A stretch of DNA of 64,000 bases from Caldilineaceae bacterium. GTDB taxonomy: Bacteria; Chloroflexota; Anaerolineae; Caldilineales; Caldilineaceae. The stretch lies in the NCBI GenBank assembly GCA_022821545.1, contig JAJEDJ010000047.1, positions 1 to 64,000 of the forward strand. The letters run 5' to 3'. This document shows, one piece after another, positions 1-64,000 of this stretch. Position numbers and translations under genes: made by a program. Below the pieces are notes generated by a model. It worked only from the letters and a program-made list of their open reading frames with translations, made no database searches and was not told the origin of the DNA. Positions within the stretch are counted from its first letter, which is position 1; every line of letters begins with the position of its first letter.

Positions 1-681
1 GTTCGAGACCGTTGGCCTGGCAGGGCTGGCCGTCTTTTCTGATTCCTGTGCAGCGCATTTTGGACATTACTCCTTGGCATGTGTCGGCCAGCGGCTGTGT
101 GTCCGGCCGGCCGGGGAAAAAGGTGGTTGGGGCCGGGCCGCCGGTTCGGGTGTACTGAACGCGGAAAGGCCCGGACCAGTGATATAACGAAACTATCACG
201 AGACCAGACCTCGTGGTATGCAGGGGCGTGCGTTTGGGCGCAGGCCGCTGCATCAAGTATCGGAATCAGGAAAAGAGTAACACAGGTTTTCTACGGACGC
301 AAGAACGGCGAGGAGAGAGCGGAGAGGAGAGAGGAGTGAGGAAGGGCGAGAAGAGAGGGGAACTGCGAGGAGTGAGGGAAGAGGAGAGAGGAGTGAGAAG
401 GGGAGGGCTGGCGGGGGTGTTGTCGTTGGTTGAGGTAGACAACGTTCGCTCCTATTTTGGTTCGTGTCTGTCGTTTAGCTCCCAAACGTGCTGTCGGTTC
501 TGTTGAGTTGTCATGCTTCTACTTCTTCCGCAGGGTAATCCTCGGTGGAAAAAACAGTGAGGTAACTGCCGCGCGGCAATAGCGAGGAATGGCTAGATTC
601 TGTTTCCCGGGGAGTCAGCGGCGGGACCGGGACTGTTGGGAAGTGTCAGAGCAACGGTTCGCGCGGGTCTGGGGAATGATG
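1..681. other. No gene recognised; purine-rich intergenic stretch
   Basis: I see no convincing coding region here. The stretch between about 300 and 412 is almost pure A/G on the plus strand. The rest has no recognisable tRNA, promoter or terminator. The first ten bases resemble a tRNA T-arm but cannot be extended because the window starts there. Confidence 0.5.
300..412. repeat. GA-rich low-complexity tract with direct repeats
   Basis: A 17-base direct repeat, GAGGAGAGAGGAGTGAG, occurs at 324-340 and again at 381-397, with a related GAGGAGTGAG at about 367-376. The same GGAGTGAG core recurs at 24722-24729 in the hairpin after the oligopeptide-binding protein gene. Such tracts can form triplex or S1-sensitive DNA. 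Here it may simply be a low-complexity spacer. Confidence 0.7.
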
Positions 682-1569
682 TCAGCGTTCGCGGTAGTCT
701 CCCTGAAACACTTCGTTTAGGTGCCAGTGGGTGTAGTCTGCGCTGGGATAGTAGGTCTGTCGCTGTGGGAAGTTGAGCTTCTCGCCATGGAAACGCATCA
801 GCCATTCCTGGAAGCCTGCGGAACCATGTGCGTTTTCGGAAACGAGAATCTCCAGTTCGTCGGACAATGTGAAAGCGCCGCGGTCGAATAGCTTGTGGTG
901 AAGCGAACATAGCGCCAGTCCGTTCACTTCTACATCGGGGCCTCCGGCTTGATGCCATTTTATGTGGGCGGCCTCCAAAGCGACAGGCTGAAGCCCCAAT
1001 CTCACGTCGAAGCCGCATACGGCGCAGCGATACTCGTAGGCTTTCAAGATATTCTCCCGAAACTTCGGGTCGCGTCTCTGGCGAGTGACTCCTTTAGCAG
1101 TCAGCTCGATCCCGGCACTCTGCAAAATGTCTTCATGCCACGTGTCTGGAAAGTGCCCGTCCAACAATCCCTGAACAATTTCAATAGAGAGATCAGGGTC
1201 TGCCTGAAGTTGGCTGGCCATTTCCTTAGTAAATCCTCCATGAACATTGTAGTCGATCAAATCCCTCTTGAATGCGTCCCCACTGCCTGTTCGGCGAACC
1301 ATCTTGGCATCGGAAACAATCCAAATGTCGTCATTTTGAAGCCGCCAAAACGGGTACTGTGTTCCTTGGCTCGTCCGCCTGGGGCCGTACTCGCTCAGTA
1401 GCTTTCCAAGCTTGGTGTCGATCTCAGAATATGGCAGCAGGCGTCCCTTGCCCCGCAGCAATTCACCGATGGCGAGGATTACCAGCAGGGGCTTATGCGG
1501 TGCCCTTACTCCGTCCTTTCTAAAGAGATTCAACGTCTTGAATTTTTCAAGAACTGATTCTCTGTCCAT
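682..1569 (-). CDS. SBD-like HNH endonuclease, predicted to read phosphorothioated DNA
   Basis: This 295-residue protein has two parts. Residues 1 to about 160 resemble the sulfur-binding domain (SBD) of McrA-type restriction enzymes such as ScoMcrA: APHKPLL near residues 23-29, then YPFWRLQNDDIW near 72-83, whose Tyr-Pro lies where I expect the sulfur pocket. Residues 170-232 form an HNH nuclease with zinc-type cysteines C182 and C185, AAHI (H202), N216, then C221 and H224-H225. Family members bind PT DNA and cut nearby. The reading frame could begin at 1611, but the canonical start MDRESVLEKF lies at 1569. It is divergent from the SspA-like operon that begins at 2607, so a PT reader and PT writer sit side by side. 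Whether it cuts PT DNA or has been repurposed cannot be told from sequence. The HNH call is firm; the SBD call is strong but rests on recognition by eye. Confidence 0.85.
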   Translation of the reverse strand: MDRESVLEKFKTLNLFRKDGVRAPHKPLLVILAIGELLRGKGRLLPYSEIDTKLGKLLSEYGPRRTSQGTQYPFWRLQNDDIWIVSDAKMVRRTGSGDAFKRDLIDYNVHGGFTKEMASQLQADPDLSIEIVQGLLDGHFPDTWHEDILQSAGIELTAKGVTRQRRDPKFRENILKAYEYRCAVCGFDVRLGLQPVALEAAHIKWHQAGGPDVEVNGLALCSLHHKLFDRGAFTLSDELEILVSENAHGSAGFQEWLMRFHGEKLNFPQRQTYYPSADYTHWHLNEVFQGDYRER

Positions 1570-1611
1570 AACGGTTTCCGGGAAGGTCAAGAGGACACAA
1601 CTTGGCCACAC

Positions 1612-2606
1612 TATGTCTGCTTAAGACTTTAGAAGCGTTGGCCGTTGGGGGAGGCGATAACTTCTGAGCCCAACACTAAAACGCAAGCTATCGGGAAATC
1701 AGATCGAGCTGATTGCATCAGGATTTGTCTGCGGTGAAATTTACTTGGAGAAGTATACTCCAACCTGGCTCTGATGCCTACGACATGGGAAAATCAGGAT
1801 TTAGTTCAGAGTGAGGTGGAAAGAAAACTTGCTGTAGAGACGGACACAAAATTGGTTGGAAAAGTAGAATGGCGATAGGGCAGAAGTGCAGTAAGGTACG
1901 CGACCCAGAGATTTATGAAGAGATCACAGATGAGATGAACAGAGCGTATGAAATCAGGGCCGGGTCCCTCATCCGGACAGAATTGTTCAAAGTAAAGATG
2001 AACGCCCCACTCGCCAAGGTCATGTACAGAATTTCAATGCCACTTTACTATGTATGGCCCTCAACCTCATGGGGCGCTAAACAGTCGCTAAATCCAGCAC
2101 ATCCGTCGAGTGTTACGATCCTACCTATAGTCTGGACATCCTTCTGGATTCCACCGGAATTGGAAGGCGTTTCATGTGAGGCTGCGACTTACCAATCTTG
2201 ACCAATATCAGGGTAGCGATTAGGATGCAAGCACTGAATCTGAGTACCGTCCACAACAGCGAGAATTGCTCTTGCGAGAGGCTGGTAAATGACTGTCAGA
2301 CCCTCTGAAGACAGTCTCGCATTTGCTGCTGATCTGTTTTGAATGGTGGGTCTAGCTGGAAGAAATCCCTTCCCAAAAGGCAAGAGCCCGCCGAATGTTC
2401 GGGAGGGCTACTTTGGACGAATGGCTAGACTCCCAGATATGCTCCACTGGTGAATAACATTGGGGGCCAAAATCCCCCGGTTTGGCGTTACACTTCTCTT
2501 CCTCACAGGGCGCGTAAGAATGCCAGTTATTACCGTCCACAATCCGTCTACCAGTTTGGGCCATTTACAAACTGTCTGTCCTGACAAAGCCGATCAAAGC
2601 TGAACA
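1612..2606. other. Nearly 1 kb without a convincing gene, between divergent HNH gene and PT operon
   Basis: Short open frames exist (for example 1869-2201 plus and 2352-2564 minus), but none has a clear ribosome-binding site, family motif or consistent codon use. The stretch may hold a decayed gene and should contain the divergent promoters for the HNH gene and the operon. I could not pick out a clean -35/-10 pair. Confidence 0.5.
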
Positions 2607-3776
2607 ATGCATAGCGTGAGTTTACCCACTCCTCCCCCAATTTACCTGGACCATCATGCCACCACACCTGTAGACCCCCGCGTGGTCGCTGTCATGTCGG
2701 ATGTTATGACGACTTCATTTGGGAACGCGAATAGCGTTGAGCACGTCTACGGTGAAGTGGCGGCTGATCAAGTCTCCCATGCTAGACGTGAGGTTGCGGA
2801 ACTGGTGGGTGCTGAGTCAGAAGGAGTTCACTTTACTAGCGGTTCAACGGAAAGCATCTGGCTTGCAATATCGTACGCTGTTGCTTCACGTCGACGAAAG
2901 CAGCTTCGAGTGGCGTTGTCGACTGTTGAACACCGGGCAGTCCAAGATGCTGTCGCATTTTACGAGCAGCGCGGCGAAGTAGGTGTTAGGTTGATTCCAG
3001 TCGACAATCAAGCTCGACTGGATATGGGCGCTTTGAGAGAAATCTGTCAAAGCGGCATCGACCTTGTCTGTGTAATGGCTGCAAACAATGAGGTGGGAAC
3101 AATATACCCCATCGAGGATGTTGTAAGACTTGTGGAATCCGCTGGGGCTCAGACCCTTGTCGATGCGACCCAAGCGGTGGGGCACATCCCCCTGAAGGCA
3201 AATGAATGGGGCATAGCATATCTCACGTTAAGCGCGCACAAGATTTACGGCCCGAAAGGAATAGGCGCATTAGTTATGCCCGCAGAATTTCGATTCGGGT
3301 TTGGGGAGTGGGTTGTTTCGGGGGTGAAGGAAGGCACACCTAACGTTCCAGGAATCGTTGGCTTTGGAAAGGCTTGTCAACTGCTTCGCTGCGCAATGTC
3401 GCATGATGAGCCACGTATGGCTGCACAACGCAATCGGCTGCAAGAGCTTCTGATTGCCGACATAGAAGGGCTTGTAGTAAATGGTGACCTTCAGAATCGT
3501 CTGGTCAACAACCTTCATGTCGCAGTTCCTGGCGTCCCAAACGACGCCATTATCGCCAGATTGCGCCACCATGTCGCTCTGTCCTCAGGCTCAGCATGTT
3601 CATCAGCGTCCCAAGTTCCCTCGCATGTGCTTCAAGCGATGGGACTGTCGGAATCCTTACAGGAAGGAGCCATTCGCATTGGGATAGGAAAGTTCACCAC
3701 CGACGATGAGATAAACAGGGCGGCAATGTATATCTCTGAGGCAATATTTTCTATCCAAAGTGTGTTAGGAAGATAG
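2607..3776 (+). CDS. sspA: Cysteine desulfurase, SspA/DndA/IscS-like
   Basis: A PLP-dependent class V aminotransferase-fold cysteine desulfurase (389 residues), which removes sulfur from L-cysteine as an enzyme persulfide. The IscS-type opening YLDHHATTPVDPRV is present, as is TVEHRAV with the PLP-stacking His, DATQAVGH, the Schiff-base lysine K212 in SAHKIYGPKG, and the mobile-loop cysteine C331 in SSGSACSSAS. As first gene of the operon, directly before a DUF4007 gene, it is best read as the sulfur donor of a DNA phosphorothioation system (SspA) rather than a housekeeping IscS. No IscU, IscR or tRNA-thiolation gene lies nearby. The 80-bp gap to the next gene is the second largest in the operon. 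Catalytic residues appear intact. Confidence 0.9.
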   Translation: MHSVSLPTPPPIYLDHHATTPVDPRVVAVMSDVMTTSFGNANSVEHVYGEVAADQVSHARREVAELVGAESEGVHFTSGSTESIWLAISYAVASRRRKQLRVALSTVEHRAVQDAVAFYEQRGEVGVRLIPVDNQARLDMGALREICQSGIDLVCVMAANNEVGTIYPIEDVVRLVESAGAQTLVDATQAVGHIPLKANEWGIAYLTLSAHKIYGPKGIGALVMPAEFRFGFGEWVVSGVKEGTPNVPGIVGFGKACQLLRCAMSHDEPRMAAQRNRLQELLIADIEGLVVNGDLQNRLVNNLHVAVPGVPNDAIIARLRHHVALSSGSACSSASQVPSHVLQAMGLSESLQEGAIRIGIGKFTTDDEINRAAMYISEAIFSIQSVLGR

Positions 3777-3856
3777 CCATGCATGACAAAGTCTATATCG
3801 GCGACTTCGGCGCTTGCCCAGGAAATCATCCCTTGATCCTCGAATCGTCTTGAAAA

Positions 3857-4786
3857 ATGGACAGTTATAGGTATTCGGGACATGAAAGCTTTGCCTGTCG
3901 CTACGCATGGCTGCCGAAAGGTTACAATGCGATTGTCGAGGACCCGAGCATCTTTTCGGATCAAGAACGCGCGATGGTACGCCTGGGAGTCGGCAAGAAT
4001 ATGGTCCGCTCTATACGTTTCTGGGTCGAGACAATGGGTGTAGCGGAGCCCGGCAGAAACAGGACACTTGAACCGACCCCCTTTGGAAAGGCAGTTTTTT
4101 CCGACCCTGGATATGATCCCTATTTGGAAGATATCCGAACGCTTTGGCTACTACATTGGAACGTTACCTCACGCCCGGTTGGCGCGCTTTTCGCATGGGA
4201 TTTTCTATTTCATAAGTGGCCATATGCTGAGTTGACCCGCAGCGAAGCCCTGTCTGCATTCAACCGAGAGTCTCGACGTCTGAACCAGTCCCGATCAGAA
4301 GTCACTTTGGGTGAACACTTAGATGTCTTTCTGCACACCTATGTTCCCAGGAAAGGGAATGCACGGCCTTCTGAAGAATCGTTAGACTGTTCATTAGCCG
4401 AGTTGGAACTGCTTCAAATTGTAGGTGAACGGCGAGTCGATGGTTCAGGACGAAGAGAACCGGTCTATGCCTTTCGTCGCGAAACCAAGCCCGACATCAC
4501 CACGGCCCTCTTTGAGTATTGTTTGAACGATTTTTGGGAGAAGCGTCACGCTGGAGAAGCCACCCTTACATACCGCGACGTTGCTTTCGCAACGGGAAGT
4601 GTCGGTCAGACATTTAAGCTCCCGGAAGACGATATACGTACGCGCCTGGACGTCTACACAAAGCCAGATGTATCCCGCCCCTATAACTACCAGCCGTCAG
4701 CCGTCCAGGGGTTGGTCTCTCGCAGCAATGAAGTGAATCAGGATTTTCTGGATGCTGTCTACTCGGAGGGCGAACGTAATGTTTGA
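3857..4786 (+). CDS. sspB: DUF4007 protein, SspB-like phosphorothioation component
   Basis: This 309-residue protein opens with SGHESFACRYAWLPKGY and then LGVGKNMVRSIRFW, the hallmark N-terminus of DUF4007. From memory of the Vibrio Ssp system, the DUF4007 protein is SspB, described as a DNA-nicking component of single-strand phosphorothioation that works with SspC and SspD. No catalytic motif is obvious by eye. The last 8 bases overlap the start of the following ATPase gene, so the two are translationally coupled and probably act as partners. DUF4007 and SspC-like ATPases are usual neighbours, which supports both calls. Confidence 0.8.
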   Translation: MDSYRYSGHESFACRYAWLPKGYNAIVEDPSIFSDQERAMVRLGVGKNMVRSIRFWVETMGVAEPGRNRTLEPTPFGKAVFSDPGYDPYLEDIRTLWLLHWNVTSRPVGALFAWDFLFHKWPYAELTRSEALSAFNRESRRLNQSRSEVTLGEHLDVFLHTYVPRKGNARPSEESLDCSLAELELLQIVGERRVDGSGRREPVYAFRRETKPDITTALFEYCLNDFWEKRHAGEATLTYRDVAFATGSVGQTFKLPEDDIRTRLDVYTKPDVSRPYNYQPSAVQGLVSRSNEVNQDFLDAVYSEGERNV

Positions 4787-7700
4787 GTCACAGCCTCCCC
4801 ACTCCACGCTTCGGAAACGTGAGGGTATAGGAACTGACGACTTTGGCAGTACTCGCCTCAGGATAGATAGTCTTTTCCGTCTTCCGGAGCGCTACTTGCG
4901 CTCGGTACATCTTGAACGAGATTTTAGTGATCCAACATCTCTAAGCAATTATGTTGCTACGCCCACAATGGTGGCGCAGTTTCGCCGCTTGCTTGAAGGG
5001 CTCCGATCTGGCTCCGGCCGCCGGGCGTGGCGAATTACCGGAGACTATGGTACGGGAAAGTCCGCATTTGCGCTTGTCCTTGCACATCTTCTGCGGGACC
5101 CGACAGCGCCGACTCTTGAATCCATCCGTCAAACCATAGAGCAAAAGAGCAAACTCGACGTCCTTGATTCGGTCCGGATGGTACCGGTGCTAGTAACTGG
5201 CGCCCGTGAGCCGATCGTTCCCGCAATTGCGCGGGCCGTGAACCGCAGCATTGAAAGGATGCACGACAGACAGCGCGCAACTCGGGCTGTCAAAAACCTG
5301 CAGAAACAAGCCACTTCAATCGTGTCTACTCAAGATGGATCGCATCTCTTGGACCTCCTGGATCTCCTTGTAGGGTACGGAACTGAGAATGGCTATTCGG
5401 GCGCATTGCTGGTACTGGATGAGTTAGGCAAATTTCTCGAATACGCTGCTCTGCACCCCGAGCAAGAGGACGTATATGTACTGCAACGACTGGCGGAGGT
5501 CGCCGTACGGAGCGATGATAAGCCACTGGTTGTCGTTGGGCTTCTTCACCAAGGATTTCATGCATATTCAGAGAGTTTGCCTTCGGCGACAAGACTGGAG
5601 TGGGAGAAAGTTGGCGGCCGCTTCGACGAGATAACCTTCGACCAACCTCTGGCACACGTATCATCACTTGTGGCGAGCGCCCTCAATGTTAACCAGAAAC
5701 TTGCTCCAGTAGATGTCGTAGAAGCTGCCCAACATATCAAAGACATGAATTCGGACATAGGATGGAGTGGAACTTCAGAAAGCCCAGAATCTCCACTGGC
5801 CCTGTATCCCATGCACCCAACGCTGCTACCGGTACTGGTACGGTTCTTCGCTAGATTCGGGCAGCACGAGCGTTCCCTGTTGAGTTTCCTGCTCTCATCA
5901 GAGCCATTCGGACTTCAATCTTTCGCAGAACGTCCTGCCAGTGGTGGTGCTTGGTACCGACTGTGTGAATTCTATGACTATGTCCGAAGCGTGTTTGGTC
6001 ATCGATTAGCTGGTGCAAGCTATCGTAGTCACTGGTTAAGGATCAGTGAGACGATTGACCGATTGACCGACACAGATCCTTTTGAGTTGAGCCTCTTAAA
6101 GGCTGTGGCAATGCTCAATCTTCTTGACGCAGAGGACATGTTGGCCGACGATGATTCGTTGAAAGTTGCCCTTACAACCAGAGAAAAAATAGGGCCCCTG
6201 AGTCAGGCTGTGGCAGATCTGAAGGGCCGTGGCGTCCTTTTTGACAGGGGGGCAGCAGGCGGCTACTGTTTGTGGCCAGGCACTAGCATTAATTTGCAGT
6301 CTGCGTTTGAGTCGGCAAAACGCGCAATAGGGCCGGTGGATCGGGTGTCGGAACACCTGCGCCCCTTTTTGGATCAGAATTCGGTCGTGGCGCGTCGCCA
6401 CTACATCAGAAAGGGTACGCTACGTCACTTTGAGGTCCGTTATGCCGACCCCACAAATCTGCGTGACACCGTTGACCCGCCGACTGACGCTGACGGCTTA
6501 GTGGTAGTAGCTCTTTGCGATTCCCAGGAAGAGCGTCAACTCGCTAAGAAAGAAGTCAAAACTGACAAAATTGCCTCCCGTCCTGAGTTGGTGGTGGTAA
6601 TCCCCGGTCCCCTTCAAGGATTCGCGGCAGAAGTACAGGATGCCATTTCATGGCAGTGGGTTGCCGACAATACACCTGAATTGGCTTCAGACTCCTACGC
6701 CGCCGCTGAGGTGGCTCGCCAAGTCGCGTCGTCTCGTAGGACACTTTATAGAACTCTTGATGCTCTATTTGGTTTCCGGGGTGTAATTTCCAGTGAAATA
6801 GCGTGGTGGCGGAAAGGTAAACACCTAACTTCGCCCTCTAGAACCAGCTTCTCTTCTGCATTGTCCGACGTCTGCGACGATCTGTACCGAGATGCGCCCA
6901 GCATCCACAATGAGCTTCTGAATCGCCGTACTTTGAGCGGCGCGGCATCGGCTGCGCGATTGCGCCTCATTGATCGCTTGTTCACCGCAGCCGATCAACC
7001 AGTTCTCGGTATGGGAGCCGGCAAGGCTCCTCCAGAGAAGTCTATGTACTTGTCTGTGCTTCGTGCAGGAAACATACATCGTGAGGAAGCAGGACGAATC
7101 GTGCTGACTGAGCCCCCTGCTGAAGACGATCCGTTGTGTTTACGCCCTGCGATGATGAAAGTCCTCACACTCCTTGAACAGGCCAATGGGCACCGTGTGC
7201 CTGTGATTGAGATTTTCGATGAATTAAGGAAACGCCCGTATGGTGTGCGAGAGGGTGTGGCGCCCCTTCTCTTGGCGATCATGACTGCGGCTCACGCCCA
7301 TGAGATCGCTGTATATGAAAATGGAACATTCCTGCCACAGTTTGGCTCCCCCGAATTCCTGCGACTGACCAAGCAGCCCGCGACCTTTGACTTGCAGCTA
7401 AGCCGCATCGTGGGAATCCGCGCGGAACTGTTCTCCCGCTTGGCGGCTGAATTTGCACGTGAACGCTGCAGCGAGCGAGAGTATGAGTTGCTTGACGTTG
7501 TCCGACCGCTAAGCATGTTCGCTGCACAGCTACCCGATTACACTCGGCGTGTTTCTACCTTGCCTGAACCGGCAAAAGGCGTTCGTGACGCCCTCTTTTC
7601 AGCTCGCGAGCCCGCTACCCTCATTTTCAGAACGCTACCCGTCGCATGTGGACTGAACCCTTTTCTGGAAGACGGACCCTCACGGGCCAAAGAGGCGCAA

Positions 7701-8345
7701 CAGTTTGTGGCCGTGCTTCAGGATGCAATTGGGAGCCTGCGCGCAACTTATCCGCAACTGCTTGAACGAATTCGACATCATATCGCGCTCGGCTTGAAGG
7801 ACGGGACCACTCAGCCAAGCCGTACTCAAATTACGAAGCGTGCGTCGCGTGTATCGTCAGTTGCGCAAGAGCCCCGTCTGCAGGCGTTTGCTCGTTGCCT
7901 GGCCGACGAGGCCCTGTCCGATGACTCGTGGGCGGAACGAGTTGGCAGTTTTGTCGTATCCAAGCCGCCAGCGCGGTGGTCAGCCGCCGATGAAGCCAAG
8001 GCTATGAACGAGATCGACCTCCTGGCGGCAAGGTTTTGTCGGTTCGAGGCCACCGTCTTTGAAGGCGACAATAGTGAGCCACATGTCAGCGCTTTCAGGC
8101 TGGGGCTGACAAATGGCGATGGCACAGAAGTAGCCAAGGTTGTCCGCGTCCGCCAGGAGGACGAAGCCGCTGTGAAGGAACTCGCCGCCAAAGTCGAAGA
8201 CGTTCTGGCGGCGGCCAATGATCTGCGGCTAGCGGCTATTTCAAAGGCACTGTGGAGCATACTTGGCAACGACGACCAAGGCGACCGGCTCTCTCCTGCG
8301 GCGAATTCTCACGGCGCTGGCGATTCTTCTGGAGAGGTGTCATGA
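4779..8345 (+). CDS. sspC: Large P-loop ATPase, SspC-like
   Basis: A 1188-residue protein with a clear N-terminal ATPase: Walker A GDYGTGKSAF (K94) and Walker B LLVLDELGKF (D214, E215), followed by PLVVVGLLHQGFHAY, which resembles a sensor-1 strand. The remaining 900 residues are mostly helical and unrecognised. The start is set at 4779 (MFESQPPH) because GGAGGG lies 8 bases before it; an upstream ATG at 4752 lacks such a site. In the Ssp pathway the ATPase is thought to drive assembly or activity of the modification complex; this is family knowledge, not shown here. The stop codon overlaps the start of the kinase-like gene (ATGA), so expression is coupled. It is longer than I would expect of an average AAA ATPase, and the C-terminus may hold protein-interaction surfaces for the added components. 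Confidence 0.75.
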   Translation: MFESQPPHSTLRKREGIGTDDFGSTRLRIDSLFRLPERYLRSVHLERDFSDPTSLSNYVATPTMVAQFRRLLEGLRSGSGRRAWRITGDYGTGKSAFALVLAHLLRDPTAPTLESIRQTIEQKSKLDVLDSVRMVPVLVTGAREPIVPAIARAVNRSIERMHDRQRATRAVKNLQKQATSIVSTQDGSHLLDLLDLLVGYGTENGYSGALLVLDELGKFLEYAALHPEQEDVYVLQRLAEVAVRSDDKPLVVVGLLHQGFHAYSESLPSATRLEWEKVGGRFDEITFDQPLAHVSSLVASALNVNQKLAPVDVVEAAQHIKDMNSDIGWSGTSESPESPLALYPMHPTLLPVLVRFFARFGQHERSLLSFLLSSEPFGLQSFAERPASGGAWYRLCEFYDYVRSVFGHRLAGASYRSHWLRISETIDRLTDTDPFELSLLKAVAMLNLLDAEDMLADDDSLKVALTTREKIGPLSQAVADLKGRGVLFDRGAAGGYCLWPGTSINLQSAFESAKRAIGPVDRVSEHLRPFLDQNSVVARRHYIRKGTLRHFEVRYADPTNLRDTVDPPTDADGLVVVALCDSQEERQLAKKEVKTDKIASRPELVVVIPGPLQGFAAEVQDAISWQWVADNTPELASDSYAAAEVARQVASSRRTLYRTLDALFGFRGVISSEIAWWRKGKHLTSPSRTSFSSALSDVCDDLYRDAPSIHNELLNRRTLSGAASAARLRLIDRLFTAADQPVLGMGAGKAPPEKSMYLSVLRAGNIHREEAGRIVLTEPPAEDDPLCLRPAMMKVLTLLEQANGHRVPVIEIFDELRKRPYGVREGVAPLLLAIMTAAHAHEIAVYENGTFLPQFGSPEFLRLTKQPATFDLQLSRIVGIRAELFSRLAAEFARERCSEREYELLDVVRPLSMFAAQLPDYTRRVSTLPEPAKGVRDALFSAREPATLIFRTLPVACGLNPFLEDGPSRAKEAQQFVAVLQDAIGSLRATYPQLLERIRHHIALGLKDGTTQPSRTQITKRASRVSSVAQEPRLQAFARCLADEALSDDSWAERVGSFVVSKPPARWSAADEAKAMNEIDLLAARFCRFEATVFEGDNSEPHVSAFRLGLTNGDGTEVAKVVRVRQEDEAAVKELAAKVEDVLAAANDLRLAAISKALWSILGNDDQGDRLSPAANSHGAGDSSGEVS

Positions 8346-10723
8346 ATTTCCGGGTTGCCGCAAGAACCCTTCTCCACTTAGGTGCCGAACTTATAAGTAC
8401 GGACGAGGTAGCATTCTTTGAACTGGTCAAGAACGCCTTTGACGCCGGATCACCCCGAGCCGATATCGATGTAGTGGTTCGTCTCGAATATGATGCGTGT
8501 ATTACCCAACGGCAATTTATACTGGATTGCAAAACCGATCTTCTCTACGGTGAAGCCTTAGAAAAGGCAATGGATGACTGCAAAGGGGCGATCATCGCCG
8601 GAGTGGATAACTCAACTCCCCATGCTGGGTCTTACGCTGGGAGAATAAGAGCGGCGAGTTCGTGGGATGATCTGCTGGAATTGATCGATGACGCCAACTA
8701 CATCCTCATCGAGGATAAAGGCAGCGGCATGTCTTTGAAGGACCTGGAGGAAGTCTATCTCACTGTCGGGACCCGCTACCGGCTTGACGAGCGGGAAAGG
8801 CAGGTCGAATCGCGCAACGATCTGTCCGTCAGCAGTCGTCCTATCCTGGGCGAGAAGGGCATTGGGCGACTTTCCGCAATGCGGCTGGGTTGGGGCTTGA
8901 AGGTTGAAACCACCCAAGCCGGTGAGACACACTGGAATATCCTTGAGGTGAATTGGCGCAATTTTGATTCACCCAATCTGAAGTTTGTCGGCGATGTAGA
9001 GGTCACCTCAACCAGAGGCAATGTCAAGACCCAATTGGAGTGCAGCGGAACACGCATAAGAATTACCAGCCTGGCCTCAGCTTGGTCAACAGAAAAACTT
9101 CAGGACATCGCCACGGAACTCAGCAAATTCACCAACCCGTTCTATCCGCGCTCACGATATCAAATTTCTCTGCGGTTCAACAGAGAGCCTATACGCATCC
9201 GACGACTCGACCGAATCCTCTTTGAGCAAGCCCACGCAGTAGTGCAGGCTACATACAGTCTAGACAAGGTCGGGCCGCGTTTTTCCGGTGCTGTCAACTA
9301 CCTGTTGCGTAACCGGCAAAAGACCTTTTCTTACGATTGGCAGGAACTATTCTCAATCACCAATCGGATCCCCCTTTCGGTGCTGCGGGCGCTCGGCCCA
9401 TTTTCGGTAGAGTTTTACTGGTACAACCGACGTGCTTTGCAGGCGGTCGAAGGAATCGGGACCAAGCGTCAAGTTCAAGAGTTTGTAAACTCATGGTCTG
9501 GTGGCCTGATGCTGTTTCGGGACGGATTCCGTGTATTCCCCTATGGGAATCGTGACGATGATTGGCTGGATCTTGACCGGAAGGCGCTGGCCTCCAGTGG
9601 GTATAAGGTGAACCGCAAACAGATCATAGGCCAAGTCAAGATCGGAATCTTTGATAATCCCCATCTGGTAGACCAGACGAATCGCGAAGGGCTGAGAGAT
9701 TGTCCGGAAAAGGACGCTCTGGTCCAACTATTGAAACACCTGTTAGAAGACGTCTTTCGAACTTTCATCAACCTAGTGGACAATGAAATTCGAGCGCTGG
9801 AGCCGGTCTCATTTGATGACTTGGAAGAACGCGCCGCAGACGAAATGAGGCAAATGCGCCACTACATCGAAGCGCTTTTGAGCAAGTATCCTCAGCTGAA
9901 ACACGACTCACAAATAGTTCGCCCGCTCGAGCAGGCGGTGGCCAGGATCCGTCTCTTGCTGGATGAGGCCTCCCAATTGGCAGAAGCATACGATGTGGGG
10001 AGGACTCAGCTACTAAACTTGGCCGGCCTTGGCATGATGGTGGAAATTGTTGCCCATGAGTTGAACAGGGCCACCCGTTTCGCACTACGGGCACTCGCCG
10101 CTCCTCGGAAGGAGGAACCGGACAATGCCCGCGGCACGGGTCAATTTGACGTTTTGGAAGCCCAGCTCAGGACTCTCCAGAAACGATTGAGAATCCTTGA
10201 TCCGCTCAGTACGGCGGGTCGGCAGCATAAGCAGAAATTCGACCTCATCAGGTGGGTTGATGAGATTCTACAATCTCACCAAGCCCAGTTTGACCGCCAT
10301 GACATTCAGTGCGTCCTGCGTGTCCTGCCGGAGACCTCTCCAGAAAAGATGGACGTTCGCATGGTCAAAGGCATGGTAGTTCATATTGTCGAAAACATTC
10401 TCAGCAATTCAGTGTATTGGATCAAAGAAAAAAAGGTGCTGGACAAATCCTTCGAGCCAAAGATAGAGGTCGTCATAGACACCATGGCTAAGGAGATCAG
10501 GTTCACTGACAACGGCCCCGGCGTGGATCCCTTGCGTGAAGAGGAGATTTTTCAGCCCTTCGTAACCACCAAGCCCCCGGGCGAAGGGAAGGGGCTCGGG
10601 CTATACATCTCACGAGAGATCGCTTCATACCACGATGCTGCCATCGGCATCTCCGAAGAACGAACGGTCCATCCGGACAGGCTGAATACCTTCGTGTTTT
10701 CACTGGAGAGTAACGATCGATGA
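8342..10723 (+). CDS. Dual-GHKL protein: MORC/HSP90-like N-terminus plus histidine-kinase C-terminus
   Basis: This 793-residue protein carries two GHKL ATPase signatures. The N-terminal one has ELVKNAFDAG (N31, D34), IEDKGSGMS (D125) and LGEKGIGRLS (residues 169-178), the MORC/MutL/HSP90 pattern. The C-terminal one is histidine-kinase-like: an H-box VAHELN with candidate phospho-acceptor H572, N-box ENILSN (N685), G1 DNGPG (D723) and G2 GEGKGLGLYISRE from about 747. There is no transmembrane or signal segment, so it acts in the cytosol. The start at 8342 follows GGAGAGGTGTC and overlaps the sspC-like stop; an open frame from 8252 would overlap sspC heavily. The next gene encodes a receiver-like partner, also by ATGA overlap, so a cytosolic two-component relay is the natural inference. 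The trigger, perhaps foreign DNA or modification status, is unknown. Confidence 0.8.
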   Translation: MNFRVAARTLLHLGAELISTDEVAFFELVKNAFDAGSPRADIDVVVRLEYDACITQRQFILDCKTDLLYGEALEKAMDDCKGAIIAGVDNSTPHAGSYAGRIRAASSWDDLLELIDDANYILIEDKGSGMSLKDLEEVYLTVGTRYRLDERERQVESRNDLSVSSRPILGEKGIGRLSAMRLGWGLKVETTQAGETHWNILEVNWRNFDSPNLKFVGDVEVTSTRGNVKTQLECSGTRIRITSLASAWSTEKLQDIATELSKFTNPFYPRSRYQISLRFNREPIRIRRLDRILFEQAHAVVQATYSLDKVGPRFSGAVNYLLRNRQKTFSYDWQELFSITNRIPLSVLRALGPFSVEFYWYNRRALQAVEGIGTKRQVQEFVNSWSGGLMLFRDGFRVFPYGNRDDDWLDLDRKALASSGYKVNRKQIIGQVKIGIFDNPHLVDQTNREGLRDCPEKDALVQLLKHLLEDVFRTFINLVDNEIRALEPVSFDDLEERAADEMRQMRHYIEALLSKYPQLKHDSQIVRPLEQAVARIRLLLDEASQLAEAYDVGRTQLLNLAGLGMMVEIVAHELNRATRFALRALAAPRKEEPDNARGTGQFDVLEAQLRTLQKRLRILDPLSTAGRQHKQKFDLIRWVDEILQSHQAQFDRHDIQCVLRVLPETSPEKMDVRMVKGMVVHIVENILSNSVYWIKEKKVLDKSFEPKIEVVIDTMAKEIRFTDNGPGVDPLREEEIFQPFVTTKPPGEGKGLGLYISREIASYHDAAIGISEERTVHPDRLNTFVFSLESNDR

Positions 10724-12642
10724 CAACGACGGATACGAACTCGACACACGCGGTTACGCAGCGCCTGCGCCACGCTGGCATTACTAGTGCCGTCGTTATC
10801 GACGACGCCTTCAACACACCGGCCTTGGATGATCTTACTGATGAGATTGCAGATTTCTGGACTGCAATCGATCGGAACGATCGCGCGCTTTCTGAACTGA
10901 ACGACTTAAAGCCAGAATTCGAAGGAGAAGACGACATCGATGAAGAACTAATAAATTGTTTGTGGGCTCGGACTCTCAATGAAGAGCCGTCATCTCTATT
11001 GATTCTCTGCAAAACCACTCTGTTTTCGCGGCAGATTGAAAGCCTCTCTGACCTTACTTCTCTTGTTGACTATCTGAAAGGAAAAGGCATCACGCCAATC
11101 CTACTGGGCACTGAAGACGACCTACCCGATGGACAGCAAAGGCTGTTTTTCCTGGACTTCATCCTGGAGTCAGACATTGCACTGCCTAGCAGTGGAGAGG
11201 TAGAGGTGGTCATTCAAGAATATGCGGCGGGAACCCCAGCAAATCCACTGATACAAGTATCGATAGACAAAGCCAAGCAGATTTTAGATGAGTTCGATGA
11301 CGCGTTCATCATACTGATGTCATCTAAAGCCGGCGTGCTACAGGCGAAGGATAGATTCCGTCACGAAACTGGTCTGATTGAGGGGATGTTTGACTACATT
11401 CCGAAGGAGCAATTAGCTGGGGAGAGAGAGCTGAATCTGAAGTTAGGAATTTCAGCCGCCCGCGTGTCGGATCGCCATGAAATCCAATGTTTTGTGGACG
11501 CTTTCGAAACGTCGCTTATGGAAGCGTCAGAAGAATTCATCAAGCGGATCAAGAGTCTCAGCTTTGAAGACTATATGTACATCTATTCCCTCAGTTTGCA
11601 TAGGGATGGCCATCCACTGGGCGACTACATGTCAGGGCTATTCAAATCATTGCTGGCCCATCTTGTCCATGATAATGTTCAGGTAATTAAGGCACAGAAT
11701 AGATTAGATGACATCGATATGGAAGCATACGTTCCTTTGAAGAAAGTGCCCTCCAAACACTTGGTTGAAATGTTCAGTCTGTCACTGACCGAGCCGGGTA
11801 TAACAAGTGCTTCAACGGATTTGCGCCTGGGCGACTTATATGTGAATGGTGCCAAAGAAGCGCTACTTGTCATCAATGCCGAATGTGATCTTGCCCGTTT
11901 GCAGCTAAACTCTGGCAGTGGGAGTGAAGATGGCCCTTCGATTCTACTGCACGCGGGACGCATGGAATTGGTTGAAAAGCCGGCTGAGAGCGAGGACAAG
12001 AAAAAATACAAAATTACGGATCTCTTGTTCCACGAGGGGAAACGGTACAGAATCGTATGGGAATATGAAAGAGTAATAACCAAGGAATATGGTGAACTAG
12101 AGGAATGGCTTGACGCCGAAGGCTATTCGAAGAAGGCGCGGCTAATTACGCAGCACGCGCTGGAGATTCAGCAACACTTTGCAGCCAAACTGACACGTGT
12201 AGGAATGCCTGTTGCGCCTCCTCTTCCCAGACCCGCCACGGTTCAGGTATTTGGCAAAAACAATGGTGGGACCTTGGAAAGACTGGGGGACGACATCCCG
12301 CGGGGCGTGGTGATAGACCGAAAAGGATTTCGTTTTACTTCAGATCAGTTCAGCCAAATACTACAGAGGGTGGATCAAGGAATCTCACACTACATTGCTC
12401 TACGCGAATCGTTTGAAGAGGGTTCCAGACGTTTTGAAAGGCAAGCAGAAAGAATCGACAAATTGAAAGCGTGGTTACAAGATGTCGAGGGATGGCTTGC
12501 CTTGGTTGAAAGCAGCAACGGCATGCCCACAGGTAACAAAAGCAAGCAAATTGGCTCAAATGGCGTTCTGGAAGTATTCTGCAGGCCCAAATTGGAGACG
12601 GCGCAGTGCTTAATTGCAATCAACCTCCTGCCAGATGAATGA
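10720..12642 (+). CDS. Response-receiver-like protein with a long unassigned C-terminus
   Basis: A 640-residue protein whose first 230 residues fit a divergent receiver (REC) fold. Visible are the acidic pair VVIDDAF (D28, D29), the candidate phosphorylated aspartate in RLFFLDFILE (D146), the switch serine in IILMSS (S201/S202) and a lysine in YIPKE (K229), in the canonical order. The spacing is larger than in CheY because of an acidic insert at about 55-80. The C-terminal 400 residues contain no DNA-binding, GGDEF or nuclease motif I recognise. A stretch near 380-400, INAECDLARLQLNSG, is conserved-looking but unassigned. It overlaps the upstream kinase-like gene by 4 bases (ATGA), as cognate pairs often do. 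It may transmit the kinase state to the sulfur-transfer or helicase components encoded downstream. Confidence 0.65.
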   Translation: MTTTDTNSTHAVTQRLRHAGITSAVVIDDAFNTPALDDLTDEIADFWTAIDRNDRALSELNDLKPEFEGEDDIDEELINCLWARTLNEEPSSLLILCKTTLFSRQIESLSDLTSLVDYLKGKGITPILLGTEDDLPDGQQRLFFLDFILESDIALPSSGEVEVVIQEYAAGTPANPLIQVSIDKAKQILDEFDDAFIILMSSKAGVLQAKDRFRHETGLIEGMFDYIPKEQLAGERELNLKLGISAARVSDRHEIQCFVDAFETSLMEASEEFIKRIKSLSFEDYMYIYSLSLHRDGHPLGDYMSGLFKSLLAHLVHDNVQVIKAQNRLDDIDMEAYVPLKKVPSKHLVEMFSLSLTEPGITSASTDLRLGDLYVNGAKEALLVINAECDLARLQLNSGSGSEDGPSILLHAGRMELVEKPAESEDKKKYKITDLLFHEGKRYRIVWEYERVITKEYGELEEWLDAEGYSKKARLITQHALEIQQHFAAKLTRVGMPVAPPLPRPATVQVFGKNNGGTLERLGDDIPRGVVIDRKGFRFTSDQFSQILQRVDQGISHYIALRESFEEGSRRFERQAERIDKLKAWLQDVEGWLALVESSNGMPTGNKSKQIGSNGVLEVFCRPKLETAQCLIAINLLPDE

Positions 12643-12717
12643 GGTGATGAGAAAGAGTCACTTGCGCACACTTGAGAGCCGTTACGCGCCCCGATGACGC
12701 ATTTAGGAGAGCGGTAA

Positions 12718-13530
12718 ATGTCTACAATTAGACACATCCTCAGTCTTTCCGGCGGTAAAGACAGCGCTGCGCTCGCCATCTACATGCGCGACCGCGTCCA
12801 CGAGATGGAATACATCTTCCATGACACCGATAAAGAGTTGCCGGAAACACTGGACTATCTAGCGAGGCTTGAGGCCATTCTGGGAAAGCCGATTGTCAAG
12901 ACCTCCACAGTTGACAGTTTTGACCACTGGCTGACCGTCTATGGCGGGATGCTTCCTTCGAATCACCGACGCTGGTGTACCAAGATGCTCAAACTCAAGC
13001 CTTTCGAGACATTTGTTGGCAGCGATCCCGTTGTCAACTATGTGGCCCTGAGAGCGGACGAAGACCGAACCGGCTACATCAGCGCCAAGGAGAATGTCGA
13101 GACGGTCTATCCGTTTCAGGATGATGGAATCGTCCGCGCCGACGTCATCCGCATCCTTGAGGAATCCGGGTTAGGTTTGCCACCATACATGGCATGGGGC
13201 CGCACACGATCCGGATGCTTCTTTTGCTTTTACCAACAGAAGATCGAATGGGTGCGGCTCAAAGAGGTCCACCCTGACCTATTTGAAGAGGCCAAGAGGT
13301 ACGAAGAACAGAGCGTATTGCACGGAGAAGAGTTTTTCTGGAACGCGCGCGAGTCTCTGGCGGAATTGGAACAGCCTGAACGCGTGAACCAGATCAAGGC
13401 AAATTGGGAGGCGGCACAAGCGCGCAAGCGCGCCCAGCGCAAAAACCTGCCTCTTGTGGAGACCCTTGGCGGTTTGGTGGTGGATGATGAACCGCACGAG
13501 CGAGACGGGTGCTTGATTTGCTCCATCTAG
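12718..13530 (+). CDS. sspD: PP-loop PAPS-reductase-family protein, SspD/DndC-like
   Basis: An ATP pyrophosphatase of the phosphoadenylyl-sulfate reductase family (270 residues). The PP-loop SLSGGKDSAALAIYM lies at residues 8-22. It has C87 in RRWCTKML, C167 and C170 in GCFFCF, and a C-terminal CLIC (C265, C268), a plausible Fe-S cluster set like that of DndC. In PT systems this enzyme activates the DNA backbone phosphate and takes sulfur from the desulfurase. It differs clearly from the CysH at 39838, which has a CC/CxxC pattern and sits with a siroheme-type chelatase. GGAG precedes the start. The gap of 75 bases before it is much larger than the overlaps elsewhere in the operon. The next gene starts inside its last codons. 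Confidence 0.85.
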   Translation: MSTIRHILSLSGGKDSAALAIYMRDRVHEMEYIFHDTDKELPETLDYLARLEAILGKPIVKTSTVDSFDHWLTVYGGMLPSNHRRWCTKMLKLKPFETFVGSDPVVNYVALRADEDRTGYISAKENVETVYPFQDDGIVRADVIRILEESGLGLPPYMAWGRTRSGCFFCFYQQKIEWVRLKEVHPDLFEEAKRYEEQSVLHGEEFFWNARESLAELEQPERVNQIKANWEAAQARKRAQRKNLPLVETLGGLVVDDEPHERDGCLICSI

Positions 13531-14930
13531 ACGCAGACGGCCAATTGGATGATGGCAAGTTCGATAAGAAATCTTCAGATGCACCATTGCCAGCCCCGCT
13601 TCGGCCCTATCAATGGGAAGGCGTACACTTTCTCCTGGACAAAGAAACTGCGCTGCTAGCTGATGAGATGGGACTGGGCAAGACCGTCCAAGTGGCAGTC
13701 GCGCTGTCCATGAAACTCAAAGCTGGCAGCCGTAGGCGATCCTTAGTTGTAGCTCCAGCATCCCTCCGCCTCAATTGGGCACGCGAACTGGCTCGTTGGG
13801 CGCCCGATATCAGTGTAGGCGTAGTCCGAGGTGGACCCGAAGATCGACGCGCCTACTACATGCTTCCCTATAACGTATTGATCGCATCCTATGAGCAAAT
13901 TCGGGCCGACTTCCTGCGCTCTACGAACGCCACCGAATACGACGTTGTAGTATTGGACGAGGCCCAGCGGATCAAGAATGCGAATTCTGAAACCGCTTTG
14001 GCATGTCGTGTCCTGCGCCGTGATGCGTCGTGGGCTCTTACCGGTACACCCTTAGAAAACCGAGTGGGAGATCTGGTTGGAGTTTATCGTTTCGTGTGTC
14101 CAGGACTGCTGTCATCCGCGATGAGTCGGCCAGAGATGCATACCGCAATGCAGCCCTTTTTCCTACGGCGGCGCAAATACGATGTTCTGCATCAACTGCC
14201 TCCCATCCAGTTCCAGGATGTCTATGTCGAATTGGAAGGACAACAGAAACATGCCTATGATGCACTCTGGAAAAATAGGGACAACCTGACCCACCGCGGA
14301 GGTAGCAATAAACGTACTTCATCAATGCTTGCTCTTATCACTCGCCTAAAGCAAGTTTGCAACTTTGATCCAGCTAGCGGTGAATCATCTAAACGAGAAG
14401 CTCTCGGCTTGATCATTGACGGGCTCGTATCGGCGGAGCACAAGCTTCTTGTTTTCTCCCAGTATGTCAAGACTCTCCGATGGCTGGCTCAGGAAATTGC
14501 AGATACGGCTACAGTTGACATTATTCACGGCGGGCTGCCTGAACAGGATAAAGACAATGCGGTTGCTCGTTTCAACAATGAGCCAGGACCTCGAGTGCTT
14601 CTTGTATCTTTGAAAGCTGGAGGCGTTGGGCTAAATCTCGGAGAAGCCAGCCATGTAGTCTTGTTCGACCGCTGGTGGAATCCTGCTGTAGAAGAACAAG
14701 CTATACACCGAGCACATCGCTTTGAGAGAGATCGGGTCCTTCACGTTTATCGGTTTCTGGTTGTCGACTCGATTGAGGACCGAATCTCCGCGATATTGGG
14801 TGAAAAGAGAGAATTATTCGAGCAATATGTAGAGGCCGCTGACAACGCACCAGTGCCGTCTTTTTCAGGATGGGAGTTGGAGAATGTGTTGGATCTCGGC
14901 CACATTGACAATAGCCTTCCAAATGGGTGA
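13509..14930 (+). CDS. SNF2-family DEAD/DEAH-box helicase or translocase
   Basis: A compact 473-residue SNF2 ATPase: motif I LLADEMGLGKT (K58), motif Ia VVAPASLRLNW, motif II VVLDEAQRIKN (DEAQ, 150-153), motif III WALTGTPLENR, motif IV region LLVFSQYVKTLRWL, and motifs V-VI RVLLVSLKAGGVGLNLGEA then AIHRAHR. It would move along double-stranded DNA using ATP. No nuclease or zinc domain is fused to it. The GTG start at 13509 overlaps the end of the SspD-like gene by 22 bases, which implies coupled translation. Short N- and C-terminal tails suggest it depends on partners for DNA targeting, possibly the ParB-like proteins or beta-CASP nuclease encoded next. Family assignment is firm; the role is inference. 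Confidence 0.9.
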   Translation: MLDLLHLDADGQLDDGKFDKKSSDAPLPAPLRPYQWEGVHFLLDKETALLADEMGLGKTVQVAVALSMKLKAGSRRRSLVVAPASLRLNWARELARWAPDISVGVVRGGPEDRRAYYMLPYNVLIASYEQIRADFLRSTNATEYDVVVLDEAQRIKNANSETALACRVLRRDASWALTGTPLENRVGDLVGVYRFVCPGLLSSAMSRPEMHTAMQPFFLRRRKYDVLHQLPPIQFQDVYVELEGQQKHAYDALWKNRDNLTHRGGSNKRTSSMLALITRLKQVCNFDPASGESSKREALGLIIDGLVSAEHKLLVFSQYVKTLRWLAQEIADTATVDIIHGGLPEQDKDNAVARFNNEPGPRVLLVSLKAGGVGLNLGEASHVVLFDRWWNPAVEEQAIHRAHRFERDRVLHVYRFLVVDSIEDRISAILGEKRELFEQYVEAADNAPVPSFSGWELENVLDLGHIDNSLPNG

Positions 14931-14960
14931 ATCAATCGATCAACTATCGGAGATACGACA

Positions 14961-15779
14961 ATGGCGACAGTGAAAGAGTATCTGCAGATTCCGCTGGATT
15001 GTCTTGAAATTGGAAGGGGACAAGCCAGAACACGTGACGTAGCCGCAGGCATCCCGGAGCTGGCCGACAGCATAAGAAAGGTTGGTTTATTGGAGCCTAT
15101 CGTAGTGTGCGAGAGTTTACAATCAGGTAAGTATGAGATCCTCACGGGGCAGCGACGCTTCCTTGCTCACAGAGAACTGGGAATTGACACAATTTGGGCC
15201 GCGGTCCTGGATAGCAGGGTCAATGAAATTACGGCAAAGGTAATCTCAGTCACCGAAAACCTGGTTCGGCGAGATCTGAATAGTCGTGATCTCATTGATG
15301 CCTGCACATACCTTTTTAAGCAATATGGCAGCGCCAAGGCGGTTGCAGAGGAAACAGGATTACCATACGCTGATGTCTTAAACTATGTGAAATATGATCG
15401 GCTCCTCCCAGAACTGAGGGAGTTGTATGATCAAGGCGAGGTTGAATTGCGCACGGCACTCAGGGCGCAGGATGCAGCCGAGGTCATGGGCGGGGACGTT
15501 GCTGGCACTGCGATTGCTCTGGCCAACGAGATGAAACCCATGACTTACGCACAGCAGAGAAAGCTGGCTACAGGGGTGAAAGAGTCTCCACATAAACCTC
15601 TGGATGAAACAATAGAGACCGCCAAAACAGGTGCGCAGATTACCCAAATAGTTGTGACAATTGGGACCGAACTACTCCAGCGGCTTCAACTTTTCGCTAA
15701 AGACGAAGACACGTCGCAGAATGAAGCCGCTGCAACTCTGATTGAAGAAGGGCTTGAGCGCAAGGGTTACCGAGACTAG
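14961..15779 (+). CDS. ParB/Spo0J N-domain protein
   Basis: A 272-residue protein with a full ParB N-terminal (CTPase-type) domain: IPELADSIRKVGLLEPIVV near 31-49, the nucleotide motif TGQRRFLAHRELG (residues 62-74, GQRR in place of the usual GERR), then VTENLVRRDLNSRDLIDAC from about 98. A helix-turn-helix-like part follows (YGSAKAVAEETGLPYADVLNYV). The C-terminus, near 225-270, looks like a ribbon-helix-helix dimerisation segment. GGAG stands 12 bases before the start. No ParA partner is present, so plasmid-style segregation is unlikely. In this operon it may clamp onto or slide along DNA to mark or load the helicase and nuclease; that is inference. Confidence 0.85.
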   Translation: MATVKEYLQIPLDCLEIGRGQARTRDVAAGIPELADSIRKVGLLEPIVVCESLQSGKYEILTGQRRFLAHRELGIDTIWAAVLDSRVNEITAKVISVTENLVRRDLNSRDLIDACTYLFKQYGSAKAVAEETGLPYADVLNYVKYDRLLPELRELYDQGEVELRTALRAQDAAEVMGGDVAGTAIALANEMKPMTYAQQRKLATGVKESPHKPLDETIETAKTGAQITQIVVTIGTELLQRLQLFAKDEDTSQNEAAATLIEEGLERKGYRD

Positions 15780-15782
15780 CAT

Positions 15783-16496
15783 ATGGAAAGCGATCTTTCT
15801 CCTGAACAGAAGCGAGACCTAATCCTTTCACTTGGCACGCACAGAACAGAGAGACGATTGTCTCCTATTGAAGTTGCACGTCTGATCGACGTGCTGCACC
15901 GAAACGGGACTTCCTTTAGGGAGATTGCCCACCTGGTCAGTATGAAAAGCACCAGTACGCTCAGGGAAATCCATCGCCTCTTGGAATTGGATCCTGACAT
16001 TCAACATCTTGTTGGGTGGGGCAAGCCTTCCGCAACTACACTTCCAATGAAGTCAGCGCAACAAATCGCCCGTCTGCCTTCCTGGCAGGATCAATTGGCC
16101 GCCACCAAGGCTACTTTAGCCCATGAACTGACCTCCGAAGAAGCACGGCAAGTAGTTGAGTCAAAGATACGCTCTCAGGAACCTATCGGCGATTGCATCG
16201 ATGCTGTTTTGCGTCTTCGGCCCACAATTGAGCGCAAGTATCTGTTTCTAGGAGCGGTGACATCCAATAGAGTTAGCCGCCATTTGGAGACCCTGACACA
16301 AGTGGAGCGCGATGAGGTCTTCAATGCGGGCATCAATCATTGCTATGACGGCTGGCCCCAGTGGTCAGGCAAGCTTGGCGTTTCAAGATTCACTTTCTCC
16401 GGCGGAGTTGACCTGGCACATGTCCTTGAAGAACTGCCTGTTGGATTTGAGCAAGCAATCACCCAATGTCTGGAATCTTTTTTGGAACTTTCGTGA
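15783..16496 (+). CDS. ParB-like helix-turn-helix protein (no CTPase domain)
   Basis: This 237-residue protein begins only 3 bases after the ParB N-domain gene. Residues 25-60 (SPIEVARLIDVLHRNG then SFREIAHLVSMKS) read like the HTH region of KorB/ParB proteins, and residues 80-135 (KSAQQIARLPSW, LAHELTSEEARQVVE) match the following helical part. The GERR/GQRR and ENLxR motifs are absent. The C-terminal 100 residues are unassigned. With its neighbour it looks like a ParB architecture divided between two polypeptides, or a paralogue that lost the N-domain. The last base of its stop is the first base of the next start (TGATG). Confidence 0.6.
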   Translation: MESDLSPEQKRDLILSLGTHRTERRLSPIEVARLIDVLHRNGTSFREIAHLVSMKSTSTLREIHRLLELDPDIQHLVGWGKPSATTLPMKSAQQIARLPSWQDQLAATKATLAHELTSEEARQVVESKIRSQEPIGDCIDAVLRLRPTIERKYLFLGAVTSNRVSRHLETLTQVERDEVFNAGINHCYDGWPQWSGKLGVSRFTFSGGVDLAHVLEELPVGFEQAITQCLESFLELS

Positions 16497-17521
16497 TGCA
16501 GAGTCTAGCCAATGTGTCGGCGAATGGAGGTATCGCGCTTGGAGGAAAAGTCGTCTGTGACGGCTTCCTGTCAAATGCTGCAGTAAGAGTGCAAACACAC
16601 ATCCATGCTGATCACATGACCGACTTCGAATCGAGCAAGGGCTTTCAAACGATTCTCATGAGTGAACCGACGAAGGATCTGCTCGTTGTAGAGCTAAACG
16701 CGGAACTTGCCTATCGGTCCAATGTGATTGCAATACCTACCGGCCAGTTGTACGAAATCGAAGGATGTCGGATAGAGCTCTTGCCCAGTGGACATATGTT
16801 AGGTTCAACGCAAGTGAGTGTGACCTTGCCTGATGGGTCCAGGGTGGCATATTCCGGCGATTTCAACTGGCCTCTCAACGAAGTGATAAGGACTGACGTT
16901 CTGGTCGTAGACAGTACCTATGGGAGCCCAGACCGTGCGAGGCGATACTCCCAGTCGGAAGTAAATGACCGACTGATCGAGCTTGTTCTCCGTCAGTTAG
17001 GGCAGGGCGCAGTCCACATAAAGGCACATCGGGGGACTTTGGAACGAGCCCTTGAAGTGCTGGATGGAGCCACTCAAGTCCCCATAATTGCTACCCCAAA
17101 ATTGTGTAAGGAGGTTGATGTCTACAGGAAGTTCGGCTACCAGATTCGGCCACTCCTGGACATCAGTTCCGAAGATGCGCGACATTATCTGACTGAAGGG
17201 CAATACTTGCGACTATATGGCATTGGAGAAGGCGACCTCTTTGGCCTGGAGAATGGAACGGCAATCAATCTTAGCGCGTTTATGGCTAGTAGCACAGACC
17301 CAGTTCTGGAGCTTTCTCCTAGAGCATTCAGTGTGGCGATGACTTGCCATGCGGATTTCGACGGAACGCTTCGCTATATCGAGGCAACCGGCGCGCAGCA
17401 CGTAATCACGGATAACTATCGCGGTGGTCATGCAGTTGAGTTGGCCATTGCGGTCCGATCCCAACTTGGTATTGATGCAGCTCCTTCACAGTCACGCCCT
17501 GGCCGATACTGGGGGGAGTGA
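16496..17521 (+). CDS. Beta-CASP metallo-beta-lactamase-fold nuclease
   Basis: A 341-residue MBL-fold hydrolase with the metal motif HIHADH (H35, H37, D39, H40), the third motif LPSGHMLGSTQV, and AYSGDFNWP with the bridging Asp. Then come the beta-CASP-type elements: VVDSTYGSP (motif A acid), IKAHRGTLERALEVL (helicase-like insert with His) and a C-terminal TCHADFDGTLRYIEATGA. This pattern belongs to the SNM1/Artemis and ligase-associated exonuclease group, which degrade or process DNA ends. The ATG at 16496 overlaps the preceding stop. An upstream frame opening at 16466 is less likely. As the last gene of the operon it is the best candidate for the nuclease effector or for a trimming enzyme acting at nicks. 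Metal ligands look complete. Confidence 0.85.
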   Translation: MQSLANVSANGGIALGGKVVCDGFLSNAAVRVQTHIHADHMTDFESSKGFQTILMSEPTKDLLVVELNAELAYRSNVIAIPTGQLYEIEGCRIELLPSGHMLGSTQVSVTLPDGSRVAYSGDFNWPLNEVIRTDVLVVDSTYGSPDRARRYSQSEVNDRLIELVLRQLGQGAVHIKAHRGTLERALEVLDGATQVPIIATPKLCKEVDVYRKFGYQIRPLLDISSEDARHYLTEGQYLRLYGIGEGDLFGLENGTAINLSAFMASSTDPVLELSPRAFSVAMTCHADFDGTLRYIEATGAQHVITDNYRGGHAVELAIAVRSQLGIDAAPSQSRPGRYWGE

Positions 17522-17692
17522 ATCTGTTGGACAAAAAACGTAGGATCAGGATTAGCATCGCATAGCCAAGGCCGCGGCAGATGCTTTGGAGCCCAACGCG
17601 CCCCAGCGGACAAGAGACATTTTGACCTGTTTTTCTGCTTTTGGCGGCGTAGATGGGCGTATTTAATGTAGATCCCAAATGAGACCAAGAGT

Positions 17693-18115
17693 TTGCGAAT
17701 ACCGGGGAAGCGGGCGAGACGCCCGCGATCCCAGGATACAGATCGTGTGAAAAGTCTTGGTTTCAAATTGAACTTACATTACTTTGAACCGTCGGATATG
17801 CCGGACCTACAAGGCATGGTGATCGAAGTGAAGGGCGGCAAACATGTAACGATTCCAGCCTTACGCGCTTTCCGAAGTGTACTTGATAGCGAGGATGCAA
17901 TTATGGCTGGATTGATCGTGATGGATCTGCTGGGTAAGATAAAGGAGTGCAACTTTAGGTAGTTCACGGCGGAAGCAGGCGATTTGATTGTGAATGACCA
18001 ACCCTATTCGTGCATGCCTACTATTTCTGTGCCCTACATCTCAAAAGGGGAACGCTTCGACCTGCCCAACATCGCGGGGCGAAACGAATTTCAACCCAGC
18101 CTCGTGCCCGTATGA
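17693..18115 (+). pseudogene. Decayed C-terminal end of a site-specific DNA methyltransferase
   Basis: Residues encoded from about 17790 (DMPDLQGMVIEVKGGKHVTI, then RSVLDSEDAIMAGLIVMDLLGK) match the C-terminal module I know from adenine-type DNA methyltransferases. The frame meets a TAG at 17960-17962 and continues without shift through FTAEAGDLIVNDQPYS and GRNEFQPSLVPV to a TGA at 18113-18115. Catalytic (DPPY-type) and SAM-binding regions are absent, so only the tail survives. A palindromic repeat sits at the broken upstream edge (17710-17726). It indicates that an older methylation-based module once occupied the site after the PT operon. Confidence 0.75.
17710..17726. repeat. Palindromic REP-like element
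   Basis: GCGGGCG, a three-base AGA loop, and CGCCCGC form a perfect 7-bp GC-only hairpin, flanked by GGGGAA and GATCCCAGG. I recall very similar GCGGGCGAGACGCCCGC-type dispersed repeats in other bacterial genomes including Chloroflexota. It marks the point where similarity to the methyltransferase remnant is lost. Confidence 0.65.
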
Positions 18116-18138
18116 AGAGGCATGCGGAGAATTAGACA

Positions 18139-18426
18139 ATGAATCACATCAGTCCAAAAGAAAAGGCGCGTCAGGGAATGCACCTTATGAAAGAAGCGAT
18201 ATTGGACATTCTCCTGGAAGGTATGGATGCGAATGAAAGAATCGGGCCGCAGAAAGTCACGGAACGAACGGGGTTGCCGTCAGGCGACAGCAGCGGCCAG
18301 CATCAAGATTGGGTGGCGTTCGGTTTTCTGCAAGCCTTGATTGATGAAAACAGGGTCTGGAAACCCACACGCGGCCACTACGAACTTACGGACCAAGAGA
18401 TTGCCAAGCGTCGCCCCGGTCGATAA
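18139..18426 (+). CDS. Small winged-helix-like protein, function unknown
   Basis: A 95-residue protein rich in helix-forming residues: ARQGMHLMKEAILDILLEG, then VTERTGLPS, and a C-terminal FLQALIDENRVWKPTRGHYELTDQE that looks like the recognition helix and wing of a small winged helix. The family is not known to me. It follows the methyltransferase remnant by 23 bases in the same direction and may be a surviving accessory gene (regulator or DNA-binding subunit) of that lost restriction-modification unit. Confidence 0.5.
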   Translation: MNHISPKEKARQGMHLMKEAILDILLEGMDANERIGPQKVTERTGLPSGDSSGQHQDWVAFGFLQALIDENRVWKPTRGHYELTDQEIAKRRPGR

Positions 18427-18562
18427 GCCCCTATATGCTACTTACCTTCCAGTAAGTCGAATCTGCACCTCATTTTCCCCATTTCGTGGTCTAGTCATTG
18501 GGGCCAACCATAGTTTGGATTGCCGCCGACCAGGAAGGACGATAGAAGGGAACAACAAGAAA

Positions 18563-18595
18563 GTGGCCGGGGACAAGCATGTTCGCCCCGGCCAC
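18563..18595 (-). terminator. Intrinsic terminator of the FN3 protein gene
   Basis: GTGGCCGGGG (18563-18572) and CCCCGGCCAC (18586-18595) form a perfect 10-bp stem around a 13-base loop. Read on the minus strand the stem is followed by CTTTCTTGTTGTTC, a T-rich run. It lies 22 bases after the stop of the minus-strand gene ending at 18618. Confidence 0.8.
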
Positions 18596-18617
18596 CATGT
18601 TCGATTTGAGACCCCTG

Positions 18618-20627
18618 TTACTTCATCGTGCGCGACACAGTGTTCGACCAGGGGCTTGATTCTGTTTCACTGATGACTGCCCGCACTCGCCAGTAATAGG
18701 TGACGCCGCTGGAAAGATTTCTGTGCATGTATGCAGTTCTATCCAGAGGCTCCTCTACGACAGCCTGCCAGTCCCCATCAGTCTTGAATTGCAACTCATA
18801 AGAGTTGCCTTCAAAGCCATCAGGACCCGTCCATGTCAGGTAGGTAATGGTTCTGAAACCCACGGCAATGGAGAGGCTTGGGCCGGCAGGTTCCGACGTC
18901 GGGGCTGGTGTAGATGTGGGTGCGGCAGTAGCGGCAGCAGTAGCCGTAGCGGTGGCGGTAGGCGTGCTTGTAGGCGCCGGCCTCGGTGTACGGGTTGGTG
19001 GAGGCACGGCTGTATAGGTCGCGGTCGGTGTTGCGGTCCCAGGTTCCCCAATCGTGATGACAATGCTTGGATCTACCAAACTTAGTTCTGCCTCGTAGCG
19101 ATTGACTACGTTGGGGTTGATTACTATTGGGCATGGACCAATGAGCAGTTCCGGCAGGATGCAAGACCTCTGGACTTCCCAAAGGTGCGGGAAGGTCACG
19201 TATCGAGTTGCATAAGGGAATGCTTCAATCGGAGCATTCGGAACATGGACTATAACGTTGCTCGTCCAATCACTATGCACGAACACATCCTCTCCCACTT
19301 CAAGACCAGTTCTTGCGGCGTACAAGTACCCCTGTCCTTGAGTGGGGCTTGTGTGGACATAATAGTTGTTCGTTGTCGTTACGGTTCGGATAAGAGAACC
19401 CGAAAGGGTTGAAATGCGAATTTCGAAAAACAGGTCGGGATGCTGGTTTGCAGGCGGGATGATCCCCAGCCATGTTTCTTTGTGAGGCCACATGTAAGGC
19501 CAGCAAGAGAAGATCGGGTAATGACAACCTCCTGGGGATGCGAATTTCTTTAGCTTTGGAAGTCGCGTGGGGGCCGGCGTCGGCGGGACAGGTGTTGACT
19601 GAGGCCGATCATATACGTGGTAGCCATGGGTCCCGATCGCGTTTCCATTTTGATCGAGGGCGAGAATGCGGTAATGGTAAGAGGTTCCGTCAACTACGCC
19701 ACGATGAACAAATTCCGACGAAGCGGGGTTGCCCAGATCGCTCCATTGTCCCCATGGGTCATTACTCCCGACTCGTGTTTGCACATCCAAATCATAAGTG
19801 TCTGCGTTGGCGACGCCCTGCCATTTAAGCGAATTCGCTTTTCCTATATCGGTGACGGTTATGTTCGTTGGGGACACCGGTGTAGGTGTTGCTGTTGGCG
19901 GCTGGGGGGTTGGGGTCGCGGTGGGCGGCAACGGCGTAGCGGTTGGTGGCGGCGGAGGCACCTGCGCAGAAACGAAGTCTGCCCACGGCCCGCCACCATT
20001 GCTGTTGATTGCGCGTCCTGTGTATATGTAGGTGTCGCCAACGGTAAGTCCTGAATGGATGTACGACCTGTCGCCAGACGAGTCGAGCAACTTTATCCAT
20101 CTGCCGTTATCATCATCCCAATAACTCAGGTCGTATGTCGCGCCGGAAACCTCACCCCAACTGACAGTTATGGAGCTGTCTTGAGAATTTACCGATAAGG
20201 ACAAAGCGATCTTTGGCGGAAGGGCTAGTCCTCCCGTCACGAACGCAACCGTCCGGTCAGAAAAATCCCCTTCTTCGCCTCCGCTACCAATCCCCCGCAC
20301 CCAAAAGGTGTAGGTATGGGACGGCTCGCCCTGACGTGTTGTGCTCGTTCCGGCAATGTTGTCCTCTGCTATGAAATAGCCGGTGTCATTTGACCAAGAC
20401 CAAAGTTGGTAGTGTGCCGCACCATTTACAGAGTTCCAGGACAACGTGATGGTGGTTCCAGACACACTGTGACTCAGGGTTGGGGCAGTGATTGAAACTT
20501 CCGATGCTCCGCCTGCACCTCCACCGCCACCACCCGGGTCAGGCGGCGGCGACTGGGCACTGGCATAGTTTGCGCTCATTGCAAGGGTCACAAAAATTGC
20601 GGCGAAGAATAACACAACCTGTCTCAT
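18618..20627 (-). CDS. Secreted multi-domain fibronectin type III protein
   Basis: A 669-residue exported protein. The signal peptide MRQVVLFFAAIFVTLAMSAN ends at about ASAQ. The start is placed at 20627 because GGAG stands 6 bases upstream; an earlier in-frame ATG at 20639 is inside that ribosome site. After a Gly-rich linker come FN3-like repeats at about 48-130, 140-225 and 255-345 and a last one at about 590-668, recognisable by SWGEVSGATYDLSY, LKWQGVANADTYDL and YLTWTGPDGFEGNSYEL. They are joined by Thr/Pro linkers such as PTATPLPPTATPTP. A central part (about 365-530) with several cysteines is unassigned. There is no anchor motif, so it is probably released or adheres to the surface. 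It is the only clearly extracellular product inside the defence island. Confidence 0.8.
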   Translation of the reverse strand: MRQVVLFFAAIFVTLAMSANYASAQSPPPDPGGGGGGAGGASEVSITAPTLSHSVSGTTITLSWNSVNGAAHYQLWSWSNDTGYFIAEDNIAGTSTTRQGEPSHTYTFWVRGIGSGGEEGDFSDRTVAFVTGGLALPPKIALSLSVNSQDSSITVSWGEVSGATYDLSYWDDDNGRWIKLLDSSGDRSYIHSGLTVGDTYIYTGRAINSNGGGPWADFVSAQVPPPPPTATPLPPTATPTPQPPTATPTPVSPTNITVTDIGKANSLKWQGVANADTYDLDVQTRVGSNDPWGQWSDLGNPASSEFVHRGVVDGTSYHYRILALDQNGNAIGTHGYHVYDRPQSTPVPPTPAPTRLPKLKKFASPGGCHYPIFSCWPYMWPHKETWLGIIPPANQHPDLFFEIRISTLSGSLIRTVTTTNNYYVHTSPTQGQGYLYAARTGLEVGEDVFVHSDWTSNVIVHVPNAPIEAFPYATRYVTFPHLWEVQRSCILPELLIGPCPIVINPNVVNRYEAELSLVDPSIVITIGEPGTATPTATYTAVPPPTRTPRPAPTSTPTATATATAAATAAPTSTPAPTSEPAGPSLSIAVGFRTITYLTWTGPDGFEGNSYELQFKTDGDWQAVVEEPLDRTAYMHRNLSSGVTYYWRVRAVISETESSPWSNTVSRTMK

Positions 20628-20639
20628 GGCTTTCTCCAT

Positions 20640-21050
20640 GTGGTGGTCCGCGGCGCATGTTTGGTGAGAACTGCGGTGCGGGGATGTGGAAATATGTGAG
20701 GGGGCGTCACTTCTAAGCCTGAGAGGTGTCAGGGAAGAAGGCTAGGCGGCAAAAGTCTGGGCAGCAAAAGCTTGGGCGAGGAGCGCATCGTACTCGGCCT
20801 CGTACTCCACAGCTCATTGCAAGTATAACACATCTTTCGTGGTATTTAGGTATAATGATGACCACTGTTTGTGTTAATTTCGTGTTAAAATGAGGAGGCT
20901 GCTACAATCGGGAACGGGCAGGTCGATTCCACTGACGAAGCAGGGGGTGTGAAGCGGGTCCACGCGTGGGGATTGGGGAGGGGGTCAGGAGCTCAGCCGA
21001 TTGACGTGCCGGGAACAGGAGGTACGACGAACTGTTGAGGAGGTCGAAGG
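20640..21050. other. Intergenic stretch with a possible promoter
   Basis: No gene is seen. A perfect -10-like TATAAT stands at 20851-20856 without a good -35 element. Nearby GTGTTAATTTCGTGTTAA contains a short direct repeat. Either could serve the small gene at 21051. Confidence 0.35.
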
Positions 21051-21251
21051 ATGACCACAGAAGCAAAGTATGGTGGGGTCGTCAAATGGTCGGAGGAAGA
21101 CCAGTGTTTTGTAGGGTGTTATCCGGGGATTATAGGTCCCTGTTGTCATGGGGACGATGAAGACGAGGTCTATCGACAGTTATGTCGAATTGTCGATGAG
21201 TGGTTGGAAACGGAATACCAAGACCGAAAATCGCATGGCGGCAAAGGCTGA
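21051..21251 (+). CDS. HicB-like small protein (orphan antitoxin type)
   Basis: A 66-residue protein. YGGVVKWSEEDQCFVGCYPG and the acidic helix DEDEVYRQLCRIVDEWLETE follow the HicB partial RNase-H-like fold (compare the intact HicB at 36753: AHIDYSEDDGCFVGHIAG). No HicA toxin gene is adjacent on either side. It may be a solitary antitoxin or regulator, or a remnant of a pair. GAGG lies close before the start. Confidence 0.65.
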   Translation: MTTEAKYGGVVKWSEEDQCFVGCYPGIIGPCCHGDDEDEVYRQLCRIVDEWLETEYQDRKSHGGKG

Positions 21252-21452
21252 AATCCTAGGCCCAGAGGCGCTGACATGTATACACTGTCAGTACAGCCCG
21301 CCGCAGGGGAACGACTTGCAGTGAGCAAAGGATAGGGAGTGTGGAGGGAGACTGAACCGGGTGATGAAAGCGGAAATACCGCTGCCGTCGAGCCTTTATG
21401 GTGGCTTGTTCAACTTGAAAGCCATTACTTGAGAACACCCAGGTGAACAAGA

Positions 21453-22643
21453 ATGTCTGAAACAAACCCATACCTGAAGGAAGTTCACATAAGCAACTAC
21501 CTCAGCTTGCGCGATGTTGTGCTGCCGCTTAAGCCTCTGACGGTACTGGTAGGACCTAATGCAAGTGGAAAGTCCAATGTTTTAAGCGCTTTGAGGCTGC
21601 TCAACAGGATGATCCGGGCCGAGGCGCTTCCTCCGGCGGACCTGATCCAACGGCTATTGTGGGCCGGTGAAGCTAAATACATCACTTTTCAATTGCAGGC
21701 CGAAGTGAAGGAGATTCCTGCCGAATATGAGCTTGACCTCAGGGCAGATTCGGAGAACCGCCTTGCCTGCGAAAGACTCTTGGTTGAAGACATTGACGTT
21801 ATATCTGTTCAGGACGGGCAGGGCTATGTAAAGGACGAAGACGGCCAGAACAAAACAACCTATAAGTCCAAGAAGCTCGCCCTGAAGTCTGCTGGCGATT
21901 ATGGCGACAAACCCATTACGAGTCTCCTGACCGAGTTTGTCAGAGATTGGGAGTTCTATGACTTTCAGCCAAGAGTCATGCGAAGAAGGGTCACGAGCAT
22001 AGATCAGCTCATCCTTGGTGAACCCATGGAGACGCGCGGTTCGCCTCAGCTTGACGATGATGGTTCAACCCTGACGGAACTGCTCTCGTACTGGTTTGAA
22101 AATGACAAAGAGCGCTTTGAGACGATCAGTCGATCTCTTAAGAAAAGTACCAACATCAGTATCGACCACCGCATAATCGACGAAGAGCCCCAACTATGCC
22201 TTTCGGAAGGTTACAAGAATCCAATCCCGTTGCAAGGCGCATCAGACGGGACGCTGCGTCTCGTTGCCTACTATACATTGTTGAACCAACCGGAACTGCC
22301 GCCGCTAATCGCCATCGAAGAACCGGAAAGAAACTTGCATCCAGGCGCCTTGCACGACATTGCCGAAGTGCTTGAGTTAATCGCCGAACAGTCTCAGGTA
22401 ATTATCACCACTCACAGTTCCCAACTGTTGGACGCATTCAGTTCCGAGAACGCGTCCGACTCGCTCTGCATATTGCTCTTGCGCAATCGTCCAGGACAGG
22501 GGACTGAAGTCATAAACCTTGAGGATGTGCGTCGCGACCGGCAGGCTCTGAATGGTTGGATTGCCGATTTCGGTATTGGCAGCGGAATTTTCGATAGCGG
22601 GCTTCTCCAAGATTATGTGGCGGAGCCGGCATGCCAAGCGTGA
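21453..22643 (+). CDS. AAA family ATPase (AAA_21/RecF-OLD-like) of a two-gene defence pair
   Basis: A 396-residue SMC/RecF-like ATPase. The N-terminus VHISNYLSLRDVVLPLKPLT leads into Walker A GPNASGKSN (K40). The signature-like QGASDGTLRLVAYYTLL and Walker B PLIAIEEPERNLHPGAL come late, followed by VIITTHSSQLLDAF (H-loop). Such ATPases pair with a TOPRIM/DUF4276-type protein. Here the partner starts 13 bases inside this gene's end but is cut short. A complete, distantly similar pair lies at 48720-50554. The likely role is phage defence or DNA-damage sensing; with the partner lost the module is probably inactive. Confidence 0.8.
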   Translation: MSETNPYLKEVHISNYLSLRDVVLPLKPLTVLVGPNASGKSNVLSALRLLNRMIRAEALPPADLIQRLLWAGEAKYITFQLQAEVKEIPAEYELDLRADSENRLACERLLVEDIDVISVQDGQGYVKDEDGQNKTTYKSKKLALKSAGDYGDKPITSLLTEFVRDWEFYDFQPRVMRRRVTSIDQLILGEPMETRGSPQLDDDGSTLTELLSYWFENDKERFETISRSLKKSTNISIDHRIIDEEPQLCLSEGYKNPIPLQGASDGTLRLVAYYTLLNQPELPPLIAIEEPERNLHPGALHDIAEVLELIAEQSQVIITTHSSQLLDAFSSENASDSLCILLLRNRPGQGTEVINLEDVRRDRQALNGWIADFGIGSGIFDSGLLQDYVAEPACQA

Positions 22644-23014
22644 GAATCTGGACCTTGGAATCTGACTATGATGCCAGAGCGGTCAGAAGCCTGGCAGAGA
22701 AGCTGGCGATTCATCTTCAACTCGACCAGCTTTCGATCCAAATATCCGGTAAGGGGGCGCTCCCTAAACGAAGAAGAGGAGGTCCTCCTCCGCATGAAAT
22801 TCTCAGAAGGGCGGTTCAAAATTACCTCAAGCAAGACGACTGTGTGATATTCGTCATCGATAGCGATGGGCCGATGTCAAAGAACCAAAGGCGCCAAGAG
22901 CCGAATTCACTGTTCAATCAGATCATGCTGCTCGTCAATGATAGCAGTCTTGATGGAAGAGTGTATTTCGCCCCGCCCGCCCCGTTCCCACCCCACACCC
23001 GGAATTGTGCATAA
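22631..23014 (+). pseudogene. Truncated TOPRIM/DUF4276-like partner of the AAA ATPase
   Basis: The first 110 codons look genuine: VRIWTLESDYDARAVRSLAEK, then CVIFVIDSDGPMSKNQRRQEP, with the acidic pair of a TOPRIM-like metal site. After GRVYFAPP the frame passes into Pro/His-rich sequence and stops at 23014. I expect a partner of roughly 200 residues with a conserved Glu-Trp segment near the middle, which is missing. The break, near 22,975, coincides with the change from lower-GC to high-GC sequence. I therefore read this as truncation at the island boundary. Confidence 0.65.
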
Positions 23015-23040
23015 TCCGCAACCATCGTGTACACTAGCCC
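22965..23040. other. Probable right boundary of the accessory island
   Basis: Coding similarity of the upstream gene stops here and base composition changes visibly: genes to the left use many A/T third positions, while genes to the right end codons mostly in C or G. No attachment-site repeat, integrase or tRNA was found at the junction. Confidence 0.6.
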
Positions 23041-23125
23041 CTACTCCGCGATGAGAGCGTTATACAGTTCACCCGAACTGTGCCATTCATAACGGTTCAA
23101 CCTTTCACCTTTACAGGAGATCAGA

Positions 23126-24697
23126 ATGCTTCGACGTCGTATTCGCACTATTTCTATTCTGGCCGCGCTCCTCGCGCTGTTCGTCATGACGGGCTGCGTC
23201 GCCGCGGACACCGGCGCCCAGTCCGGCGACATGGCGGCCGATGATATGGCCGCCGACGATATGGCCGAAGAAGGCTACCCGGAGGAGATGATCATCGGCA
23301 TGGGCGCGCTGCCGGTTACGCTGGTGGGCAATACGGTCCCATCGCTGCAGTCACGTATCTTCTCCAAACTGATGTACGAGACCCTGGCCGTCCTCAATGA
23401 GGAGACCGGCGCCATCGATCCCGTGCTGCTCGATTCGATGGAGCTGGTGGACGACGTCACCGTCCGCATCGTCATCAAGGAAGGCATTGAGTTCCATAAC
23501 GGCGAAATCCTCACGGCGCCCGGCCTCGCCAAGAGCTTCGAGCTGCTCCTAGACGCGGACCCGCAGAAGTTCACGTGGTCGTTCCGCCAGCTTAACGACT
23601 ACGACTCCTACGAGGTGATCGACGACTACACCATGGAGTTCACGCTCGTCGAACCGATCGATCGCTGGGCCAACCTTTTCGCCAACCACATGCCGCTGGC
23701 GCCCGACCATCTTGAAGCGGTCGGCCTTGACGGCTATATCGAAGAGCCGGTCGGCACGGGGCCCTACAAGTTCTCATCGTGGCAGCGCGACAGCTACATC
23801 ACGCTCGAACGCTGGGAAGCCCATCCCGACGGCGTGCCGGTCATCGAAAAGGTGACGTTCCGCCACATGCCGGAAGCCGCGGTGCGCGTCGCCGCCCTCA
23901 AGAGCGGCGAGATCCACATCGCGGCCCACGTGCCCCCGGACCAGATCGAGAGCCTGGAGGCAGACGGTTTCGAGCTCTACGCGGGCGACAGCATGCAGAG
24001 CATGTACGTCGGCATCAACATTTACGGCCGCAACGAGATTCTGAATGACGTGCGCGTGCGCCAGGCGATGCTCTACTCGGTCGACCTGGACGGTATGTGG
24101 AACACCATCGCGGGCGGTTTCGGCACGAAGCTGGACTGCCAGATCGTCGCCCCCGGCGGCTTCGGCTACAACCCGGACGTCCAGACGTATCCCTTTGATC
24201 CTGAAAAGGCCAAGGCGCTCCTGACCGAGGCCGGCTACCCGGACGGCTTCACCATCACCGGCTCCGCCACGACAGGCCGCTACTTCCGCGACCGCACGTT
24301 CATGGAGGCGCTGGCGGCGCAGTGGGCCCAGGTCGGCATCATTGTCGAGATGGAGTACCCCGAGTCGTCCGTCTGGCTGCAGGAGCTGATCGACCAGACG
24401 CTGCCGCCGATCATGAATATCGGCCTCAACTGGTACCTGAGCGACAATACGACGTCGATGTGGGGCCCGGTGGGCGACGGCGCCCCCGATCCCGGCTTCC
24501 TTGAAATGACGGCCACCAAGCGGACGATCGCCGACCCGGTCGAACGCGAGGCAGTGGTCAAGGATATCGCGGCCTACATCTGCGACAACGCACAGGCGCT
24601 GCACGCCTACACGATTCCGGCGCTCTACGCGCTCAGCCCGGGCCTGCCGGAACTGACCTTCAGCAAGTCGTTCGAGATCTTCATCCCGACCGAATAG
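23126..24697 (+). CDS. ABC transporter solute-binding lipoprotein, family 5 (oligopeptide type)
   Basis: A 523-residue peptide/nickel-type binding protein (SBP_bac_5). The signal ends in a lipobox MTGC near residue 32, followed by an acidic spacer with repeated MAADD units before the folded domain. Typical elements are VRIVIKEGIEFHNGEILTA, the HMPEAAVRVAALKSGEIH segment and YNPDVQTYPFDPEKAKALLTEAGYPDGF. It would capture peptides or a similar solute outside the membrane for the permeases at 24763 and 25774. AGGAG precedes the start. A strong hairpin follows the stop and probably protects this part of the transcript. The substrate cannot be assigned. Confidence 0.9.
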   Translation: MLRRRIRTISILAALLALFVMTGCVAADTGAQSGDMAADDMAADDMAEEGYPEEMIIGMGALPVTLVGNTVPSLQSRIFSKLMYETLAVLNEETGAIDPVLLDSMELVDDVTVRIVIKEGIEFHNGEILTAPGLAKSFELLLDADPQKFTWSFRQLNDYDSYEVIDDYTMEFTLVEPIDRWANLFANHMPLAPDHLEAVGLDGYIEEPVGTGPYKFSSWQRDSYITLERWEAHPDGVPVIEKVTFRHMPEAAVRVAALKSGEIHIAAHVPPDQIESLEADGFELYAGDSMQSMYVGINIYGRNEILNDVRVRQAMLYSVDLDGMWNTIAGGFGTKLDCQIVAPGGFGYNPDVQTYPFDPEKAKALLTEAGYPDGFTITGSATTGRYFRDRTFMEALAAQWAQVGIIVEMEYPESSVWLQELIDQTLPPIMNIGLNWYLSDNTTSMWGPVGDGAPDPGFLEMTATKRTIADPVEREAVVKDIAAYICDNAQALHAYTIPALYALSPGLPELTFSKSFEIFIPTE

Positions 24698-24719
24698 GTA
24701 ACAGCGAGAAGAGAGTGAA

Positions 24720-24753
24720 GAGGAGTGAGTAGAGAGGGATCTACTCACTCCTC
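24720..24753 (+). promoter_or_regulatory. Intercistronic hairpin after the binding-protein gene
   Basis: GAGGAGTGAGTAGA (24720-24733) and TCTACTCACTCCTC (24740-24753) form a perfect 14-bp stem with a 6-base loop. There is no T-run, so it is more likely an RNA stabiliser or partial terminator that lets the binding protein be made in excess over the permeases. Confidence 0.75.
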
Positions 24754-24762
24754 GCCCCGCTT

Positions 24763-25698
24763 ATGCGCGCCTTCGTCATCCGCCGTCTGCTGCAGGCGGT
24801 CCTTGTCATATTCCTGGTCGTAACGCTGGTCTTCTTCCTGATCCGGGTATCCGGCGACCCCGCCAGCCTCGGAGTCAACCTCGATCCGAACCGCACCGCC
24901 GAGGAGATCAAGGAGGAGTACGAGGAGATCCGCCGCAAGATGGGGCTGGACAAGCACCCCGTCATCCAGTACGTCGTCTTCTGGCAACGCACGCTGCAGC
25001 TGGACTTCGGCAACTCTTTCCGCTACGGCGTGCCCACCACGACGGTGATCTTTGAACGTCTGCCCAACAGTCTGCGGCTTGGGGGGGCCGCCCTGGTGCT
25101 CGGCATCGCCCTCGGCCTGCCTCTCGGCATCATCGCCGCGCTGCGCCGCGGCACCATGATCGACACGGCGGCCACGATGGGCGCGGTCCTCGGCATCGTC
25201 ACGCCCCAGTTTTTTCTGGCGATCGTCCTCATCCTCATCTTTTCGGTCCAACTCAGGCTTTTGCCCACGTCCGGCGTCGGCACCTGGAAGCACATCATCC
25301 TGCCCGCGGTCACTCTTTCGACCGGCCTGATCGCCACTGTCGCGCGCATCGCCCGTTCGGGGATGCTCGAGGCGCTCGGCCAGGACTACGTGCGCACGGC
25401 CCGCGCCAAGGGGCTGGGTGAACGGGCCGTGATCTTCGGCCACGCCCTGCGCAACGGCAGCCTGTCGGTCATCACCGTCACGCTTTCTTCACTGCCGCAC
25501 CTCATCGGGACGGTCGTGATCGTGGAGGTCGTCTTTTCGTGGCCCGGCGTCGGGAACCTGATGGCCCAGTCGGTCATGGCCCGCGACTATCCGGTCGTCT
25601 TTCTCGACGTTATTCTATTCTCCGTCCTGACGGTCGTTACATTCCTCGTGATGGACCTCGTGTACGTCATGGTCGATCCCCGCGTCCGCCACCGCTGA
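24763..25698 (+). CDS. ABC transporter permease, DppB/OppB type
   Basis: A 311-residue inner-membrane permease with about six hydrophobic segments. The N-terminus RAFVIRRLLQAVLVIFLVVTLVFFLIR is the usual OppB opening. The EAA-type cytoplasmic loop is GQDYVRTARAKGLGERAVIFGHALRN, and the C-terminus ends VMVDPRVRHR, the family's characteristic tail. It pairs with the permease at 25774. No ATPase genes follow, so the ATPases must be encoded elsewhere. Confidence 0.9.
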   Translation: MRAFVIRRLLQAVLVIFLVVTLVFFLIRVSGDPASLGVNLDPNRTAEEIKEEYEEIRRKMGLDKHPVIQYVVFWQRTLQLDFGNSFRYGVPTTTVIFERLPNSLRLGGAALVLGIALGLPLGIIAALRRGTMIDTAATMGAVLGIVTPQFFLAIVLILIFSVQLRLLPTSGVGTWKHIILPAVTLSTGLIATVARIARSGMLEALGQDYVRTARAKGLGERAVIFGHALRNGSLSVITVTLSSLPHLIGTVVIVEVVFSWPGVGNLMAQSVMARDYPVVFLDVILFSVLTVVTFLVMDLVYVMVDPRVRHR

Positions 25699-25773
25699 CG
25701 CCGTCGACCCGCCCACCGTCAGAGCATTAACGCCAGTGCATCAGCAACAGAGCATCAACAACAATAGTCCACG

Positions 25774-26667
25774 ATGATAGAACAACGAAGCCTACTCGCC
25801 CGCAGCCCGCACCGAAGCGTGTGGGCTGAAGCCTGGACCCACCGCCAGGGCATCGTCGGCGGCCTCCTCCTTCTCGGCTTCGCTTTCATGGCCATTTTCG
25901 GTCCCCTGCTCGCCCCCCACGACCCCATTGCCATCGATCTCGGCAATACTTTTGCCGAACCGGCCTGGCTGGACCTTGAAAGCGGGACCGGCCTCATGGG
26001 CACCGACAACCTCGGCCGCGATGTCTTCAGCCGGGTCCTCGTCGGCTCCCGCATCTCGCTGCTCATCGGCACCACGGCCACTATCGTCGGCATCGCCACC
26101 GGCATCGTGATGGGCCTGATCGCAGGTTACCGCGGCGGCCTCGCCGGCGACATCATCATGCGGGTGGCAGACACGCAGACGGCTATTCCCTTCCTCGTGC
26201 TCCTCATCGCGGCCGTGGCTTTCATCGGCGGCGGGCTCCTCAACATCATCCTGTTCCTCGGCGTCGGCGCGTGGGTCGGTTACGCCCGCCTCATCCGCGG
26301 CGAAGTGCTCAGCATCCGCGAGCGCGACTTTGTCGATGCCGCGCGCGCCATCGGGGCCGGCGACGTCCGCATCATGTTCCGCCACATTCTGCCCAACGCG
26401 GTCGCGCCGGTGATCGTCGCGGCCACGCTCTCGTTCGGCTCGATGATCCTGACCGAGTCCGCCCTCAGCTTCCTCGGCTTCGGCGTCTCCACTCTCATCC
26501 CCACGTGGGGCAAGATGGTCGCCGACGCCCGCGATTACATCACGACGTTCTGGCATCCCAGCGTCTTCCCCGCCCTGGCCATCATGCTCGTCGTTCTGGG
26601 CGCGAACCTGCTCGGCGACTGGCTGCGCGACATCTTCGACCCGCGGCTGCGCGGCCGCCAAAGCTGA
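25774..26667 (+). CDS. ABC transporter permease, DppC/OppC type
   Basis: A 297-residue permease. MGTDNLGRDVFSRVLVGSRISL near residues 68-89 is the OppC signature. The EAA loop reads RERDFVDAARAIGAGDVRIMFRHILPN and the tail ends DWLRDIFDPRLRG. It forms the transmembrane pore with the DppB-type protein. The 75-base gap from the previous gene contains no terminator, so the three genes are one operon. Confidence 0.9.
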   Translation: MIEQRSLLARSPHRSVWAEAWTHRQGIVGGLLLLGFAFMAIFGPLLAPHDPIAIDLGNTFAEPAWLDLESGTGLMGTDNLGRDVFSRVLVGSRISLLIGTTATIVGIATGIVMGLIAGYRGGLAGDIIMRVADTQTAIPFLVLLIAAVAFIGGGLLNIILFLGVGAWVGYARLIRGEVLSIRERDFVDAARAIGAGDVRIMFRHILPNAVAPVIVAATLSFGSMILTESALSFLGFGVSTLIPTWGKMVADARDYITTFWHPSVFPALAIMLVVLGANLLGDWLRDIFDPRLRGRQS

Positions 26668-26976
26668 ATCAACCGTTTGGCGGCCCCGATGCGCGTCCGG
26701 GGAAGCAGCGACTCTCACCCCTCTCTCCTCCCAGCCGGCACACTGAAAGGGCCGCAAAGAACAACCTTGCGGAATTCCTTACATAACTGCACAATTCTTA
26801 TGTGACTGCTCTTATATGACTGCGTAGTCATAATTGCGCAGTCATAATTGCACCATGTAATGGTCGGGGGCGCCGGGCAGAAAGGCTGAGAGGCGTCCCA
26901 ACCGCTTCTGCCGCGTGTTCAGGCACGACAGGACTCTGCGCTTCGAGCCGGCAGCGGAGCTATCGAAGGAGAAAAC
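26668..26976. other. Intergenic stretch with an inverted repeat and short direct repeats
   Basis: No gene is seen. TATGACTGCG (26815-26824) pairs perfectly with CGCAGTCATA (26837-26846) around a 12-base loop, and GTCATAATTG occurs twice (26827-26836 and 26841-26850). The repeats are A/T-rich against a GC-rich background. They could terminate the permease transcript or bind a regulator of the next gene. Confidence 0.6.
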
Positions 26977-28662
26977 ATGACCGCCAACTGTCGCTCCTCT
27001 TTCCGGGCAATCGCCGCAATTGTCAGAAATGTCAGAAGTGTCACAACTGTCACAACTGTCACAACTATCACAACTGTCACAATTTTCACTGTGGCCGCCC
27101 TGTTGCTCAGCGCCTGCAACGCGATCATCGCCGAATCGGACAGGCCGGTCGGCGCGGCCGCGCGCGCGGCGCCGCTGCTATCGATCCACAATCCGCTCGT
27201 GTTTCCGGTCGGTGACACGCCGGCGTCTGCGGGAGGACCGTTCTACGGCTGGCCGGCGGTCGAGGTGGAGAGCCACGGTCTCAGGATCTTCCATCCACAC
27301 AGGTGGCTCTTCGCGTCGTCGCTTGATGAGTTGCTGGCGCTGCGGCCGCAACTCGGCGACAACGAGATGGCCGACGCTTTCCTTGCGGAGAGGCAGGGCT
27401 ACCTCGATCTGCTGACGCCGGCCGGCCAGGAGCGGCTCTTCGCCGGCACGGGATTCCCGTTCGACCCGGACGGCCAGCCGGTCGGCACCAACGGCTTTCA
27501 TCTTCTGGCCGTCCCCAGCGAAGGCCGGACCCTGGAAACGTATGCCCAACATCTGGCAGACCAGCTGGAAGCCTCCGGCTTTGCCTCGCTGACGGGCGGG
27601 GAGATCGGTCCCGGACTGCGGCCCTGGGGGGAGCGGACGGCGACCATCCGCTACAGCATCGACGCCGCGCAGGCCTACGGGGCGCGGGCGGTCACCGTCC
27701 CGGACGCGGTCGTCGACGGCTGGATGGTTGTCCTTCTTTCGCCGGACAACGGGACGTTTCTGACAGTTGCGTTCGACTCCTGGGGCGACTCTTCCGAGTG
27801 GTGGGAGCTGCTGCACCTCGAGATCGTGCGCAGGGTGCAGTGGGCGGCAGATCCCGCCTACCAGCCCCGCTCCGGCCCGACGGTGACGCTCAATTTCAAC
27901 ATGAACGTACGGGCCGGCCCCAGCACGGACCATCCGATCGTCGGCAAGGCGAGCGTTGAACAGCGGTTCCCGGTCGTCAGCAGCAATGCCGACGGCGACT
28001 GGTGGCAGATCGAGTACAACGGCCAGCTGGGCTGGCTGCATCGCGCCTACGTGACGCCCTCCGCCGACACGGACACGGCGCCCCAGGCCGATGAATCGGG
28101 CTGGCTGACGGCAAACGACGACGAACGCGGTCTGGCGCTCTCGTATCCACCCGGCTGGCGCTACTTCGACCCGGCGCGCCCCACAGGTGCCGACCTGGCG
28201 CTCTTCGCCGCCGCCAACAAGCTCGGCAACGGCGACGTGGACGTTCCGGGTCTGGCCCAGGCGGTGTCCGAAATGAGCTACCGCCGCGACGACGCGGTCA
28301 TCGGCCTTGGCCTGCAGCCCGGCCCGCCCGAGAGCGAAGCCAGCAACTTCATGCTGGTCTTCTCTTTCCCGGCCAATGGCGTGAGCCTGGAGAGCTACGT
28401 CGAGGAGGCCGCGGGGCACGCCTTCAGCCTGTCGCCCGCCACGGTTGAACTGCTGCAGGGTCTGAGACCGGGCAACGAGGAGGCGGTATCGATCCGCTAC
28501 GTCGAGAACGAGACCAACAGCGAAGTCTGGCAGGTCTGGCTCCTGTCACCGGACAACGAGACGCTGCTCGCGCTCACCTTCAGCGTCCACAGCGACGAGT
28601 TCGAGGCGCTCGAACCGGTCCTGCGCGAAATCGTGCAGCGCCTGACGTGGATAGGGCGCTGA
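26977..28662 (+). CDS. SH3-domain lipoprotein
   Basis: A 561-residue lipoprotein with lipobox LLSAC (Cys near 47). GAAGGAG lies 7 bases before the ATG and fixes the start. The n-region is unusual: VTTVTTVTTITTVT, encoded by tandem 9-bp units, sits just before the hydrophobic core. An SH3b domain occupies about 305-370 (NVRAGPSTDHPIVGKA and WWQIEYNGQLGWLHRAYV). It is flanked by two related segments, about 80-290 and 380-560, both containing a VLLSPDN or LLSPDNET motif, LALTF/LTVAF strands and a C-terminal EIVxRxxW, which suggests an internal duplication. It probably sits on the outer face of the membrane and may bind wall or surface polymers. The exact role is unknown. Confidence 0.8.
   Translation: MTANCRSSFRAIAAIVRNVRSVTTVTTVTTITTVTIFTVAALLLSACNAIIAESDRPVGAAARAAPLLSIHNPLVFPVGDTPASAGGPFYGWPAVEVESHGLRIFHPHRWLFASSLDELLALRPQLGDNEMADAFLAERQGYLDLLTPAGQERLFAGTGFPFDPDGQPVGTNGFHLLAVPSEGRTLETYAQHLADQLEASGFASLTGGEIGPGLRPWGERTATIRYSIDAAQAYGARAVTVPDAVVDGWMVVLLSPDNGTFLTVAFDSWGDSSEWWELLHLEIVRRVQWAADPAYQPRSGPTVTLNFNMNVRAGPSTDHPIVGKASVEQRFPVVSSNADGDWWQIEYNGQLGWLHRAYVTPSADTDTAPQADESGWLTANDDERGLALSYPPGWRYFDPARPTGADLALFAAANKLGNGDVDVPGLAQAVSEMSYRRDDAVIGLGLQPGPPESEASNFMLVFSFPANGVSLESYVEEAAGHAFSLSPATVELLQGLRPGNEEAVSIRYVENETNSEVWQVWLLSPDNETLLALTFSVHSDEFEALEPVLREIVQRLTWIGR
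27021..27083 (+). repeat. Tandem 9-bp repeat in a lipoprotein leader (seven units)
   Basis: Units follow TGTCACAAC with small changes: two TGTCAGAA(A/G), three identical TGTCACAAC, TATCACAAC and TGTCACAAT. Because the unit is three codons, gain or loss of a copy keeps the frame and only changes the length of the Thr/Val stretch in the signal peptide. Confidence 0.85.
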
Positions 28663-28806
28663 GGCGCAGCCTGGGAGCTGGCAGGCGCCGCAACAATCGA
28701 TCGCCCCTGAAGCGGAATCTCAAGCGGTGGGGGCGGCCCCGGCGCGGATTAAGAACTGAGAACTGAGTAATGAGCACTGAGTAATGCGCTCCGGCCACCG
28801 ACCAAA

Positions 28807-30156
28807 ATGAACCTCCCCAGCTGGAACGCCGCCGCACGCCTCGCCGCCCAGACCCCGCCCGAACGCAACCGCTACGTCGACTTCCTGCGGGCAGCCTCCA
28901 TCTGCCTGGTCATAACCGGCCACTGGCTCGCTATCGCTTTCTATTCCGAAGACGGCCAAACATATTTCGTCCAGGCGCTCTCGCTCATCCCCTGGGCCCA
29001 CTGGCTGACGTGGCTCTTCCAGGTCATGCCGGTCTTTTTCCTCGTCGGCGGCTACGTCAACGGTCTCGGCTGGGCGTCGGCCCAACGCCGGCAGCTGAGC
29101 TATGCCGACTGGCTGGCGGGCCGGCTGCAGCGCCTGATCCTGCCCGTTCTGCCCTTGCTCGCGGTCTGGACGCTATTCGGGGCGGCGCTGGCTTTCAGCG
29201 GCGTTATCAGTTTTGGGAGTTCGGAGCTATATGTCGGAGAACCGCTGCTCAAGGCAGCCTCCCAGTTCGCGATGCTGCCGGCCTGGTTCCTTGTCGTCTA
29301 TATTCTGGTCATCCTGCTTTCGCCGGTTGCCTACCGGGCCTGGAAGCGCTACGGCCTGGCATCGTTCGCGGCCCTGGCAGCCGGGGCGGCGGTCGTCGAT
29401 CTCTTGTCACTTGGGGCCGGCTGGATGTTTCTCAGCTGGCTCAACTATTTCTTCATCTGGCTTGCGGTCCACCAGTTGGGCTTTGCCTGGCATGAGGGCC
29501 GCATCGGCGGGCCCCGCCGCTCTCTCCTGTGGGCCGCCGCCGGCCTGGCCGCGCTGATCGCGCTTGTAACGATCGGCCCCTACCCCGTCAGCATGGTAAC
29601 GGTACAGGGCGAAGAACTCAGCAACAGCCTGCCGCCCAGACTGCCGCTGCTGGCGCTGGCCGCCGGTCAGACCGGCCTGCTGCTCGCGCTTGAAAAGCCC
29701 GCGCGGCGCCTGCTCGACCGCGGCGGCCTGTGGACCGCCGCCGTCCTGATCAACGGCATGATCATGACCATCTTCCTCTGGCACGTTACCGCCCTGCTGC
29801 TGGGATTGGGTCTGACGTTTATGACGGAAGTCGGCGTCTCCCTGCTGCCCGGCACGGCGGCCTGGTGGCTCACCCGCCCGCTCTGGATAGCCGCCCTGGC
29901 GGCAGTCCTCATCCCCTTTGTAGCAGCCTTCACCCGCTTTGAACGCATCGGCATTGCACGGCGCGCGGCGGCGCCACCGGTCTGGCGACTCCTGCTTGGC
30001 TGCGCGCTCGTCTGCTGCGGCCTCGCCATCCTCACCCTGCGCGGCATCCCCACGCAGACGTGGCCCGGCATCAACCTCCTGGCCCTCGGCCTCCCCTTTG
30101 TCGGGGCCGCCCTGATCCTGTTCAGGCCGAGGCTCGCCCGCGCTCCCGGGGAGTGA
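28807..30156 (+). CDS. Acyltransferase 3 family membrane protein
   Basis: A 449-residue protein with about ten hydrophobic helices. The opening RNRYVDFLRAASICLVITGHWL has the Arg and His expected of the acyltransferase-3/OafA family catalytic helix, followed by MPVFFLVGGYVNGLGW. These enzymes move acetyl or other acyl groups onto sugars or lipids at the membrane. Here the acceptor is unknown. The gene stands alone between the SH3 lipoprotein and the metal transporter. No clear ribosome site is visible; the short stretch before it contains repeats of CTGAG. Confidence 0.8.
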   Translation: MNLPSWNAAARLAAQTPPERNRYVDFLRAASICLVITGHWLAIAFYSEDGQTYFVQALSLIPWAHWLTWLFQVMPVFFLVGGYVNGLGWASAQRRQLSYADWLAGRLQRLILPVLPLLAVWTLFGAALAFSGVISFGSSELYVGEPLLKAASQFAMLPAWFLVVYILVILLSPVAYRAWKRYGLASFAALAAGAAVVDLLSLGAGWMFLSWLNYFFIWLAVHQLGFAWHEGRIGGPRRSLLWAAAGLAALIALVTIGPYPVSMVTVQGEELSNSLPPRLPLLALAAGQTGLLLALEKPARRLLDRGGLWTAAVLINGMIMTIFLWHVTALLLGLGLTFMTEVGVSLLPGTAAWWLTRPLWIAALAAVLIPFVAAFTRFERIGIARRAAAPPVWRLLLGCALVCCGLAILTLRGIPTQTWPGINLLALGLPFVGAALILFRPRLARAPGE

Positions 30157-30210
30157 GGGACGCGTGCGGCGGGATGCGACAGCTGGAAAGAGATGACAGC
30201 GCCTGCCCCC

Positions 30211-30239
30211 TTGACAAGAGTCAAAGATTAGGCTATCCT
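30211..30239 (+). promoter_or_regulatory. Sigma-70-like promoter of the metal transporter operon
   Basis: TTGACA (30211-30216), a 17-base spacer and TATCCT (30234-30239). It is followed by an A/T-rich palindrome and then the binding-protein gene at 30311. Confidence 0.7.
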
Positions 30240-30258
30240 TATTATAGATTTAGTCATG

Positions 30259-30276
30259 GTTAAAAATTTATTTAAC
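30259..30276. promoter_or_regulatory. Candidate metalloregulator operator
   Basis: GTTAAA and TTTAAC are separated by AATTTA, giving an 18-bp A/T-rich imperfect palindrome just downstream of the predicted -10 element. Its position would allow a DtxR/MntR- or Fur/Zur-type repressor to block transcription. The specific regulator is not known. Confidence 0.5.
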
Positions 30277-30310
30277 ACTATTTGAAACGACCCGATTTTG
30301 GAACAACGAA

Positions 30311-31480
30311 ATGCCGAACATCTCAACACCCGGCGCTCCAGCGCACAGTTCAAGAGCCAGACAGACAGCCACCGCCGTCCTGCTCCTTTTCGCCGCCCTG
30401 CTTGCCGCGGCCTGCGGAGGTGAGCGGGAGCCGGCAACCGTCGAGGCCGCCGCGGATACCGCCGCGGCCGCCGAACAGCGGTCCCAAGCGGACGCCCCCG
30501 CAGGCGTTCGCGCCGACGGCGCCTTCCGCATCGTCACCACCACCACGCAGGCCAGCGATCTCTCCAAAATCCTGGCCGCCGGCGTTTCCGGCATCGAGAT
30601 CACGCCTCTCATGGGCGCCGGCGTCGACCCCCATCTCTACCAGCCGACCGAGTCCGACATCCGCGCTATGAACGCCGCCGATATGGTCGTCTACAGCGGC
30701 CTTCATCTCGAAGGCCAGTTCGACACCGTCTTCGAAGCGCTGCGCGAACAGGGCACTCTGATCTACAGCTTATCGAAGCCGGTGAAGGACGGCGGCTTCG
30801 TCATCGGCGGTTTCGGCGCCGACCAGAACCAGGCCGGCACTGACGACCCCCACTTCTGGTTCGACCCCCGCAATTGGGAGCTGACCGTCTCCGACCTGGC
30901 GCAGACCCTGGCCGAGCTCGATCCCGACAATGCCGATAGTTACACCGGCCACGCCGACGCGTACAACGGGCAGCTGCGCCTGCTCTTTACGTGGGCCGAC
31001 GAGGGCATGCGCTCGGTGCCCGAGGCGCAGCGGTACCTGGTGACGTCGCACGACGCCTTCCAGTACTTCGGCGCGGCCTTCGGCTGGCAGATGGCCGGCA
31101 TTCAGGGCATCAGCACGGAGGACGAGACCGGCGTGGGCGACATTCAGCGGACCGCCCAGTTCGTCGTCGATCAGGAGATTCCGGTCCTCTTCGTTGAGAG
31201 CAGCATATCGCCCGACACGATCGAAGCCGTCCAGGCCGCGATTGAGGCCAAGGGCGGCGTCGCCCGCGTCGGCGTGCGCGAGCTATATTCGGACGCCATG
31301 GGCATGCCCGGCACATTCGGCGGCAGCTACATCGGCATGATCGCGGAAAACGTTCTCACCATCCTGCAGTCCTACCGCTGCGCCGGCGCGCCGGCCGATA
31401 TCCCGGACTGGCCCGACGCCATCGACATTGCGCCCCCGCAGGAGCTACTCACGGTCAGCTGTGATTCTGAAGAACAGTAA
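30311..31480 (+). CDS. Zinc/manganese ABC transporter substrate-binding lipoprotein (ZnuA/TroA family)
   Basis: A 389-residue cluster-9 binding protein. The signal ends at lipobox LLAAAC near residue 36. Likely metal ligands are the histidines in GVDPHLYQPTESD, VYSGLHLEGQ and TDDPHFWFDP, and the acid in YSDAMGMPGT. TSHDAFQYFGAAFGW and VESSISPDTIEA are also typical. The GSC-type His-rich loop of true zinc binders is absent, which leans toward manganese or iron, but this is weak evidence. It delivers metal to the two permeases encoded downstream. A hairpin follows the stop. Confidence 0.85.
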   Translation: MPNISTPGAPAHSSRARQTATAVLLLFAALLAAACGGEREPATVEAAADTAAAAEQRSQADAPAGVRADGAFRIVTTTTQASDLSKILAAGVSGIEITPLMGAGVDPHLYQPTESDIRAMNAADMVVYSGLHLEGQFDTVFEALREQGTLIYSLSKPVKDGGFVIGGFGADQNQAGTDDPHFWFDPRNWELTVSDLAQTLAELDPDNADSYTGHADAYNGQLRLLFTWADEGMRSVPEAQRYLVTSHDAFQYFGAAFGWQMAGIQGISTEDETGVGDIQRTAQFVVDQEIPVLFVESSISPDTIEAVQAAIEAKGGVARVGVRELYSDAMGMPGTFGGSYIGMIAENVLTILQSYRCAGAPADIPDWPDAIDIAPPQELLTVSCDSEEQ

Positions 31481-31511
31481 CGGCCCGCCGGCGACACCCG
31501 TTGTTCATCAG

Positions 31512-31541
31512 GGTCGCGCTCCCTCCCCCGAGAGCGCGACC
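31512..31541 (+). promoter_or_regulatory. Intercistronic hairpin after the metal-binding protein gene
   Basis: GGTCGCGCTC (31512-31521) and GAGCGCGACC (31532-31541) form a perfect 10-bp GC-rich stem with a 10-base loop and no T-run. As at 24720, it directly follows a binding-protein gene and may raise its expression over the other subunits. Confidence 0.7.
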
Positions 31542-31633
31542 AGACAGCCGCGGCCTGGCGAGACGGATTTATGGAATCATCAGATCGGCGGCTACGCCCG
31601 CGCAATCGGCGCGCGCGCAAGGAGTAAACCGAG

Positions 31634-32428
31634 GTGAGCGTCCGCAGCGGTAAGGCGCCGCATGACGATTGGGCCGCGGCCCTGGAGATCGACGATCTGA
31701 CGGTGGCCTACAACAGCAGGCCGGCCATCTGGGACATCGACCTGCGCGTGCCGGAGGGCGTCCTTATGGCGGTCATCGGCCCCAACGGCGCCGGCAAGAG
31801 CACTTTGATCAAAGCCGCGCTTAAGCTCATACCCCGCGCCGCCGGCACGGTCCGGTTTTACGGCCAGCCCTACGAGCAGGTCCGCGGCCTGGTCGGCTAT
31901 GTGCCGCAGCGCGGCAGCGTCGACTGGGACTTCCCCACGACGGCGCTTGACGTCGTCTCGATGGGCCTCTACGGCCGCCTGGGCTGGATCCGCCGGCCCG
32001 GACAGGGCGATCGCGAATCGGCCATGCACGCGCTGCAACAGGTGGGCATGCAGGATTTCGCCGACCGCCAGATCAGCCAGCTTTCCGGCGGCCAGCAGCA
32101 GCGCACCTTTCTCGCCCGCGCGCTCGTCCAGGACGCCCGCATCTATCTTATGGACGAGCCGTTCGCGGCGGTGGACGCGGTCACCGAGCGCGCCATCATC
32201 ACGATCCTGCGCGAACTGCGCGCCCGCGGCAAAACGGTCGTAGTGGTCCACCACGACCTGCAGACCGCGCCCGAGTACTTCGACTGGGTGACTCTGCTCA
32301 ACGTCGAAATCGTTGCCAGCGGGCCAATTGCCGCCACTTTCACGCCCGACAACCTGCGGCAGACGTACGGCGGCCGCGTCGCGTACCTGCATGAGGGCCA
32401 GCGAATCGCGGGCCTGGAAGATGAATAA
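31634..32428 (+). CDS. Metal ABC transporter ATP-binding protein (MntB/ZnuC/TroB type)
   Basis: A 264-residue ABC ATPase with Walker A GPNGAGKST, Q-loop YVPQRG, signature LSGGQQQRTFLARAL, Walker B IYLMDEPFAAVD and H-loop VVVHHDL. It powers import through the permeases at 32450 and 33878. It uses a GTG start preceded by GGAG. Length and motif order are normal. Confidence 0.92.
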   Translation: MSVRSGKAPHDDWAAALEIDDLTVAYNSRPAIWDIDLRVPEGVLMAVIGPNGAGKSTLIKAALKLIPRAAGTVRFYGQPYEQVRGLVGYVPQRGSVDWDFPTTALDVVSMGLYGRLGWIRRPGQGDRESAMHALQQVGMQDFADRQISQLSGGQQQRTFLARALVQDARIYLMDEPFAAVDAVTERAIITILRELRARGKTVVVVHHDLQTAPEYFDWVTLLNVEIVASGPIAATFTPDNLRQTYGGRVAYLHEGQRIAGLEDE

Positions 32429-32449
32429 CAGGAAAGCCGCGCCGGCAGG

Positions 32450-33865
32450 ATGACAGGAAACGATAAGCTGACCACCAAGAACCGCCGCTCCGACCGCAGC
32501 TCCGACCGCCGTATCTGGCTCCTGATCGCCGCCATCGCGCTGGTCGCAACGCTGTTCGTCCCCTTCAGCCAGTTCGTTCTCCAGGTCGAGTACGATTACA
32601 CGCTGCGCACGGTGGCCCTCGGCGGCTCTTTGCTGGGCATCGTCAGCGGCGTACTCGGCTGCTTCGCCGTTCTGCGCCGCCAGAGCCTGCTCGGAGACGC
32701 CCTGTCCCATGCGGCCCTGCCCGGGGTCGCCATCGCTTTTCTCCTCGCCGGCCGCGACCTCGGTCTGCTCCTCATCGGCGCGGGCGTCACCAGCTGGCTG
32801 GGCGTCTATTTCATCCGCCTCGTCACGGGCACGACCCGCATCAAGCAGGACGCCGCGATGGGGATCGTGCTGGCGGCCTGGTTCGCCGCCGGCATCGCTC
32901 TTCTCGTCTACATTCAGGCCCGCCCCGACGCCAGCCAGGCCGGCCTCGACACCTTCATCTTCGGCCAGGCCGCCGCCATCGTCGAGGGCGACGTGCGCCT
33001 GATCGCGGCAGTGGGCGCGGTCGCTTTCATTGTTCTCGGCCTCTTCTGGAAAGAGTTCAAACTGATCACCTTCGATCCTGAATTCGCCGGCGCCAACGGC
33101 TTCCGCGTCAATCTGCTGAGCCTGCTGCTCTCCACTCTGATCGTCGCCGCCATCGTGCTGGGCCTGCAGCTGGCCGGCGTCATTCTCATGGTCGGCATGC
33201 TGATCGCATCCGGCATCGCGGCCCGCCAGTGGACCAACCAGCTCGGCCAGATGGTCATCCTCTCCGCCGTGTTCGGAGCGTTCGCGGGCGGGGTCGGCGC
33301 CATCGTCAGCGCGGTCGACGCCGATGTTCCCACGGGACCCCTGATCGTGGTCGTCGCCTTTCTGCTCGTGGCCGTATCCCTCGGATTCGCCCCAGGCCGC
33401 GGGCTCGTCTGGACTCTCCTGCGCCAGCGCAGCGACCGCCGCCTTTTTGCCGCCCAGACGATGCTGCAGGACCTCTACCATTACGCGCTCGACCACGGCC
33501 GCGCGGACCTGCCCGCGCCCGAACCGTTCCTGGTCGGCGTTCGCGGCGCAACGGCCAGGGAGGGTCTGCGCCAGCTCCAGGCCCGCGGCCACGCCCAGCG
33601 CAGCAACGGCGCCTGGATGCTGACGCCCGCCGGCATTGAAGCCGCGGCCCGCGACGACCGCAACCACCTGCTGTGGTCCGTCTACCGCCAGTACGGGGAC
33701 GACCTCGCGCTGCCGGTCGTCGGCGAAGACCGGCAGCAGGATATCGCCGACGTTCTGCCCCCCGCAGCGGTCGCCAAACTCGAATACAAACTCGACACAA
33801 TCCGCAACGCCGCCGCTTCCTCAGCCCAACAGCAGCCGCAAACCGGCGCCGTTACCGACCACTGA
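32450..33865 (+). CDS. Metal ABC transporter permease with C-terminal DtxR-like tail
   Basis: A 471-residue protein. Residues 20-310 are an ABC-3 family permease with eight or nine hydrophobic helices (LGCFAVLRRQSLLGDALSHA is the typical cytoplasmic motif). The last 150 residues are soluble: LYHYALDHGRADLP, GLRQLQARGHAQRSNGAWML (winged-helix-like), then RDDRNHLLWSVYRQYG and VLPPAAVAKLEYKLD, which resemble the metal-binding/dimerisation half of DtxR-family regulators. Standard permeases of this family are only about 280-300 residues. The tail might sense cytosolic metal and gate transport, or bind DNA. The stop codon lies within two ACCACTG repeats. Confidence 0.85.
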   Translation: MTGNDKLTTKNRRSDRSSDRRIWLLIAAIALVATLFVPFSQFVLQVEYDYTLRTVALGGSLLGIVSGVLGCFAVLRRQSLLGDALSHAALPGVAIAFLLAGRDLGLLLIGAGVTSWLGVYFIRLVTGTTRIKQDAAMGIVLAAWFAAGIALLVYIQARPDASQAGLDTFIFGQAAAIVEGDVRLIAAVGAVAFIVLGLFWKEFKLITFDPEFAGANGFRVNLLSLLLSTLIVAAIVLGLQLAGVILMVGMLIASGIAARQWTNQLGQMVILSAVFGAFAGGVGAIVSAVDADVPTGPLIVVVAFLLVAVSLGFAPGRGLVWTLLRQRSDRRLFAAQTMLQDLYHYALDHGRADLPAPEPFLVGVRGATAREGLRQLQARGHAQRSNGAWMLTPAGIEAAARDDRNHLLWSVYRQYGDDLALPVVGEDRQQDIADVLPPAAVAKLEYKLDTIRNAAASSAQQQPQTGAVTDH

Positions 33866-33877
33866 CCACTGCCGTCC

Positions 33878-35377
33878 ATGTTTTTCGTTGAAGAAGTCGT
33901 CATTCAGCTACTCCTGAACTTCGTCGCCCGCGAAGAGCTCAACGCTTTCCTGCGCGACCCCCAGCACACGGCCACAATCGTGGGCAGCCTCATCGCCGTA
34001 TCCGGCGCGCTGCTGGGCACGTTCCTGCTCCTGCGCGGCATGTCCCTCACCAGCGACGCCATCAGCCACACGGTCCTTCTCGGCATCGTCGTCGCGTTCA
34101 TTCTCATGGGCTCCGTCTTCGGGCAGCACCCGGACCTCTCATCGGTCTGGCTGATCGTGGGCGCCGCCGCGGCCGGGGTCGCTACCGTCCTCCTCACCGA
34201 ACTCATCTACCGCTCCGGCCTCGTCAAACAGGATGCCGCCCTGGGCCTGGCTTTTCCCCTTCTCTTCGCCATCGCGGTCATCCTTGTCTCCCGCGTCGTC
34301 AGCGACGTGCATCTCGACGAAGACGCCGTCATGGTCGGCGAAATCGGCGTCGCCTGGGCCAATACCAATAGCCACTGCCTCAGCGGCTGCGAGTCGGTGA
34401 CTATCACCCCCGACGACCCCCGCGCCGAACTGACGCGTCAGTGTACAAACTGCCGTGATCTGGGCATCAGCCCCCGCGACGACAAGGCCGAGTTCACCGA
34501 AATCTGCACCAACTGCGGCCAGTACAGCCCGGCCCAGGCGTGGCAGGCCGGCTTCACAGAACAGGAGCCTGCGCTCGTTTTCTGGCCCAAGTCGATCACG
34601 GTCATGGCCGTGATGACACTGCTGACGCTGCTCGCAATCGTTCTTTTTTACAAGGAGTTGAAACTCTCCACCTTCGACCCGACCCTGGCCGCAGCGCTCG
34701 GCTTCCGTCCCACTCTTCTCCACTACGGGCTGATGGTCCTGGTCAGCCTCGTGGCCGTCGGCGCGTTCGACGCGGTCGGCTCGATCCTGGTCGTCGCGTT
34801 TTTCATCATTCCACCGGCCGCCGCCTACCTGCTCACCGACCGCCTGCCGCGAATGCTGGTCTACAGTTCGCTGATCGGCGCAGCCGGCGCGTACACCGGC
34901 TACGACCTGGCGCGCGGCAATCTCCTCGGCATCGCCAACCTCAGCGACATCCTCGCCGGGCTGAACGACCTCTTCGGGCTCGGTCTCAGCGAGAGCTGGG
35001 ACTCCTCGATCTCCGCTTCGATGGTGCTGATGACATTTTTCTTTTTCCTGGTCGCGTGGACTTTTTCGCCCAAATACGGTCTGGTCTCGACCATGCTTCG
35101 CCGCCGCAACCAGCGCCGTAGCTTCGACCACCAGGTGGTCCTCGGCCACATTCACCATCACCAGGGGAGCGCCTCCGCCAGCGAGGAGCTGGCCGCTTCC
35201 ACGCTGTACCGCCACTTCCGCTGGACACCGGCCAAGATGCAGCGTACACTGCGGCAACTGCGGGCGCGGAATCTGGTGCAGATCGAAGCCAATCTTGTCT
35301 CCCTGACCGAACGCGGCGAGACGCACGCCCATCAGTTTCGAGAGACGCAGCTGACCAACGAGAGCGTCGGAGAGTAA
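33878..35377 (+). CDS. Metal ABC transporter permease with Cys-rich insert and winged-helix tail
   Basis: A 499-residue ABC-3 family permease; LLLRGMSLTSDAISHTVLLG carries the usual loop motif. Between hydrophobic segments, residues about 160-225 form a polar insert with three cysteine pairs: HCLSGC (C167, C171), CTNC (C189, C192) and CTNC (C210, C213), like a double zinc ribbon. I do not know such an insert from other members. The C-terminal 100 residues (LAASTLYRHFRWTPAK, TLRQLRARNLVQIEANLVSLTERGE) read as a winged helix. Both additions may sense metal. The gene starts 12 bases after the first permease and belongs to the same operon. Confidence 0.85.
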   Translation: MFFVEEVVIQLLLNFVAREELNAFLRDPQHTATIVGSLIAVSGALLGTFLLLRGMSLTSDAISHTVLLGIVVAFILMGSVFGQHPDLSSVWLIVGAAAAGVATVLLTELIYRSGLVKQDAALGLAFPLLFAIAVILVSRVVSDVHLDEDAVMVGEIGVAWANTNSHCLSGCESVTITPDDPRAELTRQCTNCRDLGISPRDDKAEFTEICTNCGQYSPAQAWQAGFTEQEPALVFWPKSITVMAVMTLLTLLAIVLFYKELKLSTFDPTLAAALGFRPTLLHYGLMVLVSLVAVGAFDAVGSILVVAFFIIPPAAAYLLTDRLPRMLVYSSLIGAAGAYTGYDLARGNLLGIANLSDILAGLNDLFGLGLSESWDSSISASMVLMTFFFFLVAWTFSPKYGLVSTMLRRRNQRRSFDHQVVLGHIHHHQGSASASEELAASTLYRHFRWTPAKMQRTLRQLRARNLVQIEANLVSLTERGETHAHQFRETQLTNESVGE

Positions 35378-35382
35378 TCGAC

Positions 35383-36726
35383 ATGGCAAAACTGAACCGC
35401 GCGGTCGCCGCGCCCGGCGCGGCGGCGGCGTCCCTGCCGGTCACTGCGCTGGGCCTCACCGGCTATCTGTTCATCGGTACCGCCGCGGTCCTCGTGCCGT
35501 CGGTCATGCCCTTTATCAGCGACGAATATATGGCCACGGGCCTGACCCTGACGGCCATCGGCCTCATTTTCCCGGCCCGCGCGGTCGGCGGCATCCTCGG
35601 CAACCTCCTCGCCGGCGCCGCCTCCGACCGTCTCGGCTACAGCAAGCTGGTCTGGGTGGCTGCGCTGGCGCTGGCGGTCTCCATGGCGCTGACAGCCGCG
35701 GCCCGCGCCTGGCTGCTCTTTCTGGCCGGCTTCGCCCTCATCAGCATCGTGCAGGCCTCGCTCACCACCGGCATCAACGCGATGGTCGCCGACGCCAACC
35801 GCGAGAGTCGGGCCCGCGCGCTCAACGTTCTGCACGGCGTTTACGCCGTCGGCGCGACCATCTCCCCGCTGATCTTCGGCGTTGTCCTCGAGCAGGGGAT
35901 GCCGTGGCGCTGGGCAATGGCCGCCACCGGTCTGATCTGGCTGGTTTACGGCGCAGGCGCGCTGTTTCTCACTCGCGTGGTCTTCCCACCGATCGAGCAA
36001 TCTTCCGAAACCGCGACTGCGGCTTCGGAAGTTGGACGGGAGCAGGGGTTGGACGCTGAAGAAAAGAAGACCCCGAAGGGCGGGGTCATGGCGGCAGTCC
36101 TTTCTTCAGTTTGGGGTGAGCTTCGCAGAGCACTCTCTGCCAACTTGGGCATGCTGCGCAACGCCGGCTTTCTCTCCCTATTCCTGATTGCCTTTATCTA
36201 CAACGGCGTCGCCTTCAGCCTGCTCGGCTGGGTCGCTCTGTTCATGCAGGAGTCCGCCGGCCTTTCGACGTTTTACTCGATCTCCATGATCTCAGTTTTT
36301 TATATCGCCCTGACCGCCGGCCGCTTTCTCTGCGCCGGCTACGCCGAGCGCCTGGGCTATGCGGCCACTCTGCTGATCCTGGCGGTCGGCCTGGCTCTCA
36401 CCTACCCGCTGGTCGTCTTCAGCACGGCCGCGGCCCCGCTCGTGATCGGCATTTTCCTCACCGGCCTCACGCTGTCCGGCCTCTTCCCCACCGCGCTCGC
36501 CTACGGCACACGCCTCTACCCGCAGCAGAGCGGGGCGGTCACCGGCATCCTCAACGTGGCCATGATCGCCGGGGCCATGCTTCCGCCCCTCTGGACCGGT
36601 CTCTTCTCGGACCTTTGGAGCTTCCAGACGGCGCTGGGCATCAACTATGTAATGGCTTTCCTGCTCGTCGCGGTTTGCCTTTATCTTGCGCGTATTGAGC
36701 CGCGCGGCGTGAGAAGCGCGGAGTGA
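35383..36726 (+). CDS. Major facilitator superfamily transporter
   Basis: A 447-residue protein with about twelve hydrophobic helices. The MFS loop motif appears as GNLLAGAASDRLGYSKLVW between the second and third helices, with a related segment, GRFLCAGYAERLGY, in the second half, and a charged central loop at about 195-250. The substrate is unknown; the overall look is of sugar or drug transporters (FucP/YfkF-like). It begins 5 bases after the metal permease, so it may be transcribed with it. Confidence 0.85.
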   Translation: MAKLNRAVAAPGAAAASLPVTALGLTGYLFIGTAAVLVPSVMPFISDEYMATGLTLTAIGLIFPARAVGGILGNLLAGAASDRLGYSKLVWVAALALAVSMALTAAARAWLLFLAGFALISIVQASLTTGINAMVADANRESRARALNVLHGVYAVGATISPLIFGVVLEQGMPWRWAMAATGLIWLVYGAGALFLTRVVFPPIEQSSETATAASEVGREQGLDAEEKKTPKGGVMAAVLSSVWGELRRALSANLGMLRNAGFLSLFLIAFIYNGVAFSLLGWVALFMQESAGLSTFYSISMISVFYIALTAGRFLCAGYAERLGYAATLLILAVGLALTYPLVVFSTAAAPLVIGIFLTGLTLSGLFPTALAYGTRLYPQQSGAVTGILNVAMIAGAMLPPLWTGLFSDLWSFQTALGINYVMAFLLVAVCLYLARIEPRGVRSAE

Positions 36727-36752
36727 AGCGCAACTGCGTCTGTCGTTGACCG

Positions 36753-36980
36753 CTAACGATTCATCACGCGGGAAAAGGGTTTTTCAGGAGTCCGATCCAG
36801 CTTCCTGCAGGTTTCAAGGTAATCATCGACCGCCTCTTCAAAAGCGGCACGCAGTTCTGTGACGGATTCACCGTGAAAGCCGACGATGTCAGTGATGCCT
36901 GCAATATGTCCGACAAAGCAGCCGTCGTCCTCACTATAGTCAATGTGAGCAGCGTATCCTCTAAAGTTCATTGTGTTCAT
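36753..36980 (-). CDS. hicB: HicB antitoxin
   Basis: A 75-residue HicB protein: AHIDYSEDDGCFVGHIAG then GFHGESVTELRAAFEEAVDDYLETC is the standard core. It neutralises HicA, and pairs of this kind often repress their own promoter. There is no added DNA-binding domain beyond a short C-terminal tail. Its ATG overlaps the end of hicA by 4 bases. Confidence 0.92.
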   Translation of the reverse strand: MNTMNFRGYAAHIDYSEDDGCFVGHIAGITDIVGFHGESVTELRAAFEEAVDDYLETCRKLDRTPEKPFSRVMNR

Positions 36981-37231
36981 GGCGTTATTCCTGCTTGTTC
37001 CAGAAAACGTCGGGCATCACGCACCTGGTATGGCTTTGCTTCTTTCTGAGGATGGGGACGATGGAAAGTGGCGACAACGCCATTCAACTCAAACCGCACA
37101 CGTGAACCTCTCCCCTCAATCGATCTCGCTCCAAGCGCCCTGAATAACGATTCAATACGTCTCCATTCCAGCGTCGTTGAAACTGGTTGCTGGAAAATGT
37201 TGTTCAAAGTTATTTGGTGTCGTCTATTCAT
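36977..37231 (-). CDS. hicA: HicA toxin (mRNA interferase)
   Basis: An 84-residue HicA: LEWRRIESLFRALGARSIEGRGSRV is the dsRBD-like first half, and ATFHRPHPQKEAKPYQVRDARRFLEQAGI contains the conserved histidine region. It cleaves mRNA in ribosome-independent fashion in known members. The toxin gene comes first and the antitoxin overlaps its end, the common hicAB order. Confidence 0.9.
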   Translation of the reverse strand: MNRRHQITLNNIFQQPVSTTLEWRRIESLFRALGARSIEGRGSRVRFELNGVVATFHRPHPQKEAKPYQVRDARRFLEQAGITP

Positions 37232-37258
37232 TCATCTTTAGTTTTACCATGAATGAAC
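37228..37258. promoter_or_regulatory. Candidate hicAB operator
   Basis: TTCATTCAT (37228-37236) and ATGAATGAA (37250-37258) make a perfect 9-bp inverted repeat with a 13-base spacer, overlapping the hicA start codon. The placement suits autoregulation by a HicB or HicAB complex. Confidence 0.6.
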
Positions 37259-37415
37259 CATACTGAAGGGCTCCATTAGGGGCCCCGTCCTAAACCTTGA
37301 CCTTTCGCCATGAGATCTCAATTGGAGTGCAGAAGTTCTGACAGCCCTCACGATATACGCAACCCTTTCGTTTCGTCTAATTTCTGTGTCCGCAGCCCCA
37401 AAATCCGCTGTACTT

Positions 37416-38486
37416 CTAGAGATTCACTTCAAATTCGCTGATCTCATCGGCGCCATCCAGAACGCCGATCTCAATGTGAAACTCCCGCACTTCGCCCGGC
37501 TGAATGTGTGTAAGATATCCCTCCCGGCGGTTCCAGGCCCGGCCTAGCATACTCACATTGCCCGGCTCCACGCCCGTCACGTAGGTACCGCGATGGAAAT
37601 GCTGCCACTGGTTCACGATCGGGATCTCCGCGATCGGGAATTTCCAGTACAGGCCCAGCCCCAATCCATCGTTGACCAGCCCGACATGCACGTTCCCGTC
37701 GGCATCAGCCACCGGCCGATGCACAAAGACATTGTCGCTGTCGTCATCAGTTGGCGCCTTCGCCACCTGGTACACCTCCGGCCCGACCTCGTTGTCCTCC
37801 AGCCATTCCGTCGTTTTCTCGCTGTTGATCAGCAGCCGCGTGCCGCTGTCCAGCACCGGGAAGCCGGGATTGCAGTGATAGACAAACATCAGCGGCGACG
37901 GATTCACGCTCAGGTTCTCGATGCGGTCGTAGATATGGATCGACTTCTCGCCCAGCACTGTCGAAATCTCCCGCGTCAGCTCCAGGTTCGTGCCGAACAC
38001 CACCGCTTCACGCATCTTGCCGTGGATGCGCACCACGTACTGCTCGCCTTCCCAGCCCGCGTTCGCGACCACGTTCTTCGCAGGCAGAAAGGCCAGCCGT
38101 CCGTGCAGCCCCAGCTCCTCGTCCTCCTCCTCGGGGTCCACCTCCGGATGGCCGGTAAACGTCATCCCGCAGCTCACTGTGAGGCCGCCGAAGAAGCCCC
38201 GCAGCCAGCCATTGCCCTCCGGTTCATAGAAGGCAGGGCCCACGTCGCCCGTACTGCTGCGAAAACAGAGCGACATCCCCTTGTAGTGCGCTGACGCAAT
38301 GTCCAGCGACCGCCCCGGCAACACGGAAAAGCACAGTCCCGACGCGTTGAACACTTCGATCAGGTCTGAACCCCGCTCGATTCCCTCAACCAGCTCCGCC
38401 TTCCGGGCCCCGGCCAGCTGGGACATGTCTCCAACCCGGTCCAGCAGGTCACGCCGGCTATATTCGCGGCCAAATAGGGTTGTCAT
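37416..38486 (-). CDS. DUF4432 family protein, aldose 1-epimerase-like
   Basis: A 356-residue protein of the galactose mutarotase-like superfamily. SVLPGRSLDIASAHYKGMSLCF near the N-terminus, GFFGGLTVSCGMTFTGHPE, HIYDRIENLSVNPSPLMFVYHCNPGFPVLD and a C-terminal VTGVEPGNVSMLGRAWNR are DUF4432 hallmarks. Members are thought to act on sugars or as epimerase-like enzymes; the substrate is not known. AAAGGA precedes the ATG. It stands alone. Confidence 0.8.
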   Translation of the reverse strand: MTTLFGREYSRRDLLDRVGDMSQLAGARKAELVEGIERGSDLIEVFNASGLCFSVLPGRSLDIASAHYKGMSLCFRSSTGDVGPAFYEPEGNGWLRGFFGGLTVSCGMTFTGHPEVDPEEEDEELGLHGRLAFLPAKNVVANAGWEGEQYVVRIHGKMREAVVFGTNLELTREISTVLGEKSIHIYDRIENLSVNPSPLMFVYHCNPGFPVLDSGTRLLINSEKTTEWLEDNEVGPEVYQVAKAPTDDDSDNVFVHRPVADADGNVHVGLVNDGLGLGLYWKFPIAEIPIVNQWQHFHRGTYVTGVEPGNVSMLGRAWNRREGYLTHIQPGEVREFHIEIGVLDGADEISEFEVNL

Positions 38487-38726
38487 TTTGGTTTCCTTTC
38501 AATGGGTGGATATTGCAGCGAACGATAGCATAGGGTGTAGGGACAGGCAAAGGGGTTGGAGAGTCGGTATTTTCGGCCCTGCCGCCGCAATGTCGTAGAA
38601 TCTTCTGAAGCAAGTGTGCAGCATTCACTGTATTATGTGACGAATTCAGATCCTTTGCACATTACTTGCGAACTCTTTCCCCATAATATCTTGACCATTT
38701 AGCGTGAGCAGATTCGTCAGCACAAT

Positions 38727-38993
38727 ATGGAAGTTAAACCCCCACCACTGAACTTCACCAAACACGCGATTGATGCAATGGCTGAACGGATGATCCCAGC
38801 GGAATGGGTCCAACGAGTCGTGGCTCTGCCAACATTGCGTGTGCCCGATCCAATTGACCCTGAAGTAGATCGATTTTATGGCTCAATACCTGAAAAAGAT
38901 GATCGCGTTCTGCGCGTAGCTGTAAACATTAATGTTGCGCCCTGGCGGGTAGTAAGTGTATTCTTTGACCGGAACATGAGAGGAAAACTATGA
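38727..38993 (+). CDS. DUF4258 protein, likely toxin half of a two-gene module
   Basis: An 88-residue protein. FTKHAIDAMAERMIPAEWVQRVVA and the later DRVLRVAVNINVAPWRVVSVFFDRNMRGKL follow the BrnT/DUF4258 pattern of small RNase-like toxins. The following DUF2283 gene overlaps its stop by 4 bases. The toxin role is inferred from pairing, not from a catalytic motif. Confidence 0.75.
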   Translation: MEVKPPPLNFTKHAIDAMAERMIPAEWVQRVVALPTLRVPDPIDPEVDRFYGSIPEKDDRVLRVAVNINVAPWRVVSVFFDRNMRGKL

Positions 38994-39190
38994 AACTACA
39001 CATTGACAAAGAGGGCGACGCCCTCTACCTACGCCTTGACGACTCCACTATCATCGAATCCGAAGAGGTCGCGCCTGGCGTCGTCCTTGATTACAACGAG
39101 GCCAACCAGGTCGTCGGCATCGAAATGCTCTACCTGTCCAAGCGCTCCCCTGACCTGAATCTCTCTATCCTCGAACTCGTGACAGCCTGA
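38990..39190 (+). CDS. DUF2283 protein, likely antitoxin half
   Basis: A 66-residue DUF2283 protein: MKLHIDKEGDALYLRLDD, the SEEVAPGVVLDYNEANQVVGIEML core and a short tail. These proteins regularly follow DUF4258 genes and are presumed to be their antitoxins. Confidence 0.85.
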   Translation: MKLHIDKEGDALYLRLDDSTIIESEEVAPGVVLDYNEANQVVGIEMLYLSKRSPDLNLSILELVTA

Positions 39191-39302
39191 CCGGCGATCC
39201 TTCCCGCTCTCTCTCCCCATCGCGCTGGCACGCATCTCCGCTGACATCCTGCCCATCCCCTAATCCCGAAAATCCCAGTTCAGACAGCAGCTTTTTTCAA
39301 TA

Positions 39303-39331
39303 TTGACACGTCCCCCAACCTTGTGTATACT
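39303..39331 (+). promoter_or_regulatory. Strong sigma-70-like promoter of the cysH operon
   Basis: TTGACA (39303-39308), exactly 17 bases, then TATACT (39326-39331). Transcription should start near 39338, about 500 bases before cysH. Confidence 0.8.
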
Positions 39332-39837
39332 GTTTCCTAACCTCACAATAGTGGGGCGATGGGGCCCGGGAGAATCCGCCCGAGAGGAGCTACCGGCGCT
39401 TCATTTGTTTGCAAGTAGTTGTCAAAGCCTGTCCTATGCCCCGGCATAGCAGGCGCAGAGGGAGCTCAAGGAAATGCGTATCCAAACGTATGGCTTAACC
39501 CAAACGGATGCCTTGAAACGTGGACAGTCATCGAACCTCCTCAAGATGATTGCCGTCTCCTCCTCCCGCTGCTTGTGTACGACCTCCTCCTGTTGTTGAC
39601 TCTCTGACTGGCTCATCCAACAGAAACGTGCGTCCACCCTGTGTGGACAGGGAACCCAAAATCCCGGACGCATTAAGACCGCGATGAGCGCCCGCTAACT
39701 TCCTACAACTGAAAACATCCCAGATTTGTAGCCCCGCCGTCGCGGCCACCTAGCCGTCATACGCGCTGCCAACTTCCAATCTCTGCGCGGACAGACCGGC
39801 ACACAGGCTACGGATCGACGATATAGAGGAACAGACT
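39332..39837 (+). promoter_or_regulatory. Long cysH leader, possibly structured
   Basis: About 500 transcribed bases precede cysH with no convincing gene. Visible elements are a G/C-rich segment at 39352-39400, a hairpin GTCCAC-CCTGT-GTGGAC near 39636-39652, and several CCTCCTC runs between 39536 and 39592 that could pair with ribosome-binding sequences. It does not match a SAM, cobalamin or T-box core that I can recognise. A sulfur-responsive leader or an independent small RNA are both possible. Confidence 0.4.
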
Positions 39838-40563
39838 GTGATTGCTTTCGTGCAGGAAACACTCTCGTTTGATACTTGGCAACCGGACGCTATTAACCAT
39901 TTCAACCGCCGCCTGGAAGAGAGTTCCGCTGAAGAGATCCTGGCGTGGGCGATAGAACAGTTCGGTGAAGGCTTCTCGATCGGCTCGGCCTTCGGGGCCA
40001 GCGGCATGGCGCTGATCGACATTGCCATGCGCATCAACCCCGATGTAGACATCTTCTACATCGACACCGACTACTTCTTCCCCGAAACGCTCGCCCTCAT
40101 CGAACGCGCCCAGCGGCACTACAACCGCCCCTTCCGCCGCGTGACCACCGATATCAGCGTCGCCGAGCAGGAGCGGACTCACGGGCCGGACCTTTACCGC
40201 AGCAACCCGGACAAATGTTGCAGCATCCGCAAGGTCGTGCCGATGGGGAAGGCCCTGTCGGGCAGCACGGCCTGGGTATCGGCCCTGCGCCGCGACCAGT
40301 CGCCCACCCGCGCCGGCACGCCTGTCCTGCGCTGGAACGACAAGTACGGAGTCGTAAAAGTCTCTCCCCTGGTGAAGTGGACTGAAGCCGACGTCTGGGC
40401 CTATATCCATACCCACGACGTCCCCTATAATGAGCTGCACGAGCGTAACTACCCCAGCATCGGCTGCTGGCCCTGCACCCAGGCCGTCCAACCCGGCGGC
40501 GATTTGCGCGCCGGCCGCTGGGTCGGGCTCAGCAAGCTCGAGTGCGGGCTCCATCTTACCTAG
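39838..40563 (+). CDS. cysH: Fe-S type adenylyl-sulfate (APS/PAPS) reductase
   Basis: A 241-residue assimilatory sulfonucleotide reductase, making sulfite from APS (or PAPS) with thioredoxin as donor. The PP-loop-derived SIGSAFGASGMALIDIA, IDTDYFFPETLALIERA, and SALRRDQSPTRAG are family motifs. The [4Fe-4S] pattern is present as C127-C128 and C210-C213 (GCWPC), and the catalytic cysteine is in the C-terminal ECGLH. The Fe-S motif favours APS as substrate. The start is GTG with GAGG upstream. It belongs with the chelatase gene that follows, both serving sulfite and siroheme metabolism. Confidence 0.9.
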   Translation: MIAFVQETLSFDTWQPDAINHFNRRLEESSAEEILAWAIEQFGEGFSIGSAFGASGMALIDIAMRINPDVDIFYIDTDYFFPETLALIERAQRHYNRPFRRVTTDISVAEQERTHGPDLYRSNPDKCCSIRKVVPMGKALSGSTAWVSALRRDQSPTRAGTPVLRWNDKYGVVKVSPLVKWTEADVWAYIHTHDVPYNELHERNYPSIGCWPCTQAVQPGGDLRAGRWVGLSKLECGLHLT

Positions 40564-40586
40564 AGCCGGCCCTCGTTGGTCGGGTT

Positions 40587-40620
40587 GCGGCGGCCAACGG
40601 CGGCCAACGGCGGCCGACCG
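40587..40620 (+). repeat. Three 10-bp tandem repeats before the chelatase gene
   Basis: GCGGCGGCCAAC units follow one another three times, the last changed to CGACC, in the 65-base gap between cysH and the chelatase start, where a ribosome site would be expected. Confidence 0.7.
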
Positions 40621-40627
40621 CGTACCT

Positions 40628-41380
40628 ATGAACAGTATCGTCCTCATCGGTCATGGCAGCCTGCGCAGTGACAGCGGCGCCTCCATGATCCGGCTGGCCG
40701 CCCGCCTGCGCGAACGCGGCGCGGCACCCATCGCCGAAGCCGGCTTCCTCAACTTCAGCCGTCCCACCATCGCCGAAGCCGTCGCCAAATGTGTCGGCGC
40801 CGGCGCAACCGCGGTCACCGTTCAACCCTATTTCCTCATCGACGGCTTCTACGTCCAGCAGGACCTGCCCGGCGACATCGCCAGAGTCGCCGCACAGTTT
40901 CCCGACCTTACCATCCGCGTCGCTCCCTGCCTCGGCTTCCACGAAAAGCTGGCCGCCATCGCCCTTGAGCGTCTACAGGCGGTCGACCCGGACATGAGCA
41001 TCTCCAACGGGACAGAGGCCGCCCTCCTGGTCATGGCCCACGGCACACCCCTGGCGCACGCCAACGAGCCGGTCAGACGAATGACCGCCTGGCTACAAGA
41101 GAAGGCCCGTTACGCTCACGCCGCCACCGCCTATCTTGACTGCAACACGCCCCGCATCGCCGACGCCATCGATAACCTCGCTGCCCAGGGCGCCCGCAAG
41201 ATCGCGGCCCTGCCCTACTTCCTTCACCGCGGCCGCCACCTCCGCCAGGACCTGCCGCACATTCTCGCCCAAGCCCGCCGCCGCCATCCCGACCTCACCA
41301 TCCTTGAGGCGCCACATCTCGACTACGACCTGCGCCTCGCCGACGTAATCATCGACCGCCTCGGCGAGTTGACACATTGA
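40628..41380 (+). CDS. Sirohydrochlorin chelatase, CbiX/SirB family (two-domain form)
   Basis: A 250-residue protein with two related halves: IVLIGHGSLRSDSGASM plus VTVQPYFLIDGFYVQQDLP, and LLVMAHGTPLAHANEPV plus IAALPYFLHRGRHLRQDLP. This is the long, internally duplicated CbiX arrangement, with the metal-binding histidines GHG/AHG and FLHRG. It inserts iron (SirB) or cobalt (CbiX) into sirohydrochlorin; next to cysH the siroheme role for sulfite reductase is more likely. An open frame reaches back to 40430 inside cysH, but MNSIVLIGHG at 40628 is the natural start. Three 10-bp repeats of CGGCGGCCAA occupy the space just before it. Confidence 0.85.
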   Translation: MNSIVLIGHGSLRSDSGASMIRLAARLRERGAAPIAEAGFLNFSRPTIAEAVAKCVGAGATAVTVQPYFLIDGFYVQQDLPGDIARVAAQFPDLTIRVAPCLGFHEKLAAIALERLQAVDPDMSISNGTEAALLVMAHGTPLAHANEPVRRMTAWLQEKARYAHAATAYLDCNTPRIADAIDNLAAQGARKIAALPYFLHRGRHLRQDLPHILAQARRRHPDLTILEAPHLDYDLRLADVIIDRLGELTH

Positions 41381-41463
41381 CAGCAGCCGTACCCCTTGCG
41401 CTTACCGGCGAATCCGACGACAATGCTGCATGCGCTACCACAGCATGCATACATTGACCATTA

Positions 41464-41491
41464 ACCACTGACCACTGACCACTAGCCACTG
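41464..41491 (+). repeat. ACCACTG tandem repeats upstream of a start codon
   Basis: ACCACTG, ACCACTG, ACCACTA and GCCACTG follow each other directly, 12 bases before the ATG at 41503. Two more copies lie at 33858-33871, spanning the stop of one metal permease gene and leading to the next. Confidence 0.75.
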
Positions 41492-41502
41492 ATCACCAGA
41501 CC

Positions 41503-42711
41503 ATGACCAGCAACACTGATTTCTCCCCTAAGCCGATCTTTTCGCTCGCCGACACCGGCCGGGAAATGCCTCCCACCGGGTTGATCGCGCCGGCACGCTA
41601 TGTGCAAGGGCCCGGACTGCTCGACCATCTCGGCCGTTTCCTGGAGCTGGTGCCCAGCACAAGACCCGCTGTCTACATCAGTGCCGGCGGACTGCGCCGC
41701 CACGGCGAGCAACTGCTCAGCGGCCTACGCGCCAGGCAGGTCGAGGCGACGGTCGAAGTCTTCGAGGGGGAGTGCTCCTACTCGGAAATCGAGCGGGCCT
41801 CCTCCAGCCTGCAATCGAAGGACAGGCCTTTCGACAGCCTGATCGCGGTCGGGGGCGGCAAAGGTCTCGACGCAGGCAAGTGCGTGGCGGCCCGGCTTGA
41901 AGTTCCCGTGGCGATCGTGCCCACAATCGCCTCCACCGACGCTCCATGCTCCGCTCTATCGGTCATCTACACCGACGAAGGCATCGCCCACGGTGGTGAA
42001 TCCTTCCCGGACAGTCCCGCTTTTGTATTGGTCGATTCGCAGCTGATCGCAGCCGCGCCGGTGCGCTACCTGGTGGCCGGCATGGGCGATGCCCTGGCCA
42101 CCCGCTACGAAGCCCGCACCTGCTACCGCAACCCGGCCGGCCGCGCCGTAATCGGCGGACGCCCCACCATTGCAGCCCAGGCCATCGCCGAGCTTTGCGC
42201 GCAGACCGTCTTCGACGACGGCGTTGCCGCCGCCCAGGCCAACTATCGCGGCGAGACCAATCCCGCCCTGGAGCGGGTGATCGAAGCCAACACGCTCTTG
42301 AGCGGCATCGGCTTCGAGAGCGGCGGCGTCACCGCGGCCCACGCTATTGCCATGGGTTTCACCCGCCTGCCCGCAGCACGCGAAGGCTACCTGCACGGGG
42401 AAATGGTGGCGATGGGGCTGCTCACTCAGCTGGCGCTGGAGCAGTCCATAGATGAGTGCGAACAGGTCGCCCGCTTCTGCGCCGAGGTCGGCCTGCCCAC
42501 ACACCTGGCCCAACTTTCCCTGGACACCACAGGCGACGGCCCCGCTCTGCAGGAGGCCATGGCCCACAGCGCCGCCACGCCGCTGATGGACAACGAGCCG
42601 TTCGACGTCACGCCCGAAAACACCTGGGCCTCGCTCCTGCAGGCCGACGAGATCGGCCGCTCCGCCACCGCCGCCGTCGGCGACCAAGCCTACCGCCGCC
42701 TGCGCGCGTAA
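41503..42711 (+). CDS. Glycerol dehydrogenase-like iron-containing alcohol dehydrogenase
   Basis: A 402-residue member of the GldA group. The NAD-binding VGGGKGLDAGK (about 127-137), PTIASTDAPCSALSVIYTD and the metal ligands in GMGDALATRYEA (Asp), TAAHAIAMGFT (His) and GYLHGEMVAMG (His) are all present. It probably oxidises glycerol to dihydroxyacetone, though other polyols are possible. The first 25 residues extend beyond the usual start. No neighbouring kinase or dehydratase points to a pathway. Confidence 0.85.
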   Translation: MTSNTDFSPKPIFSLADTGREMPPTGLIAPARYVQGPGLLDHLGRFLELVPSTRPAVYISAGGLRRHGEQLLSGLRARQVEATVEVFEGECSYSEIERASSSLQSKDRPFDSLIAVGGGKGLDAGKCVAARLEVPVAIVPTIASTDAPCSALSVIYTDEGIAHGGESFPDSPAFVLVDSQLIAAAPVRYLVAGMGDALATRYEARTCYRNPAGRAVIGGRPTIAAQAIAELCAQTVFDDGVAAAQANYRGETNPALERVIEANTLLSGIGFESGGVTAAHAIAMGFTRLPAAREGYLHGEMVAMGLLTQLALEQSIDECEQVARFCAEVGLPTHLAQLSLDTTGDGPALQEAMAHSAATPLMDNEPFDVTPENTWASLLQADEIGRSATAAVGDQAYRRLRA

Positions 42712-42892
42712 CCCGACTCTTCTCCTCCTGTCCTGTTCTGCCAGCGCGCCCTTCGCGGACAGGGCCGCGTCCGTCAGCCCTTGCGCCAAACTTTCCTCCC
42801 GCTATAATGGATCCATCGCTACTCCGCCGGCGCGCGTATCTCTTTCGCTCGTATGCGCGCGCCAGCCCTGACTGCAAAGGTGAAATCGACCA

Positions 42893-44488
42893 ATGCCGCG
42901 CACCCGTTTTGTTACCCTGACCGAAGCCGCAGCCCTCATTCCCGACGGGGCGACGGTGGCGGTCAACTCGTCCAGCGGTCTGCTTTGCCCCGACGGGCTG
43001 CTGCGCGCCGTGGGCGAGCGTTTTGCTCAACACGGCCATCCGCAGAATCTGACCACTATTCATCCCATCGCCGCCGGCGACATGTACGGCATCGACGGCA
43101 TCGACCACATCGCCCGCCCCGGCCTGCTGGCGCGCGTGATCGCCGGCTCACTCCCCTCAGGACCATCGTCGATGGAGTCGCCCGCAATCTGGCGCATGAT
43201 CTATGAAAACGAGGTCGAAGCCTACAACATTCCCAGCGGGCTCATCTTTCACCAGCTGCGCGAGGCTGCGGCCCGGCGGCCCGGCGTCCTCACGCAGCTG
43301 GGCATGGACACCTACCTCGATCCACGGCGGCAGGGCGGCCGCATGAATGAGCGGACTCGCGAAGATATTGTGCAGTTGGTGGAGTTTGACGGCCAGGAGT
43401 GGCTCTATCTGCGCGCCCTGCACCCGGACGCGGCACTGATCCGCGCGACGACCGCCGACGAAGCGGGCAATCTCACCTTCGAACGCGAGGGCGCCTTTCT
43501 CGGCGCCTACGACGTTGCGCTGGCCGCGCACAACAACGGCGGCGTGGTCATTGCCCAGGTCGAGCGCCGGGTTGCCGCCGGCACCCTGCCCGCCCAGAGC
43601 GTGCGCGTGCCCAGCGTTCTCGTCGATGCCGTCGTGGTTGTGCCCGACTCCATGCAGACCACGCAGACCGACTACGACCCGGCCATCAGCGGCGAGGTGC
43701 GCGTCCCGTCCGAGACGTTCGAGCTTGCCGAGTGGGGCCTGCAAAAGGTGATCGCCCGCCGCGCCGCGCTCGAACTCCGAGACGGGGAAGCGGTCAATCT
43801 CGGCTTCGGCATCTCCGCGCTTGTGCCGCGTGTACTTCTTGAAGAGGGGCTGGACGGCGCCGTCACCTGGGTCATCGAGCAGGGCGCCGTAGGGGGAATG
43901 CCGCTGGGGGGCTTTCAGTTCGGCTGCGCCGCCAACACGCAGGCCATCATGCCCTCACCGGACCAGTTCAGCTATTTCCAGGGCGGCGGGTTCGATCGCT
44001 GCTTTCTTTCCTTCATGCAGATCGATCGCGAGGGCAACATCAACGTCTCTCGCCTGGCCGCGCGTCCCCACGTGACCGCCGGTGTCGGCGGCTTCGTCGA
44101 CATCACCGCCAACGCCAGAAACATCGTCATCAGCGGCACGTACACGGCAGGCGCCCGCCTCGACGTCGTTGCCGGCCGCCTGCACATTGAGCGTGAGGGC
44201 AGGGTACGCAAGTTCGTCAATGAGGTCGAGCACGTCACTTTCAGCGGCCGCCGCGCTCGCCAGACCGGGCAGAACGTGGTCGTCGTGACCGAACGCTGCG
44301 TGTTCCGCCTTGACACCGACGGCTGGACCGTCATCGAAATCGCACCCGGCGCCTCCCTTGAAGAAGACGTTCTCGCCCAGTGCGAATTCCCCCTCGCCGT
44401 GGCCTCCGACCTGCGCGAAATGGAGCCCCGCCTCTTTCAACCGGAGCGGATGGGTCTTCAATTACAGGCTTCAATTACAAGGGAGTGA
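42893..44488 (+). CDS. Acyl-CoA:acetate/3-ketoacid CoA-transferase, fused alpha-beta subunits
   Basis: A 531-residue CoA-transferase in which the two subunits are joined, like YdiF/propionate CoA-transferase. The N-terminal half has FVTLTEAAALIPDGATVAVN and LREAAARRPGV. The C-terminal half has AVNLGFGISALVPRVL and the catalytic glutamate in TWVIEQGAVGGMPLGG. It moves CoA between short-chain acids. Chain-length preference cannot be read from sequence. AAGGTG stands before the ATG. Confidence 0.88.
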   Translation: MPRTRFVTLTEAAALIPDGATVAVNSSSGLLCPDGLLRAVGERFAQHGHPQNLTTIHPIAAGDMYGIDGIDHIARPGLLARVIAGSLPSGPSSMESPAIWRMIYENEVEAYNIPSGLIFHQLREAAARRPGVLTQLGMDTYLDPRRQGGRMNERTREDIVQLVEFDGQEWLYLRALHPDAALIRATTADEAGNLTFEREGAFLGAYDVALAAHNNGGVVIAQVERRVAAGTLPAQSVRVPSVLVDAVVVVPDSMQTTQTDYDPAISGEVRVPSETFELAEWGLQKVIARRAALELRDGEAVNLGFGISALVPRVLLEEGLDGAVTWVIEQGAVGGMPLGGFQFGCAANTQAIMPSPDQFSYFQGGGFDRCFLSFMQIDREGNINVSRLAARPHVTAGVGGFVDITANARNIVISGTYTAGARLDVVAGRLHIEREGRVRKFVNEVEHVTFSGRRARQTGQNVVVVTERCVFRLDTDGWTVIEIAPGASLEEDVLAQCEFPLAVASDLREMEPRLFQPERMGLQLQASITRE

Positions 44489-44532
44489 CTGAACGACTGC
44501 CTGTGCGTAGGGTAACCAAGAACGGGAAGCTT

Positions 44533-46086
44533 CTAATACGCCCCTTCCCCGCCCAATACCTTGGGAATCGTGCGCAGCATAATGCCCAGATCCAGGGTCA
44601 TACTCCAGTTTTCGGCGTAGTAAATGTCGAGCAGAACCATCTCATCGAAGGTCAGATCGCTGCGGCCGCTGACCTGCCAAAGGCCGGTCATCCCCGGGCT
44701 GACCGACAACCGCTTGCGGTGCCAGTCCTTGTACTGCGACACCTCTTCCGGCACATTGGGACGCGGCCCGACAAGGCTCATCTCGCCGCGCAGTACATTG
44801 ATGAGGTTCGGCAGTTCATCGAGGCTCAGGCGGCGTAGAATCCGCCCAACGGCGGTGCGGCGCGGGTCGTCGCGCATTTTGAAAAGCGGCCCCGACGCCT
44901 CATTGAGGTCGGCCATCTCGTCGAGTTGCGCTTCGGCGTCGGCGATCATCGAGCGAAACTTGTAGATCTGGAAAGGCCGTCCGTTGCGCCCGACGCGCGT
45001 CTGGGAATAGATGATCGGCCCTGGTGAATTGAAGCGGACGCACAGCGCGATCAAGGCGCCCAGCGGCAGTCCCAGAACTAACGTCACTGTAGCCAGGGTC
45101 ACATCCAGCGCCCGCTTCACGAACAGGTTCCAACCCGCAATCGATACCGCTCGCGTCGTGATCAGCGGAATCCCGTTAAGCCGCTCCACCTGCATCTGGT
45201 TCTTCGTCAGCTGGAAGAAGTCCGGCACGATCTGTGCGGTGACACCGTTCTCCTCACACAGATGAAGCAGACGCGCCACGATGCGGTGGCTCCGCCAGGG
45301 CAGGCAGATGATTGCTGTGTCGATCTCGTTGTTTTGCAGGATATCAAAAAAGTTGGTCAACGGGCCCAGCGCCTGAAAGCGGCCGATGTCCGTTTGATTT
45401 ATGTCCGGATCGTCGTCCAGAAAGCCGACCAGTTCGTAACCGAGGCTGGGGCGCGCCGCAATCGTGCGCATGACCATCAACCCCACATCACCGACGCCCA
45501 CCAATACGACACGTTCCAGTCCGATCCCCTGGTTGCGCAGATAGCCGCGTACCGTGTAGATCACGGCGCGGCTGATGCCCAACAAAAGCGTAACAAGCAC
45601 GGCCGTGTACAGGAAGATCAGGCGACTAAAGGAAAGCTGCCCGAATGCCAGGTTCAATATGATCAGAACGACTACGCCAATCGTGGTGGCGCTGGCGATG
45701 GCGTAGACCTCTTCAAGCCAGAGACGGTCTCGCCGGTAAACGTAGACTCTGGAGAATTGAAACGAACAAAAGAGGAGAAAGACCAGCGCCAGACCGAACG
45801 GCAGATAGGTGACAAGATCGGTCTGGTTCGATGGATCGACGGAAAGGAACCACTGCAACCGGTAGCGCACCCAATAGGCCATCACAAACGCGACAGCGAT
45901 CAGGATCAGATCGCTGATGCGCAGTAATGCCGGCCACCATCTCGGTGGAACCCGAATGAGCAGGGCTGTCAACCAGTTTCTTTCTGGTGAGCCTGTTGCC
46001 TCCCCGCTCTTCCGCCTCCCATTTAGCGTTTGTTGGGACGAACGGCGGTCCTGGCGCTGTTTCATCCGTACGGTTGTCATCGGCAT
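44533..46086 (-). CDS. Exopolysaccharide polyprenyl glycosylphosphotransferase
   Basis: A 517-residue enzyme that starts exopolysaccharide repeat units by moving a sugar-1-phosphate to undecaprenyl phosphate. Four or five N-terminal membrane segments (about 40-160) precede a nucleotide-binding-like CoA_binding_3 domain ([26 protein letters not shown]) and a C-terminal bacterial sugar transferase domain from about 315: [56 protein letters not shown] and [15 protein letters not shown]. Motifs are complete. It is the last gene of a minus-strand cluster with two glycosyltransferases. Confidence 0.92.
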
Positions 46087-46146
46087 TCATTCAGTGGCCA
46101 GCGGCCTGCGGTGTGCGATTCATAGGTTGGTGCTTTGTACTGTCCA

Positions 46147-47325
46147 CTAACCTCCATTAACTGCACTTTCATATACATCCATTGTCTCTTTCGCAGCCCG
46201 TTCCCAGGAGAACCGCCTCGCCTGTCGAAGTCCCCATTTTCGCAAGGCAGTGGAGGCGCCCTGGTCGGTGAATAGACGCTCAAAGGCGTCCTGAAGAGCG
46301 GCCTGGTCCTGCGCCGGCACGATCAGCGCCGCATCGCCGGCCACCTCTTGAAGGCTCGGTGTGTCGCTGCAGATGACCGGAGTTCCCGATGCCATCGCCT
46401 CCAGCACGGGCAAACCAAATCCCTCGTACAGACTGGGATAGACGAATCCACTGGCCGCGTTGTACCAGAGGCACAGGTCACGCTCCGGCAAGTAACCGGG
46501 AAACTGAACGATCGGCCTTTCCCCGGAGGTCTCGCCCGCGTCGCCTCCCATCAAGCCCAACTCGGCCGCGAGACTGAAAATCTCCTGGTAGTGCCAGCCT
46601 TTACCGCCAGCCACAACCAGCCCTACGTCGCGCCCGGTTGCGCTCTTCGCCCGCCAACTTGCAAAGGATCGCAGCAGATGGGGCAGATTTTTGCGCGGTT
46701 CCAGCGTGCCAACATAGAGCAAGAACCTGTTCGGCAGCCCCATAAGCTCGCGAAAATCGCTGACCTCTGAAACCGGTAGAGGCCGGAACTGCTCGCCCAC
46801 CCCATTATACACCACCTCCACGCGCCGGCTGTCCACCCCGAATTCCGCCCGCACGTCCGCGGCCGTCTGCCTGCTGACCGCGATTACGCGCCTGGCCCGG
46901 CGGGCACTAGCCCGGCACAGGTGGCCAAGATAGAACCGTTTGAGGCGAGGAAATCGTTCAGGCATCCGTATAAAGCTGAGGTCGTGGACGGTCACTACGC
47001 CGGGCACCCTTGTCGCCAGCGGCAAGGTATTCACCAGGCCATGCACCAGGTTTCCCTGCGCCGTCATCGCGGCCAGCGGCAACGCCGTTTGCTCCCAGAT
47101 GATGCGGGGCACCGGGTCGGCGGCCGGCCAGCGCGTATAACGCAACTCCATCCCCGGGCGCCTCTGCGGGAAGCGGAAATCCCGGTCGTTGACAAAGGCC
47201 GTCACCTGTTTTCCGTCGGTCTCTTCCGCAAGCGCTGTCAGCAGGTTGCGGCAGTAGTTGCTGACGCCGGCTCCCCGGTAACCGCCTCTTGTATTAAGTA
47301 GCTGGGCGTTTACGACGACTTTCAT
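46147..47325 (-). CDS. Glycosyltransferase family 1 (GT4-like, GT-B fold)
   Basis: A 392-residue GT-B enzyme starting at MKVVVNAQLLNTRGG. The open frame extends back into the neighbouring gene (to 47748), but that part has no family features. Typical parts are NYCRNLLTALAEE, TVHDLSFIRMPERFPRLKR, VIAVSRQTAADV, LYVGTLEPRKNLPHLLRSF and the nucleotide-sugar site SLYEGFGLPVLEAMASGTPVI. It adds a sugar, probably mannose-like, to the lipid-linked unit. It lies between the other glycosyltransferase and the glycosylphosphotransferase. Confidence 0.9.
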   Translation of the reverse strand: MKVVVNAQLLNTRGGYRGAGVSNYCRNLLTALAEETDGKQVTAFVNDRDFRFPQRRPGMELRYTRWPAADPVPRIIWEQTALPLAAMTAQGNLVHGLVNTLPLATRVPGVVTVHDLSFIRMPERFPRLKRFYLGHLCRASARRARRVIAVSRQTAADVRAEFGVDSRRVEVVYNGVGEQFRPLPVSEVSDFRELMGLPNRFLLYVGTLEPRKNLPHLLRSFASWRAKSATGRDVGLVVAGGKGWHYQEIFSLAAELGLMGGDAGETSGERPIVQFPGYLPERDLCLWYNAASGFVYPSLYEGFGLPVLEAMASGTPVICSDTPSLQEVAGDAALIVPAQDQAALQDAFERLFTDQGASTALRKWGLRQARRFSWERAAKETMDVYESAVNGG

Positions 47326-47348
47326 AGTCTTAGTCTGGCAGTCAGGCT

Positions 47349-48479
47349 TTAGCGGCCTTGGGCTACGGCCCTGTAGGCAGCGACAGTCCGGCGGGCAATC
47401 TCTTCCATTGTGTAATGGTCCAATACGCGCTGCCTTCCCGCTACGGCCAGATGGTTGCGCGCCGCCCGATCCTGCATTAGTCGCTGCAATTGCGACCGGA
47501 GCGATTCTATATCCCCCTCCAGAAAGACCAGCCCGGCATCTCCGATGACGTTGGGGATCTCGCCGCTGCTGCTCCCAATTACCGGCACTCCGCTGGCCAT
47601 GGCCTCGATCAACACACGTCCAAACTGTTCCTTCCAGTTGGGCCGCGTGCGGCTGGGCAGCACCAGCAGGTCCAGCGAGCGATAGAAGCCGGGCATCTCG
47701 CCGCTGGGAAGCCTCACGCCCAGCGTGACCCGGTCTGCGGCGCCGCATTCGGAGGCCAGGTTGCGCAGCGCTTCGAGCTCCTCGCCGCTGCCCACCAGCG
47801 TCAACCGCCAGCTACCCTCCAGTCCGGCGCACGCCCGCAGCAGCAGGTCCAGCCCTTTCTCGGGCAATAGCCCCCCGGCGTAGCCAATGTGAAATGCGCC
47901 CTCCTTCCCCCTCCGCCTGGCGCTCACCTGCCCATCCAGATCTGTAGGTGGTCGAAAAATGTTCGGGTCTACGCCAAATTGCGGGAGCACCACGATCTTG
48001 CCCTTGTATTGCTTGCGTATGAGGACCTCGCGGGCCTCGGCATTCCCCGCGATCGCGACCGAACAGGACCGGTATACAGTTCGCTCGAACCAGTTAAACG
48101 GAGGAGGATAACGGCGCAGCAGGTTCTGCCAGGTGAAGAAGATCGGCTTCGCGCCCACTGCCCGCGCCGCCCGCACACCGAGGAGCGTAGCCAAATTGTA
48201 TGGCTCCTCATCCACATGCACAACCTCCGGTTTCAACTCCCGAAGCTCCTTTACCAGAGTGGGATAGAGGTGCATATGATAAGCGCCGTTGAATAGGATG
48301 GGAATCGTACGCAGTTCGTAGCCGACAGTATGCAGCCGTTCCGCCGTCTGCGTGCCGCGGCGGTCTCTCCAGCTCGGCGGCGTCAGCACTGTCAGCTCGA
48401 CCCCCTGCCGCGCAATTTCCTCCGCCTTCTTCTGATACGCGCCCACAACGAGCGCTTTGCTAACGAGCACAACGCGCAA
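47349..48479 (-). CDS. Glycosyltransferase family 4
   Basis: A 376-residue GT-B protein: MRVVLVSKALVVGAYQKKAEE opening, HVDEEPYNLATLLGVRAA, the IGYAGGLLPEKGLDLLLRA motif and EQFGRVLIEAMASGVPVIGSSSGEIPNVIGDAG, the donor-binding signature with its glutamates. It is the first gene of the three-gene polysaccharide cluster on this strand, 24 bases before the next. Confidence 0.9.
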   Translation of the reverse strand: MRVVLVSKALVVGAYQKKAEEIARQGVELTVLTPPSWRDRRGTQTAERLHTVGYELRTIPILFNGAYHMHLYPTLVKELRELKPEVVHVDEEPYNLATLLGVRAARAVGAKPIFFTWQNLLRRYPPPFNWFERTVYRSCSVAIAGNAEAREVLIRKQYKGKIVVLPQFGVDPNIFRPPTDLDGQVSARRRGKEGAFHIGYAGGLLPEKGLDLLLRACAGLEGSWRLTLVGSGEELEALRNLASECGAADRVTLGVRLPSGEMPGFYRSLDLLVLPSRTRPNWKEQFGRVLIEAMASGVPVIGSSSGEIPNVIGDAGLVFLEGDIESLRSQLQRLMQDRAARNHLAVAGRQRVLDHYTMEEIARRTVAAYRAVAQGR

Positions 48480-48719
48480 CGGGTTCCCCCTCTGGCTGGT
48501 GACAGGTGTGTTGGTTCAGCTTACCGTCCACTGATTATAGCGAAGGCAAGGAGGCTATTCAAGAGAGGGTGCTTTGAGGCAGGAACAGGTGGGGTCGGAG
48601 AAGCATGTAACTTCCCCTAGGTTCAGAAGAGGGTGAATCGCTCTACATGCTTGTGCGAACTTGACTGAAGCAGGCGGCGAGCTTTTCCTTCCAACCAACC
48701 ATAGTTGGCTGTATAGCTC

Positions 48720-49349
48720 TTATCCCTCTTTAGCCCAGCAGGCAGGGGGCCATTCGCTAACCTCTTGCCCCATGGAGCGCACTAATCGACCGAAAGAGCT
48801 TGTGAGTTTGCGGAATGATCTGCAACGCTGATGTGCGGCCGCCAACGAGAACTTCTCGCTCAAGGCCGGCTGGTCTGTTGTCTCGAGGTAGGTTGCGCCG
48901 GCTTCCATTCTGGCTTCCAACTGCCCTTTGGCTCCGCGAGGCTGTTCCGGGTTTGGATGGGACTGTGCGTCGGCCCGAATACGGCGATACCCTAGCATCG
49001 ATTCGATTGAGGCTAGAAACCAGGCCTCATACTCTCGATGGGCGATAACGACTTCGATGGGCATGTCTCCCGCTTCCGATTCCGCCCATGCCTGGATGGC
49101 TTGGCCTAACTCGGCGGGGCAGTCGTCATCCCCATCGAACAGGATAAGAACTGCGCTACAGTCCGGCTGCAAAAGCGCCAAACGAACCGCTTTCTTCAGT
49201 TCGGTCTCACGTACCAACTGATGGCGCTTTTTTCGGATCGGCCGTCCGACGTCCACATTCCATGCTCCCGCTTGAACGACCAAGCGGCGCAAAAGGACAG
49301 GGAAGGCACTTACTTCACCGTGTCCTTCCACAATCGGTTGGATTTTCAC
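48720..49349 (-). CDS. DUF4276 (TOPRIM-like) partner of the AAA ATPase
   Basis: A 209-residue protein. MKIQPIVEGHGEVSAFPVLLRRL has the VEGxxE motif of TOPRIM-like folds; LILFDGDDDCPAELG gives the acidic DGD pair; VIAHREYEAWFLASIESM is the DUF4276 hallmark. It is probably the nuclease or effector half of the defence pair. Its ATG overlaps the end of the ATPase gene by 4 bases. The truncated protein at 22631 has a comparable position and acidic core. Confidence 0.85.
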   Translation of the reverse strand: MKIQPIVEGHGEVSAFPVLLRRLVVQAGAWNVDVGRPIRKKRHQLVRETELKKAVRLALLQPDCSAVLILFDGDDDCPAELGQAIQAWAESEAGDMPIEVVIAHREYEAWFLASIESMLGYRRIRADAQSHPNPEQPRGAKGQLEARMEAGATYLETTDQPALSEKFSLAAAHQRCRSFRKLTSSFGRLVRSMGQEVSEWPPACWAKEG

Positions 49350-50554
49350 GTCAGATCGCTCTCGGAAAAGAGTTCGAGCTGGCGAGGATCGCTAACGAAG
49401 AGTTCGGTTGCAGTTAAGGCGTTGGCGCGCAGCAGTTCACCGGCCCCCATCAGGTGTTCGGCCAATGCCTGACGCACCGAGGGTGACACGGAACTAATGC
49501 CTGTCCTGCCTGCATCCCATTGAGCGATACGGAGGTGTCGATCTTCGATCCAGTCGGCGTCGAGAATGTCGGGGCTGTGGGTTGTTACCACGACTTGCAT
49601 GGAGCGACCGGCACGGCGCAATACATCCAAAACTGCTCCCAAGGCGCCTGGATGTATAGTGGCTTCCGGCTCTTCGATTACGAGTAGAGAGGGCGGAGGA
49701 CGCTGGAAAACCGCGGCGAGCAAGCCCAAAACGCGCAACGTGCCGTCGGACATGTTGAATGCTTCAAAATTCATATGCCCCGTCGGGGCCCAGTCCTGCG
49801 CAAACTCCAATGTCAGCTTGTTACCGTGTCTCTTGGGCTGAACGCCGACGGTCCGGGGCACGATGCTTTCGAGAAGTTCGAGGATTGTCTGCCAGTCATC
49901 TGGAGCGGCGCTCTTGATTTCGCGCAGGACACTGGCAGCGTTTCTGCCGTCCGGTTGCAGCCGTACACCTTCGTCTGGGTCCTGCATCTCTCGCAAAGCC
50001 GCCGGTTCGATGCGACAGGTCTGCATTCGGGATAGAAAGCGCAATACGGATTGAAAGCGGGTATCGCCTCCTACCAGGGGAAGGGCCAGGGCGTTCGACT
50101 CCAAGACTGGGTCCAGGGAACCTATATTGCTCCGCCATACAGCGTCCGGACCAGAGCGGTCGAACCAACTGCGCGATCGGTCGGTTCGACGCACTATACA
50201 CTGTTCCCGTAAGACTTCGAAGCCGTATTCTCCATGAGGTCTTAATTCGAATCCGTATCGTGCCTCTACCGTCTGCACGTCTGGACGTAGCAAAAAGACC
50301 GCCAGACCTAAGCTTGACGGCTGCCCGTACACCGACCTGCGGTTTTCGACTGATGTAAACCCCCCGCGGCGAGCAAGAACCGCTTGCAGGGGGGAGGCCA
50401 TCGCTTCGGCCAGGAACGCAAATGCATCAGCAAAGTTACTTTTGCCGGAACCGTTTTGCCCAACGAGAAATGTGGGGTTGGCGAACTCCACTACCTCTGC
50501 AGGCAGGCTACGGAAATGTTTCAAAATCAGGGTGCGAAGAATCGGTTCAGACAT
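49346..50554 (-). CDS. AAA family ATPase (AAA_21) of a two-gene defence pair
   Basis: A 402-residue RecF/SMC-like ATPase: LILKHFRSLPAEVVEFANPT, Walker A GQNGSGKSNF (K38), a signature-like FNMSDGTLRVLGLLAAVF, Walker B LLVIEEPEATIHPGALG and VVVTTHSPDILDADW. An upstream ATG at 50659 is open but MSEPILRTLILKHF at 50554 is the family-type start. It forms an operon with DUF4276. It is related in layout to the ATPase at 21453 but clearly diverged from it. Confidence 0.85.
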   Translation of the reverse strand: MSEPILRTLILKHFRSLPAEVVEFANPTFLVGQNGSGKSNFADAFAFLAEAMASPLQAVLARRGGFTSVENRRSVYGQPSSLGLAVFLLRPDVQTVEARYGFELRPHGEYGFEVLREQCIVRRTDRSRSWFDRSGPDAVWRSNIGSLDPVLESNALALPLVGGDTRFQSVLRFLSRMQTCRIEPAALREMQDPDEGVRLQPDGRNAASVLREIKSAAPDDWQTILELLESIVPRTVGVQPKRHGNKLTLEFAQDWAPTGHMNFEAFNMSDGTLRVLGLLAAVFQRPPPSLLVIEEPEATIHPGALGAVLDVLRRAGRSMQVVVTTHSPDILDADWIEDRHLRIAQWDAGRTGISSVSPSVRQALAEHLMGAGELLRANALTATELFVSDPRQLELFSESDLT

Positions 50555-50832
50555 GGGTATCCCGCCCCGGTGTCCGTATGAGTAGGTTGGGGGCTGAAGG
50601 CCCAGACAGACTCCCGCCTCGGCCGTACATATTATGCCTTCTGTGACGGCATCTGACAATGGGATAAGCGGTCATAGTAAGTGGATCAGAACTAGACAGA
50701 CAATGACGGCACTCAGTATGCGGGACTGTCTGAACTGCGCTCTTGCAATTCATGGATGTGCAGGACTGCATTCCGACGTCGATTGACCTCCTGACCCAAT
50801 CCTGAACAACAAAAAAAGCTCCTAACCATCCC

Positions 50833-51501
50833 CTACCCCAAACTCCACCCACATGCGTACGCCGCCAGCCCCAACTTGCGCGCCACGGCCAGCGAAGCGG
50901 CGTTCTCCCACGAGGTGCTGTATAGCGGAACACATCCCGACGCCCGCACGGCCAGCGCCCACGCCGCTGCAACCTGCGAGCCCAGCCCCCGTCCCCGGAA
51001 CGCCGCCGCCGTCTCCAATCCAGCCTCCGCCGCCGTGTCAGAACGCCGCGCGCAGAAGCAGACGCTCACCGCGTGGCCGTCCTCCACAACCGCCACGATC
51101 GGCGCCCGACCCAGTATCTCCGCTGCCGTCCACCCCGCAAAATGGCGCGCAAGCAACGGCAACGCGTTCACGAGCACCGTGGTATCAGGCTCTTCGATCA
51201 GTTCAGGGAAAGCAAACGCTGGCCCAGAGTATACTTTTCCGCCCGCCAGCGCTCTGTACCGCTCTGCATGCACCGGAACGTCGCGGAAACTTGCAACCGG
51301 TGGCTCCTCGCCTGCAAGAGCGTCAAGATCTTCGGCGACCTCCCGCGGCACGTCCGCCCGCACAGCCCAAACGCAACTCGACCTGCCGCGAATCAACGCA
51401 AACTTCGGTCCCGGTTCCGGGTCCGGCTCACGTGTTCCGCGGATACGCCCGGCGCTATCAAACAGAAACAGAGTACGCAGGTGAATGTTTGGCGTGTTCA
51501 C
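50833..51501 (-). CDS. GNAT family N-acetyltransferase
   Basis: A 222-residue protein. The C-terminal half carries the GNAT core: AVVEDGHAVSVCFCARRS, AAEAGLETAAAFRGRGLGSQVAAAWA (acetyl-CoA-binding RGxG) and YSTSWENAASLAVARKLGL. The N-terminal 100 residues are a less conserved domain seen in FR47-like members. The substrate is unknown. Confidence 0.8.
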   Translation of the reverse strand: MNTPNIHLRTLFLFDSAGRIRGTREPDPEPGPKFALIRGRSSCVWAVRADVPREVAEDLDALAGEEPPVASFRDVPVHAERYRALAGGKVYSGPAFAFPELIEEPDTTVLVNALPLLARHFAGWTAAEILGRAPIVAVVEDGHAVSVCFCARRSDTAAEAGLETAAAFRGRGLGSQVAAAWALAVRASGCVPLYSTSWENAASLAVARKLGLAAYACGWSLG

Positions 51502-51542
51502 AGAACATCCAGAGCGCCGTGACAGCCGCCCCTCAAACCGGT

Positions 51543-52391
51543 CTACGCGCCCAGGTCCACCGAAAGCAGCAGATCGCGCATCTGGATGGTCTCCGAGAGC
51601 GTGTCAACCTCGTTGCACCCCTCCCAGTCGACCCAGACATACTCGACGCAGACGTAGCCCTCGTAGCCGGTATCCCGCAGCGCTCGCACCACCCGCGGGT
51701 AGTCGATCACGTTGTGCTGGATCAACGACTGCAAACGGTTCTTATGCCCCCCGCGCGCGTGAAAATGGGAGGTATACGGGATCAGCGTTTCGCTCTCGTC
51801 GTCGCTGATCTCCCGGTAAGCGAAGTGGGAATAATCCAGCGTCAGCGTCAAACCGGGGGTCATCTCCAGCATGCGCATCGTCTGCTCCGGCGTGCGTGTC
51901 AAAGACTCCACGTTGGGCTCCACTGCGCACACGCATCCAGCAGCCTCCGCCAGTTCCACGCGCCAGGCCAGTTCCTCGCACGCCCGCTTCAGCGAAGTAT
52001 CGTACGATTCGCCCTCCCACGGCAGCCCCGGTTCAATCGTAATATGGGACGCATTGCAACGCAGCGTGAACTCGACGACGCGCGGAAACAGATCGCGCGC
52101 CTGCCTGCGCTCCTCCGCGTCGGGATGGTTGATCGCCAGTGCCGGCAACCCCGGCCCGGACGCCTGGAAATAGACATCGGCTATCTCCAACCCCTTGTCC
52201 TGTACCCGGATCGACAGGTCTCGCGCCGACGCCGCCAGATTGTTCAAAACGTGGCTGGGATAGATGTGAGAACGGTCCTCAAATAGCCCGATATCCACCC
52301 CCTGAAACCCCATCATCGCGATCAGTGTCAGGACGTCGTCATGGGGCAACAGAGGAAAGGTAAAATCCGGGCACGAAAGTTTAAGATCCAT
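51543..52391 (-). CDS. Sugar phosphate isomerase/epimerase (xylose isomerase-like TIM barrel)
   Basis: A 282-residue AP-endonuclease-2/xylose isomerase-like barrel. TLIAMMGFQGVDIGLFED, AVEPNVESLTRTPEQTM, LTLDYSHFAYREISDDE and YEGYVCVEYVWVDW contain the metal-binding Glu, Asp, His and Glu positions expected. It lies 86 bases after a phytanoyl-CoA dioxygenase-like gene, a pairing suggestive of uptake and breakdown of an unusual sugar or cyclitol; the substrate is unknown. Confidence 0.82.
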   Translation of the reverse strand: MDLKLSCPDFTFPLLPHDDVLTLIAMMGFQGVDIGLFEDRSHIYPSHVLNNLAASARDLSIRVQDKGLEIADVYFQASGPGLPALAINHPDAEERRQARDLFPRVVEFTLRCNASHITIEPGLPWEGESYDTSLKRACEELAWRVELAEAAGCVCAVEPNVESLTRTPEQTMRMLEMTPGLTLTLDYSHFAYREISDDESETLIPYTSHFHARGGHKNRLQSLIQHNVIDYPRVVRALRDTGYEGYVCVEYVWVDWEGCNEVDTLSETIQMRDLLLSVDLGA

Positions 52392-52477
52392 GTCGCAGCT
52401 CCTTTTTCGGCTGGATAATATCGCACCGGCCCCGGACCACTAGAGGAAGGTACCCCTTCGATCTCACTCTTCGCCCT

Positions 52478-53383
52478 TCACTCCTCCCGGACCGCCACCA
52501 GGGAGGCGTCATGCTCCTGGAAGTCGAGGTCATAATTCTCCCAGTAATACTGCAAATCCTCTGACTCCCAGCCAGCGTAGATCTTTTCCCAGGGCAAAAC
52601 ATTGCAGTGCGGCGTAACCGACTTCATTTCAATCGGCAATGAGGGCGGCTGATAGCGGAAATCTGTCGACAGCCGGATCTGATTCTTCGTTCGATTCGGA
52701 ATCGACTTGTGGACGGTCAGGCTGTGGAACACCAGCACGTCGCCGACCAGGAAGTCGGTCTCGAACCACTCCTGCGGTGCGTCGTCATCGAAAATGACGT
52801 GGCGGCCGCCGGCGCCCTCTGCCGCCCGCACGGGCAGGACGCCCAGCCTGTGCGAACCGCGCAGTACGCTCAACCCGCCCAGCTCCCGCGGGCAGTCACC
52901 CAGAGGAATCCAGCAGGTATAGACTGTCTTTGAGCCTTGAATGAAGATGTGGTCCTGGTGAGCCGGCGTCGGCGCGTTGCCCTTGGCCGGGATCATCAGA
53001 CGCGCGATCTTGAGGGCGTGTACCAGCACCGTTTCATCAAACAGTTTCCCAAGCATATCGACCACGGCCGGATTGTGGGCGAGACGATGGAAAGATTCCA
53101 GGCGCTGCACGTCGCCATAGGCTTCGGGCGGCACACCAACGCCGCAGAAAGGCTCCATCGCGTCCGCCGAGGGGTCGGCAATGCCGTCCATCAGCTCTGT
53201 GCCCGGCGCTATCCAACCGTAGTTGTCGCAGATCTGCAGGATGCGGCGCCGCAGAGCCGCGATTTCATCTGCAGGCAGCAGCCCGCGAAAGAACAGATAG
53301 CCGTCGGTCGCCATCTGCCGGCGCATCGCCTGCGGATCATCGAGTAGTGCATTGTGTTCGCGTAATTCAGTTGTTGTGGTCAT
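52478..53383 (-). CDS. Phytanoyl-CoA dioxygenase family protein
   Basis: A 301-residue Fe(II)/2-oxoglutarate oxygenase. The metal triad is visible as His and Asp in PAHQDHIFIQ and a distal His in VFHSLTVHKSIPNRT, with the 2-oxoglutarate-binding Arg in NQIRLSTDFRYQP. The N-terminus DGYLFFRGLLPADEIAALRRR is typical of the family. Family members hydroxylate many small molecules, so phytanoyl-CoA itself need not be the substrate. Confidence 0.88.
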   Translation of the reverse strand: MTTTTELREHNALLDDPQAMRRQMATDGYLFFRGLLPADEIAALRRRILQICDNYGWIAPGTELMDGIADPSADAMEPFCGVGVPPEAYGDVQRLESFHRLAHNPAVVDMLGKLFDETVLVHALKIARLMIPAKGNAPTPAHQDHIFIQGSKTVYTCWIPLGDCPRELGGLSVLRGSHRLGVLPVRAAEGAGGRHVIFDDDAPQEWFETDFLVGDVLVFHSLTVHKSIPNRTKNQIRLSTDFRYQPPSLPIEMKSVTPHCNVLPWEKIYAGWESEDLQYYWENYDLDFQEHDASLVAVREE

Positions 53384-53783
53384 TCTCTGCCTCCATAGCA
53401 GATGCGCAACCCCAGAACGCGCTCAAAGCGAGATCATTGTGCATCCAACGGTGCTGTGTTAGTGGGGCACAGCGCCGTTCCCCACAACGTCAATCTGGGA
53501 AAAGAACCGTTTTTTGTACTTTCAAGTCAAACGAACTATATCACGTACACATCCGATCTCGTACCGTCGTCATTGGATCCTCCAGGTGGGCGCGTCTGTC
53601 GAGCGATCTTTTCCCGGTAACATAATGGGGATCGCACCAGCCGGCAAATCCGTGATACGGCGCCTGCTGCGTCTCCGTCCGGACCCGTGATCTTCAGGAT
53701 GAAGCGAGCCGAGCGTAGAGATCGCGGCGCGCAATCACCCCCATTTCGGTATACTTTCGGATAAGGAGACAGTCCGAAATCAT
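53384..53783. other. Intergenic stretch, no gene seen
   Basis: About 400 bases between divergent genes. A GTGGGG/CCCCAC inverted repeat near 53463-53486 is the only notable element. No family-like reading frame is present. Confidence 0.5.
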
Positions 53784-53813
53784 TTGACAGCCAATCTTTT
53801 GCCGTGCCATAAT
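53784..53813 (+). promoter_or_regulatory. Sigma-70-like promoter for the multi-SH3 protein
   Basis: TTGACA (53784-53789), 18 bases, then CATAAT (53808-53813), about 150 bases before the start at 53966. Confidence 0.65.
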
Positions 53814-53965
53814 TGTCGAATCCGCCGTTGCCTGAGAGGGCGCGGTTCAAATGCTGAACGCCCGCGCAACTCTTTTACGGGAGAGATTGCGCCTGTTCCC
53901 AAACCTGCCCCCGAGTCTCCGCCCATAGCCGCGGGCGGCGGGCCATCGCCAGCTTGGGAGGAACC

Positions 53966-55348
53966 ATGCCTAACCGCTTTCGCGTCGCGCTGTTCGGGGC
54001 ACTGGTAATTCTGCCCCTTATTATTGGAAGTTGCTATCCATTCCAGGGAGACATTACGCAGATCCTGACTCCGGCCGCGCCCCCTACTGCTGACGCAACC
54101 GCAGAGCCGGCCGAGCCGGAAATGGTGACATTGGTGGCAACGGTAGCCGTCAACGCGCTGCGAGTGCGCCAAGCACCCAATGAAGAGACGCCGATTATCG
54201 CCGGCCTGCTGAAGGATGATGTCATTGACGTAGTCGGGCGAACAGAGGATGGCAGCTGGCTGAAAGTGGAGGTGCCGGACGTTGGGACCATTGGCTGGAT
54301 CTGGGCTGAAGATGTAACCTTGAATGGTGATTCCTCCGCTCTGCTCGTGCCCGAAGACGCGCAAATGGCCGCCGAAACCGAAGACGCGATGACCGACGAT
54401 GGCGAGATGGCGGAAGATGCCACCGAGGAGCAAGCAGAGGACGGCGAGATGGCCGCCGAGGACAAAACCGAGGATCAAGCGAGCGCGGTCGCCGATCTGG
54501 AGCCAAGCGTCACGGTTTACGCGCAGGAGGTGATCAAAGGCCAAGTGACGGTTGCAGAAGCTACCGTTCCGGTTGAAGGTTGGGTAGTCATTCACGCTGA
54601 TGATGCCGGCTCTTACGGACCCATCGTCGGGCAGGCGCACCTGGAGGCTGGACTCACGACTGATCTGGCAGTAGACATAGACGTCAACGCCGCCACGGAG
54701 ACTCTCTACGCCATGCTCCACACAGACGGCGGTGTCTTTGACGTCTTCGAGTTTCCCGGCACGGACATGCCGGTACTGAAAGATGGGGCACCGATCAGCA
54801 CGGCCTTCACAGTGACGATCGGCGAAATGTCCATCTCCGACGAAGAGACGGACGCTGAGGATGCGGTGCCCGTTACGACACCGACCGATGAGCCGCTGCT
54901 ACAGGTGGGCGATGTCACCAGACACCTGGCAATCGTAACGACGCGAGCCTTGCGCGTGCGCAGCAAACCGGAAACCATTGCCGAGGTTTTGGCAGGCGTC
55001 GCCGTCGGTGAAGCCTATCCTGTGGCCGGGTTCAGCTCAGATGAACATTGGGTTGCGATCTTCTTCCCCGATATCGAGGATCCGGTCTGGATAGCGGCCT
55101 CGCTGGTGGAGTTGAGGGACATCGAGTTGAGAGTGCAGATGGGCCGCGCGACAATCGAGACCGGCAGGGGCGGCCGCTTGCGGTTGCGCGGCGGACCCTC
55201 TCTGGAGGCGCCCATCGTCGGCCACGCTCAGGACGGTGAAGCCTTCGATACCCTGGGCTACAGCGAGGATGGTCAATGGGCACTTTTGGTCGGCACAAGA
55301 GTGGAGGGCGCCACCTGGGCCTCAGTCACTTTCCTTCTGTTTGAGTAG
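53966..55348 (+). CDS. Exported protein with three SH3-like domains and a DUF7282-like domain
   Basis: A 460-residue protein with a signal ending at a lipobox-like IIGSC. GGAGG stands 5 bases before the ATG at 53966. SH3b-like domains lie at about 57-118 (NALRVRQAPNEETPI and WIWAEDV), 310-375 (RALRVRSKPETIAE) and 385-460 (LRLRGGPSLEAPIV). Between them, after an acidic stretch with repeated EDGEMA units (about 130-175), comes a beta-rich DUF7282-like domain (about 185-290: VTVYAQEVIKGQVTV and GWVVIHADDAGSYGP). It probably lies on the outer surface. It differs from the SH3 lipoprotein at 26977 in domain order. Confidence 0.8.
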   Translation: MPNRFRVALFGALVILPLIIGSCYPFQGDITQILTPAAPPTADATAEPAEPEMVTLVATVAVNALRVRQAPNEETPIIAGLLKDDVIDVVGRTEDGSWLKVEVPDVGTIGWIWAEDVTLNGDSSALLVPEDAQMAAETEDAMTDDGEMAEDATEEQAEDGEMAAEDKTEDQASAVADLEPSVTVYAQEVIKGQVTVAEATVPVEGWVVIHADDAGSYGPIVGQAHLEAGLTTDLAVDIDVNAATETLYAMLHTDGGVFDVFEFPGTDMPVLKDGAPISTAFTVTIGEMSISDEETDAEDAVPVTTPTDEPLLQVGDVTRHLAIVTTRALRVRSKPETIAEVLAGVAVGEAYPVAGFSSDEHWVAIFFPDIEDPVWIAASLVELRDIELRVQMGRATIETGRGGRLRLRGGPSLEAPIVGHAQDGEAFDTLGYSEDGQWALLVGTRVEGATWASVTFLLFE

Positions 55349-55420
55349 CGGACCTGGCTTGCCCTTTGTAGCATGGGGTATGACGGCACAACTTGCAACA
55401 GGGCTCGAACAACACAGGAG

Positions 55421-55453
55421 CGGCAGTTTCCGCGTGAGACTGCCGTTCTCTTT
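55421..55453 (+). terminator. Terminator after the multi-SH3 gene
   Basis: CGGCAGT (55421-55427) pairs with ACTGCCG (55439-55445), followed by TTCTCTTT. The stem is short and the T-run interrupted, so termination may be partial. Confidence 0.6.
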
Positions 55454-55548
55454 GTGTACAGACTTTCAAGTGATCGGACTTTCAACTGACCGGGCTAGCG
55501 GCGCCAACAAATGGGCTGCGCGACTTGCGACAGCTCTTTGAAAGAGAT

Positions 55549-56034
55549 CTACTCGTCGCGCGTAAGCGCCCATGAGTCCGCCCAGCTCTCTGGAATGGGG
55601 AGGTTGTTGGCGTATATCAAGTTGATCAGCTGGCCGTGGTGATGTGCCTCATGTTCAACCAGTCGGTAGTAACCGGCCAGCGGTGTCGAGCCATTCTCAA
55701 AAACCTGTAGCCAGTCCACCTTCTCAAAACTTGCCAGCAAAGCCGCGTCTGCCGCCTCCATTGCCTGGCGTACACGTTCAACTGGCAGCACCTCACCGGC
55801 CGGCGCCGGCTGCAGGCTGCAATTCCAGCCCTGCATGCCTCCTTTGAGCAACACCGGCGGCCAGCTCTCCTGTGTGCCCAACATGCAGTAGAACTGATAA
55901 AGAATGTTCTGGGATTCGGGGAAGGGCAGGCGGGCGTCCAGATCGGCATCGGCCAAAACATCCATCAAATCATAGGTGCGTCCGCGCAGGTTCTGCCAGT
56001 GGATCTGCACGCTCTCCAAGACGGTCTGTGTCAT
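55549..56034 (-). CDS. DinB-like family protein
   Basis: A 161-residue four-helix-bundle protein. MTQTVLESVQIHWQNLRGR opens the first helix; FYCMLGTQESWPPVL and YYRLVEHEAHHHGQLINLIYAN contain the histidines expected to bind a metal. The start is placed at 56034 because GAGG lies before it; an ATG at 56049 forms part of that ribosome site. DinB-fold enzymes are often thiol-dependent transferases, and the role is not specific. Confidence 0.8.
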   Translation of the reverse strand: MTQTVLESVQIHWQNLRGRTYDLMDVLADADLDARLPFPESQNILYQFYCMLGTQESWPPVLLKGGMQGWNCSLQPAPAGEVLPVERVRQAMEAADAALLASFEKVDWLQVFENGSTPLAGYYRLVEHEAHHHGQLINLIYANNLPIPESWADSWALTRDE

Positions 56035-56285
56035 TTTTCCTCGCTCCATGAGGGTCTGTCAGTTTCTCCAAGAAAGAGCAAGCCCCAGCGGCCCCGGTTC
56101 AACGATGCTGGTGGGCAGCTGACCGGTGATCTGCCGCACTGAGGTCGGCTATTATCAGTATAGCGCAAAGGTGCGGCTGGAGAGATTGGCGGAATGGGAT
56201 GCAGTTGCCCTGACGTCTGCACACGCCTGACTAGCGTGCGTCTGCAGGCTATGATAGGATTCCCAGCAAATGGTGATGGTCGAAC

Positions 56286-57851
56286 TTGAGGCCGCTGCAC
56301 GTGTCCACTCCACCCCAATCGCGCTCAGGTAGAGAAGAGAATGCGCATCCAAACATCCTGCTGATCACCAGCGATCAGCAGCATTTCTCAACCCTCGGCG
56401 TGACCAATCCGCGGATCCGGACGCCCGCCCTCGACCGGCTCGCCCGCGAAGGCGCCCGTTTCGACCGCGCCTACTGCAATAACCCCGTCTGCTCGCCCTC
56501 GCGATCATCGATCATTACCGGCCAGTACCCGGCCTGGCACGGATGCTGGACCATCGGTGTCAAACTGGGTGAGGATGTTCCGACCGTCGGCGACCTACTG
56601 CACCAGCACGGTTACGACACCACCCTGATCGGTAAAGCCCACTTTCAGCCTCTGGCCTCACGCCCGGAACAGACCTCGCTCGAATGCCAGCCCACCCTGC
56701 GCGATCTCGACTTCTGGCGAGAGTTCCATGGGCCGTGGTACGGTTTCCAACATGTGGAAGCGGCGCGCAACCACGCCGACGAAGCCCACGCCGGTCAACA
56801 TTATGGCATCTGGATGGAGGAAAACGGCCTGCCCAACTGGCAGGAATTCTTCCAGACTTGGCCGGCCGACCCCAATGCGGCCAGGCGGGAACATGCCTGG
56901 GACCTGCCGGAGGCGTACCACTACTCCGTCTGGACCGCCGAACGCTCGATCGCTGCCATCGAGCGCAGTGCCGCCGCAGGCAAACCCTTCTTCCTCTGGA
57001 GCAGCTTTCACGATCCCCATCCGCCCTATCTCGTATCCGAACCGTGGGCGTCAATGTACGATCCGGAAGAGATGCAGCCGGGTACACTGGAACCGGGCGA
57101 ACTGGATGCAATGCCTCCCCACTTTGCCAAAACGCAGGAACGCAATCCGGATTTTTCCGCCTGGCAGGAGACGCCATTCGGCAATCACGGCTTCAACAGT
57201 CACCTGCATGAGCCGGACGCCATGCGCAAAAACATGGCCGTCTATTACGGCATGGTCAGCCTTATGGACCGCGAGATTGGGCGCATTCTGGACAGGCTGG
57301 ATCATCTGGGCATTGCCGACAATACGCTCGTGGTTTTCAGCACCGATCACGGCCACTTTCTCGGCCAGCACGGGCTGATCGCCAAGGGCGCTTTCCACTA
57401 CGAAGATCTTGTCCGCCTGCCCTTTCTCGTGCGCTGGCCCGGTCGAGTCCCCGCCGGCGCGGTGAACGGCTCGCTCCAATCACTGGTCGACCTGGCGCCC
57501 ACTTTCCTGCAAGCGGCCGGCATCGACGTCCCGGGCGAGATGCAGGGCGCCGATCAGCTTGAAACGTGGACCGGCGCGGCCGGCGATGCACGCGACCACG
57601 TGCTGGTTGAAAACCGTCATCAACCTACAAAGCTGCACCTGCGCACGCTCGTGGACCGGCGCTATAAGCTCACCGTCTATCGAGGACACGCATACGGTGA
57701 GCTTTTCGATCTGCAGGAAGATCCGGAGGAGCGTTGCAACCGCTGGGATGATCCCGCCTTTGCCGCAATCAAATCGACGCTGCTACTGCGCTTCGTGCAG
57801 GCCGAAATGGAGCGGGAACCAACTCGTTTCCAACGCATCGCCGGCGCATGA
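56286..57851 (+). CDS. Sulfatase (arylsulfatase/choline-sulfatase type)
   Basis: A 521-residue sulfatase. NILLITSDQQHFSTLGV gives the metal-binding aspartate region; NNPVCSPSRSSIITGQYP carries the CxPxR motif with C69 to be converted to formylglycine; GKAHFQPL, FFLWSSFHDPHPPY and VVFSTDHGHFLGQHGLIAKG complete the active site. It removes sulfate from an organic ester, for example a glycan. There is no signal peptide, so it may act in the cytosol. The first 20 residues may be non-native because a clear ribosome site is lacking. Confidence 0.9.
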   Translation: MRPLHVSTPPQSRSGREENAHPNILLITSDQQHFSTLGVTNPRIRTPALDRLAREGARFDRAYCNNPVCSPSRSSIITGQYPAWHGCWTIGVKLGEDVPTVGDLLHQHGYDTTLIGKAHFQPLASRPEQTSLECQPTLRDLDFWREFHGPWYGFQHVEAARNHADEAHAGQHYGIWMEENGLPNWQEFFQTWPADPNAARREHAWDLPEAYHYSVWTAERSIAAIERSAAAGKPFFLWSSFHDPHPPYLVSEPWASMYDPEEMQPGTLEPGELDAMPPHFAKTQERNPDFSAWQETPFGNHGFNSHLHEPDAMRKNMAVYYGMVSLMDREIGRILDRLDHLGIADNTLVVFSTDHGHFLGQHGLIAKGAFHYEDLVRLPFLVRWPGRVPAGAVNGSLQSLVDLAPTFLQAAGIDVPGEMQGADQLETWTGAAGDARDHVLVENRHQPTKLHLRTLVDRRYKLTVYRGHAYGELFDLQEDPEERCNRWDDPAFAAIKSTLLLRFVQAEMEREPTRFQRIAGA

Positions 57852-58316
57852 ATGCGGTAATGCCCCAATGAATCCCCTGCTTACCCGGCAGAGCATGCTC
57901 CGTTAAGGTCGAATGCCCGTTTGGGCGGTCGGCCTGAAGCGGCCCCCTTGTGCAAGAGATACGCCCCGCAACGCCCTCAAGCAACTCGACCTGCATGCGG
58001 TATCTCGTCAAGGCGGCGCAACGCCTGTTCACAGGCAACCCAGAAGTGGCTGCGGAAAACGTCGGCTGTGGTAAACTACAATTGAAAACGAGTTCCGTTC
58101 GACAACGGGATCTTCGCGCGCAATAGCGAAACGGAAGCCGGTTTGCGATTGCGTTCAGATAACGAAGCGGCACTGTGATTAACCAGACGCGCCAAAGCCG
58201 ATAACTCTCAGGGCTTGGCGCCCCCGTGCATTTCAGGCCGTTACGAAAGACCCGGTATTTATTTCGCGAGACTACCGTTCTCACTCCCATCAAACATCCA
58301 TTTACGGAGCACAACA
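57852..58316. other. Intergenic stretch, nothing recognised
   Basis: About 465 bases between the sulfatase and VOC genes. Short open frames show no family features. A ribosome site (GGAG) for the next gene is at its end. Confidence 0.5.
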
Positions 58317-58700
58317 ATGAACCTTGAACATGTTGCGATCAACGTACCAAACGTCCGCGAGCAGGCACAGTGGTGGAGAGAGCATCTGGGGCTGCAAATC
58401 GTCTCCGCCGGCGATGTTCCCCCATACATGAACTTTGTCTACGACAACAACGGCAGCATGGTAGAGTTGTACAGCAATGAAGAGATGGAGCATCTGGACT
58501 TTGCCCAGATCAATCCTTTCAATCTGCACTTTGCTTTCAGCGTGGACGATATGGAAAGCGAACGCGAACGTCTGATTCGGGCCGGCGCTACGCCCGACGG
58601 CGAAATCAATAACACGCCGACAGGAGACAAGCTCTGCTTCCTGCGCGATCCCTGGCAGGTGACCGTGCAGCTTGTCCAGCGTAAAACACCTATGGTTTAA
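58317..58700 (+). CDS. VOC/glyoxalase superfamily protein
   Basis: A 127-residue vicinal-oxygen-chelate protein: MNLEHVAINVPNVREQAQWW, GSMVELYSNEE, LHFAFSVDDMESERERLI and CFLRDPWQVTVQLVQR, giving the paired beta-alpha-beta-beta-beta layout with His and Glu metal ligands. The frame is open from 58215 but MNLEHVAINV after GGAG is the natural start. The substrate is unknown; a lyase or dioxygenase role is possible. Confidence 0.85.
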   Translation: MNLEHVAINVPNVREQAQWWREHLGLQIVSAGDVPPYMNFVYDNNGSMVELYSNEEMEHLDFAQINPFNLHFAFSVDDMESERERLIRAGATPDGEINNTPTGDKLCFLRDPWQVTVQLVQRKTPMV

Positions 58701-58769
58701 GCAGGGAACAGTGATCAGTTACCGGCCGCGAGCCGCCGGTGACCGGCAATTGCCGTTGGAGCGCCAACC

Positions 58770-60053
58770 ATGCCAACTCCGGTGAAGATGCCCCAATTGG
58801 GCGAAACCGTGTTCGAAGGGACCGTCGCCCGCTGGCTGAAGCAGCCTGGGGATCCGGTGCAGCGGCAGGAACCCCTGCTCGACATCACCACTGACAAAAT
58901 CGACACTGAGGTGCCGGCGCCTGCTGCCGGTTTCCTACTCAAGATCCTGGCCGCCGAGGGAGCAACGGTCCAGGTTGGCTCTGTCATTGCCTATATCGGT
59001 GACAAGGAAGACGAGATAACAGAGGAGACAGCGGGCCCGGGAAAAGCGGAAGAGTTGAGGGAAGAGACCGACCGATCGGCCACCTCCGTCTCTCTTTCCG
59101 CCTCCCGGCGTGCGCGTGAGGTCGCTTCCGATACGAAACCGGAAGGCCGCTCCTTTGTCAGCCCTGTCGTCGCCCGCCTCAGCGCCGAACACAACATCGA
59201 TCTGGACGCGGTGCAGGGCAGCGGGCGCCAGGGGCGCGTCACCAAGAAGGACCTGCTGGCCTATATCGAAGCTGCCGAAAAGCAGCCGCCCGCAGCGCAG
59301 CCTGCTGCCCCCGCCGTGCCCGGCGAAGACGAAGCACTGCAGCCCCTCTCGAACATGCGGCGGGCGATTGCCGAACACATGAGCCGCAGCGTCCGCACGA
59401 GCCCCCACGTTGTAACGATCTTCGAGGCCGATATGACGGCCGTCGTGCGCCACAGAGCGGCCCACAAAGAGAATCTTGCGCAAAAGGGGGTTAATCTGTC
59501 CTTCACCCCCTACTTTGTAGCTGCGGTCGCGGCCGCGCTGCGCGAGAATCCGGCGGTGAATAGCAGCTGGACCGATGTGGGGCTGATGCTGAGCCAGCGC
59601 ATCCACGTGGGCATCGCCGTCGCCGTGCGCGACGGTCTGGTTGTGCCCGTTATCCGGGACGCCGATGAACTGAATCTGCAAGGGCTGGCGCGTACAGTCA
59701 ACGATCTGGCCGGCCGTGCCCGCCGCGGCGAACTGTCCCCGGACGACGTGCGCGGCGGCACCTTCACCGTGACCAACCACGGGACAAGCGGCAGCCTTCT
59801 GGGCACACCCATTATCAACCAGCCCCAGGCAGCCATCCTGGGAGTCGGCAAGATCGGCAAGCGAGCGGTCGTGAACAGCGGCGGCTCAGTCGGCGCACCG
59901 GCCGACCCGCTTCTGCCCAGCGCCGACGACACCATCTCTATCCGTCCGATGTCCTACCTGAGCCTTGCCTTTGATCATCGCATCCTGGATGGCTTCGGTG
60001 CTGACAGCTTCCTGGCAGATGTAGTGAAGCGGCTGGAAAATTGGGGCGCGTAG
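58770..60053 (+). CDS. 2-oxoacid dehydrogenase E2 (dihydrolipoamide acyltransferase)
   Basis: A 427-residue E2. The lipoyl domain covers residues 1-77 with the lipoylated K43 in TTDKIDTEV. An acidic linker leads to the peripheral-subunit-binding domain (about 125-170: SPVVARLSAEHNIDLDAVQG, GRVTKKDLLAYIE). The catalytic domain runs from about 195 to the end, with HVVTIFEADMT and the active-site DHRILDG (H403, D407). It transfers an acyl group to CoA. The E1 genes are not in the window; the E3 gene follows. Confidence 0.92.
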   Translation: MPTPVKMPQLGETVFEGTVARWLKQPGDPVQRQEPLLDITTDKIDTEVPAPAAGFLLKILAAEGATVQVGSVIAYIGDKEDEITEETAGPGKAEELREETDRSATSVSLSASRRAREVASDTKPEGRSFVSPVVARLSAEHNIDLDAVQGSGRQGRVTKKDLLAYIEAAEKQPPAAQPAAPAVPGEDEALQPLSNMRRAIAEHMSRSVRTSPHVVTIFEADMTAVVRHRAAHKENLAQKGVNLSFTPYFVAAVAAALRENPAVNSSWTDVGLMLSQRIHVGIAVAVRDGLVVPVIRDADELNLQGLARTVNDLAGRARRGELSPDDVRGGTFTVTNHGTSGSLLGTPIINQPQAAILGVGKIGKRAVVNSGGSVGAPADPLLPSADDTISIRPMSYLSLAFDHRILDGFGADSFLADVVKRLENWGA

Positions 60054-60083
60054 AAGCGGCGCGTAACTGCGGCGGATAGCCAT

Positions 60084-60120
60084 GCAGTGCAGTGCAGCAA
60101 AGTACAGTACAGTACAGTAC
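60084..60120 (+). repeat. Short tandem repeats between E2 and E3 genes
   Basis: GCAGT repeats (60084-60097) are followed by four exact AGTAC units (60101-60120). They lie about 45 bases before the E3 start. Confidence 0.8.
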
Positions 60121-60163
60121 AGCTACTGGTGATCACCGGTCACCGGAGTTAGCGGAGGGATTT

Positions 60164-61594
60164 GTGGCAAGCAATTACGACTTTGACCTGATCGTCATCG
60201 GCTCCGGGCCGGGCGGATATGTGGCCGCCATTCGCGCCGCGCAGCTGAACCTGAAGACCGCGCTTATCGAGCGTGAACACCTGGGCGGCGTCTGTCTGAA
60301 CTGGGGCTGCATCCCCAAGAAGGCGCTAATCAAGAGCGCAGAAGTGCTGGATACGCTTCAGCACGCGCAGGAGTTTGGCCTCACTTTTGATAATTTGCAG
60401 GTGGACTACGGCGCGGCCGTGGATCGTTCTCTGCAGATCGTAGGCCGGCAGACCAAGGGCGTTGGCTTCTTGATGAGGAAGAACAATATCGAAGTCATCG
60501 AAGGACATGCCCGCTTCACCGATGCCCACACGGTGCAGGTCAGCGCCGGCCCGCTCAACCCGGACGGCGAACCGCGTACCGTGACCGCCGGTAGTTTCGT
60601 GGTTGCCACTGGCGCCCGTGCCCGCGACCTGCCAGGCGTCGAAGCCGACGGCGAGCGCATTCTTCAGTATCGCCATGCCATTCGTCTGAACGAAATTCCC
60701 GAATCCCTCCTCGTTGTGGGCGCAGGGCCGATCGGCATGGAGCTGGGCCACATCTACGCTACCTACGGCGCGCAGGTGACTATCGTCGAAATGTTGGACC
60801 AGGCGCTGCCGCTTGAGGATGCCGACGCGGCGCAGGAGGTAGTGCGGGCCTTCCGGAAGCGGGGCATCAAAGTGTTGACTTCGAGCCGCACCGAAGACTT
60901 TGAGGTCGGTGAACGGTCGGTCACCGTTACAATCAAGGACGTGACCGGTGGCAGTGCCCAGACGGTGGAGGTTGAGAAGGTACTTCTGGCGATTGGAATT
61001 TCACCCAACACGGAAGACGTCGGTCTGGATGCCGCCGGCGTAGCTCTCAACCAGGACGGCTTCATCGAGATCGACGAGTATATGCGGACCAACCGCGAAA
61101 ATATCTACGCGATCGGTGACTGCACGGGCAAAATGCCGCTGGCGCATGTGGCCAGCGCCCAGGCAATCGTCGCCGCCGAAAGCGTCGCCGGCCAGAGCAC
61201 CACGCCGATTCCGGCGGAACGATACATCTTTATGCCCCGTTGCACATTCTGTGTGCCCCAGGTCGCCAGTCTCGGCATGACCGAAGCCGAGGCGCAGGAG
61301 GCCGGCTACCCCGTTAACGTAGGCAAGTTCCCCTTCATGCCCAACGGCGCCGCCCAGGCGCAGGGCGTGCGCAGCGGCTTTGTCAAAATCGTAGCCGATC
61401 AGAGATACGGCGAAATCCTCGGCGCTCATATCGTCGGCCCTAATGCGACCGAACTTCTGCCGGAGCTGTCTCTGGCGCAGATGATGGAGCTCACACCCGC
61501 CGAGATCGCGCACAACGTGCATGCCCACCCGACTCTGGCCGAAGTGGTGATGGAAGCGGCCCACGGCGTTGAGGGCCTGCCAATTCATATGTAG
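60164..61594 (+). CDS. lpdA: Dihydrolipoyl dehydrogenase (E3)
   Basis: A 476-residue flavoprotein disulfide reductase that reoxidises dihydrolipoyl groups with NAD. FAD site DLIVIGSGPGGYVAAIRAAQ, redox pair GGVCLNWGCIPKK (C44, C49), NAD site LLVVGAGPIGMELGHIYATYG, and the C-terminal HAHPTLAEVVMEAAHG with the catalytic His-Glu dyad are all present. GTG at 60164 after GGAGGG is preferred to the ATG at 60092, which lies in the repeat-rich gap. It works with the E2 encoded upstream. Confidence 0.93.
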   Translation: MASNYDFDLIVIGSGPGGYVAAIRAAQLNLKTALIEREHLGGVCLNWGCIPKKALIKSAEVLDTLQHAQEFGLTFDNLQVDYGAAVDRSLQIVGRQTKGVGFLMRKNNIEVIEGHARFTDAHTVQVSAGPLNPDGEPRTVTAGSFVVATGARARDLPGVEADGERILQYRHAIRLNEIPESLLVVGAGPIGMELGHIYATYGAQVTIVEMLDQALPLEDADAAQEVVRAFRKRGIKVLTSSRTEDFEVGERSVTVTIKDVTGGSAQTVEVEKVLLAIGISPNTEDVGLDAAGVALNQDGFIEIDEYMRTNRENIYAIGDCTGKMPLAHVASAQAIVAAESVAGQSTTPIPAERYIFMPRCTFCVPQVASLGMTEAEAQEAGYPVNVGKFPFMPNGAAQAQGVRSGFVKIVADQRYGEILGAHIVGPNATELLPELSLAQMMELTPAEIAHNVHAHPTLAEVVMEAAHGVEGLPIHM

Positions 61595-61600
61595 AGGCCC

Positions 61601-62068
61601 ATGAATACCGATTCCGACCGGTGCCGGCCGGCTGGGACAGCAGCGAATCGAAAACGCGCCGCGCTAAAGGCAATCTGCCAGCAGCACGGCGTCGCCATCC
61701 TCTACAGTTTCGGCAGCCGCGCCAGGGAGACGCTGGCTTGGCTGGACGATGCGAAGGCAGTCCTCGCCCCCGGCCCCTCCGACGTGGACGTGGGTGTGAA
61801 GCCGCTGCCGGCTACCGACTTCAGCTGGAAGACAGAGGTTGCGCTAGGACATGCCCTGGAAGATTTTCTGGGAGTGGACCGCGTCGATCTTGTAAACCTC
61901 GACAGCGCCAACCCCTTTCTGGCAGCCGAAGCCGTTCACGGCGAACGACTCTTCGCCGAGAGCGAATACGCGGCCGACAACTACGACCTTTACATCCTCC
62001 GGCAAGAGGGCGATCTCTCGTTTTTGGAGGAAGAGAGAGCGCGTCTGCTCCTCGGCATACCCCAATGA
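61601..62068 (+). CDS. MNT-type nucleotidyltransferase, antitoxin of a HEPN/MNT pair
   Basis: A 155-residue minimal nucleotidyltransferase: ILYSFGSRARETLAW and GPSDVDVGVKPL supply the GS and DxD motifs, separated by about 21 residues rather than the usual 9-10. A third acid is in VDLVNLDSANPFLAAEA. Such proteins inactivate the HEPN toxin by AMP transfer in characterised cases. The toxin gene follows with an ATGA overlap. Confidence 0.85.
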   Translation: MNTDSDRCRPAGTAANRKRAALKAICQQHGVAILYSFGSRARETLAWLDDAKAVLAPGPSDVDVGVKPLPATDFSWKTEVALGHALEDFLGVDRVDLVNLDSANPFLAAEAVHGERLFAESEYAADNYDLYILRQEGDLSFLEEERARLLLGIPQ

Positions 62069-62544
62069 CCCCAAGCTATCTCTCCCGGCGCGTCATTGTA
62101 GAGCGCCTGTCCCTGCTGAATCATCTGATCGGGCAGATCGAGCGGTTGCCCCTGGACGACGAGGACGCCTTTTTTGCCGATAGCCGCAACGTCCACACAG
62201 CCGAATCATGCCTGCGCCGCGCTTTGGAAGCGTTGTTTGATATCGGTCGTCACATTTTGGGCAAAGCGTATGGCGTTCCTGCAGGAAGCTACAGAGATAT
62301 CGCAACACTACTTGCGGAAAAGGAAGTCCTTGACAAGGGGGAAGAAGGGATTTTTGTGCAGATGGCGGGCTACCGAAACCGGTTGACCCATGTTTACCAC
62401 GAGGTCAGCTCGGCAGAACTCTTTCGGGTCTGTGTCGAAGATTTGGGAGACTTGGCGTCTATACGCTCGGCCTTTCTGAGCTGGATCCGGGACAACCCAC
62501 ACAGGATCGATGATCCCCTGAGCGATGCCGATGGACAAGCCTGA
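62065..62544 (+). CDS. HEPN toxin (HepT/DUF86-like)
   Basis: A 159-residue HEPN protein. VHTAESCLRRALEALFDIGRHIL is the first conserved helix pair and YRNRLTHVYHEV holds the RNase motif Rx4HxY. It would cleave RNA when not restrained by the MNT protein. The last 20 bases overlap the following thioesterase gene. Confidence 0.88.
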   Translation: MTPSYLSRRVIVERLSLLNHLIGQIERLPLDDEDAFFADSRNVHTAESCLRRALEALFDIGRHILGKAYGVPAGSYRDIATLLAEKEVLDKGEEGIFVQMAGYRNRLTHVYHEVSSAELFRVCVEDLGDLASIRSAFLSWIRDNPHRIDDPLSDADGQA

Positions 62545-62980
62545 ATACGCCGCCTTTCCTCTCGACATTACCGTCCGTTTCGCCGAAACCGATCAGATGG
62601 GCGTCGTCCACCATAGCGAGTATATCGTCTGGTTCGAGGCCGGGCGCGTCGCCTGGATGGCGGCGGCCGGGATGCCCTATACCGAGATCGCCGGCGCCGG
62701 CTACAACCTCGCCGTTACCGACCTGCAATGCCGCTACCGCAGCGCCATCCGCTTCGGCGACGCGGTGCAGGTGATCACGCGTTTGGGGTCGCTGCGCAGC
62801 CGTCAGGTCGAGTTCGTTTACGAAATTCGCAACCCGCGCACCGGCGCCGTCTACGCCGACGGGCACACGCGGCATATCTGTGTCGACGGCGATGGCCGCA
62901 TGACGCGTGTGCCGGATTGGATAGCGCAACGATTGTTGGGAGAAGTGAAAGGTGAAGCGTTTTCAGAAAGGCGACTATAG
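62525..62980 (+). CDS. Acyl-CoA thioesterase, YbgC/FadM (4HBT hot-dog) family
   Basis: A 151-residue hot-dog protein: DITVRFAETDQMGVVHHSEYIVWFEAGRVAWM is the 4-hydroxybenzoyl-CoA thioesterase signature with the catalytic Asp. CRYRSAIRFGDAVQVITRLG and the RQVEFVYEIRN strand complete the fold. It hydrolyses acyl-CoA thioesters; chain preference is unknown. It overlaps the HEPN gene by 20 bases, which may be incidental. Confidence 0.88.
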   Translation: MPMDKPEYAAFPLDITVRFAETDQMGVVHHSEYIVWFEAGRVAWMAAAGMPYTEIAGAGYNLAVTDLQCRYRSAIRFGDAVQVITRLGSLRSRQVEFVYEIRNPRTGAVYADGHTRHICVDGDGRMTRVPDWIAQRLLGEVKGEAFSERRL

Positions 62981-63056
62981 ATTAGAGGCTTGACACCTCT
63001 TAACAGCGCCGAGCAGACCGGATGAGGCCTGGTACGCTGGCTTGTGGGAAACGTCT

Positions 63057-63602
63057 CTATCCCTGCCCCAACTCAGGAGAGGGCTCCTCTCCGTCGATCT
63101 CCAAGGGCGGCAGCTCCTCAAGACTGGTCAGCCCGAAATGCTGCATGAAATGGTCGGTAATCGCATAACGGATTGGCCGGCCGGGCCCTTTCAGACGGTC
63201 AAACTCCTCCACCAGGCCCTGCTGCAACAGGTTACGCAGCACGCCGGAACAGTCAACACCTCGCACCGCCTCCACCTGCGCCCGCGTCACCGGATGGAGA
63301 TAGGCGATGATGGCCAAAGTCTCGAGGGCCGGGGCGCTGAACTGCACTCTCATGTCCAGATTGAGAAAATCCTCCACCGCCTGGGAGGCGGCGGGATTGG
63401 TGACAAGCAGGACCCGACCGTCGCGACGCTGCAGGCGCAGCCCTCGATTTTCCTCTTCATACTCTTGCTGCAAGGCGGCCAGCGCTTTGGTCACCTCAAC
63501 TTCCGGGCAGCCTGACGCTTGCGCAAGCTGCGCTGGCGTAACCGGGTCCCCCGCCACGAAGAGCAGGCTCTCCAGAAGGGCGCTCAACTTCACGCTTCCC
63601 AC
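63057..63602 (-). CDS. scpB: Segregation and condensation protein B
   Basis: A 181-residue Scp[75 protein letters not shown] and [18 protein letters not shown] form the two winged-helix domains. It binds ScpA and SMC in chromosome condensation. The start is GTG. It overlaps the upstream membrane protein gene by 13 bases; scpA would be expected further along, outside the window. Confidence 0.92.
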
Positions 63603-63994
63603 TCATCCTCAAAGGGCAGATGGCGCATACGCACATCCAGCTTGCCGAGCCGTAAACCCATATGCTCTTCGATGATGTCCCGCGTTGATTCGACCACCTC
63701 GTCCGTCTTCATCGGCACGTCAATATCGGGCGCAGTTTCGACTTCCAACTGAATGTCAACCGCATTGCCGCGGGATTTCACGTCCGGAAATACCGTAATC
63801 ACATCGGCGAGCTGGTCCAGATGCCAGGACAGGCGGCGTGCGATGCTGTCTGTGTCCAACTCCACCGAGCTGCCCTTTACCGTCTTCATACGCACCCCGC
63901 GCTGACGGTGGGGCCAGAGTTCCAACCACAGCAGGCTGCCGAATATAAACACCGCGATTGTGCCCACCGCCACCTGGCCAATCAGGAAATTCAT
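63590..63994 (-). CDS. Small membrane-anchored protein, unknown function
   Basis: A 134-residue protein with one N-terminal membrane helix ([25 protein letters not shown]) and a cytosolic domain ([55 protein letters not shown]) that resembles the Asp23/AmaP-type alpha-beta fold. The alkaline-shock link is a guess. It lies 6 bases from the window edge and appears complete. It is coupled to scpB. Confidence 0.6.
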
Positions 63995-64000
63995 GCTGTT

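Follow-up and report, generated by a model that had tools for sequence, protein, structure and literature searches.

The nuclease studied here is closest to the EcoWI/SprMcrA-type enzymes, in which a sulfur-binding domain (SBD) is joined to an HNH nuclease domain. Enzymes of this type cut phosphorothioate (PT) DNA in a sequence context, near Gps sites, and those studied so far read the Gps motifs made by Dnd; fewer than 3.6% of SBD-HNH genes lie near dnd (Lutz et al., PMC7461809). The SBD of SprMcrA binds GpsGCC, GpsATC and GpsAAC, not the known Ssp mark CpsCA (PMC7470945, Table 1). ScoMcrA has the domain order SBD-SRA-HNH and holds the sulfur with H116, R117, Y164 and P165; R117 is replaced by lysine in most ScoMcrA homologues, and an R117K protein binds about equally (PMC6224610). 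SBD-SRA-HNH genes have been reported in Dnd loci, across 698 taxa, where a restriction role was proposed (Rakesh et al. 2024, PMC10853773).

How one cell can harbour both a writer of PT marks and an enzyme that cuts at them is a puzzle. Type IV enzymes are paired with restriction-modification systems of different specificity in the E. coli immigration control region. There, likewise, a modification-dependent nuclease sits beside a modification system that it must not read, although that region concerns base methylation whereas the pair described below concerns backbone sulfur. For PT, Lutz et al. only listed possibilities: a dead writer, a dead or weak reader, or a different motif. The SspABCD-SspE and SspABCD-SspFGH systems have the same writer genes as our locus and include an effector that senses PT status, SspE being a GmrSD-type protein with a PT-stimulated GTPase. 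Most sspBCD loci lack known effectors (Wang et al., PMC8092258).

The nuclease and the neighbouring ssp operon

The window, the whole 64,000-nucleotide stretch of Caldilineaceae DNA that was analysed, starts at a contig end, to the left of the nuclease gene. The nuclease is taken to start at the ATG at 1569; a GTG further upstream would lengthen the reading frame to 1611. The initial annotation had likened the N-terminal half of the product to an SBD and called for structure prediction and inspection of the sulfur pocket, and both bear the resemblance out. This half matches the solved SBDs of ScoMcrA (phmmer E 3.4e-14) and SprMcrA (4e-7), the C-terminal half matches the HNH domain of TagI (8e-10), and Pfam HNH_2 is found at 9.8e-12. 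NCBIfam NF045808, "phosphorothioated DNA-binding restriction endonuclease", is matched at 344.9 bits (curated cut-off 180 bits) over profile positions 4-284 of 284. An AlphaFold2 model (mean pLDDT 91.5) matches the PT-DNA-bound ScoMcrA SBD, 5zmo (Foldseek E 2.6e-8; Z 21.8, 2.0 A over 154 residues), and next the SprMcrA and Hga SBDs; its HNH part aligns with TagI at Z 14.1.

The sulfur pocket expected of the family, with the pattern H, R/K, Y/other, P, reads H25, K26, Y72 and P73 in this protein. The catalytic and zinc residues of the HNH domain (C182, C185, H202, N216, C221, H224 and H225) are all intact, and pocket and HNH residues are also intact in the tabulated ssp-linked relatives. In one Poribacterial SBD-HNH of the coexisting type (L187, genome G489) the catalytic H225 is replaced by Y. 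The SBD runs directly into the HNH domain, and SBD and HNH_2 are the only domains. Neither the GmrSD_N (DUF262) NTPase and GmrSD_C of SspE, nor an SRA domain between SBD and HNH as in ScoMcrA, was found in the protein by Pfam or in the model. Domain order, sulfur pocket and HNH residues are as in EcoWI/SprMcrA-type enzymes, whose annotated plasmid members are 33-45% identical to it; ScoMcrA shares the SBD fold but has the additional SRA. Sequence and model comparisons thus confirm the predicted product of 682-1569 on the minus strand as a member of the EcoWI/SprMcrA family of PT-dependent endonucleases, and it almost certainly recognises sulfur-marked DNA.

Features of the nuclease and the ssp region (window coordinates)
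Feature	Position	Strand	Basis
SBD-HNH endonuclease (NF045808, PT-dependent type IV restriction enzyme), 295 aa	682..1569	-	ORF, Pfam, phmmer, NCBIfam, AlphaFold2
Sulfur-binding domain, residues 1-157	1099..1569	-	VIA-align Z 21.8 to 5zmo, model residues 3-158
Pocket residues H25-K26 (= ScoMcrA H116-R117)	1492..1497	-	alignment; roles from PMC6224610
Pocket residues Y72-P73 (= ScoMcrA Y164-P165), then F74 W75	1351..1356	-	alignment; roles from PMC6224610
HNH nuclease domain, residues 163-295	685..1083	-	Pfam HNH_2; TagI Z 14.1; residue alignment
SspA/DndA-type cysteine desulfurase	2607..3776	+	PADLOC DndA 376 bits, SspA 376 bits
SspB (DUF4007), DNA-recognition/nicking subunit of PT writer	3857..4786	+	PADLOC 360 bits; Pfam DUF4007
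SspC ATPase	4752..8345	+	PADLOC 1345 bits
GHKL/histidine-kinase (HK)-like protein, probable accessory, between sspC and sspD	8252..10723	+	Pfam HATPase_c, HATPase_c_3
640-aa partner of the HK-like protein	10720..12642	+	no family match; homologues adjoin ssp operons
SspD (PAPS-reductase-like ATP pyrophosphatase)	12718..13530	+	PADLOC 385 bits
SNF2 helicase, ParB, ParB-HTH, MBL-fold module, 3' of sspD	13509..17521	+	Pfam/NCBIfam; homologues beside Poribacteria DndCDE operons

SspA, SspB, SspC and SspD are all full length, with PADLOC models matched nearly end to end. The nuclease and the operon are divergent and about 1 kb apart, and 2.3 kb separate the nuclease from SspB. Thus the initial description of a nuclease divergent from a full set of writer genes stands, except that the set is not contiguous: the GHKL/HK-like and 640-aa genes separate sspC from sspD. 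With the reader's pocket and catalytic residues intact and the writer genes full length, the self-cutting paradox raised at the outset is a real one. The nuclease and ssp genes have a G+C content of 53% in common, lower than the 61% of the window past 17.5 kb, and therefore look like one acquired island. The genome (4.87 Mb) holds exactly one SspB and one SBD-HNH nuclease. Neither DndC nor a GmrSD protein of the SspE type was found in it, and its sole GmrSD_N protein is a short NsnA-like one.

Neither Pfam nor PADLOC could assign the 640-aa protein to a named family. Together with the HK-like protein (8252-12642; L298, L299, L300) it occurs in or beside ssp operons of Chloroflexota and Alphaproteobacteria: likewise between sspC and sspD on a Candidatus Chlorohelix plasmid (Chloroflexota), and flanking the ssp operons of Agrobacterium sp. 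T29 and Rhizorhabdus wittichii. The pair is probably an accessory of Ssp systems. The T29 and Rhizorhabdus operons run into, or adjoin, three sspFGH-like genes (judged by sizes and FtsK annotation), a place occupied in the window by the SNF2-ParB-ParB-MBL module. Homologues of this module, 35-57% identical in all or most genes, directly adjoin Poribacteria DndCDE operons (L292, L293, L295, L297), and an effector module common to Ssp and Dnd writers is a possible reading.

Linkage across genomes and writer loss in Poribacteria

Relatives of the nuclease, sought in 84,980 species genomes, were found at 80 loci across many phyla, with sspD directly upstream of the nuclease in one Gemmatimonadota and several Poribacteria genomes. 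Among 49 genomes with close nuclease relatives, 12 encode a true SspD (E below 1e-100); its gene is no more than 10 kb from that of the nuclease in 11 of them, and in the twelfth both lie at matching contig ends. Among 85 Poribacteria genomes the nuclease was found in 33, SspD in 53 and SspB in 45, and at 24 of the 34 Poribacteria loci sspD lies within 10 kb of the nuclease on the same strand. The survey that the initial annotation had suggested therefore shows that the pairing recurs and, unlike the EcoWI/SprMcrA-type enzymes studied to date, this nuclease clade is concentrated at ssp loci. The window's own phylum, searched in 400 genomes, yielded no second full SBD-HNH of the NF045808 family, only shared HNH domains, none adjoining ssp. 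The nuclease occurs in 2 of 388 Verrucomicrobiota genomes, too few for a second test. At one Verrucomicrobiales locus (L089, genome G421) the order is SspB, SspC, SspD, a 649-aa gene, SspG, SspH, SBD-HNH and SspA. In Methylibium petroleiphilum PM1, a strain in culture, a plasmid carries an SBD-HNH 45% identical to that of the window, plus sspBCD, DUF262 and FtsK genes, with SBD-HNH and sspBCD more than 100 kb apart (L061 and L301, NC_008826.1). Reader and writer therefore coexist beyond Poribacteria and the window. In the literature searched, papers available without subscription, neither an SBD-HNH gene at an ssp locus nor the writer-loss pattern described below had been reported.

Two further contexts were seen. 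On Azospirillum and Euzebya plasmids (L063, L064) the SBD-HNH gene lies directly 3' of large helicase-like genes. In Desulfobacterota (L077, L078) it lies near opposite-strand DUF4007 and SspC-like genes, possibly a BREX-related system, in a genome without SspD.

Two ARRANGEMENTS were found at Poribacteria loci, Arrangement A and Arrangement B. Arrangement A, seen in 11 genomes and in two others whose locus is split between contigs, consists of the nuclease, a gap of 0.4-0.9 kb and an intact sspB-sspC-sspD. Arrangement B comprises 12 genomes, another with the locus split between contigs, and one loose case, G415; here sspD is followed after 25-60 bp by the nuclease, and all 14 cases have an incomplete writer. 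The incomplete writers show at least five different lesions: stop codons in SspB (G404); an intact SspC with SspB missing (G520, and also the Gemmatimonadota genome G403); a 48-residue SspB remnant with a shortened SspC (G478); a shortened SspC without SspB (G415); and an intact SspB with SspC missing (G406). Neither SspB nor SspC was found in the remaining Arrangement B genomes. Assembly gaps were considered as the cause and set aside, several cases being complete chromosomes or single large contigs (L072, L074, L071; G520).

In contrast to the 14 of 14, only 2 of 26 sspD genomes free of the nuclease lack SspB, both with partial sspD genes, and the remaining 24 are SspB-positive (p 5e-9, Fisher, shared ancestry ignored). 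On the SspD tree, four independent pairs on starred branches agree with writer loss (p 0.125; the best tree allows nine pairs), which is no more than suggestive of a link between writer loss and a nuclease after sspD. Arrangement A, Arrangement B and nuclease-free loci are found between the same flanking genes and so resemble alleles of a single site.

Both genes that persist in Arrangement B are under purifying selection, with median dN/dS of 0.044 for sspD and 0.086 for the nuclease, values equal to those of Arrangement A. On these values and the intact residues an inactivated reader was rejected at the sequence level, and silencing, one of the ways out of the paradox first offered, thus finds no support in the protein (dN/dS about 0.09 in both arrangements). 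Decay of SspD in writer-less loci was likewise rejected, its motifs being intact and its dN/dS as elsewhere. SspD changes are slightly in excess at writer-less loci (85 vs 60, p 0.046, from non-independent triplets), so writer loss may be recent.

Other orphan and exchange contexts were noted in this group. At L272 (G487:C118) sspD stands with a PbeA/PbeC-like pair and without adjacent sspB or sspC. The slot after sspBCD (L268-L287) swaps SspE, PbeA/PbeC-like pairs, GmrSD-HNH, DndB-like proteins, several GHKL ATPases and a type ISP enzyme.

SspB lineage and the compatibility of reader and writer

On the SspB tree the coexisters with intact writers form one clade (support 100/99). The nuclease is present in 13 of 14 clade members and 1 of 21 other SspB genomes (p 1.3e-7, Fisher, shared ancestry ignored). 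The 14th member cannot be judged, since its SspB begins 228 bp from a contig end, and the lone nuclease-bearing SspB genome outside the clade has lost SspC. G489 and G502, in which the nuclease is stranded at a contig end, were placed in the clade as predicted beforehand. On the nuclease tree, Arrangements A and B are intermixed (6 and 7 changes) within one well supported 34-row clade that includes the window. Thus tolerance tracks the writer's recognition subunit and not the ancestry of the reader, as the SspB tree sorts the coexisters and the nuclease tree scatters them. The window SspB belongs to a lineage other than that of the Poribacteria coexisters, together with one G423 paralogue that has no adjacent nuclease.

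DndC occurs in 13 of 33 Poribacteria with the nuclease and 15 of 44 without (p 0.64), and in nuclease-bearing genomes it sits in complete DndCDE operons where these were inspected. Since intact DndCDE operons coexist with it, the nuclease clade probably does not target the resident Dnd mark, and this counts against a role as reader of such marks. The same counts weaken the early suggestion that only Dnd-type invaders are cut. A different sequence preference fits best of the four ways out originally proposed, in that coexistence tracks the SspB clade and the SprMcrA SBD does not bind CpsCA. The CpsCA result is not generalisable, because a more promiscuous SBD exists, that of Hga (PDB 8h0l).

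Together these results lead us to favour, with moderate confidence, a PT-dependent type IV restriction enzyme that polices PT marks other than those of its SspABCD neighbour. The SBD would insert the sulfur of the PT linkage into the pocket formed by H25, K26, Y72 and P73, and the HNH domain would cut nearby. The enzyme would cut DNA that bears the mark of another Ssp writer, such as that of a phage or plasmid grown in a marked relative, and the cell's own mark would lie in a sequence context that the SBD does not read. SspB, as the recognition subunit, would set compatibility: where the reader matched the writer, the writer would be lost, and where the two were mismatched, both would persist. 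Because some Ssp-type marks would be destroyed, the nuclease would be tolerated only where SspB writes a mark that it ignores. We infer that the nuclease cuts PT-DNA, which motif it reads, and that self-cleavage drove the Poribacteria writer losses. The window pair is probably a mismatched, compatible one, an assumption made by analogy with the Poribacteria pairs and because both reader and writer look intact.

Confidence is moderate because of a position effect, the presumed difference in motifs and the retention of sspD. In Arrangement A the nuclease also differs in position, upstream and separate from the operon, so that expression level, not sequence specificity, could explain tolerance. 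The mismatch model leaves the intact sspD at writer-less loci unexplained, and the coexistence of writer and reader at a distance on the Methylibium plasmid runs counter to it.

The position effect leads to a second reading, which we consider unlikely: the enzyme would read its neighbour's mark but be kept low or off, and act only on foreign DNA that is heavily marked or modified throughout, or else serve as a suicide nuclease once triggered. It accords with the gap and the place outside the operon in intact-writer cases, with the divergent nuclease of the window, and with the requirement of some family members for PT on both strands (Bsp305I, PMC7461809), given that Ssp marks one strand (PMC8092258). 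Regulation alone would not, however, predict that the coexisters fall within one SspB clade, and the Verrucomicrobiales nuclease lies within an operon whose writer is intact.

We regard as less probable still an SspE-like restriction effector of ssp, for which host PT would be a self signal or landing site and unmodified invader DNA would be damaged. Such a role has been proposed for SBD-SRA-HNH proteins in Dnd loci (PMC10853773), and 2,211 of 2,678 sspBCD loci lack both sspE and sspFGH (PMC8092258). In many genomes the nuclease adjoins sspB or sspD on the same strand; it fills the effector slot 3' of sspD in some operons, and lies between SspH and SspA beside SspBCD in the Verrucomicrobiales genome. 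Unlike SspE, however, it has no NTPase domain, characterised family members cut PT-DNA directly (PMC7461809), and PbeA/PbeC-like or GmrSD-HNH modules are already present in many operons with an intact writer and the nuclease. Furthermore, about 13 Poribacteria have the nuclease beside sspD without SspB or SspC and still under purifying selection; that a dozen or more genomes maintain it without a complete Ssp writer disfavours the landing-site idea of the initial annotation.

That the two are ordinary defence-island neighbours without functional link is very unlikely: although the window pair is merely divergent, 1 kb apart and at a contig end, with no second such pair among 400 genomes of its phylum, the single nuclease and single SspB of a 4.87 Mb genome lie 2.3 kb apart, same-strand linkage with narrow spacing recurs in several phyla, and writer status is non-random.

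For the policing of other writers' marks, the Poribacteria loci are a natural experiment that separates the options of Lutz et al. and suggests that SspB is the subunit that decides, and they supply writer pairs with directly comparable motifs. More tentatively, the clade may comprise the first sulfur readers aimed at Ssp-type marks. Behind sspD, such a reader would flip the ssp locus from "sulfur means self" to "sulfur means foreign" and destroy the resident writer unless SspB specificity hid the mark, and the leftover sspD-nuclease pair may be a two-gene defence unit. If the policing model is true, these enzymes would provide SBDs with a new sequence specificity, for Ssp-type marks, that would be useful for mapping single-strand PT.
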